From an uncultured Caryophanales bacterium (GTDB taxonomy: Bacteria > Bacillota_I > Bacilli_A > Acholeplasmatales > Anaeroplasmataceae), in the NCBI GenBank assembly GCA_946405105.1, contig CAMJFY010000011.1, positions 1 to 51,546 of the forward strand: DNA of 51,546 bases, given 5' to 3'. A model generated the notes under the pieces. That model had not been told where the DNA came from, searched no databases, and was given only the letters and a program-made list of their open reading frames with translations. Position 1 is the stretch's first letter. Each line of letters opens with the position of its first letter. The position numbers and the translations under genes were made by a program. Shown one piece after another: positions 1 to 51,546 of this stretch.

Positions 1-38
1 TTTGTAAATTTAACAATACGTTTATTTCGTCATATACA

Positions 39-50
39 GTTTTCAAAGAC
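39..50 (-). promoter_or_regulatory. boxA-like antitermination element of a presumed rRNA leader
   Basis: On the minus strand this reads GTCTTTGAAAAC. That matches the TCTTTGAAAACT element found in rRNA leaders and spacers of Bacillota, where Nus factors load. It lies about 35-45 nt downstream of the predicted start of the promoter at 90-118. The 16S gene itself is not in the window; it would begin past the left edge. Confidence 0.6.
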
Positions 51-89
51 TCAAAATTCTAGCTCCTCCAATTAGACGAGCCGAGTAGT

Positions 90-118
90 ATTATATCACT
101 AGAAAAATTCTAAGTCAA
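90..118 (-). promoter_or_regulatory. Strong rRNA-type promoter reading out of the left edge
   Basis: The minus strand has -35 TTGACT (113-118), a 17-nt spacer and a perfect -10 TATAAT (90-95). Upstream (about 121-141) is an A-rich tract resembling an UP element. The stretch just after the -10 is GC-rich (CTCGGCTCG), like the discriminators of stringently controlled rRNA promoters. With the boxA-like element downstream and no ORF following, the best reading is the promoter of an rRNA (or rRNA-tRNA) operon that starts off the window. Only promoter and leader are seen; the rRNA is inferred. Confidence 0.75.
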
Positions 119-169
119 CTGCTATTTTTTCTTTTTTTATGTAATCGTTTTTATAACTTTTTTTCATTA

Positions 170-202
170 AAAAAACCTAAATGATTTGCTACCATTTAGG
201 TT
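170..202 (-). terminator. Intrinsic terminator of the GH105-type gene
   Basis: On the minus strand an inverted repeat of AACCTAAATG with CATTTAGGTT is followed directly by a run of T. It lies just after the stop of the glycosidase gene and separates it from the rRNA-type promoter. Confidence 0.85.
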
Positions 203-210
203 AATTATTA

Positions 211-1341
211 TTACTTATTTAATTTAATCATTTCAGTATATGCCATGATTAATGGTCCAGTACCCTTAGCATCATTTTCAACGATTGGTTCAGAAATATA
301 ATATTCATAAGTTCCATCACGTCTTAAATTATTTTCAGGTCCTAGTCCTGCAACTAAACAGATTCCACCAACATTTAAATCTCCATCCTTATCAGATAGA
401 TATTTTTGACATGTACCTTCAAAAATCTTCTTTCCAATTTCTCTATATCTTTCAGGTAATAGATTTAATCTTGCACCCTTTAAGATTGCATAGGCAATCA
501 TTACAGATCCAGATGTCTCAAGATAGTTTCCTTCTTTTCCTGGGAAATTAGGAACCTGATAGAACATATGAGTTTCTTTATCTTGGAATTTTAATAAGCT
601 ATCCACTAAATCCTTTAATATAGATTTAATAGTATTGTATTCATCATACATTTGTTGATCCATATAATCACATACATCAACAATACTTACCGCAAACCAA
701 CCAATAGCTCTTAACCAGAAATTCTTTGATAATCCTGTCTTCTTATCTGCCCAGAATAGCTTTCTTTCACTATCATAGCCATGATAATATAATCCAGTCT
801 TTGGATCTCTCATTATATCTCTAACATTTTTGTATTGATTAACGATATCTGAATAATCCATTTTATTATATAGTGTTTGATATCTAGTATAGAAAGGTTG
901 CATCATAAATAATCCATCTAGCCAAACTTGGTTAGGATAAATCTTCTTATGCCAGAAGTTTCCTTCCTTAGTTCTTGGATGAGTTTTAATTTGCTGATAA
1001 ACATGATCTATCGCTTTCTTATACTTTTCTTCTTTAGTTATTTCATAAATATCAAATAATACTCTAGTTTCTGATACATCATCTGTTGAATATTTTTCTA
1101 TTTCATATCCTTGGATTGTTCCATCTTCATGAACATAATAATCTACAAATTTTTTAACGAAATTAAAATATTTTTTATCTCCAGTTGTTTTATATAATTC
1201 TATTAATGATACCATCATACAACCATCAATATAATTCCATGATGGTTTTTTACCAGTTCTAATTGCCTCGATATTCCAAAGAGGCATATCTGGAGATGAA
1301 GTCATTAGCTTATTTATGTATTCATCTATAATTTTATACAT
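211..1341 (-). CDS. Glycoside hydrolase family 88/105-type protein (unsaturated rhamnogalacturonyl hydrolase-like, YteR type)
   Basis: The 376-residue protein looks like an (alpha/alpha)6-barrel hydrolase that removes the unsaturated sugar left by polysaccharide lyases from pectin-type oligosaccharides. Typical motifs are visible: VWLDGLFMMQPF near residue 140, FWLRAIGWF near 208, and ETSGSVMIAYAILKG near 280. There is no signal peptide, so it is probably cytosolic and acts on imported oligosaccharides. It has its own promoter and terminator and is not in an operon with lyases or transporters here. The start follows a GGGGG ribosome site 8 nt upstream. The family is fairly secure; the exact substrate is inferred. 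Confidence 0.85.
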   Translation of the reverse strand: MYKIIDEYINKLMTSSPDMPLWNIEAIRTGKKPSWNYIDGCMMVSLIELYKTTGDKKYFNFVKKFVDYYVHEDGTIQGYEIEKYSTDDVSETRVLFDIYEITKEEKYKKAIDHVYQQIKTHPRTKEGNFWHKKIYPNQVWLDGLFMMQPFYTRYQTLYNKMDYSDIVNQYKNVRDIMRDPKTGLYYHGYDSERKLFWADKKTGLSKNFWLRAIGWFAVSIVDVCDYMDQQMYDEYNTIKSILKDLVDSLLKFQDKETHMFYQVPNFPGKEGNYLETSGSVMIAYAILKGARLNLLPERYREIGKKIFEGTCQKYLSDKDGDLNVGGICLVAGLGPENNLRRDGTYEYYISEPIVENDAKGTGPLIMAYTEMIKLNK

Positions 1342-1366
1342 AGAATCGACCCCCGTAGTTAATATA

Positions 1367-1395
1367 ATTATATCTAAATCTAATATAATTTACAA
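1367..1395 (-). promoter_or_regulatory. Promoter of the GH105-type gene
   Basis: On the minus strand -35 TTGTAA (1390-1395), a 17-nt spacer and -10 TATAAT (1367-1372) lie in the short gap between the glycosyltransferase stop and the GH105-type start. The gene can therefore be expressed separately from the operon upstream. Confidence 0.6.
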
Positions 1396-1400
1396 GAAAA

Positions 1401-2432
1401 TTATTCTTTAGATAATAGTTTATCTTCTATCTCTAAAATATCTAACCATTTAGCTGTAACAATATTTTTAGTATATCTATAATAATGATTAAAAGATTCC
1501 TGTTTATATTTTTCTAATCTCTTATCCTTATTTAATAATATATTACATTCATTTATAGATTCATCTATATTCTTTGGATTGATAATAATAGAAAATGAAT
1601 CATCTAATAAATCATTTTTATATGAAATTAAAGGTATAGACATACTTAATGCTTTTGTTATTAACAATGAATGAGAATAATATCTTTCAAAATACATTAA
1701 TAAATCAGATTCCTTTAATACATCAATTAGATTATATTCATTAAATATCTTGATATTATTTGAATAATCTAAATCATTAAAATATTTTTTCTCTAAATTA
1801 GTATAAATATTACATTGATATTTATTCTTCTTTATTTCTAATTTATTTAAAAATTCAATAGTAACTTTAATATCCTTTACATCATTAATAATACAAGATA
1901 TAACATTCTTTTTATTTAATGATAGAACAGAATAATAATTATTTGTTGGATATATTTGATAAGATCCACGATATTTCTTATTCTTTTCTAATTTTGTTTT
2001 TAATTCTTGTGAAGAGAATATATAATTATCTGGATTTCTTAATTTTCTTCTTCTCATCATTTCTTTAAATGATAAGAATGAATTCATATTACCTAAATAA
2101 TAATATAAAAATCTTCTTCCCTTTGGAACAATATAAGATGATAAATAAGATGTAGAAATAATTAAATCATTTCTTGTTGTTAATTCATTAATTCTTATCA
2201 TTAAATTATTTCTATTTATTTTAAAGAAATTATTTAATTCATCATTTTCTATATCTATATCTAAATAAATAATAGATATTTTTGGACTAACATTAATATC
2301 GTTATCTACTTTTTTACCAAGAACAATTAATGATATTGTACGATACTGGACTAAAATATTTGCAGTCTCTACAGCTGATAATACTTCATCATCATTATTT
2401 AATTGATTTAATATCCAGTATATCGCCTTCAT
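1401..2432 (-). CDS. Probable GT-B fold glycosyltransferase (family 4-like)
   Basis: This 343-residue protein resembles a GT-B glycosyltransferase. The N-terminus is weakly conserved. The C-terminal half has the pattern of a nucleotide-sugar binding domain: a short ILRE-like helix ('YNLIDVLKESDLLMYFER'), then YSHSLLITKALSMSIPLISY, where an acceptor-side loop precedes a hydrophobic strand. It lacks a signal peptide and membrane helices. It starts 4 nt after the tsaC-like stop and so ends the nudix-prmC-tsaC transcription unit. The sequence is unusually rich in Asn, Lys and Ile and poor in conserved motifs, so donor and acceptor cannot be assigned. It may act on cell-surface glycans, but that is a guess. 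Confidence 0.55.
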   Translation of the reverse strand: MKAIYWILNQLNNDDEVLSAVETANILVQYRTISLIVLGKKVDNDINVSPKISIIYLDIDIENDELNNFFKINRNNLMIRINELTTRNDLIISTSYLSSYIVPKGRRFLYYYLGNMNSFLSFKEMMRRRKLRNPDNYIFSSQELKTKLEKNKKYRGSYQIYPTNNYYSVLSLNKKNVISCIINDVKDIKVTIEFLNKLEIKKNKYQCNIYTNLEKKYFNDLDYSNNIKIFNEYNLIDVLKESDLLMYFERYYSHSLLITKALSMSIPLISYKNDLLDDSFSIIINPKNIDESINECNILLNKDKRLEKYKQESFNHYYRYTKNIVTAKWLDILEIEDKLLSKE

Positions 2433-2436
2433 ATAA

Positions 2437-2985
2437 TTATCCTTTCTTATTTAATATATTTTCAATCATATTAAGAGTTATTTCTCCTTCTCTTAATATC
2501 TTAAAGCTATCAGTAGTCATTAAAACTACTGTTGAAGCTAATGCTGATGATTTTTCATTTGATTTATATATTTCATCAACACATTTGCCATATTTAACTA
2601 AAATATCTTCATATTCATTAATTGGATTAGATCCTGATTCATTTACACTTGTTGTTAGCATAGGTCCATTTTCTTTTAAAATATCAAGTGCTAGCTTATA
2701 ATTAGGAATTCTTACTCCAATTGTTTCATATCCTATTTTTTCTTTAACCTCGTCCTTTGATTTTAATATTAAAGTTAAAGGTCCTGGTAGGAAAGCATTT
2801 ATTAGCTTTTCTGCATCATCATTTAATATTGCGATAGATTTAATTTGATCTAGAGATGCACATAGGCAGGCTAAAGGCTTATCCTTTGGTCTTTTTTTAA
2901 TTTCATATATTTTATTTATTCCTTCTAAATCAAATATCTTAGTTCCGATACCATAAACTGTATCAGTTGGAAAAATAATTACCAT
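2437..2985 (-). CDS. tsaC: Sua5/YciO/YrdC family threonylcarbamoyl-AMP synthase, short form
   Basis: TsaC/Sua5 proteins make threonylcarbamoyl-AMP from threonine, bicarbonate and ATP, the first step of t6A37 tRNA modification. The YrdC-domain motifs are all present: PTDTVYGIG at residues 6-14, KRPKDKPL near 32-39, GPLTLIL near 69, TSVNESG near 111 and an STVV strand near 150. At 182 residues it has only the YrdC domain and lacks the C-terminal Sua5 domain of the long form. It overlaps the end of prmC by 7 nt, a common pairing in Bacillota (often prfA-prmC-tsaC; prfA is not here). A YciO-like role is the main alternative. Confidence 0.88.
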   Translation of the reverse strand: MVIIFPTDTVYGIGTKIFDLEGINKIYEIKKRPKDKPLACLCASLDQIKSIAILNDDAEKLINAFLPGPLTLILKSKDEVKEKIGYETIGVRIPNYKLALDILKENGPMLTTSVNESGSNPINEYEDILVKYGKCVDEIYKSNEKSSALASTVVLMTTDSFKILREGEITLNMIENILNKKG

Positions 2986-3833
2986 TTGAAATCACCGACA
3001 TAGATAAATGTCATTCTATCCTTTCCCTCTAAATCCTTTAAAACCTCTACCTTAGAGCCTGGAAAATATTTATTAGCTAAAGAAATCATTTCTTCTCTCT
3101 TATCAAATCCATGTTCAAAAGCTATCATTGCTTTTTCTTTTAATAAAGGTTTTACACCTCTTAAAATAATATCATAAAACTTCATTCCATCAGATCCACC
3201 AAATAACGCAATATTTGGTTCATTATCTTTAACTAATGGATCTACTAATTCATCATTTGGAATATATGGTGGATTAGATACAAATATATCAAATTTATAC
3301 CCCTTTAAAGGTTCTAGCATATCTCCTTGAAGGAATTTAACACTGCCTCCAAGCTTTTCATTATTCTTCTTAGCTACAGTAAGCGCAGCTTCTGATATGT
3401 CAGACGCAATTACATTCATATTTTTTTCTTCTAATGATAATGTAACACCTATGCATCCAGAACCACAAGCTAGATCACATACATCAACCTTTTGTCCTTT
3501 AAAATGTCTATCGTATCTATATAATACATTTTCAACTAATTCTTCTGTTTCAAATCTAGGAATTAATACATCTTCATTAACTATGAAATCATAACCATAA
3601 AATGTTGAATAGCCAATTAAATATTGAACTGGCTTATTATCATATAGATATTTATCAAAGATTTCATTGAATTTATTAATAATATCCTCTTCAATTTCTT
3701 CATTCATTTTCATATATAAGAAATTAGTTTCAAGTTTTGTAACAAATTCTAATATTAATATTACTGCTGATTCTTCCTTTTCAGCTTCAAATGCTTTTTC
3801 TTGCATTTCTTTAATAAATTTTTGATATGTCAT
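2979..3833 (-). CDS. prmC: Release factor glutamine N5-methyltransferase
   Basis: PrmC (HemK) methylates the GGQ glutamine of release factors RF1 and RF2 using SAM. The protein has an N-terminal helical domain, the SAM motif LACGSGCIGV around residues 121-130 and the catalytic NPPY near 187-190, followed by IPNDEL. I chose the ATG at 3833 because it forms an ATGA overlap with the nudix stop and has GGGA about 7 nt upstream. An in-frame ATG at 3845 (four residues longer) has no room for a ribosome site. It is translated between nudix and the tsaC-like gene in one operon. Confidence 0.92.
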   Translation of the reverse strand: MTYQKFIKEMQEKAFEAEKEESAVILILEFVTKLETNFLYMKMNEEIEEDIINKFNEIFDKYLYDNKPVQYLIGYSTFYGYDFIVNEDVLIPRFETEELVENVLYRYDRHFKGQKVDVCDLACGSGCIGVTLSLEEKNMNVIASDISEAALTVAKKNNEKLGGSVKFLQGDMLEPLKGYKFDIFVSNPPYIPNDELVDPLVKDNEPNIALFGGSDGMKFYDIILRGVKPLLKEKAMIAFEHGFDKREEMISLANKYFPGSKVEVLKDLEGKDRMTFIYVGDFKW

Positions 3834-4276
3834 AGCTTTTCCCATCCTATAAATTTATCATTATCATAAATAAGCTTTATATTTATTTCTTCATTAGTCC
3901 TTAATTTAGGTAAGAATATTTTATCTCCTTCCCATAAATTAAGTTTCTCTACTTGATTAATTGGTATCCAAATTAATTCACCCTCGCCACATATTATTTC
4001 AGTACCACTAAAATCATTAGATGTAAAAAGATACATCATTTCTTCAAAATCATTATTTTTAAATAATACTTTTCCATGATATTTTAAAGAATTAACTTCA
4101 TATCCTGTTTCTTCTTTAACTTCTCTTTTACATGCATCATATATTGATTCCTTTGGTTCAATATGACCACCAACTCCAATATATTTATTCTCATTCATAT
4201 CATTTTTCTTTTTATTTCTTTTTAACATTAGATATGAATCATTTTTTATTAAATAACACAAAACTGTTTCATCCAT
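3830..4276 (-). CDS. NUDIX hydrolase (MutT-like)
   Basis: The 148-residue protein has a complete Nudix box, G37-x5-E43-x7-R51-E52-V53-x-E55-E56-x-G58, the metal-binding pyrophosphohydrolase signature. The N-terminus ('TVLCYLIKNDSYLMLKRNKK') is typical of the group annotated as 8-oxo-dGTP diphosphatase or general (d)NTP pyrophosphatase. It is cytosolic and the first gene of the prmC operon. The SD is a weak GGTGAT upstream of the start at 4276. Family is certain; substrate is not. Confidence 0.85.
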   Translation of the reverse strand: MDETVLCYLIKNDSYLMLKRNKKKNDMNENKYIGVGGHIEPKESIYDACKREVKEETGYEVNSLKYHGKVLFKNNDFEEMMYLFTSNDFSGTEIICGEGELIWIPINQVEKLNLWEGDKIFLPKLRTNEEINIKLIYDNDKFIGWEKL

Positions 4277-4412
4277 AATAATAAATCACCAATCTATATT
4301 AATTATATTATAATTAAAAGATATTAAAAATATAATTAAATGTAAAATTTTTAATTTTTTTTCAATTTTTCATTATATTTTGACTAATATTATATGAGGG
4401 GTGAAAATTCAA

Positions 4413-5375
4413 ATGAATGAATTAATTGAAAAAGATTATATTTTTGATTTACAAAAAATCAAAGAAACTATTAAGAATAACCAAAATAAAGCTATGGTTA
4501 TTGTTAATAGTCAAATGATAATTACTTATTATCAAATAGGTACTATTATTAACCAAAGAAAGAAATGGGGTAATAAATATATTGAAAGATTATCTAACGA
4601 TTTAAAAGAATATGGAAAAGGTTTTAGCTATGATCAGTTAAAAAGAATGAGTCAATTCGCTTTTGCTTTTACATCTGAAGAAATTAGGGCACAGCCTGTG
4701 CCCCAAATACCTTGGGGTTCAATTATTACAATTATGCAAAAATCTAAATCTCACGAGGAAATGTTATATTACATTAATGCCACACATAAATATGGTTGGT
4801 CTAGATCTATGGTATTAAATCAAATAGCTATGAAATCATATGAAAGATCTTTAATAGAACCAAACACTTCTAGAGCTGTTAAAACTGATGATTCATTGAA
4901 TGAATTATTTAAAGATACTTATGTTTTTGATTTTATTGATAAGAATAATTTAAATACTGAAAAAGATTTAAAGAATCAAATGATAGATAATATCATTAAA
5001 TTCTTAAATGAACTAGGACCTGGGTTTACACTTGCTGGAAAAGAATATAAATTAGTTACTCCAACCAATAAAGAATTCTACATAGATTTATTAATGTATC
5101 ATACAAAGATACATGCATATATAGTAATTGAAGTTAAAATAGGTGAATTTAAACCTGAAGACCTAGGACAATTAATATTTTATGTTAATGCGGTTGATAC
5201 ATTAGAAAAAACGGATAGAGATGATCCAACAATAGGCTTACTTTTATGCAAAAATGCAGATAAATTTGTTGCCGAAACTACATTAAAGAATTCATTAATG
5301 AAATTAGGTATATCTAAATATAAAATAATTGAAGAATTACCTGAATATTTAGAAAAGAAATTAAATGAAAAATAA
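4413..5375 (+). CDS. DUF1016/YhcG family PD-(D/E)XK nuclease-like protein
   Basis: The protein matches the YhcG/DUF1016 family. The N-terminal winged-helix-like part contains IVNSQMIITYYQIG and the YGWSRSMV segment. The C-terminal nuclease domain contains GPGFTLAGKEY, then FYIDLLMYH...IVIEVKIGEFKPEDLGQL, giving the D...E-x-K pattern of a PD-(D/E)XK site. Family members are often near restriction-modification or mobile elements; none are visible here. The in-frame GTG at 4401 overlaps the AGGGG motif, so the ATG at 4413 is the likelier start. It is the only plus-strand gene in the first 28 kb, and ends at a shared bidirectional terminator. It could be an acquired defence or DNA-processing gene. 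Confidence 0.8.
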   Translation: MNELIEKDYIFDLQKIKETIKNNQNKAMVIVNSQMIITYYQIGTIINQRKKWGNKYIERLSNDLKEYGKGFSYDQLKRMSQFAFAFTSEEIRAQPVPQIPWGSIITIMQKSKSHEEMLYYINATHKYGWSRSMVLNQIAMKSYERSLIEPNTSRAVKTDDSLNELFKDTYVFDFIDKNNLNTEKDLKNQMIDNIIKFLNELGPGFTLAGKEYKLVTPTNKEFYIDLLMYHTKIHAYIVIEVKIGEFKPEDLGQLIFYVNAVDTLEKTDRDDPTIGLLLCKNADKFVAETTLKNSLMKLGISKYKIIEELPEYLEKKLNEK

Positions 5376-5398
5376 AAAGCCAAATTGATTGGCTTTTT
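5375..5398. terminator. Bidirectional intrinsic terminator
   Basis: AAAGCCAA and TTGGCTTT form a perfect 8-bp stem, flanked by A-rich sequence on the left and T-rich on the right, so it works in both directions. It serves the DUF1016 gene from the left and the purine-operon tail (small FakA-like gene) from the right. Confidence 0.85.
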
Positions 5399-5661
5399 TA
5401 TCCTTTTAATCCTCTAGCTTGTCTATCCATATCTTCAACTACGATATCATAGATTTCGCCTAAAGTTCTACAATATTCTAAAACCTTCCAAGGTTCATTT
5501 GTATGGAAATGGATTTTAATTAAATCCTCATCACCTACTGCTAATAAGCAATCTCCATCAAAATTAGCATTGAAATAATCGCTAATTGTATCCTCGTCTA
5601 GGTTTTCACCTTCTATTAATAATTGAGTATCATATCTATATTTTATTGATTGTGCTACCAT
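5398..5661 (-). CDS. Small standalone protein resembling the middle domain of FakA/YloV (DAK-type)
   Basis: This 87-residue protein resembles the middle, non-kinase domain of the fatty acid kinase FakA (YloV). The segment GDCLLAVGDEDLIKIHFHTNEPWKVLEYCRTLGEIYDIVVEDMDRQ aligns in character with the 'GDSLVVVGDDDLVKVHVHTNDPGKVLE...GELxxIxIENM' region of that family. The nucleotide-binding DhaL domain and the rest of FakA are absent. It is not a 3' remnant of a broken gene in view: it has its own AGGAGG ribosome site, an ATG and a promoter. It follows guaA. The HFHTNEP motif could carry the metal- or ligand-binding histidines, but function is unknown. Confidence 0.6.
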   Translation of the reverse strand: MVAQSIKYRYDTQLLIEGENLDEDTISDYFNANFDGDCLLAVGDEDLIKIHFHTNEPWKVLEYCRTLGEIYDIVVEDMDRQARGLKG

Positions 5662-5685
5662 AATAAACCTCCTATAAACATTGAT

Positions 5686-5714
5686 ATTCTATCATATTAA
5701 GTTAGGAAATGCAA
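5686..5714 (-). promoter_or_regulatory. Promoter of the small FakA-like gene
   Basis: On the minus strand -35 TTGCAT (5709-5714), 17 nt, then -10 TAGAAT (5686-5691), placed between the guaA stop and the AGGAGG site of the small gene. No terminator is seen after guaA, so the gene may also be read through from the purine operon. Confidence 0.55.
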
Positions 5715-5719
5715 ACTTA

Positions 5720-7267
5720 TTATTCAAATTCAATTGTTGCAGGTGGTTTAGATGTACAATCTAAAAGTACTCTATTTACACCCTTTACTTCGTTTACGAT
5801 TCTTCTAGAAATGATATCTAAAACGTCATATGGGATTCTTGCCCAGTCAGCAGTCATGAAATCTGATGTTTGAACAGCTCTTAATGCGATTGCATAATCG
5901 TAAGTTCTTTCATCGCCCATAACACCAACTGATTGCATGTTAGTTAATGCGGCGAAATATTGACCTAAATTACAAGATTTGTCTACTCCTGCCTTAGCTA
6001 TTTCTTCTCTATAGATATAGTCTGCATCTTGAACAATTTTAACCTTTTCAGCAGTTACTTCACCAATGATTCTAATTCCAAGACCTGGACCTGGGAATGG
6101 TTGACGATATACTAGATAATCAGGAATACCTAATTCTAGACCAACCTTTCTTACCTCATCCTTGAATAATAATCTTAATGGTTCTACTATTTCCTTGAAA
6201 TTAACAACTGAAGGAAGACCACCTACATTGTGGTGTGATTTAATAGTTGCAGATTTGCCTAAGCCAGATTCAATAACATCTGGATAAATAGTACCTTGAA
6301 CTAAATAATCAACAGCACCAATTTTCTTAGCTTCTTCTTCAAATACTCTGATGAATTCCTCACCAATAATCTTTCTCTTTCTTTCAGGCTCTGTTACACC
6401 CTTAAGTTTTGCATAGAATCTTTCTTGAGCATTTACTCTAATGAAGTTTAGCTTATATGGACCATTAGGACCGAATACTGCCTCTACCTCATCGCCTTCA
6501 TTCTTTCTTAATAGACCGTGATCTACGAAAACGCAAGTTAATTGTTTACCTACTGCCTTAGATAATAATACAGCAGCAACACTTGAATCAACTCCACCAG
6601 AAAGGGCACATAATACCTTACCATCTCCGATTTTCTTTCTTAATGTTTCAATTGTTGTCTTTGCAAAATCATCCATTTTCCAGTCGCCAGAGCATCCGCA
6701 AATGTCATATACGAAATTCTTTAGCATTTGCATACCCTCTAATGAGTGATTAACCTCTGGGTGGAATTGTACAGCATAAAGCTTTTTTTCTACATTTTCC
6801 ATTGCAGATACAGGGCATGAAGGTGTATTTGCAACAATCTTAAATCCTGCTGGTAATTTAGATACGAAATCTGTATGGCTCATCCAAACTTGAGTTTCTT
6901 TTGAAACATATTTGAATAGCTTTGATTCTACATCTACATTAACAATAGTTTTTCCATATTCTCTTTTATCTGCATGAGAAACCTTACCACCATTTAGGTG
7001 TGCAATAGTTTGGCATCCATAGCAAATACCAAGAATAGGATATCCTAAATTAAATAATTCCTTATCAACTAATGGTGCATCATCACCAAATACTGAATTT
7101 GGTCCACCAGTGAAGATAATACCCATAGGATTATATTCTCTAATTTTTTCTAATGACATATTATATGGATGAACCTCACAATATACATTGCATTCTCTTA
7201 CTCTTCTAGCAATTAATTGATTGTATTGTCCACCAAAGTCAAGAACTAATATTTTCTCTTTAATCAT
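5720..7267 (-). CDS. guaA: GMP synthase (glutamine-hydrolysing)
   Basis: GuaA aminates XMP to GMP with glutamine and ATP. At 515 residues it has the normal length. The N-terminal class I amidotransferase shows [16 protein letters not shown], the nucleophile Cys in GICYGCQ near residue 80 and the H/E pair in FHPEV. The ATP-pyrophosphatase P-loop is [11 protein letters not shown] near 224-234, and the C-terminal dimerisation domain contains [13 protein letters not shown]. It is the last gene of the main purine operon, with 11 nt to purB. guaB, needed to make XMP, is not in the window. Confidence 0.97.
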
Positions 7268-7278
7268 ATCATTCTCTC

Positions 7279-8580
7279 CTATTTTTCAATTATTCCACAT
7301 CTCTTATAGATGAAATCAACATTCTTAAAATAATAATCAAGAGTAAAGCATTCCTTTAATTCATCTAATGATAATGCAGACATAACCTTATCAGATTTGC
7401 TTAATAATGTTTGATAATCCTTCTTTTCATTATAAGCAGTCATAGCAATTGGCTGAACTGTATCGTATGCTTCCTCACGAGATAATCCTTTATTAATTAA
7501 TGCCATCATTACTCTTTGAGCAAAAATAACACCATTTGTTAAATAAATATCTTCCATCATCTTTTCAGGATATACAATAACATTTTCTAAGATGCCTTTG
7601 AATCTATTTAACATATAATCTAATAGCATTGTTGCATCTGGTAAAATAATTCTTTCAGTTGAAGAGTGAGAAATATCTCTTTCATGCCATAATGCTACAT
7701 TTTCATTAAATGTAACCATATAGCCTCTCATTACTCTTGCACAACCACAGATGTTTTCTGATGAAATAGGATTTCTCTTATGTGGCATTGCTGAAGATCC
7801 CTTTTGACCTGGAGTGAAATATTCCTCTAGCTCATGAACCTCAGTTCTTTGTAGGTTTCTAATTTCAAATGCCATTTGTTCTAAGCAATCAGCAATTACA
7901 GCAAGTGTTGACATATAATATGCATGTCTATCTCTTTGTAATACTTGTGTAGAAATATTAGCTGATTGAATACCTAGATGCTCACATACATAATCCTGGA
8001 TTTCAGTTGGAATATTAGCGAAATTACCAACTGCACCACTCATTTTACCGCATTCAACATCTTTTCTAGCAAATTCAAATCTAGCTAGATTTCTTTGCAT
8101 TTCCTCATGCCATAATACCCACTTTAAGCCAAATGATGTAATATCAGCATGAATACCATGTGTTCTACCAATACATGGAACATTCTTAAAGCGAATTGCT
8201 TGCTTCTTTAATACATCAATAAATTCAATAATATCTTTATATAAAATATCATTTGCTTGCTTAATTAAATAACCATTTGCTGTATCAACTACATCTGTAG
8301 ATGTTAAACCATAGTGAACCCATTTCTTTTCTTCACCTAATGATTCAGATACAGATCTTGTGAATGCTACAACATCATGCTTAGTTTTCTTTTCAATTTC
8401 ATAAATTCTTTCAACATCGAATTTAGCGTATTTTCTGATTTTTTCAACATCTTCCTTAGGAATTACCCCAAGCTCACTCCATGCCTCATCAGAAAGGATT
8501 TCAACCTCTAAATATGCATTAAATTTGTTTTCTTCTGTCCAAATCTTACGCATTTCTTCTCTGGAATATCTTTGAATCAT
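7279..8580 (-). CDS. purB: Adenylosuccinate lyase
   Basis: PurB cleaves SAICAR to AICAR in the IMP pathway and adenylosuccinate to AMP in the adenine branch, releasing fumarate each time. The fumarase/aspartase-superfamily signature [11 protein letters not shown] is present near residue 262, along with the RTHGIHA segment near 139 and [11 protein letters not shown] near 92. At 433 residues it has the Bacillus-type length. GGAGG lies 8 nt before the ATG and inside the end of folD, with only 4 nt between the genes. In the pathway it acts after PurC and before PurH. Confidence 0.97.
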
Positions 8581-8584
8581 TTTT

Positions 8585-9442
8585 TTATTCCTCCATATGC
8601 TTTAAGTAGCATTCTAATGTATTTTCCATTAAACAAGTAATTGTCATTGGTCCGATACCACCAGGTACCTTTGTAATGTAAGATGCCTTTGGTTCAACAT
8701 CCTTGAAATCAACATCTCCACATAGCTTACCTGTTGTTTCGTCTCTATTAACACCAACATCAATAACAACAGCACCATCTCTAACCATATCTGCCTTAAC
8801 AAATTTAGCTTTACCTACTGCAGCAATGATAATATCTGCAGTTTTTGTTATTTCAGCTAAATTCTTAGTTCTACTATGACAAATAGTTACTGTTGCGTTT
8901 CTATCTAATAATAGCTTACTTACTGGCATACCAACTATATTACTTCTACCAATAACAACTGCATGCTTGCCTTCAATTTGGATATTAGCGAAATCTAAAA
9001 CCTCAATAATACCCTTTGGAGTACAAGATACAATTCCAGGTTGTTTTAAATATAGTGAAGCTACATTGAATGGATGGAATCCATCAACATCCTTTGCTGG
9101 TGTAATAGAATTTATTACTAAATCAGGATTAATATGCTTTGGTAATGGTAATTGAACTAAAATACCATCAACAGTTGAATCATTATTTAATTCATCAATT
9201 ATTTCTAATAATTCCTTTTCTGTTATATTTTCAGGCTTTTTGATTGTTGTATTCTTAATACCAATTTCTTCACAAGCCTTTCCTTTACCAGTTACATAAG
9301 AAACTGATGCAGGATTATCTCCTACTAATATAACAACTAAATGAGGAAGTCTTGAATATTTTTTAGCAAATTCAATAACCTCTTCTTTCATTTTATTTCT
9401 TCTGATTGTAGCAAGCTCTTTACCACTAATTACAATAGCCAT
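8585..9442 (-). CDS. folD: Bifunctional methylene-THF dehydrogenase / methenyl-THF cyclohydrolase
   Basis: FolD interconverts 5,10-methylene-THF and 10-formyl-THF, the donor used by PurN and PurH encoded upstream in the same operon. The 285-residue protein has the catalytic segment [15 protein letters not shown] (Tyr and Lys) near residues 49-63, the [14 protein letters not shown] motif near 92-105, the DVDGFHP segment, and the Rossmann segment [17 protein letters not shown]. The PGGIGPMT motif closes the active site. The ATG follows an AAGGGTGG ribosome site. Its place in a purine operon fits one-carbon supply. Confidence 0.96.
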
Positions 9443-9460
9443 AATTAATCCACCCTTATT

Positions 9461-10708
9461 TTAAAATTTTTTATATGCCTTAGCACCAATATCAGTTCTA
9501 TGATATAAATTTTCGCACTTAATTTCATCAACTAATGCGTTAGCCTTCTTGTTTGCTTCCTCTAATGTATCAGCTGAAGCTACAACGAATAATACTCTAC
9601 CACCATTAGTTACATAATTTCCATTATCATCAAATTTAGTACCCATGTGATAAATATTATCACTATTGGCATTTTCAATGATAAATCCCTTCTTATAATC
9701 ACCAGGATATCCTTTAGATGCCATAACAATACCAATTGTACACTTGTTGTCCCAAACTAAATTAGGCTTTTCTCCATTTACAATTGCCATAAATGCATCA
9801 TAGATATCTGATGTTAATCTAGGTAATACTACTTCAGTTTCAGGATCACCAAATCTAGCATTGAATTCGATAACCTTGATTCCCTTTTTAGTCTTCATTA
9901 ATCCACCATATAATACACCTTTGAATGGATTACCTTCGTTAACCATAGCCTTAGCTGTAGGAATCATTATTTTATTTAATGCTTCGTTATAATCCTTTTC
10001 AGTAATAAAAGGTAATGGAGAATATGCACCCATACCTCCAGTATTTGGTCCTTTATCACCATCATATGCTCTCTTATGATCTTGTGCTAATTGTAATGGA
10101 TAAACATTTTCTCCATCAACAAAGCACATAAATGAAAATTCAGGGCCTTCAAGGCATTCCTCAATTACAACCTTGCCATGTCCATATTTATCATCTAATA
10201 GCATATCCTTTAAGGCTTCTTCAGCCTGTTCAAAATTCTCTGCAATAACTACACCCTTACCAGCAGCTAATCCATCATATTTAATAACTGTTGGGAATGG
10301 TGAAATCTTTACAAATGAAATTGCAGCTTTATAATCATCAAATACTTCATATCTTGCTGTAGGAATATTGTATTTAGACATTAAGTCCTTAGCAAAATTC
10401 TTTGATGATTCAATTTGAGCAGCTGCCTTTGTAGGTCCAAATACAGCAATACCCTCCTTTTGTAATTCATCAACGATACCAACTGCTAGGGCAGCCTCTG
10501 GTCCTACAACAACTAAATCTATTTTTTCATCCTTAGCAAATGCAACTAAATTAGATACATCAGTATCCTTAATATTAACGCACATTGCTAGCTTTGAAAT
10601 ACCTGCGTTACCAGGTGCAGCATAAATTTCAGTAACCTTAGATGATTTTGATAGAGCATGAACAATTGCATGCTCTCTTCCTCCACCACCAATAACTAAA
10701 ACCTTCAT
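9461..10708 (-). CDS. purD: Phosphoribosylamine-glycine ligase (GAR synthetase)
   Basis: PurD joins phosphoribosylamine and glycine using ATP, the second step of de novo purine synthesis. The 415-residue protein begins with VIGGGGREHAIVHAL and has the ATP-grasp core: YDGLAAGKGVVIA near residue 147, and the metal-binding FNARFGDPETEVVLPRL near 283. The C-terminal domain is complete. An AGGAGA site lies before the ATG, and 18 nt separate it from purH. Its substrate phosphoribosylamine would come from PurF, which is not encoded in this window. Confidence 0.97.
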   Translation of the reverse strand: MKVLVIGGGGREHAIVHALSKSSKVTEIYAAPGNAGISKLAMCVNIKDTDVSNLVAFAKDEKIDLVVVGPEAALAVGIVDELQKEGIAVFGPTKAAAQIESSKNFAKDLMSKYNIPTARYEVFDDYKAAISFVKISPFPTVIKYDGLAAGKGVVIAENFEQAEEALKDMLLDDKYGHGKVVIEECLEGPEFSFMCFVDGENVYPLQLAQDHKRAYDGDKGPNTGGMGAYSPLPFITEKDYNEALNKIMIPTAKAMVNEGNPFKGVLYGGLMKTKKGIKVIEFNARFGDPETEVVLPRLTSDIYDAFMAIVNGEKPNLVWDNKCTIGIVMASKGYPGDYKKGFIIENANSDNIYHMGTKFDDNGNYVTNGGRVLFVVASADTLEEANKKANALVDEIKCENLYHRTDIGAKAYKKF

Positions 10709-10726
10709 GTTTATCTCTCCTATATA

Positions 10727-12265
10727 TTAGTGTTTGAAATGGCGCATTCCAGTTGTCACCATAGCTATACCAAGCTCATCACAAGCTTTAATTGAATCCT
10801 CGTCTCTAATTGATCCACCAGGTTGAATAATTGCAGTAACACCATATTGTGCTGCAAGTCTTACTGTGTCATCAAATGGGAAGAATGCATCAGAAGCTAA
10901 TACTAATGATGTAATATTGTGCTCCTTAGCCCAGTCTAGTGCTATCTTAGCTGAACCAACACGGTTCATTTGACCAGCACCAACACCAGCTGTTGTTTCA
11001 TCTTTAGCAACTAGGATTGCATTACTCTTAACATGCTTAACAACCTTCATTGCGAATAATAAATCCTTCATTTCAGCATCTGTAGGAGTCTTCTTAGTTA
11101 CTACCTTAAGATCTGCTTCATTCCAAATATCATTATCTAAATCTTGATATAATAAACCACCATTAACTGTTAATGCTTGCTTCTTGTCAGTGAATTCTGA
11201 ATCCATATCAACAACCATTACTCTACAGTTTGTCTTCTTAGCTAATACTTCTTTAGCTTCATCAGTATAGCCTGGAGCCATAATGATTTCTAGGAATACC
11301 TTCTTAGCCATGATATCCTTAGCTAATGCTTTATCAACTGGTCTATTGAATGCAACGATACCACCATAAATTGAAACTGAATCAGCATTGTATGCCTTAT
11401 CCCAAGCCTCAACGATAGTTGCTGCTGAAGCAACTCCACATGGATTCATATGCTTTAATCCAATTGCAGTTGGCTCCTTGAATTCTTTTAATAAATTTAA
11501 GCATGCATTTGCATCTTGAATATTATTGTATGATAATTCTTTTCCTTGAATTTGTGTTGCATGAACGATTGAATATGAAGTTTTAGGTCCTTCATATAAT
11601 GCAGCCTTTTGATGTGGGTTTTCACCATATCTTAATGATTGCTTTAAATCATAAGTAATTGTTAATGATTCAGGATTTTCTTCTCCTGCTTGCTTTGTCA
11701 TATATTCAGCAATCATTGCATCGTATCTAGCAGTTGTTCTAAATACCTTTGCAGCAAGACGTCTTCTTGTTTCATAAGAAGTATCTCCGTTTGCTTTAAT
11801 TTCATTTAATACTGTCTCATAATCATTAATATCAGTTACAACTGTAACGAATTTATGATTCTTTGCAGCTGATCTAATCATTGATGGACCACCGATATCA
11901 ATGTTTTCAACACATTCATCGAAATCAGCACCACGTTCAACTGTTTGACGGAATGCATAAAGATTTACACATACTAAATCAATATAATCAATATTGTGCT
12001 CCTTAACTTGAGCTACATGAGATTCCTTATCACGGATTGCTAGTAATCCACCATGTACATTTGGATGTAGTGTTTTAACTCTACCATCTAAAATCTCAGG
12101 GAAGCCAGTGATATCAGAAATATCAATTGCTTTAACTCCACCAGCGATTAATACCTTTTTAGTACCACCAGTAGATACTATTTCATAACCACATTCTTCA
12201 AGACCTTTACAGAATTCAACAACGCCAGTCTTATCTGTAACACTAACTAATGCTCTTTTCATCAT
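10727..12265 (-). CDS. purH: Bifunctional AICAR transformylase / IMP cyclohydrolase
   Basis: PurH catalyses the last two steps to IMP, formylating AICAR with 10-formyl-THF and cyclising FAICAR. The N-terminal MGS-like cyclohydrolase domain starts ALVSVTDKTGVVEF and includes STGGTKK and DGRVKTLHP. The C-terminal transformylase has LRYGENPHQ and LKHMNPCGVASA, carrying the catalytic Lys-His pair. The length, 512 residues, is normal. Its ATG shares a base with the purN stop (TAATG), so the two are probably translationally coupled. A second in-frame ATG directly follows the first. Confidence 0.97.
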   Translation of the reverse strand: MMKRALVSVTDKTGVVEFCKGLEECGYEIVSTGGTKKVLIAGGVKAIDISDITGFPEILDGRVKTLHPNVHGGLLAIRDKESHVAQVKEHNIDYIDLVCVNLYAFRQTVERGADFDECVENIDIGGPSMIRSAAKNHKFVTVVTDINDYETVLNEIKANGDTSYETRRRLAAKVFRTTARYDAMIAEYMTKQAGEENPESLTITYDLKQSLRYGENPHQKAALYEGPKTSYSIVHATQIQGKELSYNNIQDANACLNLLKEFKEPTAIGLKHMNPCGVASAATIVEAWDKAYNADSVSIYGGIVAFNRPVDKALAKDIMAKKVFLEIIMAPGYTDEAKEVLAKKTNCRVMVVDMDSEFTDKKQALTVNGGLLYQDLDNDIWNEADLKVVTKKTPTDAEMKDLLFAMKVVKHVKSNAILVAKDETTAGVGAGQMNRVGSAKIALDWAKEHNITSLVLASDAFFPFDDTVRLAAQYGVTAIIQPGGSIRDEDSIKACDELGIAMVTTGMRHFKH

Positions 12266-12837
12266 TATTTCTCCTCGTTAAAAATCTTATTTATTGCTTC
12301 TACGTATAATACATGTTCAATTTCATGAATATGCTTTTCTACTTCATCAACATCATTTCCATAATATTCAAATCCACGTTGCATTATTATTTTTCCTGAA
12401 TCTACTCCAGAATCAACATAATGAACAGTAACACCGAATACTTTAACACCATAATCAAAGGCATCCTGTATTCCGTGTGCACCCTTAAATGATGGTAATA
12501 AGGCAGGATGAATATTAATCATCTTACCTTCATAATTATCTAATAATACTGTACCAATATATCTCATATATCCAGCAAGACATATTAAATCAACGTTTAA
12601 AGCTTTTAGCTTTTCAACAATGATTGTTTCAAATTCTTCTTTGGAAGAATAGTCCTTTGCTTTAAAAACAAATGATGGTACATTATGATTCTTTGCTCTT
12701 TCTATAACGTATGCTTTTTTGTTATCGCATACCATTAATACTACTTTAGCATCTTTAATTGTTCCATTTTCAACAGCGTTAACAATTGCTTCGAAATTTG
12801 TTCCACTGCCACTTGCAAAAATAGCTATATTTTTCAT
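12265..12837 (-). CDS. purN: Phosphoribosylglycinamide formyltransferase, THF-dependent
   Basis: PurN transfers a formyl group from 10-formyl-THF to GAR. The 190-residue protein starts IAIFASGSGTNFEAI (phosphate-binding loop), has AGYMRYIG near residue 89, the catalytic INIHPALLPSFKG segment near 107-119 with the Asn and His, and the VHYVDSGVDSGKII motif with the catalytic Asp. It overlaps both neighbours by single bases (purM stop, purH start). No formate-dependent PurT is seen here, so the cell appears to rely on folate; fhs and folD in the window fit this. Confidence 0.96.
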   Translation of the reverse strand: MKNIAIFASGSGTNFEAIVNAVENGTIKDAKVVLMVCDNKKAYVIERAKNHNVPSFVFKAKDYSSKEEFETIIVEKLKALNVDLICLAGYMRYIGTVLLDNYEGKMINIHPALLPSFKGAHGIQDAFDYGVKVFGVTVHYVDSGVDSGKIIMQRGFEYYGNDVDEVEKHIHEIEHVLYVEAINKIFNEEK

Positions 12838-13871
12838 TATTTATGAATCTCTACCTTACCAGCGTTATTTGTAATAGAACCAATAATATATGCCTTATCG
12901 CCATGCTTAGCTAGGATATCGATTGCCTTTTTAGCATCCTTTTCATCCTTAACAGCGATAACCATACCGATACCCATGTTATAGATATTGAACATTTCAC
13001 GGTGATCTACCTTACCATACTTCTCTAAGAATTTGAATACTGGTAATATAGGCCATGAGCCTTCCTTAATATCTAATCCTTGTGTTTCATTTAGGATACG
13101 TGGAATATTTTCATCAAATCCACCACCAGTGATATGAGCAACACCATGAACATCTACGTTCTTAATAACGTCTAATACTTGCTTACAATAAATTCTTGTA
13201 GGTGTTAGGAATACTTCACCAACAACTCCACCTAATTCATCGCTATATGAATGTAGGTCAATATTGTTATCAGAAATAATCTTTCTAACTAATGAGAATC
13301 CGTTAGAATGTACACCAGTAGATGCAACACCAACTAGGATATCTCCTACTGCTACCTTTGAATCATCAATTAGCTTTGATTTTTCAACAACACCAACTGC
13401 GAAACCAGCGATGTCATATTCGCCATCAGAATACATACCAGGCATTTCAGCAGTTTCACCACCGATTAATGCACATCCTGCTTGAACACATCCATCTGCA
13501 ATACCAGATACAATCTTTTCAAGCTTTTCAGGAATAGCATGTCCTAATGCTACATAATCTAAGAAATATAGTGGCTCTGCACCTTGTGCTAATACATCAT
13601 TAACACACATTGCTACCGCATCGATACCGATTGTATCATGCTTGTCCATTTCAAATGCTAATTTAAGCTTTGTACCAACACCATCAGTTCCTGATACTAG
13701 CATTGGTTCTTTATATCCTAAACTAGCTAAATCAAACATACCACCGAAAGATCCGATGCCTGATACGCAACCAGGTCTATCAGTTCTCTTAACATGCTTT
13801 TTATATCTTCTTACTGCTTCATATCCAGCTTCTAAATCTACACCAGATGAGCCATATGCTTTTGAACCCAT
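12837..13871 (-). CDS. purM: Phosphoribosylformylglycinamidine cyclo-ligase (AIR synthetase)
   Basis: PurM closes the imidazole ring, turning FGAM into AIR with ATP. The 344-residue protein has the family motifs [11 protein letters not shown] near residue 40, [12 protein letters not shown] near 60, [19 protein letters not shown] near 87, and [11 protein letters not shown] near 137. The ATG is preceded by AGGAGG. It sits between purC and purN in the operon, directly downstream in the pathway from PurL. Confidence 0.97.
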
Positions 13872-13886
13872 TTTATCCTCCTATAA

Positions 13887-14600
13887 TTAAGCAAGCTTTT
13901 GTAAACGAGCATATATTTCTTCATATGCTCCCATTACATCGCCTAAGTCTCTTCTAAATCTATCTTTGTCTAAATGATCATTTGTCTTAGCGTCCCAAAG
14001 TCTGCAGCAGTCTGGAGAAATTTCATCAGCTAATACAATTTTTCCATTTGAAGTTCTACCAAATTCAACCTTAAAGTCTACAAGCTTAACGCCGATTTCA
14101 GCGAACATCTTCTTTAATTCTTCATTTATTTTTGCAGTTAATGAATAAATTTCCTTTAATTCATCATAAGTTGCAGCACCAACTGCAACTGCATGATGAT
14201 CATTAATAAGAGGATCGCCTAAAGCATCATTTTTGTAACAAATTTCAAAAATTGTATGCTTTGCAACTGTTCCTTCTTCGATACCTAATCTCTTAGCCAT
14301 TGAACCAGCGATTATATTTCTAGTAATAACCTCTAGTGGGAAAATATTTACCTTATAGCATAATTGATCAGTATCATTTAATGTCTTTATATAATGAGTA
14401 GGAATGCCTGCCTTGATTAGACGATTGTAAATAATTGTTGTAATCTTATTATTTAATTCGCCCTTTTTTGCAAATTGTGCATGCTTAGCACCGTTACCAG
14501 CTGTTGCATCATCCTTATAATGCATTATGATAATATCTTTATCATCAGTTGCGTATACTTGTTTAGCTTTTCCTTCGTATAATAATTCTTTCTTTCCCAT
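13887..14600 (-). CDS. purC: SAICAR synthetase
   Basis: PurC condenses CAIR with aspartate using ATP to form SAICAR. The 237-residue protein begins [18 protein letters not shown], the P-loop-like start of the family, and carries [15 protein letters not shown] near residue 90 and [14 protein letters not shown] near 191-204. An AGAGGA site precedes the ATG and 11 nt separate it from purL. PurE and PurK supply its substrate; purK opens this operon while purE is in another unit. Confidence 0.96.
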
Positions 14601-14611
14601 ATTTAGTCCTC

Positions 14612-17600
14612 TTATTTTTTAAAGTAATTTACTGCGTTTTCAAAAATATTTTGTTTCTTATTTCCTCTAATATTCTTGAATAGGTTATTTTCATATCTTT
14701 CTGAATGTCCCATCTTACCTAAGATTAATCCATCATCTGAAATAATACCTTCAATTGCATATTCAGAACCATTTGGATTATATGGAGCTTCAGTTGTTGG
14801 CTTTTCGTCTGAATCAACATATACAAATGCGATTTGACCATTCATCGCAAGCTTCTCTGCATCTTCCTTAGAAATCATGAATTTACCTTCTCCATGGCTG
14901 ACTGCGATGCTGTGAACCTCACCAGTCTTGTAAGATGATAACCATGGTGATTTATTAGTCATAATCTTAGTAGATACGATTTGTGAAACGTGTCTATTAA
15001 TATCATTTCTAAATAATGTAGGTGAATTTTCAGTTACTTCACCAATCTTTCCATGAGGTAATAGACCTGATTTAACTAATGCTTGGAATCCATTACAAAT
15101 ACCAAGAATTAATCCTTTTCTTTCTATTAAACGATTAATTGCAGCCTTGATATCTTCTTGATTTAATACATTAGCAATGAATTTTGCAGATCCATCTGGT
15201 TCATCACCAGCTGAGAATCCACCAGATAACACGAAGATATCTGCCTTATCAATATTTTCAACCATTTCCTTGATACTATCATTAATATCTTGTGAATTTT
15301 GGTTTCTAAATACTGTTACTACTGTCTTAGCTCCAGCCTTCTTAAATGCACGAGATGTATCATAATCACAGTTTGTACCAGGGAATACTGGGAAGTATGC
15401 GATTACTTCGTCCTTGTTATTTAATGAAGCAACCTTTGCCTTACAAGGCTTGAATTGTAATAATTCACAATTGTTATAGCCTTTATCTTTATAAACCTTT
15501 GTAAACTTCTTTGTGTTTGCCTCTTCTAGAGCAGCTAATGTGAACTTCTCACCATTAATTACTCCAACCTTGAAGTGGCTTGTACGACCAATATGAATTA
15601 CATTAGGGTTGCAATCCTTTGGATAATCTAAACTTCCTGAAACTTCGATTAGGATTGAACCATAATTAAATCTATCTAATTCTTTTTCATCATATTCAAC
15701 TTTGAATCCAACACCATTACCGAAGCTACATTTTGCAAGAGCTTCTACTAATCCACCGAATCCTAAAGCATATGCTGAAACGATTTTTCCTTTTTCAATA
15801 TTATGAGCAACAAAATCAAAGTTTTCCTTTAATTGCTCTACATTAGGTGTATAGTCAGCATTTTCTGTATGCTTAACTAAATATAATTTATGTCCTCTAG
15901 ATTTGAAATCTGGAGAGATAACATTATTAGCATTAACAGTTGTAATACCAAATGCCATTAGCATTGGAGGTACTGATAATGAATCATTGAATGTACCTGA
16001 CATTGAATCCTTACCACCAATTGAAGGTAGACCGAATTCTGTTTGCATCTTTAATGCACCAAGTAATGCTGCTAGAGGTTTACCCCAAGAAAGCTCTGAA
16101 TTCATTCTTTCAAAGAATTCTTGATATGAGAATCTCATGTTGTTATATCTAGCACCTGCAGCAACTACCTTTGATATTGCTTCAATGATTGCATATTCTG
16201 CACCATGGTATGGAGACCATTTTGCAATGAATGGGTTATAACCGAATGCCATAATTGAAGCAGCATCTGTATATCCATCCTTAACAGGTAGCTTTTCAAC
16301 TGATACCTGTGTTTCAGTCTTTTGATATTTTCCACCAAATGGCATTAATACTGTTGAAGCTCCGATTGTTGAGTCAAACATTTCAATTAAGCCCTTTTGG
16401 CTAACTACGTTATTATCAGCTAGAGTCTTAAATACTCTTTCTACTAATGGTTGTTCTTCCTTAACAAATGGATTCTTCTCTTCAACTGCACCAATTGTTG
16501 CATTTGCATGGTGAAGTGCACCAGCTGAATCAATGAACTTACGAGATAGGTTAACAATTTGTCTTCCTCTATAATTCATTACAAGTCTTGGCTCTGCAGT
16601 AACTACAGCAACCTTAGTAACTTCAATATTTTCTTCTTTACAATATTTAATAAATTCTTCTACATCCTTAGGCTCTACTACAACTGCCATTCTTTCTTGT
16701 GATTCAGAAATAGCAACCTCTGTAGCATTTAAGCCTGTATATTTTGTAGGAACTGCATCTAATGATATTTCAAGACCATCAGCTAATTCACCGATTGCTA
16801 CTGAAACACCACCAGCACCGAAGTCATTTGATTTCTTAATTAATTTTGTAACCTCAGGTCTTCTAAATAAGTGGCTGATCTTTCTTTCCTCAGGTGCATT
16901 ACCCTTTTGAACCTCAGATGAACAAACCTCTAATGACTTAGTTGTATGCTCCTTAGATGAACCAGTTGCACCACCGATACCATCTCTACCAGTTCTTCCA
17001 CCTAATAATAATATTACATCTCCTGCTGCAGGTGATTCTCTTCTAATAACATCAGCTCTAACTGCACCAACTACAGCACCAACCTCTAATCTCTTAGCTA
17101 CATAATCATCATGATAGATTTCTCTAACATGTGTTGTTGCTAAACCGATTTGGTTACCATATGATGAATAACCTTGAGCTGCCTTTGTAGAAATAATACG
17201 TTGAGGTAGCTTACCAGGTAATGTATCTTTAATTTCAGCATAGATATTACCAGCACCAGTAACACGCATTGCTTGGTAAACATAAGCACGTCCTGATAGT
17301 GGGTCTCTAATTGCTCCACCTAAACATGTAGATGCACCACCGAATGGTTCAATTTCAGTTGGGTGGTTATGAGTTTCATTTTTGAATTGTAATAACCATT
17401 TTTCAGGTTTTCCATCAACATCAATTGTAACAAAGATTGAACAAGCATTGTTTTCTTCAGATTCCTCTAAGTCATCTAGCTTACCAATCTTTCTTAAGTA
17501 TCTAGCACCAATTGTTGCTAAATCCATTAAACAGATTTTCTTTTCTTCTCTTTGTAAATCTTTTCTAATATTGTAATAATTGTCTAATGCTTCATCTAGC

Positions 17601-18325
17601 TCAGCCTTCATGAATGATTCATCAATTTTGATTTCATCTAAAACTGTACCAAATGTTGTATGTCTACAGTGATCAGACCAATATGTATCAAGAATTCTTA
17701 ATTCTGTTTCCCAAGGATCTCTTCCTTCTGACTTGAAGTAATCAACAACACACTTTAAGTCATCCTTGTTCATTGCAAGGCCCATCTTCTTGCAATAAGC
17801 ATCAAGGTCCTTATCCTCCATTTTTGTGAAGCCCTCTAAAACCTCAACTGGCTTTATAGGTGCTTTTTCCATGTCAGTTAATTGAGTTAAATCCTTTTCT
17901 CTAGCTTCTACTGCATTGATTTCAAATTTCTTAACCTTTTCTAAATCCTCATCAGATGTTTCATCATCTAAGATAATGATTCTTCCTGATCTAATATTGA
18001 TATCTGCATCTGGATTGATTAGCTTAACACAATCAATTGCTGATGAAGCTCTTTGATCGAATTGTCCTGGTAGGAATTCGATTGCAATGTATTTCTTACC
18101 ATTTAAATCTAGGTTATCAAATACATTATCAGTAACTATTTCACCAAATACTCTATATTTAGCCTTTTCTAATAATTCCTCATCAAAATTGAATAAATCA
18201 TATACGTTAATTGTTCTAACGTTCTTTTGATTTAATCCTAGATTTAGATTTAGTTCAGCTTGTAATGATTTAGCTTCAACTTGATATTTTTCTTTCTTTT
18301 CAACGTAAATTCTATAATCTGCCAT
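14612..18325 (-). CDS. purL: FGAM synthase, large single-chain form
   Basis: This is the one-chain FGAM synthase (about 1237 residues), which converts FGAR to FGAM with glutamine and ATP. It replaces the PurS-PurQ-PurL set of Bacillus and resembles the long form of proteobacteria and many clostridia. Order: N-terminal PurS-like domain, linker, two PurM-like halves ([13 protein letters not shown] near 220, [18 protein letters not shown] near 315), and a C-terminal class I amidotransferase with [14 protein letters not shown] and the nucleophile Cys in GICNGFQAL. The ATG at 18325, with GAGG upstream and 4 nt after the purK stop, is better than the GTG at 18340. Confidence 0.97.
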
Positions 18326-18329
18326 GTCA

Positions 18330-19412
18330 TTAATCCTCACAAAATAAATTTTTATATTTCTCTACATATTCTTCTTTTGTAGTGTTTGTAAAAGTTATAT
18401 GAGCCATCTTTCTCTTTTCTCTTACCTCTGATTTGAAATAATCATGAATATGAACATTCTCATTATTCTTTAGTTTCTTCATATTCTCATAATCAAATCC
18501 TAGAATGTTTTTCATTACTGTAGGAGAAATAAGTTTTGGTTCCTCAAGCTCGATTTCTAATAAGAATCTTGCTAATTCTTTATATTGGTTTGTTGTACAA
18601 CCCTCAATAGTGTAGTGTCCACTGTTGTGTGGTCTAGGTGCCATTTCATTGAAATAATATTTATCACCCTTAACAAAAATCTCTATACATAGGATTCCAT
18701 AATATCCTACGCTTTCCATAAACTTTTTAGCATCCTCTTTGATATCCTCAAATACCTTCAATTGCTTATCAACGAATACCTCATCTAGGATACCATTTTT
18801 ATGTTTATTAATTCCCATTGGGAAAGTAATAGTTTTATCTTTACTTCTAACTAGAATTACTGATGTTTCAAAATCATAATTGATGAATTCTTCAAGAATA
18901 CCTTCACCTTCAAGGAAAGGCTTAACCTTTTCAATGTCATCTAAAGACTTAATAACAACCTGTCCATGACCATCATATCCTAAAGTTGTTGTCTTATATA
19001 CACAAGGGATTCCAATTTCTTTAATTCCATCGTTTAAATCCTTTAGGGAATTAATTGCTTTAAACTTTGGAGTTTTTAATCCATGCTTCTTTGCATTTTC
19101 CTTTTCTCTGATTCTGTTTTGTGAATCAAATAATGGTTGAATACCTTGAGGGATATTATATGTATCTAATAAAAATTTCAATTGAGCTGATGGTACATTT
19201 TCAAATTCATATGTGATAACATCAGTCATATCGCCTAGTTTCTTTAACCCTTCAATATCATCGTATTTTGCAACAACGATATCATCGCACACAAAGCTTG
19301 CTGAGCATTTAGGATTAGGATCTAAGCAAACAGCCTTAGCACCTAGCTTATGAATTTCTTCTGCCAGCATCATACCAAGCTGGCCACCACCAATAATTCC
19401 AATAGTTTTCAT
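18330..19412 (-). CDS. purK: 5-(carboxyamino)imidazole ribonucleotide synthase
   Basis: PurK carboxylates AIR to N5-CAIR using ATP and bicarbonate; PurE then rearranges it. The protein (about 360 residues) starts TIGIIGGGQLGMMLAEE and is an ATP-grasp enzyme, with VYKTTTLGYDGHGQVVI near residue 145, EEFINYDFETSVI, and FNEMAPRPHNSGHYTIEGC near 260. The ATG at 19412 has AAAGAGG 5 nt upstream; the longer frame from a TTG at 19430 would start inside the terminator tail. purK is first in the operon and directly behind the attenuator. Purine operons more often have purE beside purK; here purE lies upstream in a separate unit. Confidence 0.96.
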   Translation of the reverse strand: MKTIGIIGGGQLGMMLAEEIHKLGAKAVCLDPNPKCSASFVCDDIVVAKYDDIEGLKKLGDMTDVITYEFENVPSAQLKFLLDTYNIPQGIQPLFDSQNRIREKENAKKHGLKTPKFKAINSLKDLNDGIKEIGIPCVYKTTTLGYDGHGQVVIKSLDDIEKVKPFLEGEGILEEFINYDFETSVILVRSKDKTITFPMGINKHKNGILDEVFVDKQLKVFEDIKEDAKKFMESVGYYGILCIEIFVKGDKYYFNEMAPRPHNSGHYTIEGCTTNQYKELARFLLEIELEEPKLISPTVMKNILGFDYENMKKLKNNENVHIHDYFKSEVREKRKMAHITFTNTTKEEYVEKYKNLFCED

Positions 19413-19626
19413 AATAACCTCTTTAAACAAAAAAGAGCAGCATTAAACAATGCTACTTTAATCGCACTAAAAACATCCATTTATTAAAAATGGTCTGTTA
19501 ATAATATTAACTTGCATCATATGCTTCATCATAAATGTGAACCTCGATCCAAGTAGAGTAGTAATTCTTAATATCTTACCTCCATTTTAATATTTATAAT
19601 ATTAAAAGGGACTATTAAAAACTACA
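19413..19626 (-). promoter_or_regulatory. Structured leader of the purine operon (candidate riboswitch or attenuator, class unknown)
   Basis: About 210 nt separate the predicted start site from the purK ATG. In RNA order there is a perfect 10-bp stem with a 3-nt loop (19607-19585), then GGAGG (19583-19579), then a relatively GC-rich core, then an intrinsic terminator. CUACUUG at 19556-19550 has two competing partners: CAAGU at 19514-19510 closes a 35-nt loop, while AAGUAG at 19458-19453 overlaps the 5' arm of the terminator. That is the arrangement of a switch between terminated and antiterminated states. I do not recognise purine, PRPP, guanidine, ZTP, T-box or THF consensus sequences. A purine-related signal is inferred only from the operon. 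Confidence 0.55.
19429..19457 (-). terminator. Intrinsic terminator in the purK leader (attenuator)
   Basis: On the minus strand AGTAGCATT pairs with AATGCTGCT across a 4-nt loop (9 bp, one G-U), followed by C and six T. The T-run ends about 16 nt before the purK ATG. No gene ends just upstream that needs terminating, so it acts on the purine operon's own leader transcript. Confidence 0.8.
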
Positions 19627-19632
19627 TTCTAT

Positions 19633-19661
19633 ATTGTATCATAAAAGAGTTGACTAGTAAA
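19633..19661 (-). promoter_or_regulatory. Promoter of the purine operon
   Basis: On the minus strand -35 TTTACT (19656-19661), 17 nt, then -10 TACAAT (19633-19638). It is the only good promoter seen ahead of purK and probably drives about 14 kb through to guaA. Confidence 0.65.
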
Positions 19662-19692
19662 CAATTAAAACGCTTTATTATTAATTATAAAT

Positions 19693-19723
19693 TAATAAAA
19701 AATACGGAGCCTAAGTCCGTATT
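19693..19723 (-). terminator. Terminator of the 218-residue lipoprotein gene
   Basis: AATACGGA and TCCGTATT form an 8-bp stem with a 7-nt loop, followed on the minus strand by TTTTTTATTAA. It overlaps the stop codon and isolates the gene from the purine operon promoter. Confidence 0.85.
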
Positions 19724-20378
19724 AATTATTTAGCATATTTATTACTTCTTCTGAGAATTGAATATTTTGATCCTCATAGCTATAATCGATTGTTACTTTA
19801 CTATAGCTATTACTATTATCAACATATACAAACATTGTATATGATGAAAGCTTTTTATCCTCGAATTTAAAATACATATCATAAGTAAATGAATAATCTT
19901 GATTTTCTTTATATTTTTTTAGCACATATTCATTAGATATTGAATTAAAAGTGACATTATCATAAATATCTTCCATTTTAATATAGCTAGTTGCCACTGG
20001 CATGATTTCTGAAATATCGAAATTTCCTAATTGACTATAAGAATTATTTGCATACTTTACTGTATTGTAAATACCATCATTAATGACTGAATAATAATCT
20101 TCATTTATGGAAGACATTATAGCTCTAGTAGATAATGTTATTTTATCATTATCTCTTGTCAACTCTATAGATCGGGAAACAATAGAACTCCTACCAGAAT
20201 ATAAATTATAAAGACATTTATATTCTGTTCCTAAATTTTCCATATTTTTAAATTCTTCTTCTGATACCTGATATTTAGCATCATCTAATGTGTAATCTTC
20301 TTTCTTACTAGTATTACTACATGAAGCAGTTGTGATAACAAAAGTAGATAACAATAAAATTCCTAATGCTTTTTTCAT
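19722..20378 (-). CDS. Lipoprotein of unknown function
   Basis: The 218-residue protein has a lipoprotein signal: MKKA, a hydrophobic stretch, then the lipobox TASC with Cys at residue 20, and a Ser/Lys-rich tether. The mature part is polar, beta-rich and Tyr/Asn/Ser-rich, with repeated 'YSYEDQN'-like segments, and I recognise no domain. It resembles the many small LolA/LppX-like lipoproteins of Bacillota only in broad character. It is monocistronic, with its own promoter and terminator, inserted between purE and purK. A TAGGAG site precedes the ATG. Confidence 0.75.
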   Translation of the reverse strand: MKKALGILLLSTFVITTASCSNTSKKEDYTLDDAKYQVSEEEFKNMENLGTEYKCLYNLYSGRSSIVSRSIELTRDNDKITLSTRAIMSSINEDYYSVINDGIYNTVKYANNSYSQLGNFDISEIMPVATSYIKMEDIYDNVTFNSISNEYVLKKYKENQDYSFTYDMYFKFEDKKLSSYTMFVYVDNSNSYSKVTIDYSYEDQNIQFSEEVINMLNN

Positions 20379-20425
20379 AATTAAACTCTCCTAATTTAAT
20401 TTTAAAAATACAAAAATACAACTAA

Positions 20426-20454
20426 ATTATAAATGATTAATAATAAAAAAGCAA
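20426..20454 (-). promoter_or_regulatory. Promoter of the 218-residue lipoprotein gene
   Basis: On the minus strand -35 TTGCTT (20449-20454), 17 nt, then -10 TATAAT (20426-20431). The -35 overlaps the second terminator behind purE, so termination and initiation are packed together. Confidence 0.55.
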
Positions 20455-20465
20455 ATCGTTGCTTT
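20442..20465 (-). terminator. Second of two tandem terminators after purE
   Basis: On the minus strand AAAGCAA and TTTGCTTT-type arms form a 7-bp stem with a 4-nt loop, followed by T-rich sequence. It backs up the terminator at 20466-20496. Confidence 0.65.
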
Positions 20466-20496
20466 ATGAAAAAATAAAACCACTCAAATGAGTGGT
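20466..20496 (-). terminator. Terminator after purE
   Basis: ACCACTCA and TGAGTGGT form an 8-bp stem around a 2-nt loop (20479-20496), followed on the minus strand by TTTATTTTTTC. It lies directly behind the purE stop and ends the fhs-kinase-purE unit. Confidence 0.85.
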
Positions 20497-20497
20497 A

Positions 20498-20968
20498 TTA
20501 TAATTCAATATTTAATACAGTTTCTGTTTGATTTTTTCTAAAATCTTTTAGCTTTTTAGCTAATTCTTTATCATTTGTAGCTAAAATACTTACAGCAGAT
20601 AAGCCTGCATTTTTAGCTCCATTAATAGCTACTGTTAAAACAGGAACTCCTCCTGGCATTTGAACAATTGATAATAATGAATCTAAGCCATTTAAAGCTC
20701 TTGATTTTACAGGAACACCAATAACAGGAAGGGTAGTCATGGCAGCAACCATACCTGGTAAGTGAGCAGCCCCACCAGCACCAGCGATGATAACCTTTAT
20801 TCCTCTTTCCTCTGCACTATGAGCATATTCATACATTAAATCAGGTGTTCTATGTGCAGATACTACTTTCTTTTCATATTCTACGCCAAACTCATCTAAT
20901 ACCTTGCATGCATCTTGCATTACTTCATAATCAGAGTTTGAGCCCATGATTATTCCTACTCTTATCAT
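20498..20968 (-). CDS. purE: N5-carboxyaminoimidazole ribonucleotide mutase
   Basis: PurE (class I) rearranges N5-CAIR, the PurK product, to CAIR. The 156-residue protein has [16 protein letters not shown] near residues 5-20, the catalytic SAHRTPDLM near 40-48, and [26 protein letters not shown] near 62-87. It begins 2 nt after the stop of the P-loop kinase-like gene, with a GAGAG ribosome site in the end of that gene, so it is co-transcribed with it and fhs. It is separated from purK by the lipoprotein gene and two sets of terminators. Confidence 0.96.
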
Positions 20969-20970
20969 AA

Positions 20971-22698
20971 TTATTTACTCTCTATTAATTCAAATAATCT
21001 CTTTGCTGCTAGAGCTGGGCCTTCATGCTCCATTCCTGGAACGGCAAGTCTAGTATGTAATACACCAACAGGGATGTTGTTTTCGAATAGCTTTTCAAAT
21101 ACCTTATCAATAATTACTCTTGTTTGAGCTTCTCTTTGAACTGGGCCGAATGGATTTGCGAAGAATGACTCAGTCATACCAATTTCTTGTGTAGTACCCT
21201 TTGCTCTTCTTGCACCACGGATGAAAATCTTCTTGGCTTCTTCAGCGTTGTTATAGAATTCAACCTCTGATTCACATTCTTCATCATAGTTGTTAGCATA
21301 TAAATACATATCAACCTTGCTACCTGCCATAATTTGGCCATATGTAGCACAAGGAATAACTAATCTTGAGTTAACCTTATCTGGGTTCATGAAGATTGCT
21401 CTATCCATTTCTCTATATGCATATCCTGATGTCATATCATCAAGTCTTACGAATGCACCAATTTCAGTACCATAAGCGATTACTTCATTATTTTCGATCT
21501 TGAATGTACCCATATCATCGAAAATAGTTAATTGAGCAGAGATATCATCTCCAGCCATTTCTGATAATGCTTCTAGAGATTCAGACTTACCTGCGCCTGA
21601 GTCACCCATGATAACGATATTCTTCTTAGTACCATCCTTCATAGTGATCTTTACACATGCACCATGAATAGGTAGATTTCCTTGATCAATCATCTTTGTA
21701 TTATATAAAGTTAATAACATCTTCTTCATATATCCAAAGTAATCAATAGATGAATTATGTGGTGCAATACCTACATAGATATCATCATCTGTATCATGAT
21801 AGAATTCTGATTCACCATCATAATCAGCACCAAAGATATATAATAAATCTGGCTTTTTATTTCTGCATGAAGCTAGTGGAACGAATTCAAATAGGTTTCC
21901 AATTGTAATACCATGAGCCATATAATCTCTATGGAAATAAATGTATGCTAAAGCTGAACCAACCTTTGCTGCATAGCAATAATAGCTCTTTTGGTCGAAA
22001 TTATCCTTAATTCTATCAATAGGATTTGCTTTTGCTTCAGGGTATGTACCTGTTCTCTTATTTTTTGCAGAATATGAAATAAATGGAGGTCTAATTACGA
22101 TTTGCTCAATTGCTTCACATTTTGCTAAGAATGAATATTTAGATTCTTTTGGCATCCATTCATTTCTTGATAATAATAATGATGCATTAACACCAGCTGG
22201 TAATTGACGATAAATTGAGAATTTTTCGCCATATAGCTTTTCAGAAATTGTTCTATATGTTGATAATACAATATTATTGAATTCACTTTGAGCTTGGATG
22301 AATGATGAAGCTTCAACACCATCCTTTGTTACTCTTGATAATACTACTGAATAACGCTCAATTCTTCTCCAATAGTTATAGAAATCTTGTACTAAATCAT
22401 ATAATTTATATCTCTTTTCTAGTACACTCTTTTCAATTTCGTTTGATGTTACCTCTAAATCCTTGAAAGATAAGCAGAAAACTAATTTGAAGATTCTAAT
22501 TAATGTTTTTGCTACCTTCTTTCTAGGCATTAATTCTAAAAGAGGCATAAATGCTTGATTTTCAGTCTTGTATAAATTCTCGATGTATCTTGAGAATACA
22601 TCACAGAAACATTCTGAATCTAAAATTTCGATTTCATTTTTACAGAATCTCTCTGAAAAATTCATTACTACTTGCTTGTCATTAAATATATATTCCAT
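20971..22698 (-). CDS. PEPCK/HPr kinase-like P-loop protein of unknown substrate
   Basis: The 575-residue protein has an uncharacterised N-terminal half (about 1-300). The C-terminal half resembles the PEP carboxykinase/HPr kinase superfamily. PIHGACVK near 343-350 is followed by the P-loop [14 protein letters not shown] near 365-378, close to HPrK's GxSGxGKSE. Then come FDDMGTF near 393 and an acidic/aromatic segment '[30 protein letters not shown]'. Similar proteins in Bacillota are often labelled phosphoenolpyruvate carboxykinase. That activity is doubtful because the length and N-terminus do not match classical ATP-PEPCK. It sits 18 nt after fhs and 2 nt before purE. It may be a small-molecule or protein kinase linked to one-carbon/purine metabolism; substrate not inferable. 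Confidence 0.6.
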
Positions 22699-22716
22699 AT
22701 TTATTCCTTTCTCTAA

Positions 22717-24381
22717 TTAAAATAATCCAACGATTTTACCATCTATGATATCCATCTTCTCAGCTGCAGGCTCCTTTGGAAGTCCAGGCATTGTCATTAT
22801 GTCACCTGTTAAAGCAACAATAAATCCAGCTCCGATTGATGGTTTTAATTCTCTTATTGTTAAAGTAAATCCTTCTGGTCTTCCTAATAGCTTAGGATTA
22901 TCAGATAATGAATATTGGGTCTTAGCCATACAAATTGGTAGGTTATCCCAACCATTACGTTTCATTTGCTTCATTTGAGTTTTTGCTAAACTTGAGAATT
23001 CTACTGCGCCAGCGCCATAGATTTCCTTAGCGATTGTAGTAATCTTATCCTTGATTGAATCATTTTCATCATAGATACACTTAAATGTTTTACTACCATC
23101 ATTTTTATCAATTTGATCAATAACCTTCTTAGCTAAATCAATACCACCATTTCCACCATCAGTGAATACTTCTGATAATGAAACTGTATGGCCATTCTTC
23201 TTAGCCCAGTTCTCTAATGCATCAATTTCATTCTTTGTATCTGTATAGAATTTATTGATTGCAACAACATAAGGAAGATTATATTTCTTTATATTTTCAA
23301 TATGCTTTTCTAAATTAACTATTCCTGATAATAATGCATCAACATTTTCTTCCTTAAGGTCTTCCTTTAAAACACCACCATGCATCTTTAATGCACGAAT
23401 AGTTGCAACAATTACAACGCATGAAGGCTTAATACCTGTTTGTCTACATTTAATATCTAAGAATTTTTCAGCGCCTAAATCAGCACCAAAGCCTGCCTCA
23501 GTAACGACATAATCAGCTAGCTTCATTGCTAGCTTAGTTGCGATAACTGAATTACAGCCATGTGCGATATTTGCGAAAGGTCCACCGTGAATTAATGCTG
23601 GATTATGCTCTAACGTCTGAACTAGGTTAGGCTTTAGGGCATCCTTCATAATTAATGCAACAGCTCCTGTAGCATTTAGGTCATCAACAGTAACTGGCTT
23701 TTTATCATATGTATAAGCAACAATCATTCTAGCGATTCTCTTCTTGAAATCCTCTAAAGATGTTGATAAACATAATACAGCCATTACCTCAGATGCAACC
23801 GTGATATCAAAATGATCCTCACGAGGAACACCATTTGAGCTTCCACCAAGACCTACAATAACACTTCTTAATGCACGATCATTCATATCTAAACATCTGT
23901 GCCAAATGATTCTTGTAGGATCAATACCAAGCTTGTTACCTTGGTGAATGTGATTATCTATCATTGATGCGATTGCGTTATTTGCTGTTGTGATTGCATG
24001 TAGGTCACCTGTAAAGTGAAGATTGATATCCTCCATAGGAATAACCTGTGCATATCCTCCACCAGCTGCACCACCTTTAACACCCATAACAGGTCCAAAT
24101 GATGGTTCACGTAATGCAACAATAGTCTTATAGTTAAGCTTATTTAATGCATCAGAAAGACCAATAGTTGTAGTTGATTTTCCTTCACCAGCAGGTGTTG
24201 GCGAAATAGCAGTAACTAAAATTACTTTTCCGTCCTCTTTTGCTTTGATACAATTTGGATCAACCTTTGCTTTATATTTTCCATAAAATTCCAAATCATC
24301 TTCATTAATATTCAATTTTTTTGCAATTTCTTTAATTGGCTTAATATCAGCTTGTTGAGCTATTTCTAAATCAGTTAGCAT
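22717..24381 (-). CDS. fhs: Formate-tetrahydrofolate ligase
   Basis: Fhs makes 10-formyl-THF from formate, THF and ATP and supplies PurN and PurH. The protein of about 554 residues has the P-loop [14 protein letters not shown] near 57-70, [22 protein letters not shown] near 86-107, and [19 protein letters not shown]. The C-terminal segment [32 protein letters not shown] is intact. I chose ATG 24381 because AGAAAGG lies upstream and homologues begin near TDLEIAQ; the longer frame to 24453 adds a hydrophobic stretch of no known role. It heads the fhs-kinase-purE unit. Formate is a common product of anaerobic pyruvate metabolism, which fits a fermenter. Confidence 0.96.
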
Positions 24382-24443
24382 ATCTTTTTCCTTTCTGATT
24401 TGCTTTCGTAAGAAAAACAAATGTTTTTTCACGATATACAACA

Positions 24444-24472
24444 ATAATATCATAAATAATATATTATTTAAA
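24444..24472 (-). promoter_or_regulatory. Probable promoter of the fhs-kinase-purE operon
   Basis: On the minus strand -35 TTTAAA (24467-24472), 17 nt, then -10 TATTAT (24444-24449), between the pyrR stop and the fhs ATG. The region is so AT-rich that other hexamers are possible. No folate riboswitch features are seen in the roughly 60-nt leader. Confidence 0.4.
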
Positions 24473-24493
24473 CTTAATCTTTTGAGAAAGCGT

Positions 24494-24991
24494 TTACTTA
24501 ATAATTATCTGTTTTTCGTTAAAATCACAAATTACTTTTTCGTCTTTACTAGTAGGAATAGATTTACCTACAAAGTCTGCTCTAATAGGTAATTCTCTAT
24601 GTCCTCTATCTACTAAAACTGCTAGCTCTATCTTAGCAGGACGTCCCATATCAATAATGGCATCCATAGCTGCTCTAACAGTTCTACCAGTATATAAAAC
24701 ATCATCAACTAAAATGATAATTTTATCATCTACATTGTTTGAAAATATTGATTTGTTAGTTATATTCTTCTTCTCATCATCTCTATGAGATGAAATATCG
24801 ATTAGTTCTACTGGAACAGATACACCCTCGAATTGTTCAATTAGCTTAGCAATCTCTCTAGCTATTGGTGTTCCCTTTCTTTCGATACCAACTAATATTA
24901 ATCTTGTTAAATCCTCATTTCTTTCAATGATTTCATGAGTCATTCTTTTTAAGGTTCTAACAAATTGATCAGGTTCAATAATTATCTTCAT
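24494..24991 (-). CDS. pyrR: PyrR: pyr operon RNA-binding attenuator / uracil phosphoribosyltransferase
   Basis: The 165-residue protein matches PyrR. The PRPP motif [21 protein letters not shown] is near residues 90-110, with the preceding [15 protein letters not shown] and the following [27 protein letters not shown]. In Bacillus PyrR binds leader RNAs of pyrimidine genes in response to UMP/UTP and has weak uracil phosphoribosyltransferase activity. No pyr genes are present here, so targets are elsewhere. GGTGAT precedes the ATG. Only 47 nt separate it from yebC, most taken up by a terminator-like hairpin. Confidence 0.92.
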
Positions 24992-25000
24992 TTTATCACC

Positions 25001-25030
25001 AAAAAATAAAGGAAGCTAATCTAGCTTCCT
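25001..25030 (-). terminator. Terminator between yebC and pyrR
   Basis: AGGAAGCTA and TAGCTTCCT form a 9-bp stem with a 3-nt loop (25010-25030), followed on the minus strand by TTTATTTTTTGG. The T-rich tail ends within about 12 nt of the pyrR ATG, so it may work as an attenuator for pyrR as well as ending yebC. Confidence 0.8.
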
Positions 25031-25038
25031 AATAGTTT

Positions 25039-25773
25039 TTATTCACCGTCGTCAGCTGGTAAATTAGCATTATGAATTACTTCATCAACATCGTCATACT
25101 CAGCTAAAGCTTCAAGCAATCTCTTGAATTTTCCTAAATGATCTTCGTCTAGATCTACATAAGTAGATGGAACTAAATCACATGATGCAGTTTCAAATTC
25201 AAGTTCAGGCTTAACTGCTAATAATGCAGCCTTAATACCATCAAAAGATTCTGGTTGAGCAGTGATTTTTACAAATCCATCCTCATCAACTACTAAATCC
25301 TCATAATCAGCATTTTCACCCATCATTAATGCTTCTAAAACTTCATCCTCTGTCATTCCTTCAAATTCAAATACAGCCTTCTTATTGAATAAGTAGCCAA
25401 CTGCTTGTCCAATAGTTCCGCCTGTCTTATTGAATGCAGTACGAACCTCTGTAAAAGTTCTATTATCGTTATCAGTTAAGCAGTTAACAATAACAGCAAC
25501 ATTTCCTGGTCCCATACCTTCATATGACTTTTCTTTAGTAGCACCAGATTTAACACCTGCTGCCTTGTCGATTGCTCTTTTAATTACATCAGCAGGAACT
25601 TGATCCTTCTTTGCACGAGCAATTACATTCTTTAATCCTTGATTCATTTCTGGGTCAGGTACTCCAGCCTTTGCAGCTGCAAAAATTTCCTTTCCCCATT
25701 TAGCATATTTACTTGATTTCATAGCAGCAGTCTTAGCCATTGATGCTGCACGTACTTCATGGGCTCTTCCCAT
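25039..25773 (-). CDS. yebC: YebC/PmpR (TACO1) family protein
   Basis: The 244-residue protein has the conserved YebC start GRAHEVRAASMAKTAAMKSSKYAKWGKEI, AAKAGVPDPEMNQGLKNVIARAKKDQVP near 33-60, and EGMGPGNVAVIVNCLTDNDNRT near 85. The family was first described as transcriptional regulators; recent work on YebC-type proteins supports a role in relieving ribosome stalling at polyproline stretches, as for mitochondrial TACO1. It has a good promoter (25817-25845), an AAAGG ribosome site, and a terminator. It is cytosolic and of full length. Confidence 0.93.
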   Translation of the reverse strand: MGRAHEVRAASMAKTAAMKSSKYAKWGKEIFAAAKAGVPDPEMNQGLKNVIARAKKDQVPADVIKRAIDKAAGVKSGATKEKSYEGMGPGNVAVIVNCLTDNDNRTFTEVRTAFNKTGGTIGQAVGYLFNKKAVFEFEGMTEDEVLEALMMGENADYEDLVVDEDGFVKITAQPESFDGIKAALLAVKPELEFETASCDLVPSTYVDLDEDHLGKFKRLLEALAEYDDVDEVIHNANLPADDGE

Positions 25774-25816
25774 AGTTTACACAACCTTTCAATTTTAAGT
25801 TTAATATTACTCGAAT

Positions 25817-25845
25817 ATTATATAAAAAAACGGCATTATTTTCAA
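25817..25845 (-). promoter_or_regulatory. Promoter of yebC
   Basis: On the minus strand -35 TTGAAA (25840-25845), 17 nt, then -10 TATAAT (25817-25822). Spacing and hexamers are near consensus. It may also serve pyrR through the terminator at 25001-25030. Confidence 0.7.
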
Positions 25846-25908
25846 TAATTTTGTAAAAAAATTTATAAATGTAATATTTAATCTAATAAATATTTGTTTA
25901 TATAGAAT

Positions 25909-25946
25909 TAATAAAAATAAAAGAGTCATATAAAATATGACCCTTT
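25909..25946 (-). terminator. Terminator of the degV-family gene
   Basis: On the minus strand AAAGGGTCATAT pairs with ATATGACTCTTT (12 bp, one G-U, 3-nt loop), followed by TATTTTTATT. It lies just behind the DegV-family stop. Confidence 0.85.
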
Positions 25947-25955
25947 GTTTGTAAA

Positions 25956-26819
25956 TTATAAATGAACTTCTTCCTTACAAATGTATAAAATACCAATTGT
26001 TCCATAGCCACAATGTGAAGCTATTACACCACCGGCAGTTGTTGCATAAACATTTGTATTAGGGAATAATTCTTTAACCTTTGGTAATAGATATTCTCTT
26101 GATTCAGGTGCTATAGCATCTGTTACAAATATAAATTCAGGATCAACATTGTTTTTAGCTTTATCCTCTTCTAACATTTTTAACATTGCATTTAATGCTA
26201 CTGTCATCTTACCAAGTGGTTTCTTACCAACGCTTAATGTTCCATCTCTAACGAAGATAATAGGCTTAATTCTTAATACTGTTGCTGCAAATCTTGCGAT
26301 ACTTGAACATCTTCCACCCTTGTGAAGATATTCCATAGTTTCAATAGCGAATTGTGATTTAACCTTATCAGCAAGTTTTGTCATATTTTCAGCTATTTCC
26401 TTTGCTGAAAGGCCTCTATCTCTATCCATACACCCTTTTAATAATAATAAAGAAATACCAGTTGATAAATTCTTAGAATCTACAACGAAAATCTTATCTT
26501 CTGCAACCTCTTTTGCAGCTAGGCACGCGTTATTATATGTAGATGACATCTTACTAGAAATACCAGTATATACTATTTCATAACCTTGATCTATATATTT
26601 TCTAAATACTTCTTCAATCTCTAACGCAGATACTGCTGAAGTCTTAGGTAAATATCCTCTTTTTTTAACTTCTTCATAAATTTTATTTGGATCAATTTCA
26701 ATACCATCTTTATAAGATTCTTCACCAAAAGTAACTAATAGAGGAAATGTTTCAATATCGTATTTTTCTAATAATTCCTTAGATAAATCACATGTAGAAT
26801 CTGAAATAATTTTAACCAT
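25956..26819 (-). CDS. DegV (FakB-like) fatty-acid-binding protein
   Basis: DegV/FakB proteins bind a fatty acid and present it to the kinase FakA for phosphorylation, feeding exogenous fatty acids into phospholipids. The 287-residue protein begins VKIISDSTCDLSKELLEKYDI, has TSAVSALEIEEVF near 61, the fatty-acid head-group segment TGISSKMSSTYNNACLAA near 80-97, and the ETMEYLHKGGRCSS motif near 140-153. It ends with a glycine-rich HCGYGTIGI segment. It is monocistronic with AAAGGTGG before the ATG. The full FakA gene is not in the window, but a small FakA-domain-like protein is encoded at 5398-5661. Confidence 0.9.
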   Translation of the reverse strand: MVKIISDSTCDLSKELLEKYDIETFPLLVTFGEESYKDGIEIDPNKIYEEVKKRGYLPKTSAVSALEIEEVFRKYIDQGYEIVYTGISSKMSSTYNNACLAAKEVAEDKIFVVDSKNLSTGISLLLLKGCMDRDRGLSAKEIAENMTKLADKVKSQFAIETMEYLHKGGRCSSIARFAATVLRIKPIIFVRDGTLSVGKKPLGKMTVALNAMLKMLEEDKAKNNVDPEFIFVTDAIAPESREYLLPKVKELFPNTNVYATTAGGVIASHCGYGTIGILYICKEEVHL

Positions 26820-26866
26820 AATACTACTACCACCTTTTTAAAACTTCTTGAATAATTCTATCTAAA

Positions 26867-26875
26867 ATTATAACA
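26867..26875 (-). promoter_or_regulatory. Extended -10 of the degV-family gene
   Basis: On the minus strand TGTTATAAT (an extended -10, TGnTATAAT) lies about 50 nt before the ATG. I see no convincing -35, which extended -10 promoters can lack. Confidence 0.45.
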
Positions 26876-26892
26876 TATTTTTTAAAATTCTT

Positions 26893-27918
26893 CTATTTTA
26901 ATTTATAAGTTAGTTTCAACCAATCCTCGTCATCCTTTTTATATCTTACAATTAATCCATCAGTAATTAAATAATTAATAAAATGTAATAATTCTTTGTT
27001 ACTCATATTTGGAAATTTTTTAATAACATCAATTTCTTTTTGATCATTTGGGTATAATTCTCCCATTATATCACGGCACTTAAATTCATCACCAACATTT
27101 GGATTAGAAGGCATTTTGTAGTTGAATATATCAATTCTATAAAAATCAATATTCCTTTTCAGTGTATTTGCGTTTTGCATTGCTTTATTATCGCCCAAGC
27201 ATTTTAACAAATAACTATAAGTATTAAATTTATAGTAATCAAAATCATCATCAGGATTTATATTAAGATTGTATTCTTTTAAAATATTGACACATTCTTC
27301 ATATAATTTTGGTTTATCCTCAATTAATTTAGGTAATTCTTCTTTTGCCTTCTCTTGTGCTTTTATAAGACCCTTTTTGCGTGGACTATATGTAACTAAT
27401 AAAAATAAATTAATTGCTGCTAAAACAGCCAATATTATAGCAAGCCACATTAGTTTTTGATTAAAACAAAAAAGTAAGACTGATGGAATTCCAAATAATA
27501 AAATCATAAAAATATTTACTATAAAATTTACTGGTTTTTCTTGTCGGTTAATTTTATAATTGTCATTTTCGATACTAGCTGCACACCCTTGATAACGCAA
27601 TATAGACAATTTAACTTCATTTACCATTCTCGATTCGTCACTTAAACTTACATTTTTGGTTGCGTTAATATATCCAGCATGATGTGTAAAATTTTTTGTA
27701 GTACCTTCGGTAAAAACTCCATCACCTTCATAATTAATTGTTTTTACCTCTTTTGATGTTAATTCAGGTAGACAAACATATGTCTCCCAATTAAAAAAGT
27801 CTAATAATTCTTTGATTTTATCAATTTTCATTTGTTGTGGCAAATGAGCCATCTTAATGGCATTAATATTTTCAAAATTTAATACTAAGGTCTTTACTTC
27901 ATAATTGTTATCGCTCAT
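26893..27918 (-). CDS. Unrecognised membrane protein with two central helices
   Basis: I do not recognise this protein (about 341 residues). An N-terminal domain of roughly 130 residues is mixed alpha/beta and contains a 'GVFTEGTTKNF' turn. Two adjacent hydrophobic segments follow at about residues 135-157 (NFIVNIFMILLFGIPSVLLF) and 161-182, then a basic RKKGLIK stretch and a soluble domain of about 155 residues. The short Pro/Asn loop between the helices suggests a hairpin with both soluble domains on the same side, probably cytosolic by the positive-inside rule. ATG 27918 has AGAGGTG 6 nt upstream; the GTG at 27927 overlaps that site. It diverges from hflX. Confidence 0.6.
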   Translation of the reverse strand: MSDNNYEVKTLVLNFENINAIKMAHLPQQMKIDKIKELLDFFNWETYVCLPELTSKEVKTINYEGDGVFTEGTTKNFTHHAGYINATKNVSLSDESRMVNEVKLSILRYQGCAASIENDNYKINRQEKPVNFIVNIFMILLFGIPSVLLFCFNQKLMWLAIILAVLAAINLFLLVTYSPRKKGLIKAQEKAKEELPKLIEDKPKLYEECVNILKEYNLNINPDDDFDYYKFNTYSYLLKCLGDNKAMQNANTLKRNIDFYRIDIFNYKMPSNPNVGDEFKCRDIMGELYPNDQKEIDVIKKFPNMSNKELLHFINYLITDGLIVRYKKDDEDWLKLTYKLK

Positions 27919-28023
27919 ATTTTTCACCTCTGTTTTAATATAAAAATAATATGAAATTTTTTTAATACGATTTGTTGATTTAATTATAGTTTATTTTATA
28001 TTTTTTTTCAAATCTAAATAGTT

Positions 28024-28029
28024 TATAAT
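28024..28029 (+). promoter_or_regulatory. Candidate -10 of hflX
   Basis: TATAAT lies 22 nt upstream of the chosen hflX ATG. The expected -35 position holds only a T-run, so the assignment is weak. The intergenic region 27919-28051 is otherwise AT-rich with no further structure seen. Confidence 0.35.
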
Positions 28030-28051
28030 AATTACGGATGTGATTAAAGGT

Positions 28052-29314
28052 ATGAGAGCTCTTTTAGTGGGTGTTACAACTAAATATGATAGATATGACA
28101 TTGATTATTCCCTTGATGAGCTAAAGAATCTTGCAAAATCATTAGATTATGAGGTTGTAGGAAGAATTACTCAATCATTAGATACTCCTAATCCTGCAAC
28201 TTATATAGGAAAAGGAAAGCTACAGGAAATAATATTAAATATTCTTGCTAACTCAATTGATGTTGTTATATTTAATGATGAATTATCTCCAGTTCAATTA
28301 AGAAATATTAGTGAAGAGCTAAATGTTGAAGTAATGGATAGAACCTATCTAATACTTAAAATATTTGAGCTTCGTGCTAAATCAAAAGAATCTAAAATAG
28401 AAATTAAATTAACTAAAGATCTATATTTATTACCTAGAATCCAATTCTTACGAGAAAAACAATCTCGTATCGGTGGTGGCGCATCTACTGCTACTCGTGG
28501 TGCTGGTGAAACTCAAAAAGAATTAGATAGAAGGCATTTAATGCTAGAAATAAATAAGCTTAAATACGATCTAGATAATATAAGGACAATGAAAATTAAT
28601 CAAATTGAAAAAAGAAAAAGAAATGATATTCCAATTGTCGCATTAGTAGGATATACTAACGCAGGAAAATCATCTACTATGAATTCTATTTTACAATATA
28701 TTAATTCTTCTAAAAATAAAGAGGTATTAGAAAAGAATCAATTGTTCTCTACTTTATATACATATAATAGATTAATTAGCTATAACAAAATTGATTTTAT
28801 GCTAGTAGATACGATCGGATTTGTATCAAAGCTTCCACATAATTTAATTCATTCATTCTATTCTACATTACAAGAAATAAAAAATGCTGATTTTATAATT
28901 CATGTTGTAGATTCTTCTACTCCATACATAAATCAGCAAATAACAGTCGTTTTTGAGGTTTTAAACCAAATTGGAGCGAATAATATACCATCTATATTTT
29001 TATTAAATAAATGGGATAAAACATTAAATAAATATATGGATACTCCAGGATATAAATCTATTAAATATTCTAATAAAACTAAAGAAAATATAGATCTATT
29101 ATTACAAACTATATTAGAAGAAATATCTCCTTCATTTATCCACGCAAAAATAATTGTTCCATATAATAGAGGAGATTTAATAAATATAGCTGAAGAAAAA
29201 TGCCAAATATCTAATAAATCTTATGAAGAAAATGGAACATATTATGAATTAGAAATACCTAAAAAATTATATCAATTATTTCAAGAATATGACATTGATA
29301 CATTTGTATCATAA
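28052..29314 (+). CDS. hflX: GTPase HflX
   Basis: HflX is a ribosome-associated GTPase that splits stalled or inactive 70S ribosomes after stress. The N-terminal HflX domain has NPATYIGKGKLQE near residue 50 and the glycine-rich IGGGASTATRGAGETQKELDRR near 138-160. The G domain carries GYTNAGKSS (G1), DTIGFVSKLP (G3) and NKWD (G4). The protein of about 420 residues has the usual length. ATG 28052 is preceded by GGATGTGAT, one base off the perfect SD, with 7-nt spacing; the GTG at 28040 lacks room for one. It is monocistronic, ending at the terminator 29320-29348. Confidence 0.95.
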   Translation: MRALLVGVTTKYDRYDIDYSLDELKNLAKSLDYEVVGRITQSLDTPNPATYIGKGKLQEIILNILANSIDVVIFNDELSPVQLRNISEELNVEVMDRTYLILKIFELRAKSKESKIEIKLTKDLYLLPRIQFLREKQSRIGGGASTATRGAGETQKELDRRHLMLEINKLKYDLDNIRTMKINQIEKRKRNDIPIVALVGYTNAGKSSTMNSILQYINSSKNKEVLEKNQLFSTLYTYNRLISYNKIDFMLVDTIGFVSKLPHNLIHSFYSTLQEIKNADFIIHVVDSSTPYINQQITVVFEVLNQIGANNIPSIFLLNKWDKTLNKYMDTPGYKSIKYSNKTKENIDLLLQTILEEISPSFIHAKIIVPYNRGDLINIAEEKCQISNKSYEENGTYYELEIPKKLYQLFQEYDIDTFVS

Positions 29315-29319
29315 CAAAC

Positions 29320-29348
29320 AAAGGCCGATGAAATTCATCGACCTTTTT
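29320..29348 (+). terminator. Terminator of hflX
   Basis: AAAGG-C-CGATGAA pairs with TTCATCG-A-CCTTT around one C/A mismatch, followed by TTTTTCG on the plus strand. It sits between the convergent hflX and giant lipoprotein genes. The minus-strand tail is weaker but could also serve the lipoprotein gene. Confidence 0.8.
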
Positions 29349-29367
29349 CGTTTATTTACTTCTTTTA

Positions 29368-32300
29368 TTATTCTGTTATTGGTTCTGTCATTAAAGTCCA
29401 AATAACTGGATTTCCATCAACATCGAAATGCCAATAATTTCCTTCAGATGCAGGAGCTGTTTCAGAATAATAATATACTTCATAATTTGAAATAGAAACT
29501 GTTACATTTGACCATTGTGTTTCATTTCCATAATATAAATAATATGTTGTACCATCATTATCATATGCCGCATTTGTTGCTATTTCTGTTACACTAACAG
29601 GAATTGTAATATAGAAAGTATCTGATGCATGATTATATCCTGATGCACCAAATACTTCATAATTAATAATAGTCATTGTAGAATCTTTATCAATAATTAC
29701 ACATTGTAATGTTGTTGGATTCCAGAATGAATATGGTTTAATATTTGTAACACTTGCTGGAATATATATTTTTTCAACACATATGCCTCTAAAATTATAT
29801 GAACCAATTTCAATTAAATTATCAGGGAAAATTAATTCTTTTTGGTAATAATTATAATATTGATCAGTCATTAAAGATATTGAGAATGCTGATTCATCAA
29901 TATATTCAAGTAATGATCCTTCTTCGAATGTTAAAGTTTTACAACAAATACTATAGAATGCATAACCATAAATATGTTTAACATTTTTAGAAATTATTAT
30001 ATTACCAAGTGTTAAACCTTCAAATGCATATCCACCTATTTCAGTAACATTTGATGGAATAACTATATCTACATCTTCTCCTGATTCACCAGAATATTTA
30101 ACTAATATGATTTCACTACCTGTATCTATATATGTAAATCCATTGTCATCTGTAATAAATACTGATTCACCAGAATTTGAACTATAAATATTTACAGCGT
30201 ACTTAGCAATTTCACCATAAGTATCTGAACCAATTGTTAATACTAGAGATGAATCATTTTTGATTTCATAAATATGTGCATCACTAAATGCTCCATCTTC
30301 TATTGTACGTAGATTTGCGCCTAATTCAAAGCTTAATAATCCACATTTTTTAAATGCATAAGTGTCAATTGTTTCAATATTATTCTCGCCACTAAAATTA
30401 AATTCTTTTAATGATGATTCGAATGCACTAGCTCCAATTGTTTGCAAGCCAGAACCAACAGTAATACATAAGTCATGAATATTGAAGAATGCACCAGCTC
30501 CAATAGATACTACACTATCAGGTAATACAACATTAGTTAATTTATAGCATTGACTAAACGCATCATTACCAATAATTTCTAGCTTTTCATTAAATACAAC
30601 TTCTTCTAAATAATAATAAGAATAATAGAATGAACTATTATCAAGAACTCTAATATTTTCTCCTAAAGTTATCTTCTTAATATCCGTATAAGCGAATGCA
30701 TATTTACAAACAATTGTGAAATAATCAGGAATAATTAGATGTTCTTTTTCGCTTCCTAGATATTTAATTAGATATACTTCATCTTCATAATCAAATCTAA
30801 TGAAATCATCTTCTTCTGAAATATATGATTCAAATTCACCTTCTGTAACTATTCTCTTTGCATTTAAAGCAACTTGACCATAAGTAGCATCTCCAGGCGT
30901 TAATACAAGAGATGATTTATTATAAATTTCAACAAGAGAATAACAATCATCAAATACAGAACCGCCTTTTATTGTTGTAACTGAACTACCTATTGTTAAT
31001 GTTGTTAATAACTTACAGCTATAGAACGCCTGAGTTCCAATTGTTTCGACTGAATCTCCAATCACAACAGTTCGTAAATTATAACAGCTTTGGAATGCAT
31101 ATGAACCTATTTCTGTAACTGAATCTCCAATTATAACATTACGTAAATTAGTACAATAATAGAATGCATATGAACCAATTGATAATACATGATCAGATAT
31201 TATTATTTCTTCAACTTTATCATTATAACTGAATGCATTTTCTTCAATTGAAGTTACATAATTTGGTATTGTAACTTCTTTTTCATCACCAATATATTTT
31301 AATAATTTAGTTACAGAACTTGATTCATGATATAAAACAAATCCATCTTTAATTTCAGTCTTATATGCTTCTTCACCTTGGAATAAATATGTAGAAGAAT
31401 TGATTGGAACTAATCCATAATCAACTTCTCCTTCTGCTAATCTTAATATTGATTTATTAAATACATAACTTAATGTAGTCGAGAATGCATATTCATCAAT
31501 TTGATATACTGATTCACCAATAACGATAGTTGTTAAATTGTCGTTACCATAGAATGCTTCTGAACCAACCTTTTCAACATTATTTCCTAAATTGATGAAG
31601 TTTAATTTATTATAAGCAAATGCATTATTTTTTATTTCAATTAATGAATCAGGTAATTCCATTATTGAAATATGACAATAATAAAATGCGTATTCACCAA
31701 TTGTTTCAAGAATTGAATCTTCTTCAAATGTTACTTTTGTAGCATAAGCATTATAGAATGTCTCATCTTTAATTTCAGAAACATTATTACAAATAATGAT
31801 TTCATCTATATTAGAATTATAGAATCCTTTTTCTCTCCTTGAATTAACACCATCTACATAATATAATGTAGCTATTTTTGCATTTTGGAATGGATAATAT
31901 CCAAATTCAACATCAATGCCTTCTTCGAATGCTACTGATTCTATTTGTCTAAATTGGAATGCATATTGACCAATATATGTTAATGATACTGGGAATAAAA
32001 TTGGAGTTATTACAATATCATCTTCTTCATTTAATGCAAATGCACTTTCTCCAATTGTTTCAATTTTAGAACCTTCTTCAAAATATAATGTATTGAAATG
32101 AACATATTTAAATGCACAATTACCAATTTCTTTAACACTACTTGGTATTGAAATAACATCATAAACAACGTCATTTTCGTAGTCATTATTATAAGAGAAT
32201 GCATCTGATCCAATAGTCTCAAGAACTGAATCATCTTCAAATGCTATTTCATCAAATACAATATTATAGAATGCATTTGATGAAATTGTTATAACTGTAT

Positions 32301-35300
32301 TAGGAATTGCATTTATTGTGGCATTTATTAGAATATCATTTGAGAATGCATTTGATCCAATTGTTTCAAGATTATCTGACAGATGAATAATTTCGAGTCC
32401 AGAATTTGTAAATGCAGATCCACCAATATCAGTTACAGAATCTGGTAATAATAATGAATTATTTTCAAATTTAGTAAATGCAAATGCTTCAGAGTTAATA
32501 GTTTCTAATTTTGAATTAAAATAAATAGATATTTCATTTGGCAAATTGTAGAATGCTCTAGAACCAATTGATTTAACATTATCACCTAACCTAATAGTTT
32601 TAATATTTGCTTCACTAAATGCATATCCAGCAATATCAGTTACAATATTTGGAATAACTAAATCTTCTGTTTCTTCACCATCTTTAAATCCTTCAATACT
32701 CAAATATTCGTCTGACGAAGAATATATAAATGGTTTTAATTCTTCGTTTTCTATTGTCTTAATATAGAAATAAATATCTTCAGTTACAGTAAATGAATAA
32801 GTTGCTCCTATATAATTATCATCTGCATTATAAATACCATCAAAAGTATAAGCTAAATTATTATCAAATTCAGGTATTACTTCTAACTCAGTTCCATATT
32901 TATAATTACCACCTAAATTGATTGAAACATGATCATCACAATCAATATGAACATCATAATAAATTCTATTATAATATAATTCAATTACTGTAGAGCCATC
33001 TCCTTTAATTATAAGATCATAATAAGAGAAAAGTTCAAATCCAGTTCTTTCTTTATAATTTTTATAGAATGAATTATAACTGAAATTTGTATCTGTTGTA
33101 CCATATTCAATAATAGTTTCTTCTAATGTATATTCATCATCATTAATATTATTATAATAAATATTTATTGTATATTTTGTATTTGTGTTTGCTTCATATT
33201 GTGGATAAATATTTAATGATTCTGTTATTGGATTACTAAAATCATAATTGTATCCTGTTAAAGTGTAACCTGTTCTTGTCATATATGGAGCCTCTAAAGT
33301 AGTTCCATATTTAACAATCTTAGTATCTACAATATCACTTCTACCATTATCATCATAATTATAATAATTAATAGTTTTTCTTAATCTCTTAAAATAAATT
33401 TTAAATACAGTTGAATTATCTGGATTAACATATGCAGTTACAATTGAATTATTGTCTAATTCAAATCCAGTTGGAGTAGAATAATTATATGTATATTCTT
33501 TATCAACATATGTTTCAAAAGATGTTGTATTAAATAATGTATATTCATCATCATTAATATTTTCATAATAAATATAAACAGTACTATTAATTATATTTTT
33601 AGTCCAGATAGCTTCTAGGTCTAAATCTTGATCTACAAAATCATCAAAATTCCATGACCAGCTTTGATAATGCCAGTGATCTAAAGAATAACCTACCTTT
33701 GTTATTTCTGGCTTTTCTAATACTGTTCCATATTTTACAATCTTTGAATCAATTGTAACTCCTTCAACATTAGTTGTATAAGTAATATTATATCTTTTTC
33801 TCTTATAATATAGCTTTAATACTGTAGAACCATCTCCAGCAACTAATGCAGATGAGTTTGAAGCTTCTTCATAATAATCAAATCCATCATAAACAGATAC
33901 ATAACAATTATATGTATCATCAGTATATGCAGTATCATTAAATGAATTATCTTCATCTAATGTATACTCATCATCTAATAAATTTTCTTTATATACTTCA
34001 ACTCTTACTTTAACTTGATTCTTATTCCAGATAGCTCTTAAATTTAAATCTCTATCAACGCCAGCCTCAAAATCCCATGCCCAGCTTTCATAATGCCAGT
34101 GATCTAAAGAATAACCTACCTTTGTTACTTCAGGTTCTTCGATGATTGTTCCATATTTTACAACCTTTGAATCAATAGTAACACCTTCAACATTAGTATT
34201 AAAAGTAACATTATATCTATTTCTCTTATAATATAATTTTAAAACCAATGAATTATCAGGCTTTACATAGCCTGTTGGATTAGACATTTCTTCATATAAT
34301 GTATATCCAGTAAATGTATCAGCGCTACCTACTTCGCTACCCATTTGTGCAGTTTCTTCATATGAATATTCATCACTTAATGTATATTCATCATCATCTA
34401 AATTCTCAAAATAATATTCTGTACGATATTTTAAAGTTCGTGGATAAAATTCAACTGTTAATGTTCGTGAACTTGTGACTCCAGTAATTGTATTGCTATC
34501 AATGTATCCAATACCAGATAAATAATAACTAGAAATCTCATATCCAGGAGCATCTACTTCTGGAATTGTATATTTAGCCTCTATACCATATTTAAACTGC
34601 TTAGATTCAATATCAGCTGTATAATATCCAGATGAAGAATAATCAATTGTTATTAGAGTTCTCTTATAATAGAAATTTAATTCTGAAGTTCCGTCTCCAT
34701 TGATAATTACTGTCTCATTTGGATTTGTTAACTCCATACCATAATAACCAGTACTTGCTGAATAGCTAAATTCAGATCCTGCAGTTCCATAAGTTGGAAT
34801 AGATGTATATAATGTATATTCATCATCATAAGTATTTTCAAAATAATAATTAACTGTTACAGTAACATTATTCTTTGGTACGAAGAATGGATCTAGTACT
34901 AAATCAGAAGTTACTATATTATTAAAATCATAGCTAGCTCCATCTACAGTCCAACCTTGATGAGTATACCCTTCTTTTGATACTTCATATGATACTAATT
35001 TTTGACCATATTTAGCAGTTTCATTCTTATAAACTTGTCCATCAGCACCATTATATGTTATATTAAATCTCTTTCTCTTATAATAAACATTTAATTCTGT
35101 TTTACTATCATAAGAAATTGTACCTTCCATGATAGATTTTGTTGTATCTAATTCAAATCCTTCAGGCTTAACATCTGATGCACTAATTGCCTCATCAGTA
35201 TTTCCAGTTAAAGTCTTACTATATTCACTAGATAATGTATATTCATCATTATCAACATTTTCCAAATAATAATTAATCTTATATTGGATACCTTCATTAG

Positions 35301-36015
35301 CTTCCCAGTTGGCAACTAAATCAAGATTCTTGTTAACAGGTTGTGTAAAATCATAAACCTGATTATTGTTTGTCCAGTTAATTAATGTATAACCATTTTT
35401 AACAATATTAGGTTGTGACACAACTGTACCATATTTTACTGTTTGTGAATCAATTGGTAATCCATTATTTGTTGTGTAATCAATAGTATATGTATTTCTA
35501 TCGTAATATACCTTAATTACATTATTGGTTTCATCAATTGATTGTTCAATAGTACTATTAATACATGAAAATCCAGTAAATGATTTTATTGTTGGTGTTA
35601 CAGTACTATATTCTGTAGTAGAAAAATGTGATGTACTATCATCATCTTTTGTATATCCATCATTATCAAGATTCTGTAAATAATATTCAATAGAATAATC
35701 AACATTCTTCTTGTAATAAACTGCTACTACATATACGTCTTCACCATTTAAAGAATAGCTACTCCAAACACCTTCATAGCCTTCCTTTTTAGGAACGCCA
35801 ATTTCAATAATGCTAGTGTCGCCATCTTTGTAATCAATACTACTTACAACTTTTCCATCCACAACATAATATACTGTGTGAACACCGGCTGGCTTTGTTT
35901 GATTCTGCTGTTCTGAACTGTTGTTGCTATCAGTTTTTTTAGAACTACAGCCTGAAACTGAAGTGACTGCCATACCAGCTACCAACAAGCCTAAAAGAAT
36001 TGTTTTCTTCTTCAT
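29368..36015 (-). CDS. Giant surface lipoprotein with InlB-type B-repeats and BspA-type leucine-rich repeats
   Basis: The 2215-residue protein starts with a lipoprotein signal and the lipobox VSGC (Cys23). Residues about 45-1100 alternate two modules. One is a MucBP-like unit beginning Y-x-ENLDDDEYTL, with about seven copies that end in LYYKR or similar. The other is a Listeria/Bacteroides InlB B-repeat unit, KYGTxxxxPxxxxxGYxxxxW. Residues about 1105-2150 are a tandem run of BspA-type LRR units (IGSxAFxxCxxLxxVxIGDSVxxI). The tail, YYYSETAPASEGNYWHFDVDG, is typical of BspA-like proteins. It has its own promoter and GAGGGG site. Such proteins usually act as adhesins or binding surfaces; the ligand is unknown. 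No LPXTG anchor is seen, so lipid anchoring at the N-terminus is expected. Confidence 0.88.
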   Translation of the reverse strand: MKKKTILLGLLVAGMAVTSVSGCSSKKTDSNNSSEQQNQTKPAGVHTVYYVVDGKVVSSIDYKDGDTSIIEIGVPKKEGYEGVWSSYSLNGEDVYVVAVYYKKNVDYSIEYYLQNLDNDGYTKDDDSTSHFSTTEYSTVTPTIKSFTGFSCINSTIEQSIDETNNVIKVYYDRNTYTIDYTTNNGLPIDSQTVKYGTVVSQPNIVKNGYTLINWTNNNQVYDFTQPVNKNLDLVANWEANEGIQYKINYYLENVDNDEYTLSSEYSKTLTGNTDEAISASDVKPEGFELDTTKSIMEGTISYDSKTELNVYYKRKRFNITYNGADGQVYKNETAKYGQKLVSYEVSKEGYTHQGWTVDGASYDFNNIVTSDLVLDPFFVPKNNVTVTVNYYFENTYDDEYTLYTSIPTYGTAGSEFSYSASTGYYGMELTNPNETVIINGDGTSELNFYYKRTLITIDYSSSGYYTADIESKQFKYGIEAKYTIPEVDAPGYEISSYYLSGIGYIDSNTITGVTSSRTLTVEFYPRTLKYRTEYYFENLDDDEYTLSDEYSYEETAQMGSEVGSADTFTGYTLYEEMSNPTGYVKPDNSLVLKLYYKRNRYNVTFNTNVEGVTIDSKVVKYGTIIEEPEVTKVGYSLDHWHYESWAWDFEAGVDRDLNLRAIWNKNQVKVRVEVYKENLLDDEYTLDEDNSFNDTAYTDDTYNCYVSVYDGFDYYEEASNSSALVAGDGSTVLKLYYKRKRYNITYTTNVEGVTIDSKIVKYGTVLEKPEITKVGYSLDHWHYQSWSWNFDDFVDQDLDLEAIWTKNIINSTVYIYYENINDDEYTLFNTTSFETYVDKEYTYNYSTPTGFELDNNSIVTAYVNPDNSTVFKIYFKRLRKTINYYNYDDNGRSDIVDTKIVKYGTTLEAPYMTRTGYTLTGYNYDFSNPITESLNIYPQYEANTNTKYTINIYYNNINDDEYTLEETIIEYGTTDTNFSYNSFYKNYKERTGFELFSYYDLIIKGDGSTVIELYYNRIYYDVHIDCDDHVSINLGGNYKYGTELEVIPEFDNNLAYTFDGIYNADDNYIGATYSFTVTEDIYFYIKTIENEELKPFIYSSSDEYLSIEGFKDGEETEDLVIPNIVTDIAGYAFSEANIKTIRLGDNVKSIGSRAFYNLPNEISIYFNSKLETINSEAFAFTKFENNSLLLPDSVTDIGGSAFTNSGLEIIHLSDNLETIGSNAFSNDILINATINAIPNTVITISSNAFYNIVFDEIAFEDDSVLETIGSDAFSYNNDYENDVVYDVISIPSSVKEIGNCAFKYVHFNTLYFEEGSKIETIGESAFALNEEDDIVITPILFPVSLTYIGQYAFQFRQIESVAFEEGIDVEFGYYPFQNAKIATLYYVDGVNSRREKGFYNSNIDEIIICNNVSEIKDETFYNAYATKVTFEEDSILETIGEYAFYYCHISIMELPDSLIEIKNNAFAYNKLNFINLGNNVEKVGSEAFYGNDNLTTIVIGESVYQIDEYAFSTTLSYVFNKSILRLAEGEVDYGLVPINSSTYLFQGEEAYKTEIKDGFVLYHESSSVTKLLKYIGDEKEVTIPNYVTSIEENAFSYNDKVEEIIISDHVLSIGSYAFYYCTNLRNVIIGDSVTEIGSYAFQSCYNLRTVVIGDSVETIGTQAFYSCKLLTTLTIGSSVTTIKGGSVFDDCYSLVEIYNKSSLVLTPGDATYGQVALNAKRIVTEGEFESYISEEDDFIRFDYEDEVYLIKYLGSEKEHLIIPDYFTIVCKYAFAYTDIKKITLGENIRVLDNSSFYYSYYYLEEVVFNEKLEIIGNDAFSQCYKLTNVVLPDSVVSIGAGAFFNIHDLCITVGSGLQTIGASAFESSLKEFNFSGENNIETIDTYAFKKCGLLSFELGANLRTIEDGAFSDAHIYEIKNDSSLVLTIGSDTYGEIAKYAVNIYSSNSGESVFITDDNGFTYIDTGSEIILVKYSGESGEDVDIVIPSNVTEIGGYAFEGLTLGNIIISKNVKHIYGYAFYSICCKTLTFEEGSLLEYIDESAFSISLMTDQYYNYYQKELIFPDNLIEIGSYNFRGICVEKIYIPASVTNIKPYSFWNPTTLQCVIIDKDSTMTIINYEVFGASGYNHASDTFYITIPVSVTEIATNAAYDNDGTTYYLYYGNETQWSNVTVSISNYEVYYYSETAPASEGNYWHFDVDGNPVIWTLMTEPITE
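33601..33785 (-). repeat. Internal DNA repeat, copy B
   Basis: This segment and 34024-34210 are near-identical at DNA level, offset by 423 bp (141 codons, in frame). Both encode the B-repeat segment with VEGVTIDSK and TKVGYSLDHWHY. The similarity is much closer than between other modules of the protein, indicating a recent duplication or gene conversion. Confidence 0.8.
34024..34210 (-). repeat. Internal DNA repeat, copy A
   Basis: Partner of 33601-33785. Runs of more than 40 bases around 34100-34130 differ by few or no bases from the other copy. In-frame spacing keeps the reading frame intact, so recombination between copies would add or remove one 141-residue module. Confidence 0.8.
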
Positions 36016-36063
36016 TTCTCTACCCCTCGTATTTAAAAATTATTTATTGCAAAATACACGTTA

Positions 36064-36093
36064 ATTATAATATATAATTACTGTATTTTTCAA
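36064..36093 (-). promoter_or_regulatory. Promoter of the giant lipoprotein gene
   Basis: On the minus strand -35 TTGAAA (36088-36093), 18 nt, then -10 TATAAT (36064-36069), between the metG terminator and the ATG. The gene is therefore independent of metG. Confidence 0.6.
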
Positions 36094-36120
36094 GATGTCT
36101 GGAAATAATAACACATATAA

Positions 36121-36147
36121 AAATAAAAAAGCACCGAAGTGCTTTTA
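36121..36147 (-). terminator. Terminator of metG
   Basis: On the minus strand AAAAGCAC-TTCG-GTGCTTTT, an 8-bp stem with a UUCG tetraloop, followed by TTATTTTTAT. It lies right behind the metG stop. Confidence 0.9.
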
Positions 36148-38067
36148 TTATCTTATGATATCTCCAGGATTACATTTATCAATATTTACTAATTCTAAAT
36201 ATGAATCTGCCTCATCAGAACCACATAGTAACATACCATGAGATTCTTCTCCTCTTAATTTAATAGCCTTTAAGTTTTTAACAACAATTACTTTCTTACC
36301 TACTAAATCTTCAGGGTTATAGAATTTAGCAATACCAGAAACTATTTGTCTTACCTCTGTGCCTATATTAATTTTAAATACTAATAATTTATCAGCCTTT
36401 GGATGCTTTTTAGCTTCAACAATTTGTCCAACAACAAGCTTAACCTTTTCAAATGTTTCAATATCAATTTCATCTTCTGCTTGTGCTGTAACTTGAGCTT
36501 GTTTAGCTGCTTCAGCTGCTGAAACCTTTTCCATAATTTCATTAACATCTAATCTTTGGAATAATACATCACATTTAGAAACTAAATAATCTTTTTCTAA
36601 TCCAAATGATAAGCTACTAAAATCAGTATTCTTAGTATTTAGCGCAGTATATACCTTATTTGCTGTATCAGGAATTGCTGGTTCTAATAATACTGAACCA
36701 ATTCTAATTGATTCTAATAAATTATATAAAACATTCATTAATACATCTTTCTTAGATTCATCCTTAGCTAATGCCCAAGGTGCTGTTTCATCAATGTATT
36801 TATTAGCTTGTCTTAATAATTTCATTGCTTCTTCTAATGCATCAGCAACTCTAAATTGATCCATTAATTCTTTATATTTCTTAACAGATTCATTAATAAC
36901 ATTAGCTAATTCATCATCAAATTCTGTTTTAGTACCCTTTGTTACTTTAGAATCACCAAAATACTTTTTAACCATTGCGATAGTTCTATTAACTAAATTA
37001 CCATATGTATTAGCTAAATCTGAATTTGTTCTTTCACATACAAGTTCATATGTAATATTACCATCTTGTGCAAATGGGATTTCATGTAATACATAATATC
37101 TTACAGCATCAACACCAAAATATGATGTTAAATCATCTGTATATAATACATTATTTTTAGATTTTGACATCTTATTATGATTTGTTAAAATCCATGGATG
37201 TCCAAATACTTGTTTAGGTAAAGGTAGGTCTAAAGACATTAACATAATTGGCCAATAAATTGTATGGAATCTTAAGATATCCTTACCAATTAAATGAACA
37301 TCACAAGGCCAATATTTATTATATAATTCACCATTGTTTCCATTAACATCATAGCCTAAACCTGTAATATAGTTCATTAGGGCATCAATCCAAACATAGA
37401 TTACATGCTTTGGATCAGATATAACTGGGATACCCCACTTATATGATGTACGAGAAACACAAAGATCAGGGATTGGGTTCTTTAAGAAATTGTTAATCAT
37501 TTCATTCTTTCTAGATTCTGGTTCAATGAATTTAGGATTATCGTTAATATAATCTAATAATCTCTTTCTATATGGCTCTAGCTTTAAGAAATAGCATTCC
37601 TCACTATTTTTAGTTACTGTTGCACCACAATCTGGGCACTTACCATCAACTAAATCCTTCTCAGTGAAATATGATTCACAATCAACACAATAATATCCTT
37701 CATATACACCCTTATAGATATCGCCCTTCTTTAGCATCTTTTCAAATGCTTCAGCAACTATCTTCTCATGGTCTTTATCTGTTGTACGAATAAAATGATC
37801 ATATTTTACATTCATTAAATCGTATGTGTCTCTTAATTCCTTTGATACCTTATCAACATGAGCCTTTGGTGTAGTACCAGCCTTAATAGCTTTTTGTTCT
37901 ATCTTTTGACCATGCTCATCTGTTCCGGTTTGGAAATATGTGTCATATCCATCTTTTTTCTTATATCTTACAATACAATCTGCCAAAATTGCTTCATATA
38001 CATTTCCAATATGTGGCTTTGATGAAGTATAGGCAATTGCGGTAGTTAAGTAAAATTTCTTAGCCAT
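36148..38067 (-). CDS. metG: Methionyl-tRNA synthetase
   Basis: MetRS charges tRNA-Met with methionine. The 639-residue class I enzyme has HIGN at residues 19-22, a zinc knuckle YCVDCESYF...GKCPDCG near 126-147 (two CxxC pairs), and KMSKSKNN near 298-305. The C-terminal EMAP-II/Trbp-like tRNA-binding domain is at about 535-639 (KVKLVVGQIVEAKKHPKADKLLVF). It matches the long Bacillus form. It has a near-consensus promoter and GGGAGG before the ATG. metG follows the rsmI block in B. subtilis too; here a lipoprotein and a thioredoxin-like gene lie in between. Confidence 0.97.
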   Translation of the reverse strand: MAKKFYLTTAIAYTSSKPHIGNVYEAILADCIVRYKKKDGYDTYFQTGTDEHGQKIEQKAIKAGTTPKAHVDKVSKELRDTYDLMNVKYDHFIRTTDKDHEKIVAEAFEKMLKKGDIYKGVYEGYYCVDCESYFTEKDLVDGKCPDCGATVTKNSEECYFLKLEPYRKRLLDYINDNPKFIEPESRKNEMINNFLKNPIPDLCVSRTSYKWGIPVISDPKHVIYVWIDALMNYITGLGYDVNGNNGELYNKYWPCDVHLIGKDILRFHTIYWPIMLMSLDLPLPKQVFGHPWILTNHNKMSKSKNNVLYTDDLTSYFGVDAVRYYVLHEIPFAQDGNITYELVCERTNSDLANTYGNLVNRTIAMVKKYFGDSKVTKGTKTEFDDELANVINESVKKYKELMDQFRVADALEEAMKLLRQANKYIDETAPWALAKDESKKDVLMNVLYNLLESIRIGSVLLEPAIPDTANKVYTALNTKNTDFSSLSFGLEKDYLVSKCDVLFQRLDVNEIMEKVSAAEAAKQAQVTAQAEDEIDIETFEKVKLVVGQIVEAKKHPKADKLLVFKINIGTEVRQIVSGIAKFYNPEDLVGKKVIVVKNLKAIKLRGEESHGMLLCGSDEADSYLELVNIDKCNPGDIIR

Positions 38068-38101
38068 AATAAGACCTCCCGTCTTTTTAATATACCCATA
38101 A

Positions 38102-38130
38102 ATTATAACAAATTAATGATTAATAATCAA
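38102..38130 (-). promoter_or_regulatory. Promoter of metG
   Basis: On the minus strand -35 TTGATT (38125-38130), 17 nt, then -10 TATAAT (38102-38107). The leader of about 30 nt is too short for a T-box or SAM riboswitch. Confidence 0.7.
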
Positions 38131-38193
38131 TTTTTAAAAGTATTTTAAAAATAATTTTATATTTTACTTGTTTTTATATAGAAATAATAATCA

Positions 38194-38220
38194 AATTAGG
38201 CACCAGCTTGGTGCCTAATT
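38194..38220 (-). terminator. Terminator-like inverted repeat after the 276-residue lipoprotein
   Basis: A perfect 12-bp stem (AATTAGGCACCA with TGGTGCCTAATT, 3-nt loop) lies directly behind the stop. The following T-tract is interrupted (TTGATTATTATTT), so termination may be less complete than elsewhere. Confidence 0.7.
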
Positions 38221-38232
38221 AGTTTAATATAA

Positions 38233-39063
38233 TTATAACTTTGTTACATTAATTCTCTTAATATTTAAGTATTGAGATTGATATAGATTACTATCTGAGC
38301 ATTCCTTTGTGTTGTTATCAAATGTATATGAATAATCAACAATTGATGCTGCATCATTAAACTCTAAAGCGAAATATGCAAATGCGGTTGTTTCACTTCC
38401 ACTTGCTGTAACTGAATAGTTTGTAGCAACGCTTCCTAAATCATCAGGAGTGATACCATCATTTGTTACATCGTTATCTAAAGGTGAACCAGCATATGTT
38501 ACTGTGATACCAGAAGTTCCAGACACAATTGTTGTAGGATTTGTTGTACATACTCCATAGTTGTAGAACTTAAATGTATCTTCAACCTTATAATCTCCTA
38601 ATGAAACTGTAGAGCCTGAAATGTTATATAAAGTTTTTGAAGCTCCACCTTCATTAACTGTTACTTTATTGTTAACAATGTTATATTTTTTTGTAGATCC
38701 AATTAATACATATCCGTTTGATACAGAAATTGAATTATCAATATCTGACTCAATTCCTGAAAAATCCATATTTAAATTGATATTTCTAGAAGTTGTTATA
38801 ATAATTCTGAAGAAGAAAGAATCTCCAGGTTGAATATTTGAAATTGATAAAGATGTAGTATCAGTCCAAGTCCATGTTTGATTTGAACTATTATAAATAC
38901 CTCTTTGTAATTTAAGTGAAAAATCTTCGTCCTCAGTCTTATCAAAAATTTCTTCTACATGAACTGAATCATTATTATCATTATTGTCTTTTACCTTTTT
39001 ACATGAAACAAATAAGAATAATGCTAAAGAAAACAACATACAAAGCAATAATTTCTTGTTCAT
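38233..39063 (-). CDS. Secreted lipoprotein of unknown function (beta-rich)
   Basis: The protein of about 276 residues has a lipoprotein signal: NKKLLLCMLFSLALFLFVSC, with Cys at residue 20. An acidic Asp/Asn-rich tether follows, then a Ser/Thr-rich, beta-strand-rich domain. The SISNIQPGDSFFFRI segment recalls the 'LKPGDS' strand of camelysin/TasA-type proteins, but other features of that family are not clear, so I leave it unnamed. ATG 39063 has AAGGAGG 7 nt upstream; the GTG at 39069 overlaps that site. A terminator separates it from the thioredoxin-like gene, and no good promoter was found between them. Confidence 0.7.
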   Translation of the reverse strand: MNKKLLLCMLFSLALFLFVSCKKVKDNNDNNDSVHVEEIFDKTEDEDFSLKLQRGIYNSSNQTWTWTDTTSLSISNIQPGDSFFFRIIITTSRNINLNMDFSGIESDIDNSISVSNGYVLIGSTKKYNIVNNKVTVNEGGASKTLYNISGSTVSLGDYKVEDTFKFYNYGVCTTNPTTIVSGTSGITVTYAGSPLDNDVTNDGITPDDLGSVATNYSVTASGSETTAFAYFALEFNDAASIVDYSYTFDNNTKECSDSNLYQSQYLNIKRINVTKL

Positions 39064-39080
39064 ATACACACCTCCTTAAT

Positions 39081-39108
39081 ATAAAAAGCTTAAGTAAAAA
39101 CTTAAGCA
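39081..39108 (-). terminator. Terminator of the thioredoxin-like gene (end of the tmk block)
   Basis: On the minus strand GCTTAAGT-TTTT-ACTTAAGC forms an 8-bp stem followed by TTTTTATATT. It precedes the ribosome site of the lipoprotein gene by only a few bases, so it may also attenuate that gene. Confidence 0.8.
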
Positions 39109-39113
39109 TTATT

Positions 39114-39623
39114 TTACAAAATTCTATCGTAATTTAATTTAGATATTAATTCTCCGATTTTTTGTCTGAAATCCTCAGTCTTATCAGAGTTCATATCTTC
39201 TCTATCATGTAGAACTCCATTTTCTAATAAAAGCTCTGCAGAATAATAGCCAATACAGCTACCATTTCTAATTGCCATATAGAATGGAACACGAATTCTA
39301 GGAATTAATGTATCCTTAACTAATTCAGTAGATTTAAATTGAGATTTTTCTACTATTGCATAATATTTAAGCTTAATCTCTAAACTCTTACAATCTCTTA
39401 AATCTTCTTTTTCACCATAAACATTTGTAAATATAGAATCGTAATTGTAAATACAATCTAATTTATGCTTCTTTGCTTCATCTACAACGATATTTAATAC
39501 ATCGTTACAGTTATCGCACCATTCACCACCAATATAAACTAATCCTGTGTCTAAAGAATCAAATAATCTAATTAATTCATCATAGCTAATCTTTTTTATA
39601 TAGCCGTCATAATTATTGGACAT
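39114..39623 (-). CDS. Thioredoxin-fold protein with a WCDNC active site
   Basis: The 169-residue protein looks like a thioredoxin-fold oxidoreductase. A strand and YIGGEWCDNCNDVLNIVVDEAKK near residues 30-53 place a CxxC motif where thioredoxin has WCGPC. A VPF segment near 120 could supply the cis-proline. A roughly 55-residue helical insertion between them is longer than in thioredoxin, and three further cysteines are scattered. No signal peptide, so cytosolic. It follows rsmI by 4 nt with its own AAGGAG site, the last gene of the tmk-rsmI unit. It may be a dedicated reductase or a bacteriocin-accessory-type Trx protein; the role is unknown. Confidence 0.65.
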   Translation of the reverse strand: MSNNYDGYIKKISYDELIRLFDSLDTGLVYIGGEWCDNCNDVLNIVVDEAKKHKLDCIYNYDSIFTNVYGEKEDLRDCKSLEIKLKYYAIVEKSQFKSTELVKDTLIPRIRVPFYMAIRNGSCIGYYSAELLLENGVLHDREDMNSDKTEDFRQKIGELISKLNYDRIL

Positions 39624-39627
39624 ATTC

Positions 39628-40482
39628 TCATTTCTCCTTATTGTTTTTATATTCAGAATAATTTTTATATAGTTCTTTTTTATCCATGTTTAGCTGTTTT
39701 GCAGCTTCTTTTATTGCTTCGTTAGGCTTGTAGCCTAGCTTTATTAATTCATCAATTCTTTGATTTGGATCTATTTCTTCTTTATCATCTTCAGATTTAT
39801 ATCCATTAACAATTAAAACTATTTCACCCTTTAATTGCTCAAGATTTAATGAATCCTCTAAATTAGTTAAAATATATTCCTCAAATGTTTTAGTTAATTC
39901 TCTCGCAATACAAATCTCTCTATTACCCAAAACATCATACATATCTTTTAATGTATCAGCTAACCTGTGTGGTGCTTCATAAAAGATAATTGTATGATTA
40001 ATATATTTTAAGTCATTTAATTCAGAAATTCTTTTTGTCTTTTTAGAATCAAGAAAACCATAAAATGTATATGGCATTGGTGCTATACCTGATGAAATTA
40101 AAGCACTAATTCCAGCAGACGCTCCAGGGATTGTAGAAACCCTAAGGCCACACGCTCTTGCTTCTTTTACTATTTTATAACCAGGATCTGAAATAACTGG
40201 AAGGCCAGCATCAGATATCAATGCGATATTCATTCCTGATTTAATTTCTTCAACAATATCCTTTGTTTTTATTTCTTGATTAAATTCATGATATGACTCA
40301 AGATGTGTTGATATATTATGATGCTTTAAAAGATTAATAGAATTTCTAGTATCCTCAGCATATATCTTATCAACTGACTTTAAAATTTCGATTGCTCTAA
40401 GGGTAATATCTGACATATTACCAATAGGTGTCGCAACAAGATATAAAATACCTTGGTTTGAATCAAAGCTTCTAATTCTCAT
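39628..40482 (-). CDS. rsmI: 16S rRNA (cytidine1402-2'-O)-methyltransferase
   Basis: RsmI methylates the 2'-OH of C1402 in the decoding centre of 16S rRNA. The 284-residue SAM-dependent tetrapyrrole-methylase-fold protein begins with LYLVATPIGNMSDITLRAIEIL near 12-33, then YAEDTRNSINLL near 40, ALISDAGLPVISDPGY near 88-103, and PGASAGISALISSGI near 118. A C-terminal helical segment (PNEAIKEAAKQLNMDKKELY) is typical. The ATG overlaps the previous stop (TAATG). It corresponds to B. subtilis yabC and sits in the same order between trmN6 and metG. Confidence 0.95.
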   Translation of the reverse strand: MRIRSFDSNQGILYLVATPIGNMSDITLRAIEILKSVDKIYAEDTRNSINLLKHHNISTHLESYHEFNQEIKTKDIVEEIKSGMNIALISDAGLPVISDPGYKIVKEARACGLRVSTIPGASAGISALISSGIAPMPYTFYGFLDSKKTKRISELNDLKYINHTIIFYEAPHRLADTLKDMYDVLGNREICIARELTKTFEEYILTNLEDSLNLEQLKGEIVLIVNGYKSEDDKEEIDPNQRIDELIKLGYKPNEAIKEAAKQLNMDKKELYKNYSEYKNNKEK

Positions 40483-40889
40483 TAGTTTTTAAGAATACGA
40501 ATAGTCTTTTCTCTTAAGTCTCTTTCAGCATATACAACAGAAATTAATTCTCTTCTCTTTTCTGCTGATATTTCTAATTCTTTTTGAATTTTTTCAAGGA
40601 ATAATAATTCTGATGTATTATATAAATCATCTTGCATTGAAATCATAACAAGATTTAAATAAACAACATTTTTAACAACAGGATTAGATGCTTTAAAGAA
40701 TTTAATTGTGTTTTCTGCAGTATCAGTTAAACGGAATGTATATTCATCCTTAACTGGCTCTAATTCTGCCATCATCTTATGTAGTAATCTTTTTTCTACA
40801 TCAGTTGGTTCTCCATCGATATCTACCATGTAGATAGCTAAATCCATAAACTTTAGCATTTCCTTTTTGTTTAATAAACTTAAAAACAT
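40482..40889 (-). CDS. Small TerB-like helical protein
   Basis: The 135-residue protein appears all-helical. Residues 10-45 (EMLKFMDLAIYMVDIDGEPTDVEKRLLHKMMAELE) match the character of the TerB/DjlA N-terminal fold: a hydrophobic helix, the D-x-DGEP turn, then an acidic helix. Further conserved features of TerB cannot be checked by eye. No signal peptide or membrane helix. It lies between trmN6 (6 nt upstream) and rsmI (TAATG overlap), the position of yazA in B. subtilis, although YazA is a GIY-YIG protein and unrelated. Function unknown. Confidence 0.5.
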   Translation of the reverse strand: MFLSLLNKKEMLKFMDLAIYMVDIDGEPTDVEKRLLHKMMAELEPVKDEYTFRLTDTAENTIKFFKASNPVVKNVVYLNLVMISMQDDLYNTSELLFLEKIQKELEISAEKRRELISVVYAERDLREKTIRILKN

Positions 40890-40895
40890 AACTCA

Positions 40896-41627
40896 TCACT
40901 CCTCATAATTATATATTTTTAATACTTCATCAGTCCATTTACCATCATCTTTGTAAACATAAAGTGGTGGTAAGATCCTTAATGATCCTTCACTTCCATC
41001 TTTTATTCCTTCAATTAATAAGTGATTACATTCACTATTCATTTTAGGATAAACAAATTGAATTCTTTTTGGTTCAATTTTATATTTTCTAAAGGTATCA
41101 ATAATTTCTAATAATCTATCTGGTCTATGAACCATTGAAAATCTTCCTTTAGAATTTAAAAGTAAGGATGCTTCTTTAACTATATCATCTAGCTTAGCTA
41201 ATACCTCATGTCTAGCAATAGCCTTTGCATCATTAGGATTTATATTGTTATTCCCAATTTTGAAAAATGGAGGATTACATAAAACTAAATCAAATTTATG
41301 CTTTCCTATTTTTTCATTTATACCAATTAGATTATCATTAATAATTTCAATTTGATTTTCTAAATGATTTCTTTCAATAGACATATTAGCTAGCTTAGCT
41401 ATATATTCTTGTATTTCTACACCTACTATTTTAGCGTTTGTCCTTAATGTTAAATACATAGGTATAGGTGCATTGCCACTACATAAATCACAAATGTTTT
41501 TTACATTTTTATTTATTGTTGCGAAATATGCTAGCAGCATTGAATCTAATGAGAAATTAAATACATCAGGATCCTGACATATTTGATATTTTTCTCTACC
41601 TAGTAGCTCATTCCAAATTAAGGGCAT
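40896..41627 (-). CDS. trmN6: TrmN6-like tRNA adenine N6-methyltransferase (YabB/YfiC family)
   Basis: The 243-residue class I SAM methyltransferase has a motif I ICDLCSGNAPIPMYLTL near residues 43-59 and the catalytic NPPFFK near 117-122, which selects adenine N6. This matches the YfiC/TrmN6 family, which modifies A37 of tRNA1(Val) in E. coli. The Bacillus ortholog YabB sits in the same place. Its start overlaps the ricT reading frame by 20 nt, with GAGGAA as ribosome site inside ricT. Activity on tRNA-Val in this organism is inferred. Confidence 0.9.
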   Translation of the reverse strand: MPLIWNELLGREKYQICQDPDVFNFSLDSMLLAYFATINKNVKNICDLCSGNAPIPMYLTLRTNAKIVGVEIQEYIAKLANMSIERNHLENQIEIINDNLIGINEKIGKHKFDLVLCNPPFFKIGNNNINPNDAKAIARHEVLAKLDDIVKEASLLLNSKGRFSMVHRPDRLLEIIDTFRKYKIEPKRIQFVYPKMNSECNHLLIEGIKDGSEGSLRILPPLYVYKDDGKWTDEVLKIYNYEE

Positions 41628-42498
41628 TGTCTAATTCCTCATCATCTGAATTTTTGTTATTGTTATTATTGTTGTTATTTCCATTCTTTTTATATGATGG
41701 AGTAAATTTAACATCATCAATCTTTAGATATCCAAATGAATTATCTTCATTTTGGTATTTAACCTTAAGATTTTTATTAATAACATCACAAGATAAAACC
41801 TTGGCAGGCCCATTTTCAGTTTCGACAATATCACCAATATCAGGTGCGTGCTTTCTTAATTCTGTATATAAATCATTTTCATAATTAATACAGCATAATA
41901 GCTTTCCACAGTTACCACTAATCTTAACAGGGTTTAATGATAAGCTTTGGTTCTTGGCCATTTTTACAGAAACATTATCAAATTGAGTGATAAATGTTTT
42001 ACAACATACAATTAGACCACAAGGTCCAATTCCACCAAATACCTTAGCGCCATCTCTAGATCCTACCTGACGAAGCTCAATTCTAGTATGATATATTTCA
42101 GCTAAATCCTTAACTAAATCTCTAAAATCAATTCTTCCTTCAGATTCAAAATAGATAATTAGCTTTGATTTATCTAAAGTATATTCAGCCTCTAATATCT
42201 TAATCTCAAGATTATGATTTTTAGCGAACTTCTTAGTGTTTTTAATTATCTCTTCTTGTTCTTCTTTATTTTTTTCGTAATTTTTAATGTCCTCTTGGGT
42301 AGCGATTCTAACTATGTTTTTTAATTCTGATGTTAGGCTCTTTTCGTTAAGATTAAAAATCTCACCAACACAGTAGCCCATTTCCAATCCTCTGATGGTA
42401 TTAACTACTACCTTGTCTCCATCCTTAACATCATATTTATCAACGCCAAAAAAATATCTTTTTCCAACAGGCTTAAATTGTACCTTAATAGTTCTCAT
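41608..42498 (-). CDS. ricT: RicT/YaaT (PSP1 domain protein)
   Basis: RicT (YaaT) belongs to the RicAFT complex, which with RNase Y governs mRNA processing in B. subtilis. The PSP1 core is at about 1-190, and the Fe-S-linked cysteines are seen in GGIGPCGLIVCCKTF near 157-171 and GNCGKLLCCINYE near 195-207. The C-terminus is a low-complexity Asn-rich tail, then DDEELDNALNLE. The 296-residue protein starts at an ATG after AGAGG. It overlaps trmN6. RicA and RicF partners are not in this window. Confidence 0.94.
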   Translation of the reverse strand: MRTIKVQFKPVGKRYFFGVDKYDVKDGDKVVVNTIRGLEMGYCVGEIFNLNEKSLTSELKNIVRIATQEDIKNYEKNKEEQEEIIKNTKKFAKNHNLEIKILEAEYTLDKSKLIIYFESEGRIDFRDLVKDLAEIYHTRIELRQVGSRDGAKVFGGIGPCGLIVCCKTFITQFDNVSVKMAKNQSLSLNPVKISGNCGKLLCCINYENDLYTELRKHAPDIGDIVETENGPAKVLSCDVINKNLKVKYQNEDNSFGYLKIDDVKFTPSYKKNGNNNNNNNNKNSDDEELDNALNLE

Positions 42499-42505
42499 AA
42501 AACCT

Positions 42506-43480
42506 CTATATAATCTTAGTAATCAACTCATGGAATACATTTTTAGCTGTTACATTACTTTTTAATTTAGAAAATAGAGAAAGAGTCATTTCAAGCCTAT
42601 CTCTAAGCATTCCCTCATTCTTTTTTCTATATGTGATAATTTTATCACATAATGGGTATAAAATCAAACTAGCTTTGTCGTCACCACAAATATTCGCATC
42701 CTCTAAAAATAGCATATACCATGTTAATAAAATTTTTAAATTTTCAGAGTTAGAATAAATAGATAAATGATTTAAATAATAATAAATTGTATCCTTTTGT
42801 TTAGAAATATTTATCAAATCTAAAAATGATTCTTTAAATGTCACAAAATTATTATTATTTATTATTTCTACTGCCTCATCTGGATTATTAGTTAAGGCTG
42901 TAGCTAATATGCTAGATAATTCATCATATCCCATATCAGATACTATCTTAGCTCTATCTGCGTGATTAATAGCACTAAAATGAATATTTATACATCTAGA
43001 TTTAATTGTAGAAACTACATTAGATAGCTCTTTTGCAATAAAAATACCAATTGTTGGTGTTTTATTAATTGGCTCCTCAATAAATTTTAATAATGAATTT
43101 TGGGCAGCCAATGTTGCAGTATCGATGCCATCTACAATATAAATTCTTGTTCCATCAACTAATGATGTTTTAGAAAATTCTTCTTGTAGATCTACTACCT
43201 GCTCCTTAACGATTCCCTTCTTATCCTCAGCGATACCTATATAATCAACATTCATATGATTCTTTGTTAATATTGTTTTACAAACATCACATTCTAGACA
43301 TCCACCATTTGGACAATATAGCAACGTAGCAAGGGCGTAGGCCATTTCCTTCTTTCCAGTGCCTTCCTCTCCATAAAAAAGGTAAGCATGGCTTAAGCGA
43401 TCATTTGCTTTAGCTTTTTTTAAAACATTAAAAATATTTTCTTGTGTTTTAATTACCTTTTTTATATCCAAACAAAACAC
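42506..43480 (-). CDS. holB: DNA polymerase III delta' subunit
   Basis: HolB is part of the clamp loader. The 324-residue AAA+ protein has the P-loop-like GEEGTGKKEMA near 37-47. A zinc module follows with cysteines at about 56, 61, 64 and 67 (CPNGGCLECDVC). Sensor-1-like 'LLKFIEEP' (near 133) and the SRC motif, STIKSRCINI (near 162), follow. The frame opens with GTG at 43480, sharing one base with the tmk stop (TAGTG). The ribosome site GAAGGG is closer than usual, so an internal TTG a few codons on is an alternative. It lies between tmk and ricT as in B. subtilis. Confidence 0.93.
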   Translation of the reverse strand: MFCLDIKKVIKTQENIFNVLKKAKANDRLSHAYLFYGEEGTGKKEMAYALATLLYCPNGGCLECDVCKTILTKNHMNVDYIGIAEDKKGIVKEQVVDLQEEFSKTSLVDGTRIYIVDGIDTATLAAQNSLLKFIEEPINKTPTIGIFIAKELSNVVSTIKSRCINIHFSAINHADRAKIVSDMGYDELSSILATALTNNPDEAVEIINNNNFVTFKESFLDLINISKQKDTIYYYLNHLSIYSNSENLKILLTWYMLFLEDANICGDDKASLILYPLCDKIITYRKKNEGMLRDRLEMTLSLFSKLKSNVTAKNVFHELITKII

Positions 43481-44112
43481 TACCCTTCAATATATTTTAA
43501 AACTATATTAATACATTCCTCTACTACATCAGCTAATGGCTTATTTCCATCAACTTTTACAATTCTATCAGGATACATTTTTAATACCTCATGATATCCT
43601 TTATAAACCATTTCATGGAATTTTTGATTTTCCTGATCTAATCTATCACATTTTCCATCTCTATCAGAATTACCCATTCTCTTTAGGGCTACATCTGGAG
43701 TAACATCAATGAAAATAGTTAATTCAGGTAAATAATCTAAGGCAAATGAATTAACCTTTAATACATTATCCATTCCAAGACCTCTAGCGTATCCTTGATA
43801 TGCTAGACTTGAATCTAGGAATCTATCACATATTACAATCTTGTTTTCCTTAATCGCAGGAATAACTTTTTGAGTTAAATGCTGCATACGGCTTGCGGCA
43901 TATAATAATGCCTCACATTCAGGTGTCATATCAGTATTCTTTACATCTAATATTAGGTTTCTAATATCTTCTGCAATTCTAATGCCGCCTGGCTCTCTTG
44001 TTGTAATATATTTAATATTCTTTTCATCAAATATTTTGCATAGAGCGTTGATAACAGTTGTTTTACCACTACATTCTCCGCCCTCAAAAGTAATAAAGCC
44101 CTTCATTTTCAT
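43480..44112 (-). CDS. tmk: Thymidylate kinase
   Basis: Tmk phosphorylates dTMP to dTDP. The roughly 210-residue protein starts KGFITFEGGECSGKTT with the P-loop at 10-18, has TTREPGG near 40, the DR-x motif ICDRFLDSSLAYQGYARG near 90-107, and a LID with RDGKCDRLDQE near 150. ATG 44112 has GGAG 8 nt upstream; the longer frame to 44133 would make the SD part of the coding region. It is first in the operon tmk-holB-ricT-trmN6-TerB-like-rsmI-Trx-like. Confidence 0.95.
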   Translation of the reverse strand: MKMKGFITFEGGECSGKTTVINALCKIFDEKNIKYITTREPGGIRIAEDIRNLILDVKNTDMTPECEALLYAASRMQHLTQKVIPAIKENKIVICDRFLDSSLAYQGYARGLGMDNVLKVNSFALDYLPELTIFIDVTPDVALKRMGNSDRDGKCDRLDQENQKFHEMVYKGYHEVLKMYPDRIVKVDGNKPLADVVEECINIVLKYIEG

Positions 44113-44141
44113 AATTATTTCTCCATAAAACATTTGATTAT

Positions 44142-44170
44142 ATTATACAACGAAAATGAATATCTTTAAA
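44142..44170 (-). promoter_or_regulatory. Promoter of the tmk operon
   Basis: On the minus strand -35 TTTAAA (44165-44170), 17 nt, then -10 TATAAT (44142-44147), about 30 nt before the tmk ATG. Confidence 0.5.
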
Positions 44171-44189
44171 GAATTTATTATATATAATA

Positions 44190-44222
44190 AAAAAAGAAAA
44201 AATGGGATAATTAAATCCCATT
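44190..44222 (-). terminator. Terminator of the ecf-truA operon
   Basis: AATGGGAT and ATCCCATT form an 8-bp stem with a 6-nt loop (44201-44222), followed on the minus strand by TTTTTC and TTTTTTTATT. It lies behind truA and ahead of the tmk promoter. Confidence 0.85.
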
Positions 44223-44257
44223 AAAAATCATATTTTTTCTTTCGATTATTAAGCTAA

Positions 44258-44986
44258 TTAATAATTAACCTTGTATAGATATAATCCGCATCCAGGTGCT
44301 ACCTTATGGCTTATTTTTGGATCACATTTTTCTAATACATCTAATATTAATTCTTTACTAGAAAAGCCTCTTCCAATATCTATTAAAGCACCCATCATTC
44401 TTCTTACCTGATATTTTAAAAAGCCTGTGCCCACGAATACAAATTCTAATTTATCTTCATATTTATTAATATATGCTTCATATATTGTCTTATTTGTATC
44501 CTTTCTCTCATCTATTTGAGCTGAGGCAAAGCCTTTAAAATTATGTGTTCCTATAAATAATTTAATAGCTTCATCCATCAAAGATACATTTAAATTTGTA
44601 ATATGTGGCATATATCTAATTGTCAAAGGATTATATTTGCCGATATTAATATAATATCTATATTCCTTTGATTTAGCACTAAATCTAGCATGAAAATCAT
44701 CATCTACATGCTTAACATCCATGATATGTATATCATCTGGTAAAAAGGCATTGATTCCTCTCATTATTCCACTATCAGGAAGATCCTTTTCATAATCAAA
44801 ATGAAATACCTGGCCTATGGCATGAACATATCTATCAGTTCTTCCTGATGGATATATTTTTATTTCATCACCTAGCATTTTCTTTAATGCTTCCTCTATA
44901 CATAGCTCAATAGTGTTTTCGTTATCTTGTACCTGAAAGCCCATATAATTATAGCCGTCATATGAAACAATACATTTATATCTCAT
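44258..44986 (-). CDS. truA: tRNA pseudouridine(38-40) synthase
   Basis: TruA makes pseudouridine at positions 38-40 of tRNAs. The 242-residue protein starts MRYKCIVSYDGYNYMGFQ and has the catalytic Asp in SGRTDRYVHAIGQV at about residue 51. Further family features are FHARFSAKSKEYRYYI near 93 and FLKYQVRRMMGALIDIG near 195-211. The ATG at 44986 shares bases with the ecfT stop (TGATG), so the two are likely coupled. The longer frame to 45049 is only the ecfT overlap. ecfA1-ecfA2-ecfT-truA is a conserved order in Bacillota. Confidence 0.95.
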   Translation of the reverse strand: MRYKCIVSYDGYNYMGFQVQDNENTIELCIEEALKKMLGDEIKIYPSGRTDRYVHAIGQVFHFDYEKDLPDSGIMRGINAFLPDDIHIMDVKHVDDDFHARFSAKSKEYRYYINIGKYNPLTIRYMPHITNLNVSLMDEAIKLFIGTHNFKGFASAQIDERKDTNKTIYEAYINKYEDKLEFVFVGTGFLKYQVRRMMGALIDIGRGFSSKELILDVLEKCDPKISHKVAPGCGLYLYKVNY

Positions 44987-46008
44987 CAATAGACACCTAC
45001 CATATGTAAAATAACTGCCACATACATACCAATAACTACAAATAAGCAAAAGAAATCAATAAATCTAAACTTTAAATCATCAATTTTAGTTCTAGGCGCA
45101 CCAATGACATATCCTCTCGCTTCCATTGCGTTAGATAGCTCATCTGCCCTCTTAAATGATATGACAAACATTGGAACTAATAATGCGATTATTTGGTTTG
45201 CCTTATCCTTTAGGCTTCCCTCATTAAAATCAACACCACGAGATGCCTGTGCTGCCATTATCTTTCTACTTTCACCTAATAATGTAGGAATAAATCTTAA
45301 TGTTAATGATACAAGCATTGCGAAAATACCAACTGGAATCTTAAATAGCTTTAATGGTGATAATAACCATTCTAAGCCTTGATTAATATCCATTGACATA
45401 GTTGTTAATGTTAAAAGCTGAGTAATAGATACCATCAATACTATTCTTAAGAAAATAAATCCACTCTTATTTAAACCTGCTTGATATATTTCAAAATCGA
45501 AATTAGTCCATTTCATATTATCAAATGGCCATACCCAAGCATATTTAAATCCTGTATCTACAAATGGATTTTTCCATAATACTATAAATCCTAAGGCAAT
45601 GATTAATAAGAATAATATTGTTTTAAAAGGAATATATTTTTTTATAACAAAATATAATACTAATAATCCAATAATTATTAATAGCTGCCATAATCCAAAT
45701 TGCATATTAAATGTATATACCGGATTAGGACTTTCAACAGTTCCTTTGGTATATATTAGCTGTAATAATACAGTAAACATCAACAAAAACAATATTGCCC
45801 TTAAGCTTTTTATTATTTTAAAGATTGATATTCTTGTTGAAATAACAATTAAAATAAATACACCTAAGGCTATTACCATTGTTAATAAATCTTGAATTAA
45901 GAATACTAATACAATTAATAATATTGTTAAGAATATCTTAGTTCTAGGATCTAGCTTATAAATCCAGCTTTTTCCTGGAATATATTGACCGAAGGTTATG
46001 TTATTCAT
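44986..46008 (-). CDS. ecfT: Energy-coupling factor transporter transmembrane protein EcfT
   Basis: EcfT is the membrane scaffold of the ECF vitamin transporters; it couples the two ATPases to interchangeable S components. The 340-residue protein has several hydrophobic helices. An extended set near 80-140 includes a 'YFVIKKYIPFKTILFLLIIALGFIVLW' segment and makes it longer than the usual 265 residues. The coupling-helix motifs AAQASRGVDF (near 255) and AMEARGY (near 293), each with Ala-Arg-Gly or a close variant, are clear. The start overlaps the ecfA2 stop by 8 nt. No S component is in the window. Confidence 0.92.
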   Translation of the reverse strand: MNNITFGQYIPGKSWIYKLDPRTKIFLTILLIVLVFLIQDLLTMVIALGVFILIVISTRISIFKIIKSLRAILFLLMFTVLLQLIYTKGTVESPNPVYTFNMQFGLWQLLIIIGLLVLYFVIKKYIPFKTILFLLIIALGFIVLWKNPFVDTGFKYAWVWPFDNMKWTNFDFEIYQAGLNKSGFIFLRIVLMVSITQLLTLTTMSMDINQGLEWLLSPLKLFKIPVGIFAMLVSLTLRFIPTLLGESRKIMAAQASRGVDFNEGSLKDKANQIIALLVPMFVISFKRADELSNAMEARGYVIGAPRTKIDDLKFRFIDFFCLFVVIGMYVAVILHMVGVY

Positions 46009-46873
46009 TGTTCTTAACCTCCGTAATATTCTCTAATTTTTTTAATAATTCATCTAAGGTATATGTATCATAGGAAATACCTAAATTTAATTTTTCATTT
46101 AGGTAATCAATTAATTCTAATACCTCTGGCTTAGCAAGTGAATTATTCTTATAAATATCACTATTAAATAATTCTTCTTTGCTGCCATCATATGTAATCT
46201 TACCATCATTTAATACTACTACTCTAGTAGCATATTGATAAACAATATTCATATCATGAGTAATCATAATAATAGTTTTATTAGTCTTTTTATGAATATT
46301 GTAGAATAATTCCATTATTTCTTCCTGGCCACGAGGATCTAATCCTCTTGTAGGCTCATCTAATAATAAAATATCTGGTTCATATGCTAGAATACCAGCA
46401 ATAGCTGCCTTTCTCATTTGTCCACCAGACAAATTAAAAGGTGATTTATCTAATAGCTTTTCAATATTTAATAGCTTAGCTACCTCTATTGCTTTAGCTT
46501 TAGCATCCTCTTTATTCATACCAAAATTTGTTGGAGCAAACATAATATCTTTTAATACTGTTTCTTCAAATAATTGATATTCAGGGAATTGGAAAACAAA
46601 ACCAACTCTTTTTCTAACATTTTTTAATTTTGGATTTTTTCTTTGCTTAGGTGTAATAACATAATCAAAGATTTCTACATTACCTCTAGATGGAAGCTTT
46701 AATGCATTCATATGCTGCATTAATGTAGATTTGCCTGATCCTGTCTTTCCTACTAAAGCAACAAATTCATTCTTTTCATTAATGTCTAAAGATATATTAT
46801 CAAGGGCTATATTTATATCCTTTTTCTTTAATCCCCTATAGAAATGGCTTACTTCTTTAAATGATATTCCCAT
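46001..46873 (-). CDS. ecfA2: ECF transporter ATP-binding protein EcfA2
   Basis: This is the second ATPase of the ECF module. Residues 39-50 carry the Walker A GKTGSGKSTLM. The Q-loop QFPEYQLF, the signature NLSGGQMRKAAIAGILA near 143-159 and Walker B ILLLDEPTRGLDP near 163-175 follow. The 'SGGQMRK' variant and the longer C-terminal helix are typical of EcfA2. The start overlaps the ecfA1 end by 25 nt; no strong SD is visible before it, so coupling is likely. Confidence 0.94.
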   Translation of the reverse strand: MGISFKEVSHFYRGLKKKDINIALDNISLDINEKNEFVALVGKTGSGKSTLMQHMNALKLPSRGNVEIFDYVITPKQRKNPKLKNVRKRVGFVFQFPEYQLFEETVLKDIMFAPTNFGMNKEDAKAKAIEVAKLLNIEKLLDKSPFNLSGGQMRKAAIAGILAYEPDILLLDEPTRGLDPRGQEEIMELFYNIHKKTNKTIIMITHDMNIVYQYATRVVVLNDGKITYDGSKEELFNSDIYKNNSLAKPEVLELIDYLNEKLNLGISYDTYTLDELLKKLENITEVKNNE

Positions 46874-47658
46874 ATTGTATCTATAAGTTCCTTATTATTT
46901 TTTAATTTTTCATTTTCCTTTGCCAAAAAGGCTGCCCTTAAGCCAAATGGCATATCTAAATTAGAAGATAATAAAATATCTCTTCTTTCAAAGATTTCAT
47001 CTGGAGTTCCAAATAAAACTGAATGACCCTCTTTCATAACTAAAATATTATCACTTTTAGAAGCTAAATTAAGGTCATGAGTAATTGTAATAATTGTCTT
47101 GTTGTAATTATTATGAAGCTCCTCTATTATTTCAATTATTTCCTTTGTTCCCTGAGGGTCTAGCATAGATGTAGCCTCATCTAGAATAATAATATCTGAA
47201 TTTAATGCTAGAATTCCAGCTATTGCTACTCTTTGTTTTTGTCCACCAGAAAGGGTTTGAGGCTCTCTAGATAAATATTCATTCATATCTACCTTTTTAG
47301 TATATTCATCTATTAGCTTATTCATTTCCTCTCTTGGAACCTGATGATTCTCAAGTCCAAAGGCAATATCATATTTAACATTGTAGCCAACAAATTGGTT
47401 ATCTGGATTTTGAAATACTATTCCAACCTTTCTTCTAATTGTTGAAATATTATTCTCATTAATTTCTACTCCATCAATAGAGATAGATCCCTTTGATGGC
47501 TCTAATAGACCAACTAATAGCTTCGCAATAGTTGATTTACCAGATCCGTTATGGCCGATTATAGAAAGCCATTCATGATCATTAACTTTAAATGATAAAT
47601 CTTTGACTGCAACATCTTTTTGATTATATTGAAATGATACATCATTAAATTCAATCAT
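46849..47658 (-). CDS. ecfA1: ECF transporter ATP-binding protein EcfA1
   Basis: This is the first ATPase of the ECF module. The 269-residue protein has Walker A GHNGSGKSTIAKLL near 36-49, a Q-loop VFQNPDNQFVG typical of EcfA1, the signature LSGGQKQRVAIAGILAL near 138-154, and Walker B IIILDEATSMLDP near 158-170. The ATG follows AGGAGG. It is first in the ecfA1-ecfA2-ecfT-truA unit; the usual upstream ribosomal protein genes (rplQ side) are not here. Confidence 0.95.
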   Translation of the reverse strand: MIEFNDVSFQYNQKDVAVKDLSFKVNDHEWLSIIGHNGSGKSTIAKLLVGLLEPSKGSISIDGVEINENNISTIRRKVGIVFQNPDNQFVGYNVKYDIAFGLENHQVPREEMNKLIDEYTKKVDMNEYLSREPQTLSGGQKQRVAIAGILALNSDIIILDEATSMLDPQGTKEIIEIIEELHNNYNKTIITITHDLNLASKSDNILVMKEGHSVLFGTPDEIFERRDILLSSNLDMPFGLRAAFLAKENEKLKNNKELIDTIWEYHLKK

Positions 47659-47684
47659 AATTAGCCTCCTTATAAACGCTTTAA

Positions 47685-47693
47685 ATTATAACA
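47685..47693 (-). promoter_or_regulatory. Extended -10 promoter of the ecf-truA operon
   Basis: On the minus strand TGTTATAAT (extended -10) lies about 27 nt upstream of the ecfA1 ATG. The -35 position holds only a weak TTTTTA at 17 nt. Confidence 0.5.
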
Positions 47694-47740
47694 TTTTTTA
47701 TTTTAAATAAAAATATGAATTATTGAATTTTATTATAAGC

Positions 47741-47766
47741 ATAAATAAAACAGGGGATGTCCCCTG
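47741..47766 (-). terminator. Terminator of addA
   Basis: CAGGGGA and TCCCCTG form a G+C-rich stem (47751-47766), followed on the minus strand by TTTTATTTAT. It lies just behind the addA stop. Confidence 0.85.
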
Positions 47767-47773
47767 CTTATTG

Positions 47774-50700
47774 TTATTTATTAATATGATAAATATAAGC
47801 CTCGGCATCTATGCCCTTTGTTTCCTTTAAGGCTTTTTTATAAGCATTTAGCTGGCCTTCATAAACCTCATCTAAATCTTTATCTGCATAATTAGTTTTA
47901 TAATCTACAATATACCATTTATCATCTAATTTATATATTAAATCGATAATACCCTGGTGTATTATATTTCCTTCCTTATATGTGAAAGGTACCTCACAAT
48001 TTTTATCTGATGCCTTTAAAACAATGCTTAAGATATCTGATGGTCTACCATTTGCCTGTTTAAAGCCTGATGTATGAATTGTTTCATACACATCCTTTAA
48101 TAGCTTAATAGAATTTTCATCAATATCATATTCATTATTTATTATTTTAATGCATGAATCTAAATTATATTTATCATTAGATTTAACAATTAATTCCATT
48201 AATCTATGGATAATTGTTCCTATAATTGTTGCCATAGATGATTTTTCTTTATAATCTTTGACATCAATATCCTCATCATAAAATTTATGTGCTTTTTTTA
48301 TCTTTGATGGAGTTTCATCTACATAAGGAGCTTCCTTATTATATTTAACATCCTTTATTTCACATAAATCTTTATCATTTGTGATGATATCTATATCCTT
48401 TACATCCTCAACAAATGGTTCAAAATCAGAATTTATTAAGCTTGTCCAATAACTTGTCTTACCATTATCCTCAATTATTAAATAATTTCTCGCTCTAGTT
48501 ACTGCAACATATCTTAATCTATCTCTTTCAGCCTCTAGCTCCTTGTTCTCTTGTTCTTTAATATCATCATATTTATGTGTTTGTAATAATTTACTAAACA
48601 TTGAATTAGGATCATCAATATCAAATAAATATGATTTATTGTTGATATAATCAAATGAACAATCGGCAGAGCCCTTATTAGCTCTTGAGGCGATTAATAT
48701 AACAACTGGTCTTTCTAGTCCTTTAACCTTATGTAAATTAGCTAAATATACACCATTAGATTCGAAATTCATATTAAGATATCTTTCTAGCTTAGATCCT
48801 AAGAAATCTCTAATATATCTTTCACATTCTGATATTGTTGCGATATTATTGGCAGCTATTTCTCCTCTTATTTTTTCACCAAGGAAATACAAAACCTCCA
48901 TATTTTTATATCCAATCTTATCAAATATGCATAAATCATTTATTATTCTATCAAAAACAATAATTGGATTTTTATCATATAGATTATCAATAGTATCAAG
49001 AATATCTTGGATTTCTTTTGGCTTATCCTTCATTGAATAAATTGATACTGCATCATTTATATTTAGATTGATTAAAGGTGAGCATAATAAATTATATTTT
49101 GCATCTGCCCTAGATTTATCAGCTAGATAATAAAATATTGCATGAACTGTTTTTAATAATGGAATATCATTTATATCAAATTTACCTTCAGCAAAATATG
49201 GAATATTATTTTCTTCTAATGCCTGCATTACCCTTTTAATAGGTGATGTAGAATGAGTTATTAGCATAAAGTCTTTAGGCTTTAAATATCTAATCCTTTT
49301 ACCATCTATTTCTATTAAATCCTTAGGATTATCCTTTTTATCATCAAAATCTAGATAATAATTAGGATTATTAATCATTGTTTTTATAACATTAATATAA
49401 TCATTAGCTACATATAATCCTGTATTATCTTTAGGCTTCTTCTCAGGTATACATGTATAATATGGTAAATCCTTAAATAGATGATTAAAATAACTACATA
49501 ATTTATTAGTAGATCTAAAATTATTTATTAATTCTACTACCTTATTGTTTTCATCATTAAACATACTTTGTGTATCATTATATGAAACAATATCAGCACT
49601 TTTAAATCTATAAATACTTTGTTTAGGATCTCCTACTATAAATAAGCTACCTGGTCTTGGCTTACATTCATGTTTAGATGTAGCCTTTACCATTGATGTT
49701 AAATATAAAAATATTTCTGTTTGGAATGGACTTGTATCTTGTGATTCATCTAATAAAAAATATTTATATCTCTTACTAATATGATTAATTAGATTACATC
49801 CATTTTTCATATCCTCTATTAAAGTATTTCTTAATATTAATAAATAATCATTAAATGATAATAATCCTTCCTTTTTTAATTCATCGTTGATTTTATCAAC
49901 TGATTTAATTAAGAAAGGTAATGAATAATCATAAATTATTTCATTAATTTCATTTTGAATTTCTTTTAGGTATTCATCATCTTTAAATGTATATCTATTA
50001 ACATTGCCTTTTACTCCCTTAGTTAAGCTAAATTTTAAATAATCTAGTTCAGGGTCTACTGTAAATGCTAAATCCTTTAATAAATTCTTTATTCTTGATA
50101 ATTTATTAGCTGTATTAGATACATATAAATTATTTAGATAGCTTTTAACATTCTTCTTAAATGAATTAAAAGCATCTCTATATTTCCCCTTATCAGAATT
50201 TTCTAATGAATATGATTCCATTTCTAATAATGAATCTATATCTTTACTTAAATTATCAATATATTTTTTCTTAAATTCATTAAATGTATCATCTAATGAT
50301 TTAGTAGTCTCATTATGGACTAAATTAAGGACTGTTAAATCTTTTATTTTTTGAATAGTTGCAGCAAATACCTGGGCTGGATTAGAATGAATTTTAATGA
50401 AATCATTATATTCTTTTTCTAATCCTTCAGGATCATTACTAATTATTCTAAACATTGTTTTATGGAATCTTGCTGCATCTTCATCAGTTAATAATGCTGT
50501 TGATGAAGGAATACCTGCATCATAAGGTATTTCACTTAATATTCTTTGACAGAATGAATCAATTGTTCCAGCAAAGCATAAATCAATGTTTTCTAATGCT
50601 TTTTTACAATTTTCTCTCTTTTCTGGGCTAGAGCTTCCAAGCTCACTTGAGTTTTGTGCAACGTAATTATCAGGGGCTTCGCTTCTTTTCTTTAGGGCTT

Positions 50701-50896
50701 TTTGAAAATCAACTAGGAATCTTGCTGCGGCATTAACTGTAAAAGTTATTGCACAGATATTAGAAATATCTATTCCAGCTTCTACCATAGCAACCATTCT
50801 ATTAACTAATACTGTAGTTTTACCAGAGCCAGCACCAGCAATAACAAATATATTTTTATCTAGCTCTGTTAATATTGCTTTTCTTGCCTTATCCAT
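47774..50896 (-). CDS. addA: AddA-type ATP-dependent helicase/nuclease
   Basis: AddA is the helicase-nuclease subunit of AddAB, which resects double-strand breaks for recombination. This UvrD-like SF1 helicase has Walker A AGAGSGKTTVL near 19-29 and NICAITFTVNAA near 46. Motif II, LLDESQDTSPFQTEIF, is near 380, and later VYLANLHKVKGLERPVV and YVAVTRARNYLII are near 700-780. A C-terminal PD-(D/E)XK nuclease shows GIIDLIYKLDDKWYIVDYKTN near 995, with the D...DYK catalytic set. At 1040 residues it is shorter than B. subtilis AddA (about 1230). It starts with TAATG after addB. The shortness is spread across the protein; no frameshift is seen. Confidence 0.92.
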   Translation of the reverse strand: MDKARKAILTELDKNIFVIAGAGSGKTTVLVNRMVAMVEAGIDISNICAITFTVNAAARFLVDFQKALKKRSEAPDNYVAQNSSELGSSSPEKRENCKKALENIDLCFAGTIDSFCQRILSEIPYDAGIPSSTALLTDEDAARFHKTMFRIISNDPEGLEKEYNDFIKIHSNPAQVFAATIQKIKDLTVLNLVHNETTKSLDDTFNEFKKKYIDNLSKDIDSLLEMESYSLENSDKGKYRDAFNSFKKNVKSYLNNLYVSNTANKLSRIKNLLKDLAFTVDPELDYLKFSLTKGVKGNVNRYTFKDDEYLKEIQNEINEIIYDYSLPFLIKSVDKINDELKKEGLLSFNDYLLILRNTLIEDMKNGCNLINHISKRYKYFLLDESQDTSPFQTEIFLYLTSMVKATSKHECKPRPGSLFIVGDPKQSIYRFKSADIVSYNDTQSMFNDENNKVVELINNFRSTNKLCSYFNHLFKDLPYYTCIPEKKPKDNTGLYVANDYINVIKTMINNPNYYLDFDDKKDNPKDLIEIDGKRIRYLKPKDFMLITHSTSPIKRVMQALEENNIPYFAEGKFDINDIPLLKTVHAIFYYLADKSRADAKYNLLCSPLINLNINDAVSIYSMKDKPKEIQDILDTIDNLYDKNPIIVFDRIINDLCIFDKIGYKNMEVLYFLGEKIRGEIAANNIATISECERYIRDFLGSKLERYLNMNFESNGVYLANLHKVKGLERPVVILIASRANKGSADCSFDYINNKSYLFDIDDPNSMFSKLLQTHKYDDIKEQENKELEAERDRLRYVAVTRARNYLIIEDNGKTSYWTSLINSDFEPFVEDVKDIDIITNDKDLCEIKDVKYNKEAPYVDETPSKIKKAHKFYDEDIDVKDYKEKSSMATIIGTIIHRLMELIVKSNDKYNLDSCIKIINNEYDIDENSIKLLKDVYETIHTSGFKQANGRPSDILSIVLKASDKNCEVPFTYKEGNIIHQGIIDLIYKLDDKWYIVDYKTNYADKDLDEVYEGQLNAYKKALKETKGIDAEAYIYHINK

Positions 50897-51546
50897 TATT
50901 CTTCCACCTTATTAATTAAAGAATATAATATTTCATTATCATATAATGGTTTGCTGTTACCATCTCTAGTATAATGTAGTGCCCTTCCTGATTTAATTGC
51001 TTCAACAACCCCTGTAATTAATTCCTCAAGCTTTTTCTTTGTGTCATCATTCCATTTAATAATATATGGTTTTCCAAATTCAGGATATAAAAACTGACAT
51101 TCAGATATTTTTATTCTTTGTCCATTATCAGTAATATAATTTCCTTTTTTATCTTTACCATTTTCTATTAAATATGCATATATTAATCCTTGAACACAAG
51201 ATATAGGATCATTATCTTTATGCTTAGGTTTTTTACCTGTTTTATAATCTATAAGAATATATTTACCATCATTTGTTTTTTCTATTCTATCGAATTGGCC
51301 ACCAAAATATAAGCCGTATACATTTGTTTTATCAATTGTTACTTCTGATAATACATGTGTATTGCTAGAACATAAATCATATAGTTTTCCAACTAAATCT
51401 ACAAATTCCTGTCTAGTTTGATATTCCTTTGTTCTTATTAATGCTGGCTTCATCACTAAGAAATTATTAAATTCTTCATCAGCCATATCTAGCATATCTT
51501 CTTTAGATATTTTATTCTTATCGAATTCTTCAAATAGCTTATGAAT
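50896..51546 (-). CDS. addB: AddB-type nuclease subunit, 3' part (runs off the right edge)
   Basis: The frame is open to the right edge: the 17 codons before the first ATG (51495) are all sense, so this is the C-terminal part of a longer gene. It contains a PD-(D/E)XK nuclease core: YFGGQFDRIEKTNDGKYILIDYKTGKKP, with the Asp and D-x-K pair, then a Q-containing helix (CVQGLIYAYLIE). It matches the AddB/RexB C-terminal nuclease and precedes addA. The Fe-S cysteine cluster that closes AddB of Bacillus is not seen: the protein ends DNEILYSLINKVEE without Cys. RexB-like AddB lacking the cluster is the likeliest explanation. Confidence 0.75.
   Translation of the reverse strand: MHKLFEEFDKNKISKEDMLDMADEEFNNFLVMKPALIRTKEYQTRQEFVDLVGKLYDLCSSNTHVLSEVTIDKTNVYGLYFGGQFDRIEKTNDGKYILIDYKTGKKPKHKDNDPISCVQGLIYAYLIENGKDKKGNYITDNGQRIKISECQFLYPEFGKPYIIKWNDDTKKKLEELITGVVEAIKSGRALHYTRDGNSKPLYDNEILYSLINKVEE

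Follow-up and report, generated by a model that had tools for sequence, protein, structure and literature searches.

A candidate translation-gated attenuator, in place of a riboswitch, in the purine operon leader of an uncultured Anaeroplasmataceae bacterium

The leader of a purine operon from an uncultured bacterium of the Anaeroplasmataceae is likely a ribosome-dependent, i.e., translation-gated, transcription attenuator, one which in relatives would be set by a guanine riboswitch. A new metabolite sensor is improbable here; the leader instead holds a tiny gene whose translation seems to determine if transcription goes on, a module which in several relatives stands under a known guanine sensor. 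The leader does show conservation, though not of an aptamer. By 'the window' we mean here the whole stretch of DNA analysed, 51,546 nucleotides in length. Conservation, reading frame, possible pairings, positions, and the presence or absence of riboswitches are all read directly from nucleotides. Features of the window's leader are as follows, with SD standing for Shine-Dalgarno.

19633..19661, minus strand: promoter-like site, TTTACT-17 nt-TACAAT with TG before the second hexamer (consensus scan)
About 19626 (predicted transcript start) to purK, minus strand: leader of about 210 nt, ending in a strong terminator
19558..19625, minus strand: 5' hairpin, with a 13-bp outer and an inner 10-bp stem (fold -16.2 kcal/mol, z -3.2)
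19546..19554, minus strand: 5' arm of the SD hairpin, ACUUGGAUC (pairing and covariation tests)
19542..19545, minus strand: SD of the small ORF, GAGG (motif reading)
19467..19532, minus strand: small leader ORF of 21 codons, MMKHMMQVNIINRPFLINGCF and then a stop (24 of the 33 leaders read have such an SD-led ORF)
19510..19518, minus strand: SD hairpin, 3' arm, GAUGCAAGU, which falls within the small ORF (pairing and covariation tests)
19477..19493, minus strand: second hairpin, CCAUUU-UUAAU-AAAUGG, within the small ORF, then a T-rich tract and a Y-G step (fold, covariation)
19429..19457, minus strand: intrinsic terminator, stem (19457-19436) plus T run (terminator scan, fold)
18330..19412, minus strand: purK, first gene of the operon, with its ATG at 19412 (NCBIfam)

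The operon runs purK-purL-purC-purM-purN-purH-purD-folD-purB-guaA, all on the minus strand and reaching down to 5720, as named with NCBIfam. The purK protein is over the cut-off of one such model, purL is by this naming an FGAM synthase, and the folD-like protein is over cut-off for only some of its models. Between purE (20498-20968) and purK there sits in the window a lipoprotein-like gene (19722-20378), unlike in three relatives (G033, G034, G040) in which purE directly abuts purK. Upstream of purE are found both a formate-tetrahydrofolate ligase (22717-24453) and PyrR (24494-24991), which is a pyrimidine attenuator protein. Control of the operon by PurR was considered as well and was rejected, as none of the family's 55 genomes has PurR_N (PF09182), an absence which we count in favor of attenuation.

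A leader of this length, ending in a strong terminator before purK, had been proposed in a first-pass annotation of this DNA and was borne out: The terminator folds at -10.1 kcal/mol (z -4.1), terminator-like sites number 3 in the region versus 0.2 in shuffles, and the leader as a whole folds better than 200 of 200 shuffles (z -4.7). That annotation's 'good' promoter is seen as a promoter-like site, and relatives have similar sites at the corresponding place, as judged by eye, but such sites are not commoner in the region than in shuffles (7 vs 5.3). So too the 10-bp stem said to precede a GGAGG exists, within the 13-bp stem, though no start codon follows that GGAGG. A stretch relatively rich in G+C (19515-19562) had been read as conserved RNA. 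At 37.5%, versus 26.2% for the leader, it is matched by 54% of shuffled leaders, that is, a 48-nt stretch this rich is expected by chance, and we therefore do not use it as evidence. That annotation had recognised no known riboswitch class, and the searches agree: Across Rfam 15 (T-box, ZTP, PRPP, THF, guanidine, etc.), nothing in the window exceeded its gathering score, and the leader searched at E up to 10 gave seven below-cut-off matches only (E 0.98-8, the best being 0.98).

What that annotation did not describe is the small ORF. Its context was sought among relatives, which by purK protein are metagenome-assembled genomes (MAGs) named Acholeplasmatales, Erysipelotrichaceae, or Anaeroplasma, plus Anaeroplasma bactoclasticum; viral contigs gave no purK relatives. 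Within the family, purK is present in 36 of 55 genomes. Thirty purK leaders were read. The window's genus supplied 19 of them, two further genera gave one apiece of the same kind, and nine differ, with those of G027, G028, G032, G036, G038, and G050 lying outside of these thirty. Of the nine, six have a plain riboswitch plus terminator without a small ORF (G029, G035, G039, G042, G046, G048) and three are those with purK abutting purE, all nine being set aside prior to counting of small ORFs. In the remaining purK leaders an SD-led small ORF is found in 21 of 21, and also in three purL leaders of the window's genus which had been located via their riboswitches. This core is shared, that is, by 24 of the 33 purK or purL leaders read, which supports attenuation; that the six plain leaders, all of genus g4, do without the ORF is a point against. 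One MAG (G010) has in addition a second purK leader (L135, 1533-1605), itself complete with small ORF, second hairpin, and terminator. This is either a duplication or a mixed bin, and it is counted in none of our tallies.

Twelve leaders were used to build a covariance model, for which the 55 family genomes yielded 31 matches at E<=0.1, spread over 26 of them. Consistent with attenuation, 24 of these 31 are at purK or purL leaders, 12 of them by construction; G012, at 18 bits, scores less helpfully for that reading. The seven others fall outside of purine leaders at E 0.015-0.09, and at those values have been taken for chance rather than as the module recurring elsewhere, with six inspected and the seventh lacking a locus. 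As the sequences are related, none of the leader counts given here are independent.

For the small ORF, with translation that we infer, the reading frame is borne out by sequence. With the longest SD-led ORF chosen in each leader, stops in frame number 1 in 432 codons versus 54 and 87 in frames 1 and 2, a difference favoring the attenuator. Variability is greatest at third codon positions, also in the attenuator's favor (mean entropies by codon position of 0.63, 0.91, and 1.09 over 20 N-terminal blocks, G047, G044, G010, and G012 being omitted and two leaders shifted by two codons). Its end, too, is placed with respect to the terminator. In 14 of 23 leaders no more than 3 nt separate the stop from the terminator arm's first G or C, versus 2.9% of random ORFs, and in 22 of 23 it is within -15 to +12 nt of that arm, versus 10%, with limits in both cases set after the data were seen. 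(The 23 are the 24 less G019, which has no terminator under the rule used.) Other-frame stops near the arm, at 0 of 46, are a weak control, many first stops being the TGA of ATGA. In the window, the stop comes 10 nt before the arm, which fits attenuation less well. The one leader of 23 lying outside of the -15 to +12 range is that of G047 (L067), in which, as in G050 (L098), the ORF continues past the terminator and into the start of purK. At the level of sequence, in short, one feature of an attenuator is seen, a leader ORF which has an SD and whose end is at, or close to, an intrinsic terminator.

Over the start of this ORF there can close an SD hairpin, ACUUGnAUC:GAUnCAAGU, encompassing both SD and start codon. 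The first-pass annotation had noted a pairing of CUACUUG with CAAGU, and this gains support across leaders: Tested without alignment, ACUUG against the ORF region gives a Fisher value of 1.6e-4 over 22 leaders, with relatedness ignored. Singly, p<=0.05 is reached in only 6 of the 22, the window itself being at 0.13, which does not help the attenuator. In 22 model-aligned leaders, both hairpins taken together have 91.7% of cells paired versus at most 41% in slid controls, and double-sided changes occupy 19 cells versus 4.4 in shuffles (0 of 500), over 8 of 14 pairs. Both results favor attenuation, though with an alignment which was fitted to the structure and for which 12 rows trained the model; in an unfitted alignment of 12 rows (A2) covariation is weak. 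Also counting against are G010 and G012, which are missing the ACUUG arm, and G022, in which that arm has no clear partner.

The same annotation had the CUACUU segment pairing alternatively with AAGUAG of the terminator's 5' arm. Six base pairs indeed are possible in the window (p 0.04), but this pairing is not conserved: For the ACUUG segment against the terminator side, the only antiterminator pairing sought, the combined Fisher p over 22 leaders is 0.86, and this form of the switch was rejected. The more general idea of competing structures stands in part, as something attenuator-like that is conserved with covariation, and falls with respect to the terminator arm. So it is as well with the comparative alignment of leaders that had been suggested, which does yield a covarying core common to 24 of 33, albeit with the conserved portion consisting of small ORF, its ribosome-binding-site hairpin, a second, pause-like hairpin, and terminator; a novel riboswitch, as had been proposed, is left unsupported.

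That second hairpin is late in the ORF (consensus CCAUUN:NAAUGG) and is missing from G012, which is outside of the 23 leaders considered here. In 7 of 22 leaders it is found in a frame other than that of the majority, suggesting that it has been kept as RNA. A Y-G step follows. Its pyrimidine is at 10-13 after the hairpin in 21 of the 23, compared with a mean of 6.6 and a maximum of 13 for shuffles, and TTNTTT starts no more than 3 nt past the hairpin in 16 of 23 (shuffled mean 3.1, maximum 10). At least five of the six letters are present in 21 of 23, the window having 5 of 6, a mismatch which counts against the attenuator there. Hairpin plus T-rich tract is pause-like, that is, it resembles an RNA-polymerase pause signal. 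The host's NusG has VRNTP aligning with N81-T82 of the best-matching chain, 8ehq_G, by our own count of residues, while chain 2jvv_A has SV; the former chain we take to be from B. subtilis and the latter from E. coli. In B. subtilis, NusG-dependent pauses are reported to have TTNTTT at -11 to -6, which is read by N81 and T82 of NusG (PMC12288461). Should the leader's pause fall at the pyrimidine of the Y-G step, then its TTNTTT would be one off from this register.

The only ligand sensor that we find among relatives is the purine riboswitch, RF00167, seen in 29 of 55 family genomes and in 4 of 14 of the relatives' loci (63-75 bits). None is found in the window's genome (34 contigs, 91% complete, Infernal's stricter filters), with the window's 5' hairpin instead occupying the place at which relatives carry the riboswitch. 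The ligand is presumably guanine, going by the C in GACUA. Nineteen loci with both riboswitch and small ORF were picked, before purK, purL, purE, guaB-like, and fhs-like genes, and all except the fhs-like locus (G032) were analysed for pairing. In all 18, to the advantage of the attenuator, a strand of the riboswitch core can form a 7-11 bp duplex with the linker (single p 0.000-0.10; <=0.05 in 15 and above 0.05 in three). Of ten ACUUG-type leaders tested, the best core duplex takes in CUU (3) or CUUG (6) of the ACUUG arm in nine, with p 0.000-0.078, i.e., <=0.05 in 6 and above 0.05 in four, again in the attenuator's favor. As that duplex covers part of the ACUUG arm, it would exclude the SD hairpin. 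Less favorably, ACUUG:CAAGU is the strongest linker:ORF-region helix in only 2 of the 10 ACUUG-type riboswitch loci. The switch appears to be displayed most plainly in G028, in which the linker CUUACCUC can pair with riboswitch core or, by 8 bp, with GAGGUAAG at the ORF's SD, the latter pairing also supporting attenuation.

Riboswitches are distributed otherwise, too. A purine riboswitch with small ORF and terminator precedes a guaB-like gene in L109 (G030) and an fhs-like gene in L094 (G032), both names having been given by eye from protein starts, and riboswitch plus plain terminator precedes, in L103 (G024) and L096 (G025), a lipoprotein gene that by eye resembles a nucleoside-transport binding protein. 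In the order, outside of the family, no small-ORF module was seen by eye among the 19 riboswitch loci listed, with one of these (L157) having no long ORF nearby.

The window's leader, in which no riboswitch is found, may be viewed in other ways. One view is of a relic, with the guanine riboswitch gone and small ORF plus terminator merely fixing a level of expression, sensing nothing. The absence of a riboswitch from the window's genome agrees with this, as does the absence of any competitor for the SD hairpin in the 11 of 13 riboswitch-less leaders tested (p 0.19-0.91), the latter also weighing against attenuation. Against a relic, the small ORF is present in 13 of 13 riboswitch-less purK leaders. 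On the purK tree these 13 are found in several places, the riboswitch label changing three times, with at least two changes forced by well-supported branches, so that loss or gain of the aptamer must have occurred repeatedly, with the ORF retained throughout. The hairpins and stop position also are kept in most riboswitch-less leaders, exceptions being G010 and G012 as to the ACUUG arm and G012 as to the second hairpin. We judge a relic to be unlikely. Rather less likely still, indeed very improbable, is that the 5' hairpin (19558-19625) is a novel aptamer controlling the terminator. The 5' parts of riboswitch-less leaders do fold better than shuffles (p<0.03) in 10 of 11, and a closing stem is predicted, from partly different letters, in G000, G005, and G024. 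These 5' parts nonetheless display no sequence common to different lineages, as viewed by eye, no Rfam match, and no pairing with the ACUUG segment beyond chance, and the leader as a new aptamer was rejected for lack of just such common sequence and competitor pairing.

Alternatively the nascent leader peptide could itself sense a purine-related molecule, thereby stalling its ribosome. In its favor, all 20 of the genus's N-terminal blocks have V8, with N9 found in 18 and Q7 in 15, and third codon positions are the most variable. Against this, peptides look unrelated by eye in the purE and guaB riboswitch-ORF loci of other genera, and PL..NG follows the second hairpin, which shifts frame as noted. 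Codon 5 is Met in 10 of 20 blocks, as is codon 6 in 10 of 20, these being the codons at the hairpin arm GAUG. No regulatory codon run nor known arrest motif was found by eye in the 24 peptides, and in the window's no one codon runs longer than two. An arrest peptide we consider to have a very slim chance. A slimmer one yet is given to translational coupling, i.e., that the small ORF hands its ribosomes to purK, with termination secondary. The ORFs of G047 and G050, running into purK as described, are what this would predict, but 17 of the 21 purK leaders have 45-56 nt between the ORF's end and purK, with the terminator and a separate SD (by eye) lying there.

As a translation-gated attenuator, the leader would operate as follows, with read-through, pausing, and direction of control being what we infer from sequence. 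RNA polymerase would begin near 19626. Were the SD hairpin to close first, then no ribosome would follow and transcription would stop at the terminator. Were a ribosome instead to reach the vicinity of the small ORF's stop, it would cover the terminator's 5' arm, blocking the terminator and allowing the operon to be read. The late-ORF hairpin and T-rich tract probably pause the polymerase, letting the ribosome catch up. In relatives, and without guanine, the riboswitch's core strand would pair with the linker (CUU or CUUG of ACUUG), freeing the ORF start, while guanine would release ACUUG into the SD hairpin, shutting the module. In the window's lineage no such aptamer is found, and the downstream module is retained.

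A leader without its aptamer conceivably could sense GTP by way of the polymerase, a suggestion for which we hold only slight expectations. Here the second hairpin, then 10-13 nt, then a pyrimidine, and then G would be a GTP-sensitive pause. With low GTP the longer pause would give a ribosome time to load on the small ORF ahead of closure of the SD hairpin, keeping the operon on. If true, then the riboswitch would have been replaced by substrate sensing with downstream machinery unchanged, yielding a purine counterpart of the pyrBI attenuator, which senses UTP.

Enteric bacteria have, at trp, his, and pyrBI, attenuators in which polymerase pausing gives the leader ribosome time to catch up and to decide over the terminator. 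The purK leader differs from these in that neither a run of regulatory codons nor a conserved antiterminator pairing was found. Among Erysipelotrichales, the attenuators described in one paper are of his rather than purine genes (PMC9413887). A further counterpart is tlrB (yxjB) of B. subtilis, in which the terminator is reported to be hindered by a ribosome that has come close to the stop of the leader ORF, NusG-dependent pausing affording the time to translate that leader (PMC6851288). Both are precedents favoring a purK attenuator, the short leader ORF being shared and, as predicted for purK, also ribosome near stop versus terminator and pausing at hairpin plus T-rich tract. In tlrB an unstalled ribosome is released at the stop, termination then no longer being prevented (PMC6851288), which is a difficulty, as no stall signal is evident in the window's leader. 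The tlrB signal is a macrolide stalling the ribosome, whereas the purK leader has no evident arrest motif and, in relatives, a leader ORF that seems to be opened or closed to ribosomes by the riboswitch.

A plain guanine riboswitch plus terminator, as in the g4 purK leaders (L069-L071, L073-L075), shares the operon position and has a core strand that can pair with a downstream, GAGAC-like segment. The module's riboswitch differs in facing the start of a small ORF rather than a terminator, and the window has no aptamer at all. The Mycobacterium tuberculosis ppe2 B12 riboswitch likewise is reported to act via a small upstream ORF, controlling its translation, which is needed for the downstream gene (PMC11260477). 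Its relay is mainly termination-reinitiation of translation, versus the intrinsic transcription termination proposed for purK (PMC11260477). Ribosome-mediated attenuation with NusG pausing is already known, then, from tlrB (PMC6851288), and ppe2 is a known case of a riboswitch which works by way of a small ORF (PMC11260477). Searches of open papers brought up no guanine riboswitch that reaches a terminator by way of a leader ORF.

If the attenuator reading is right, then a metabolite riboswitch governs termination indirectly, via translation of a small ORF. The ribosome would be part of the switch, which would explain how aptamers may be lost while control at the terminator stays. Plain riboswitch, riboswitch plus ORF, and ORF alone would make up a natural series, one serving as a testbed for the evolution of expression platforms. 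For Anaeroplasma-like bacteria, with PurR found in none of the 55 genomes, there would be in this module a plausible means of purine control.
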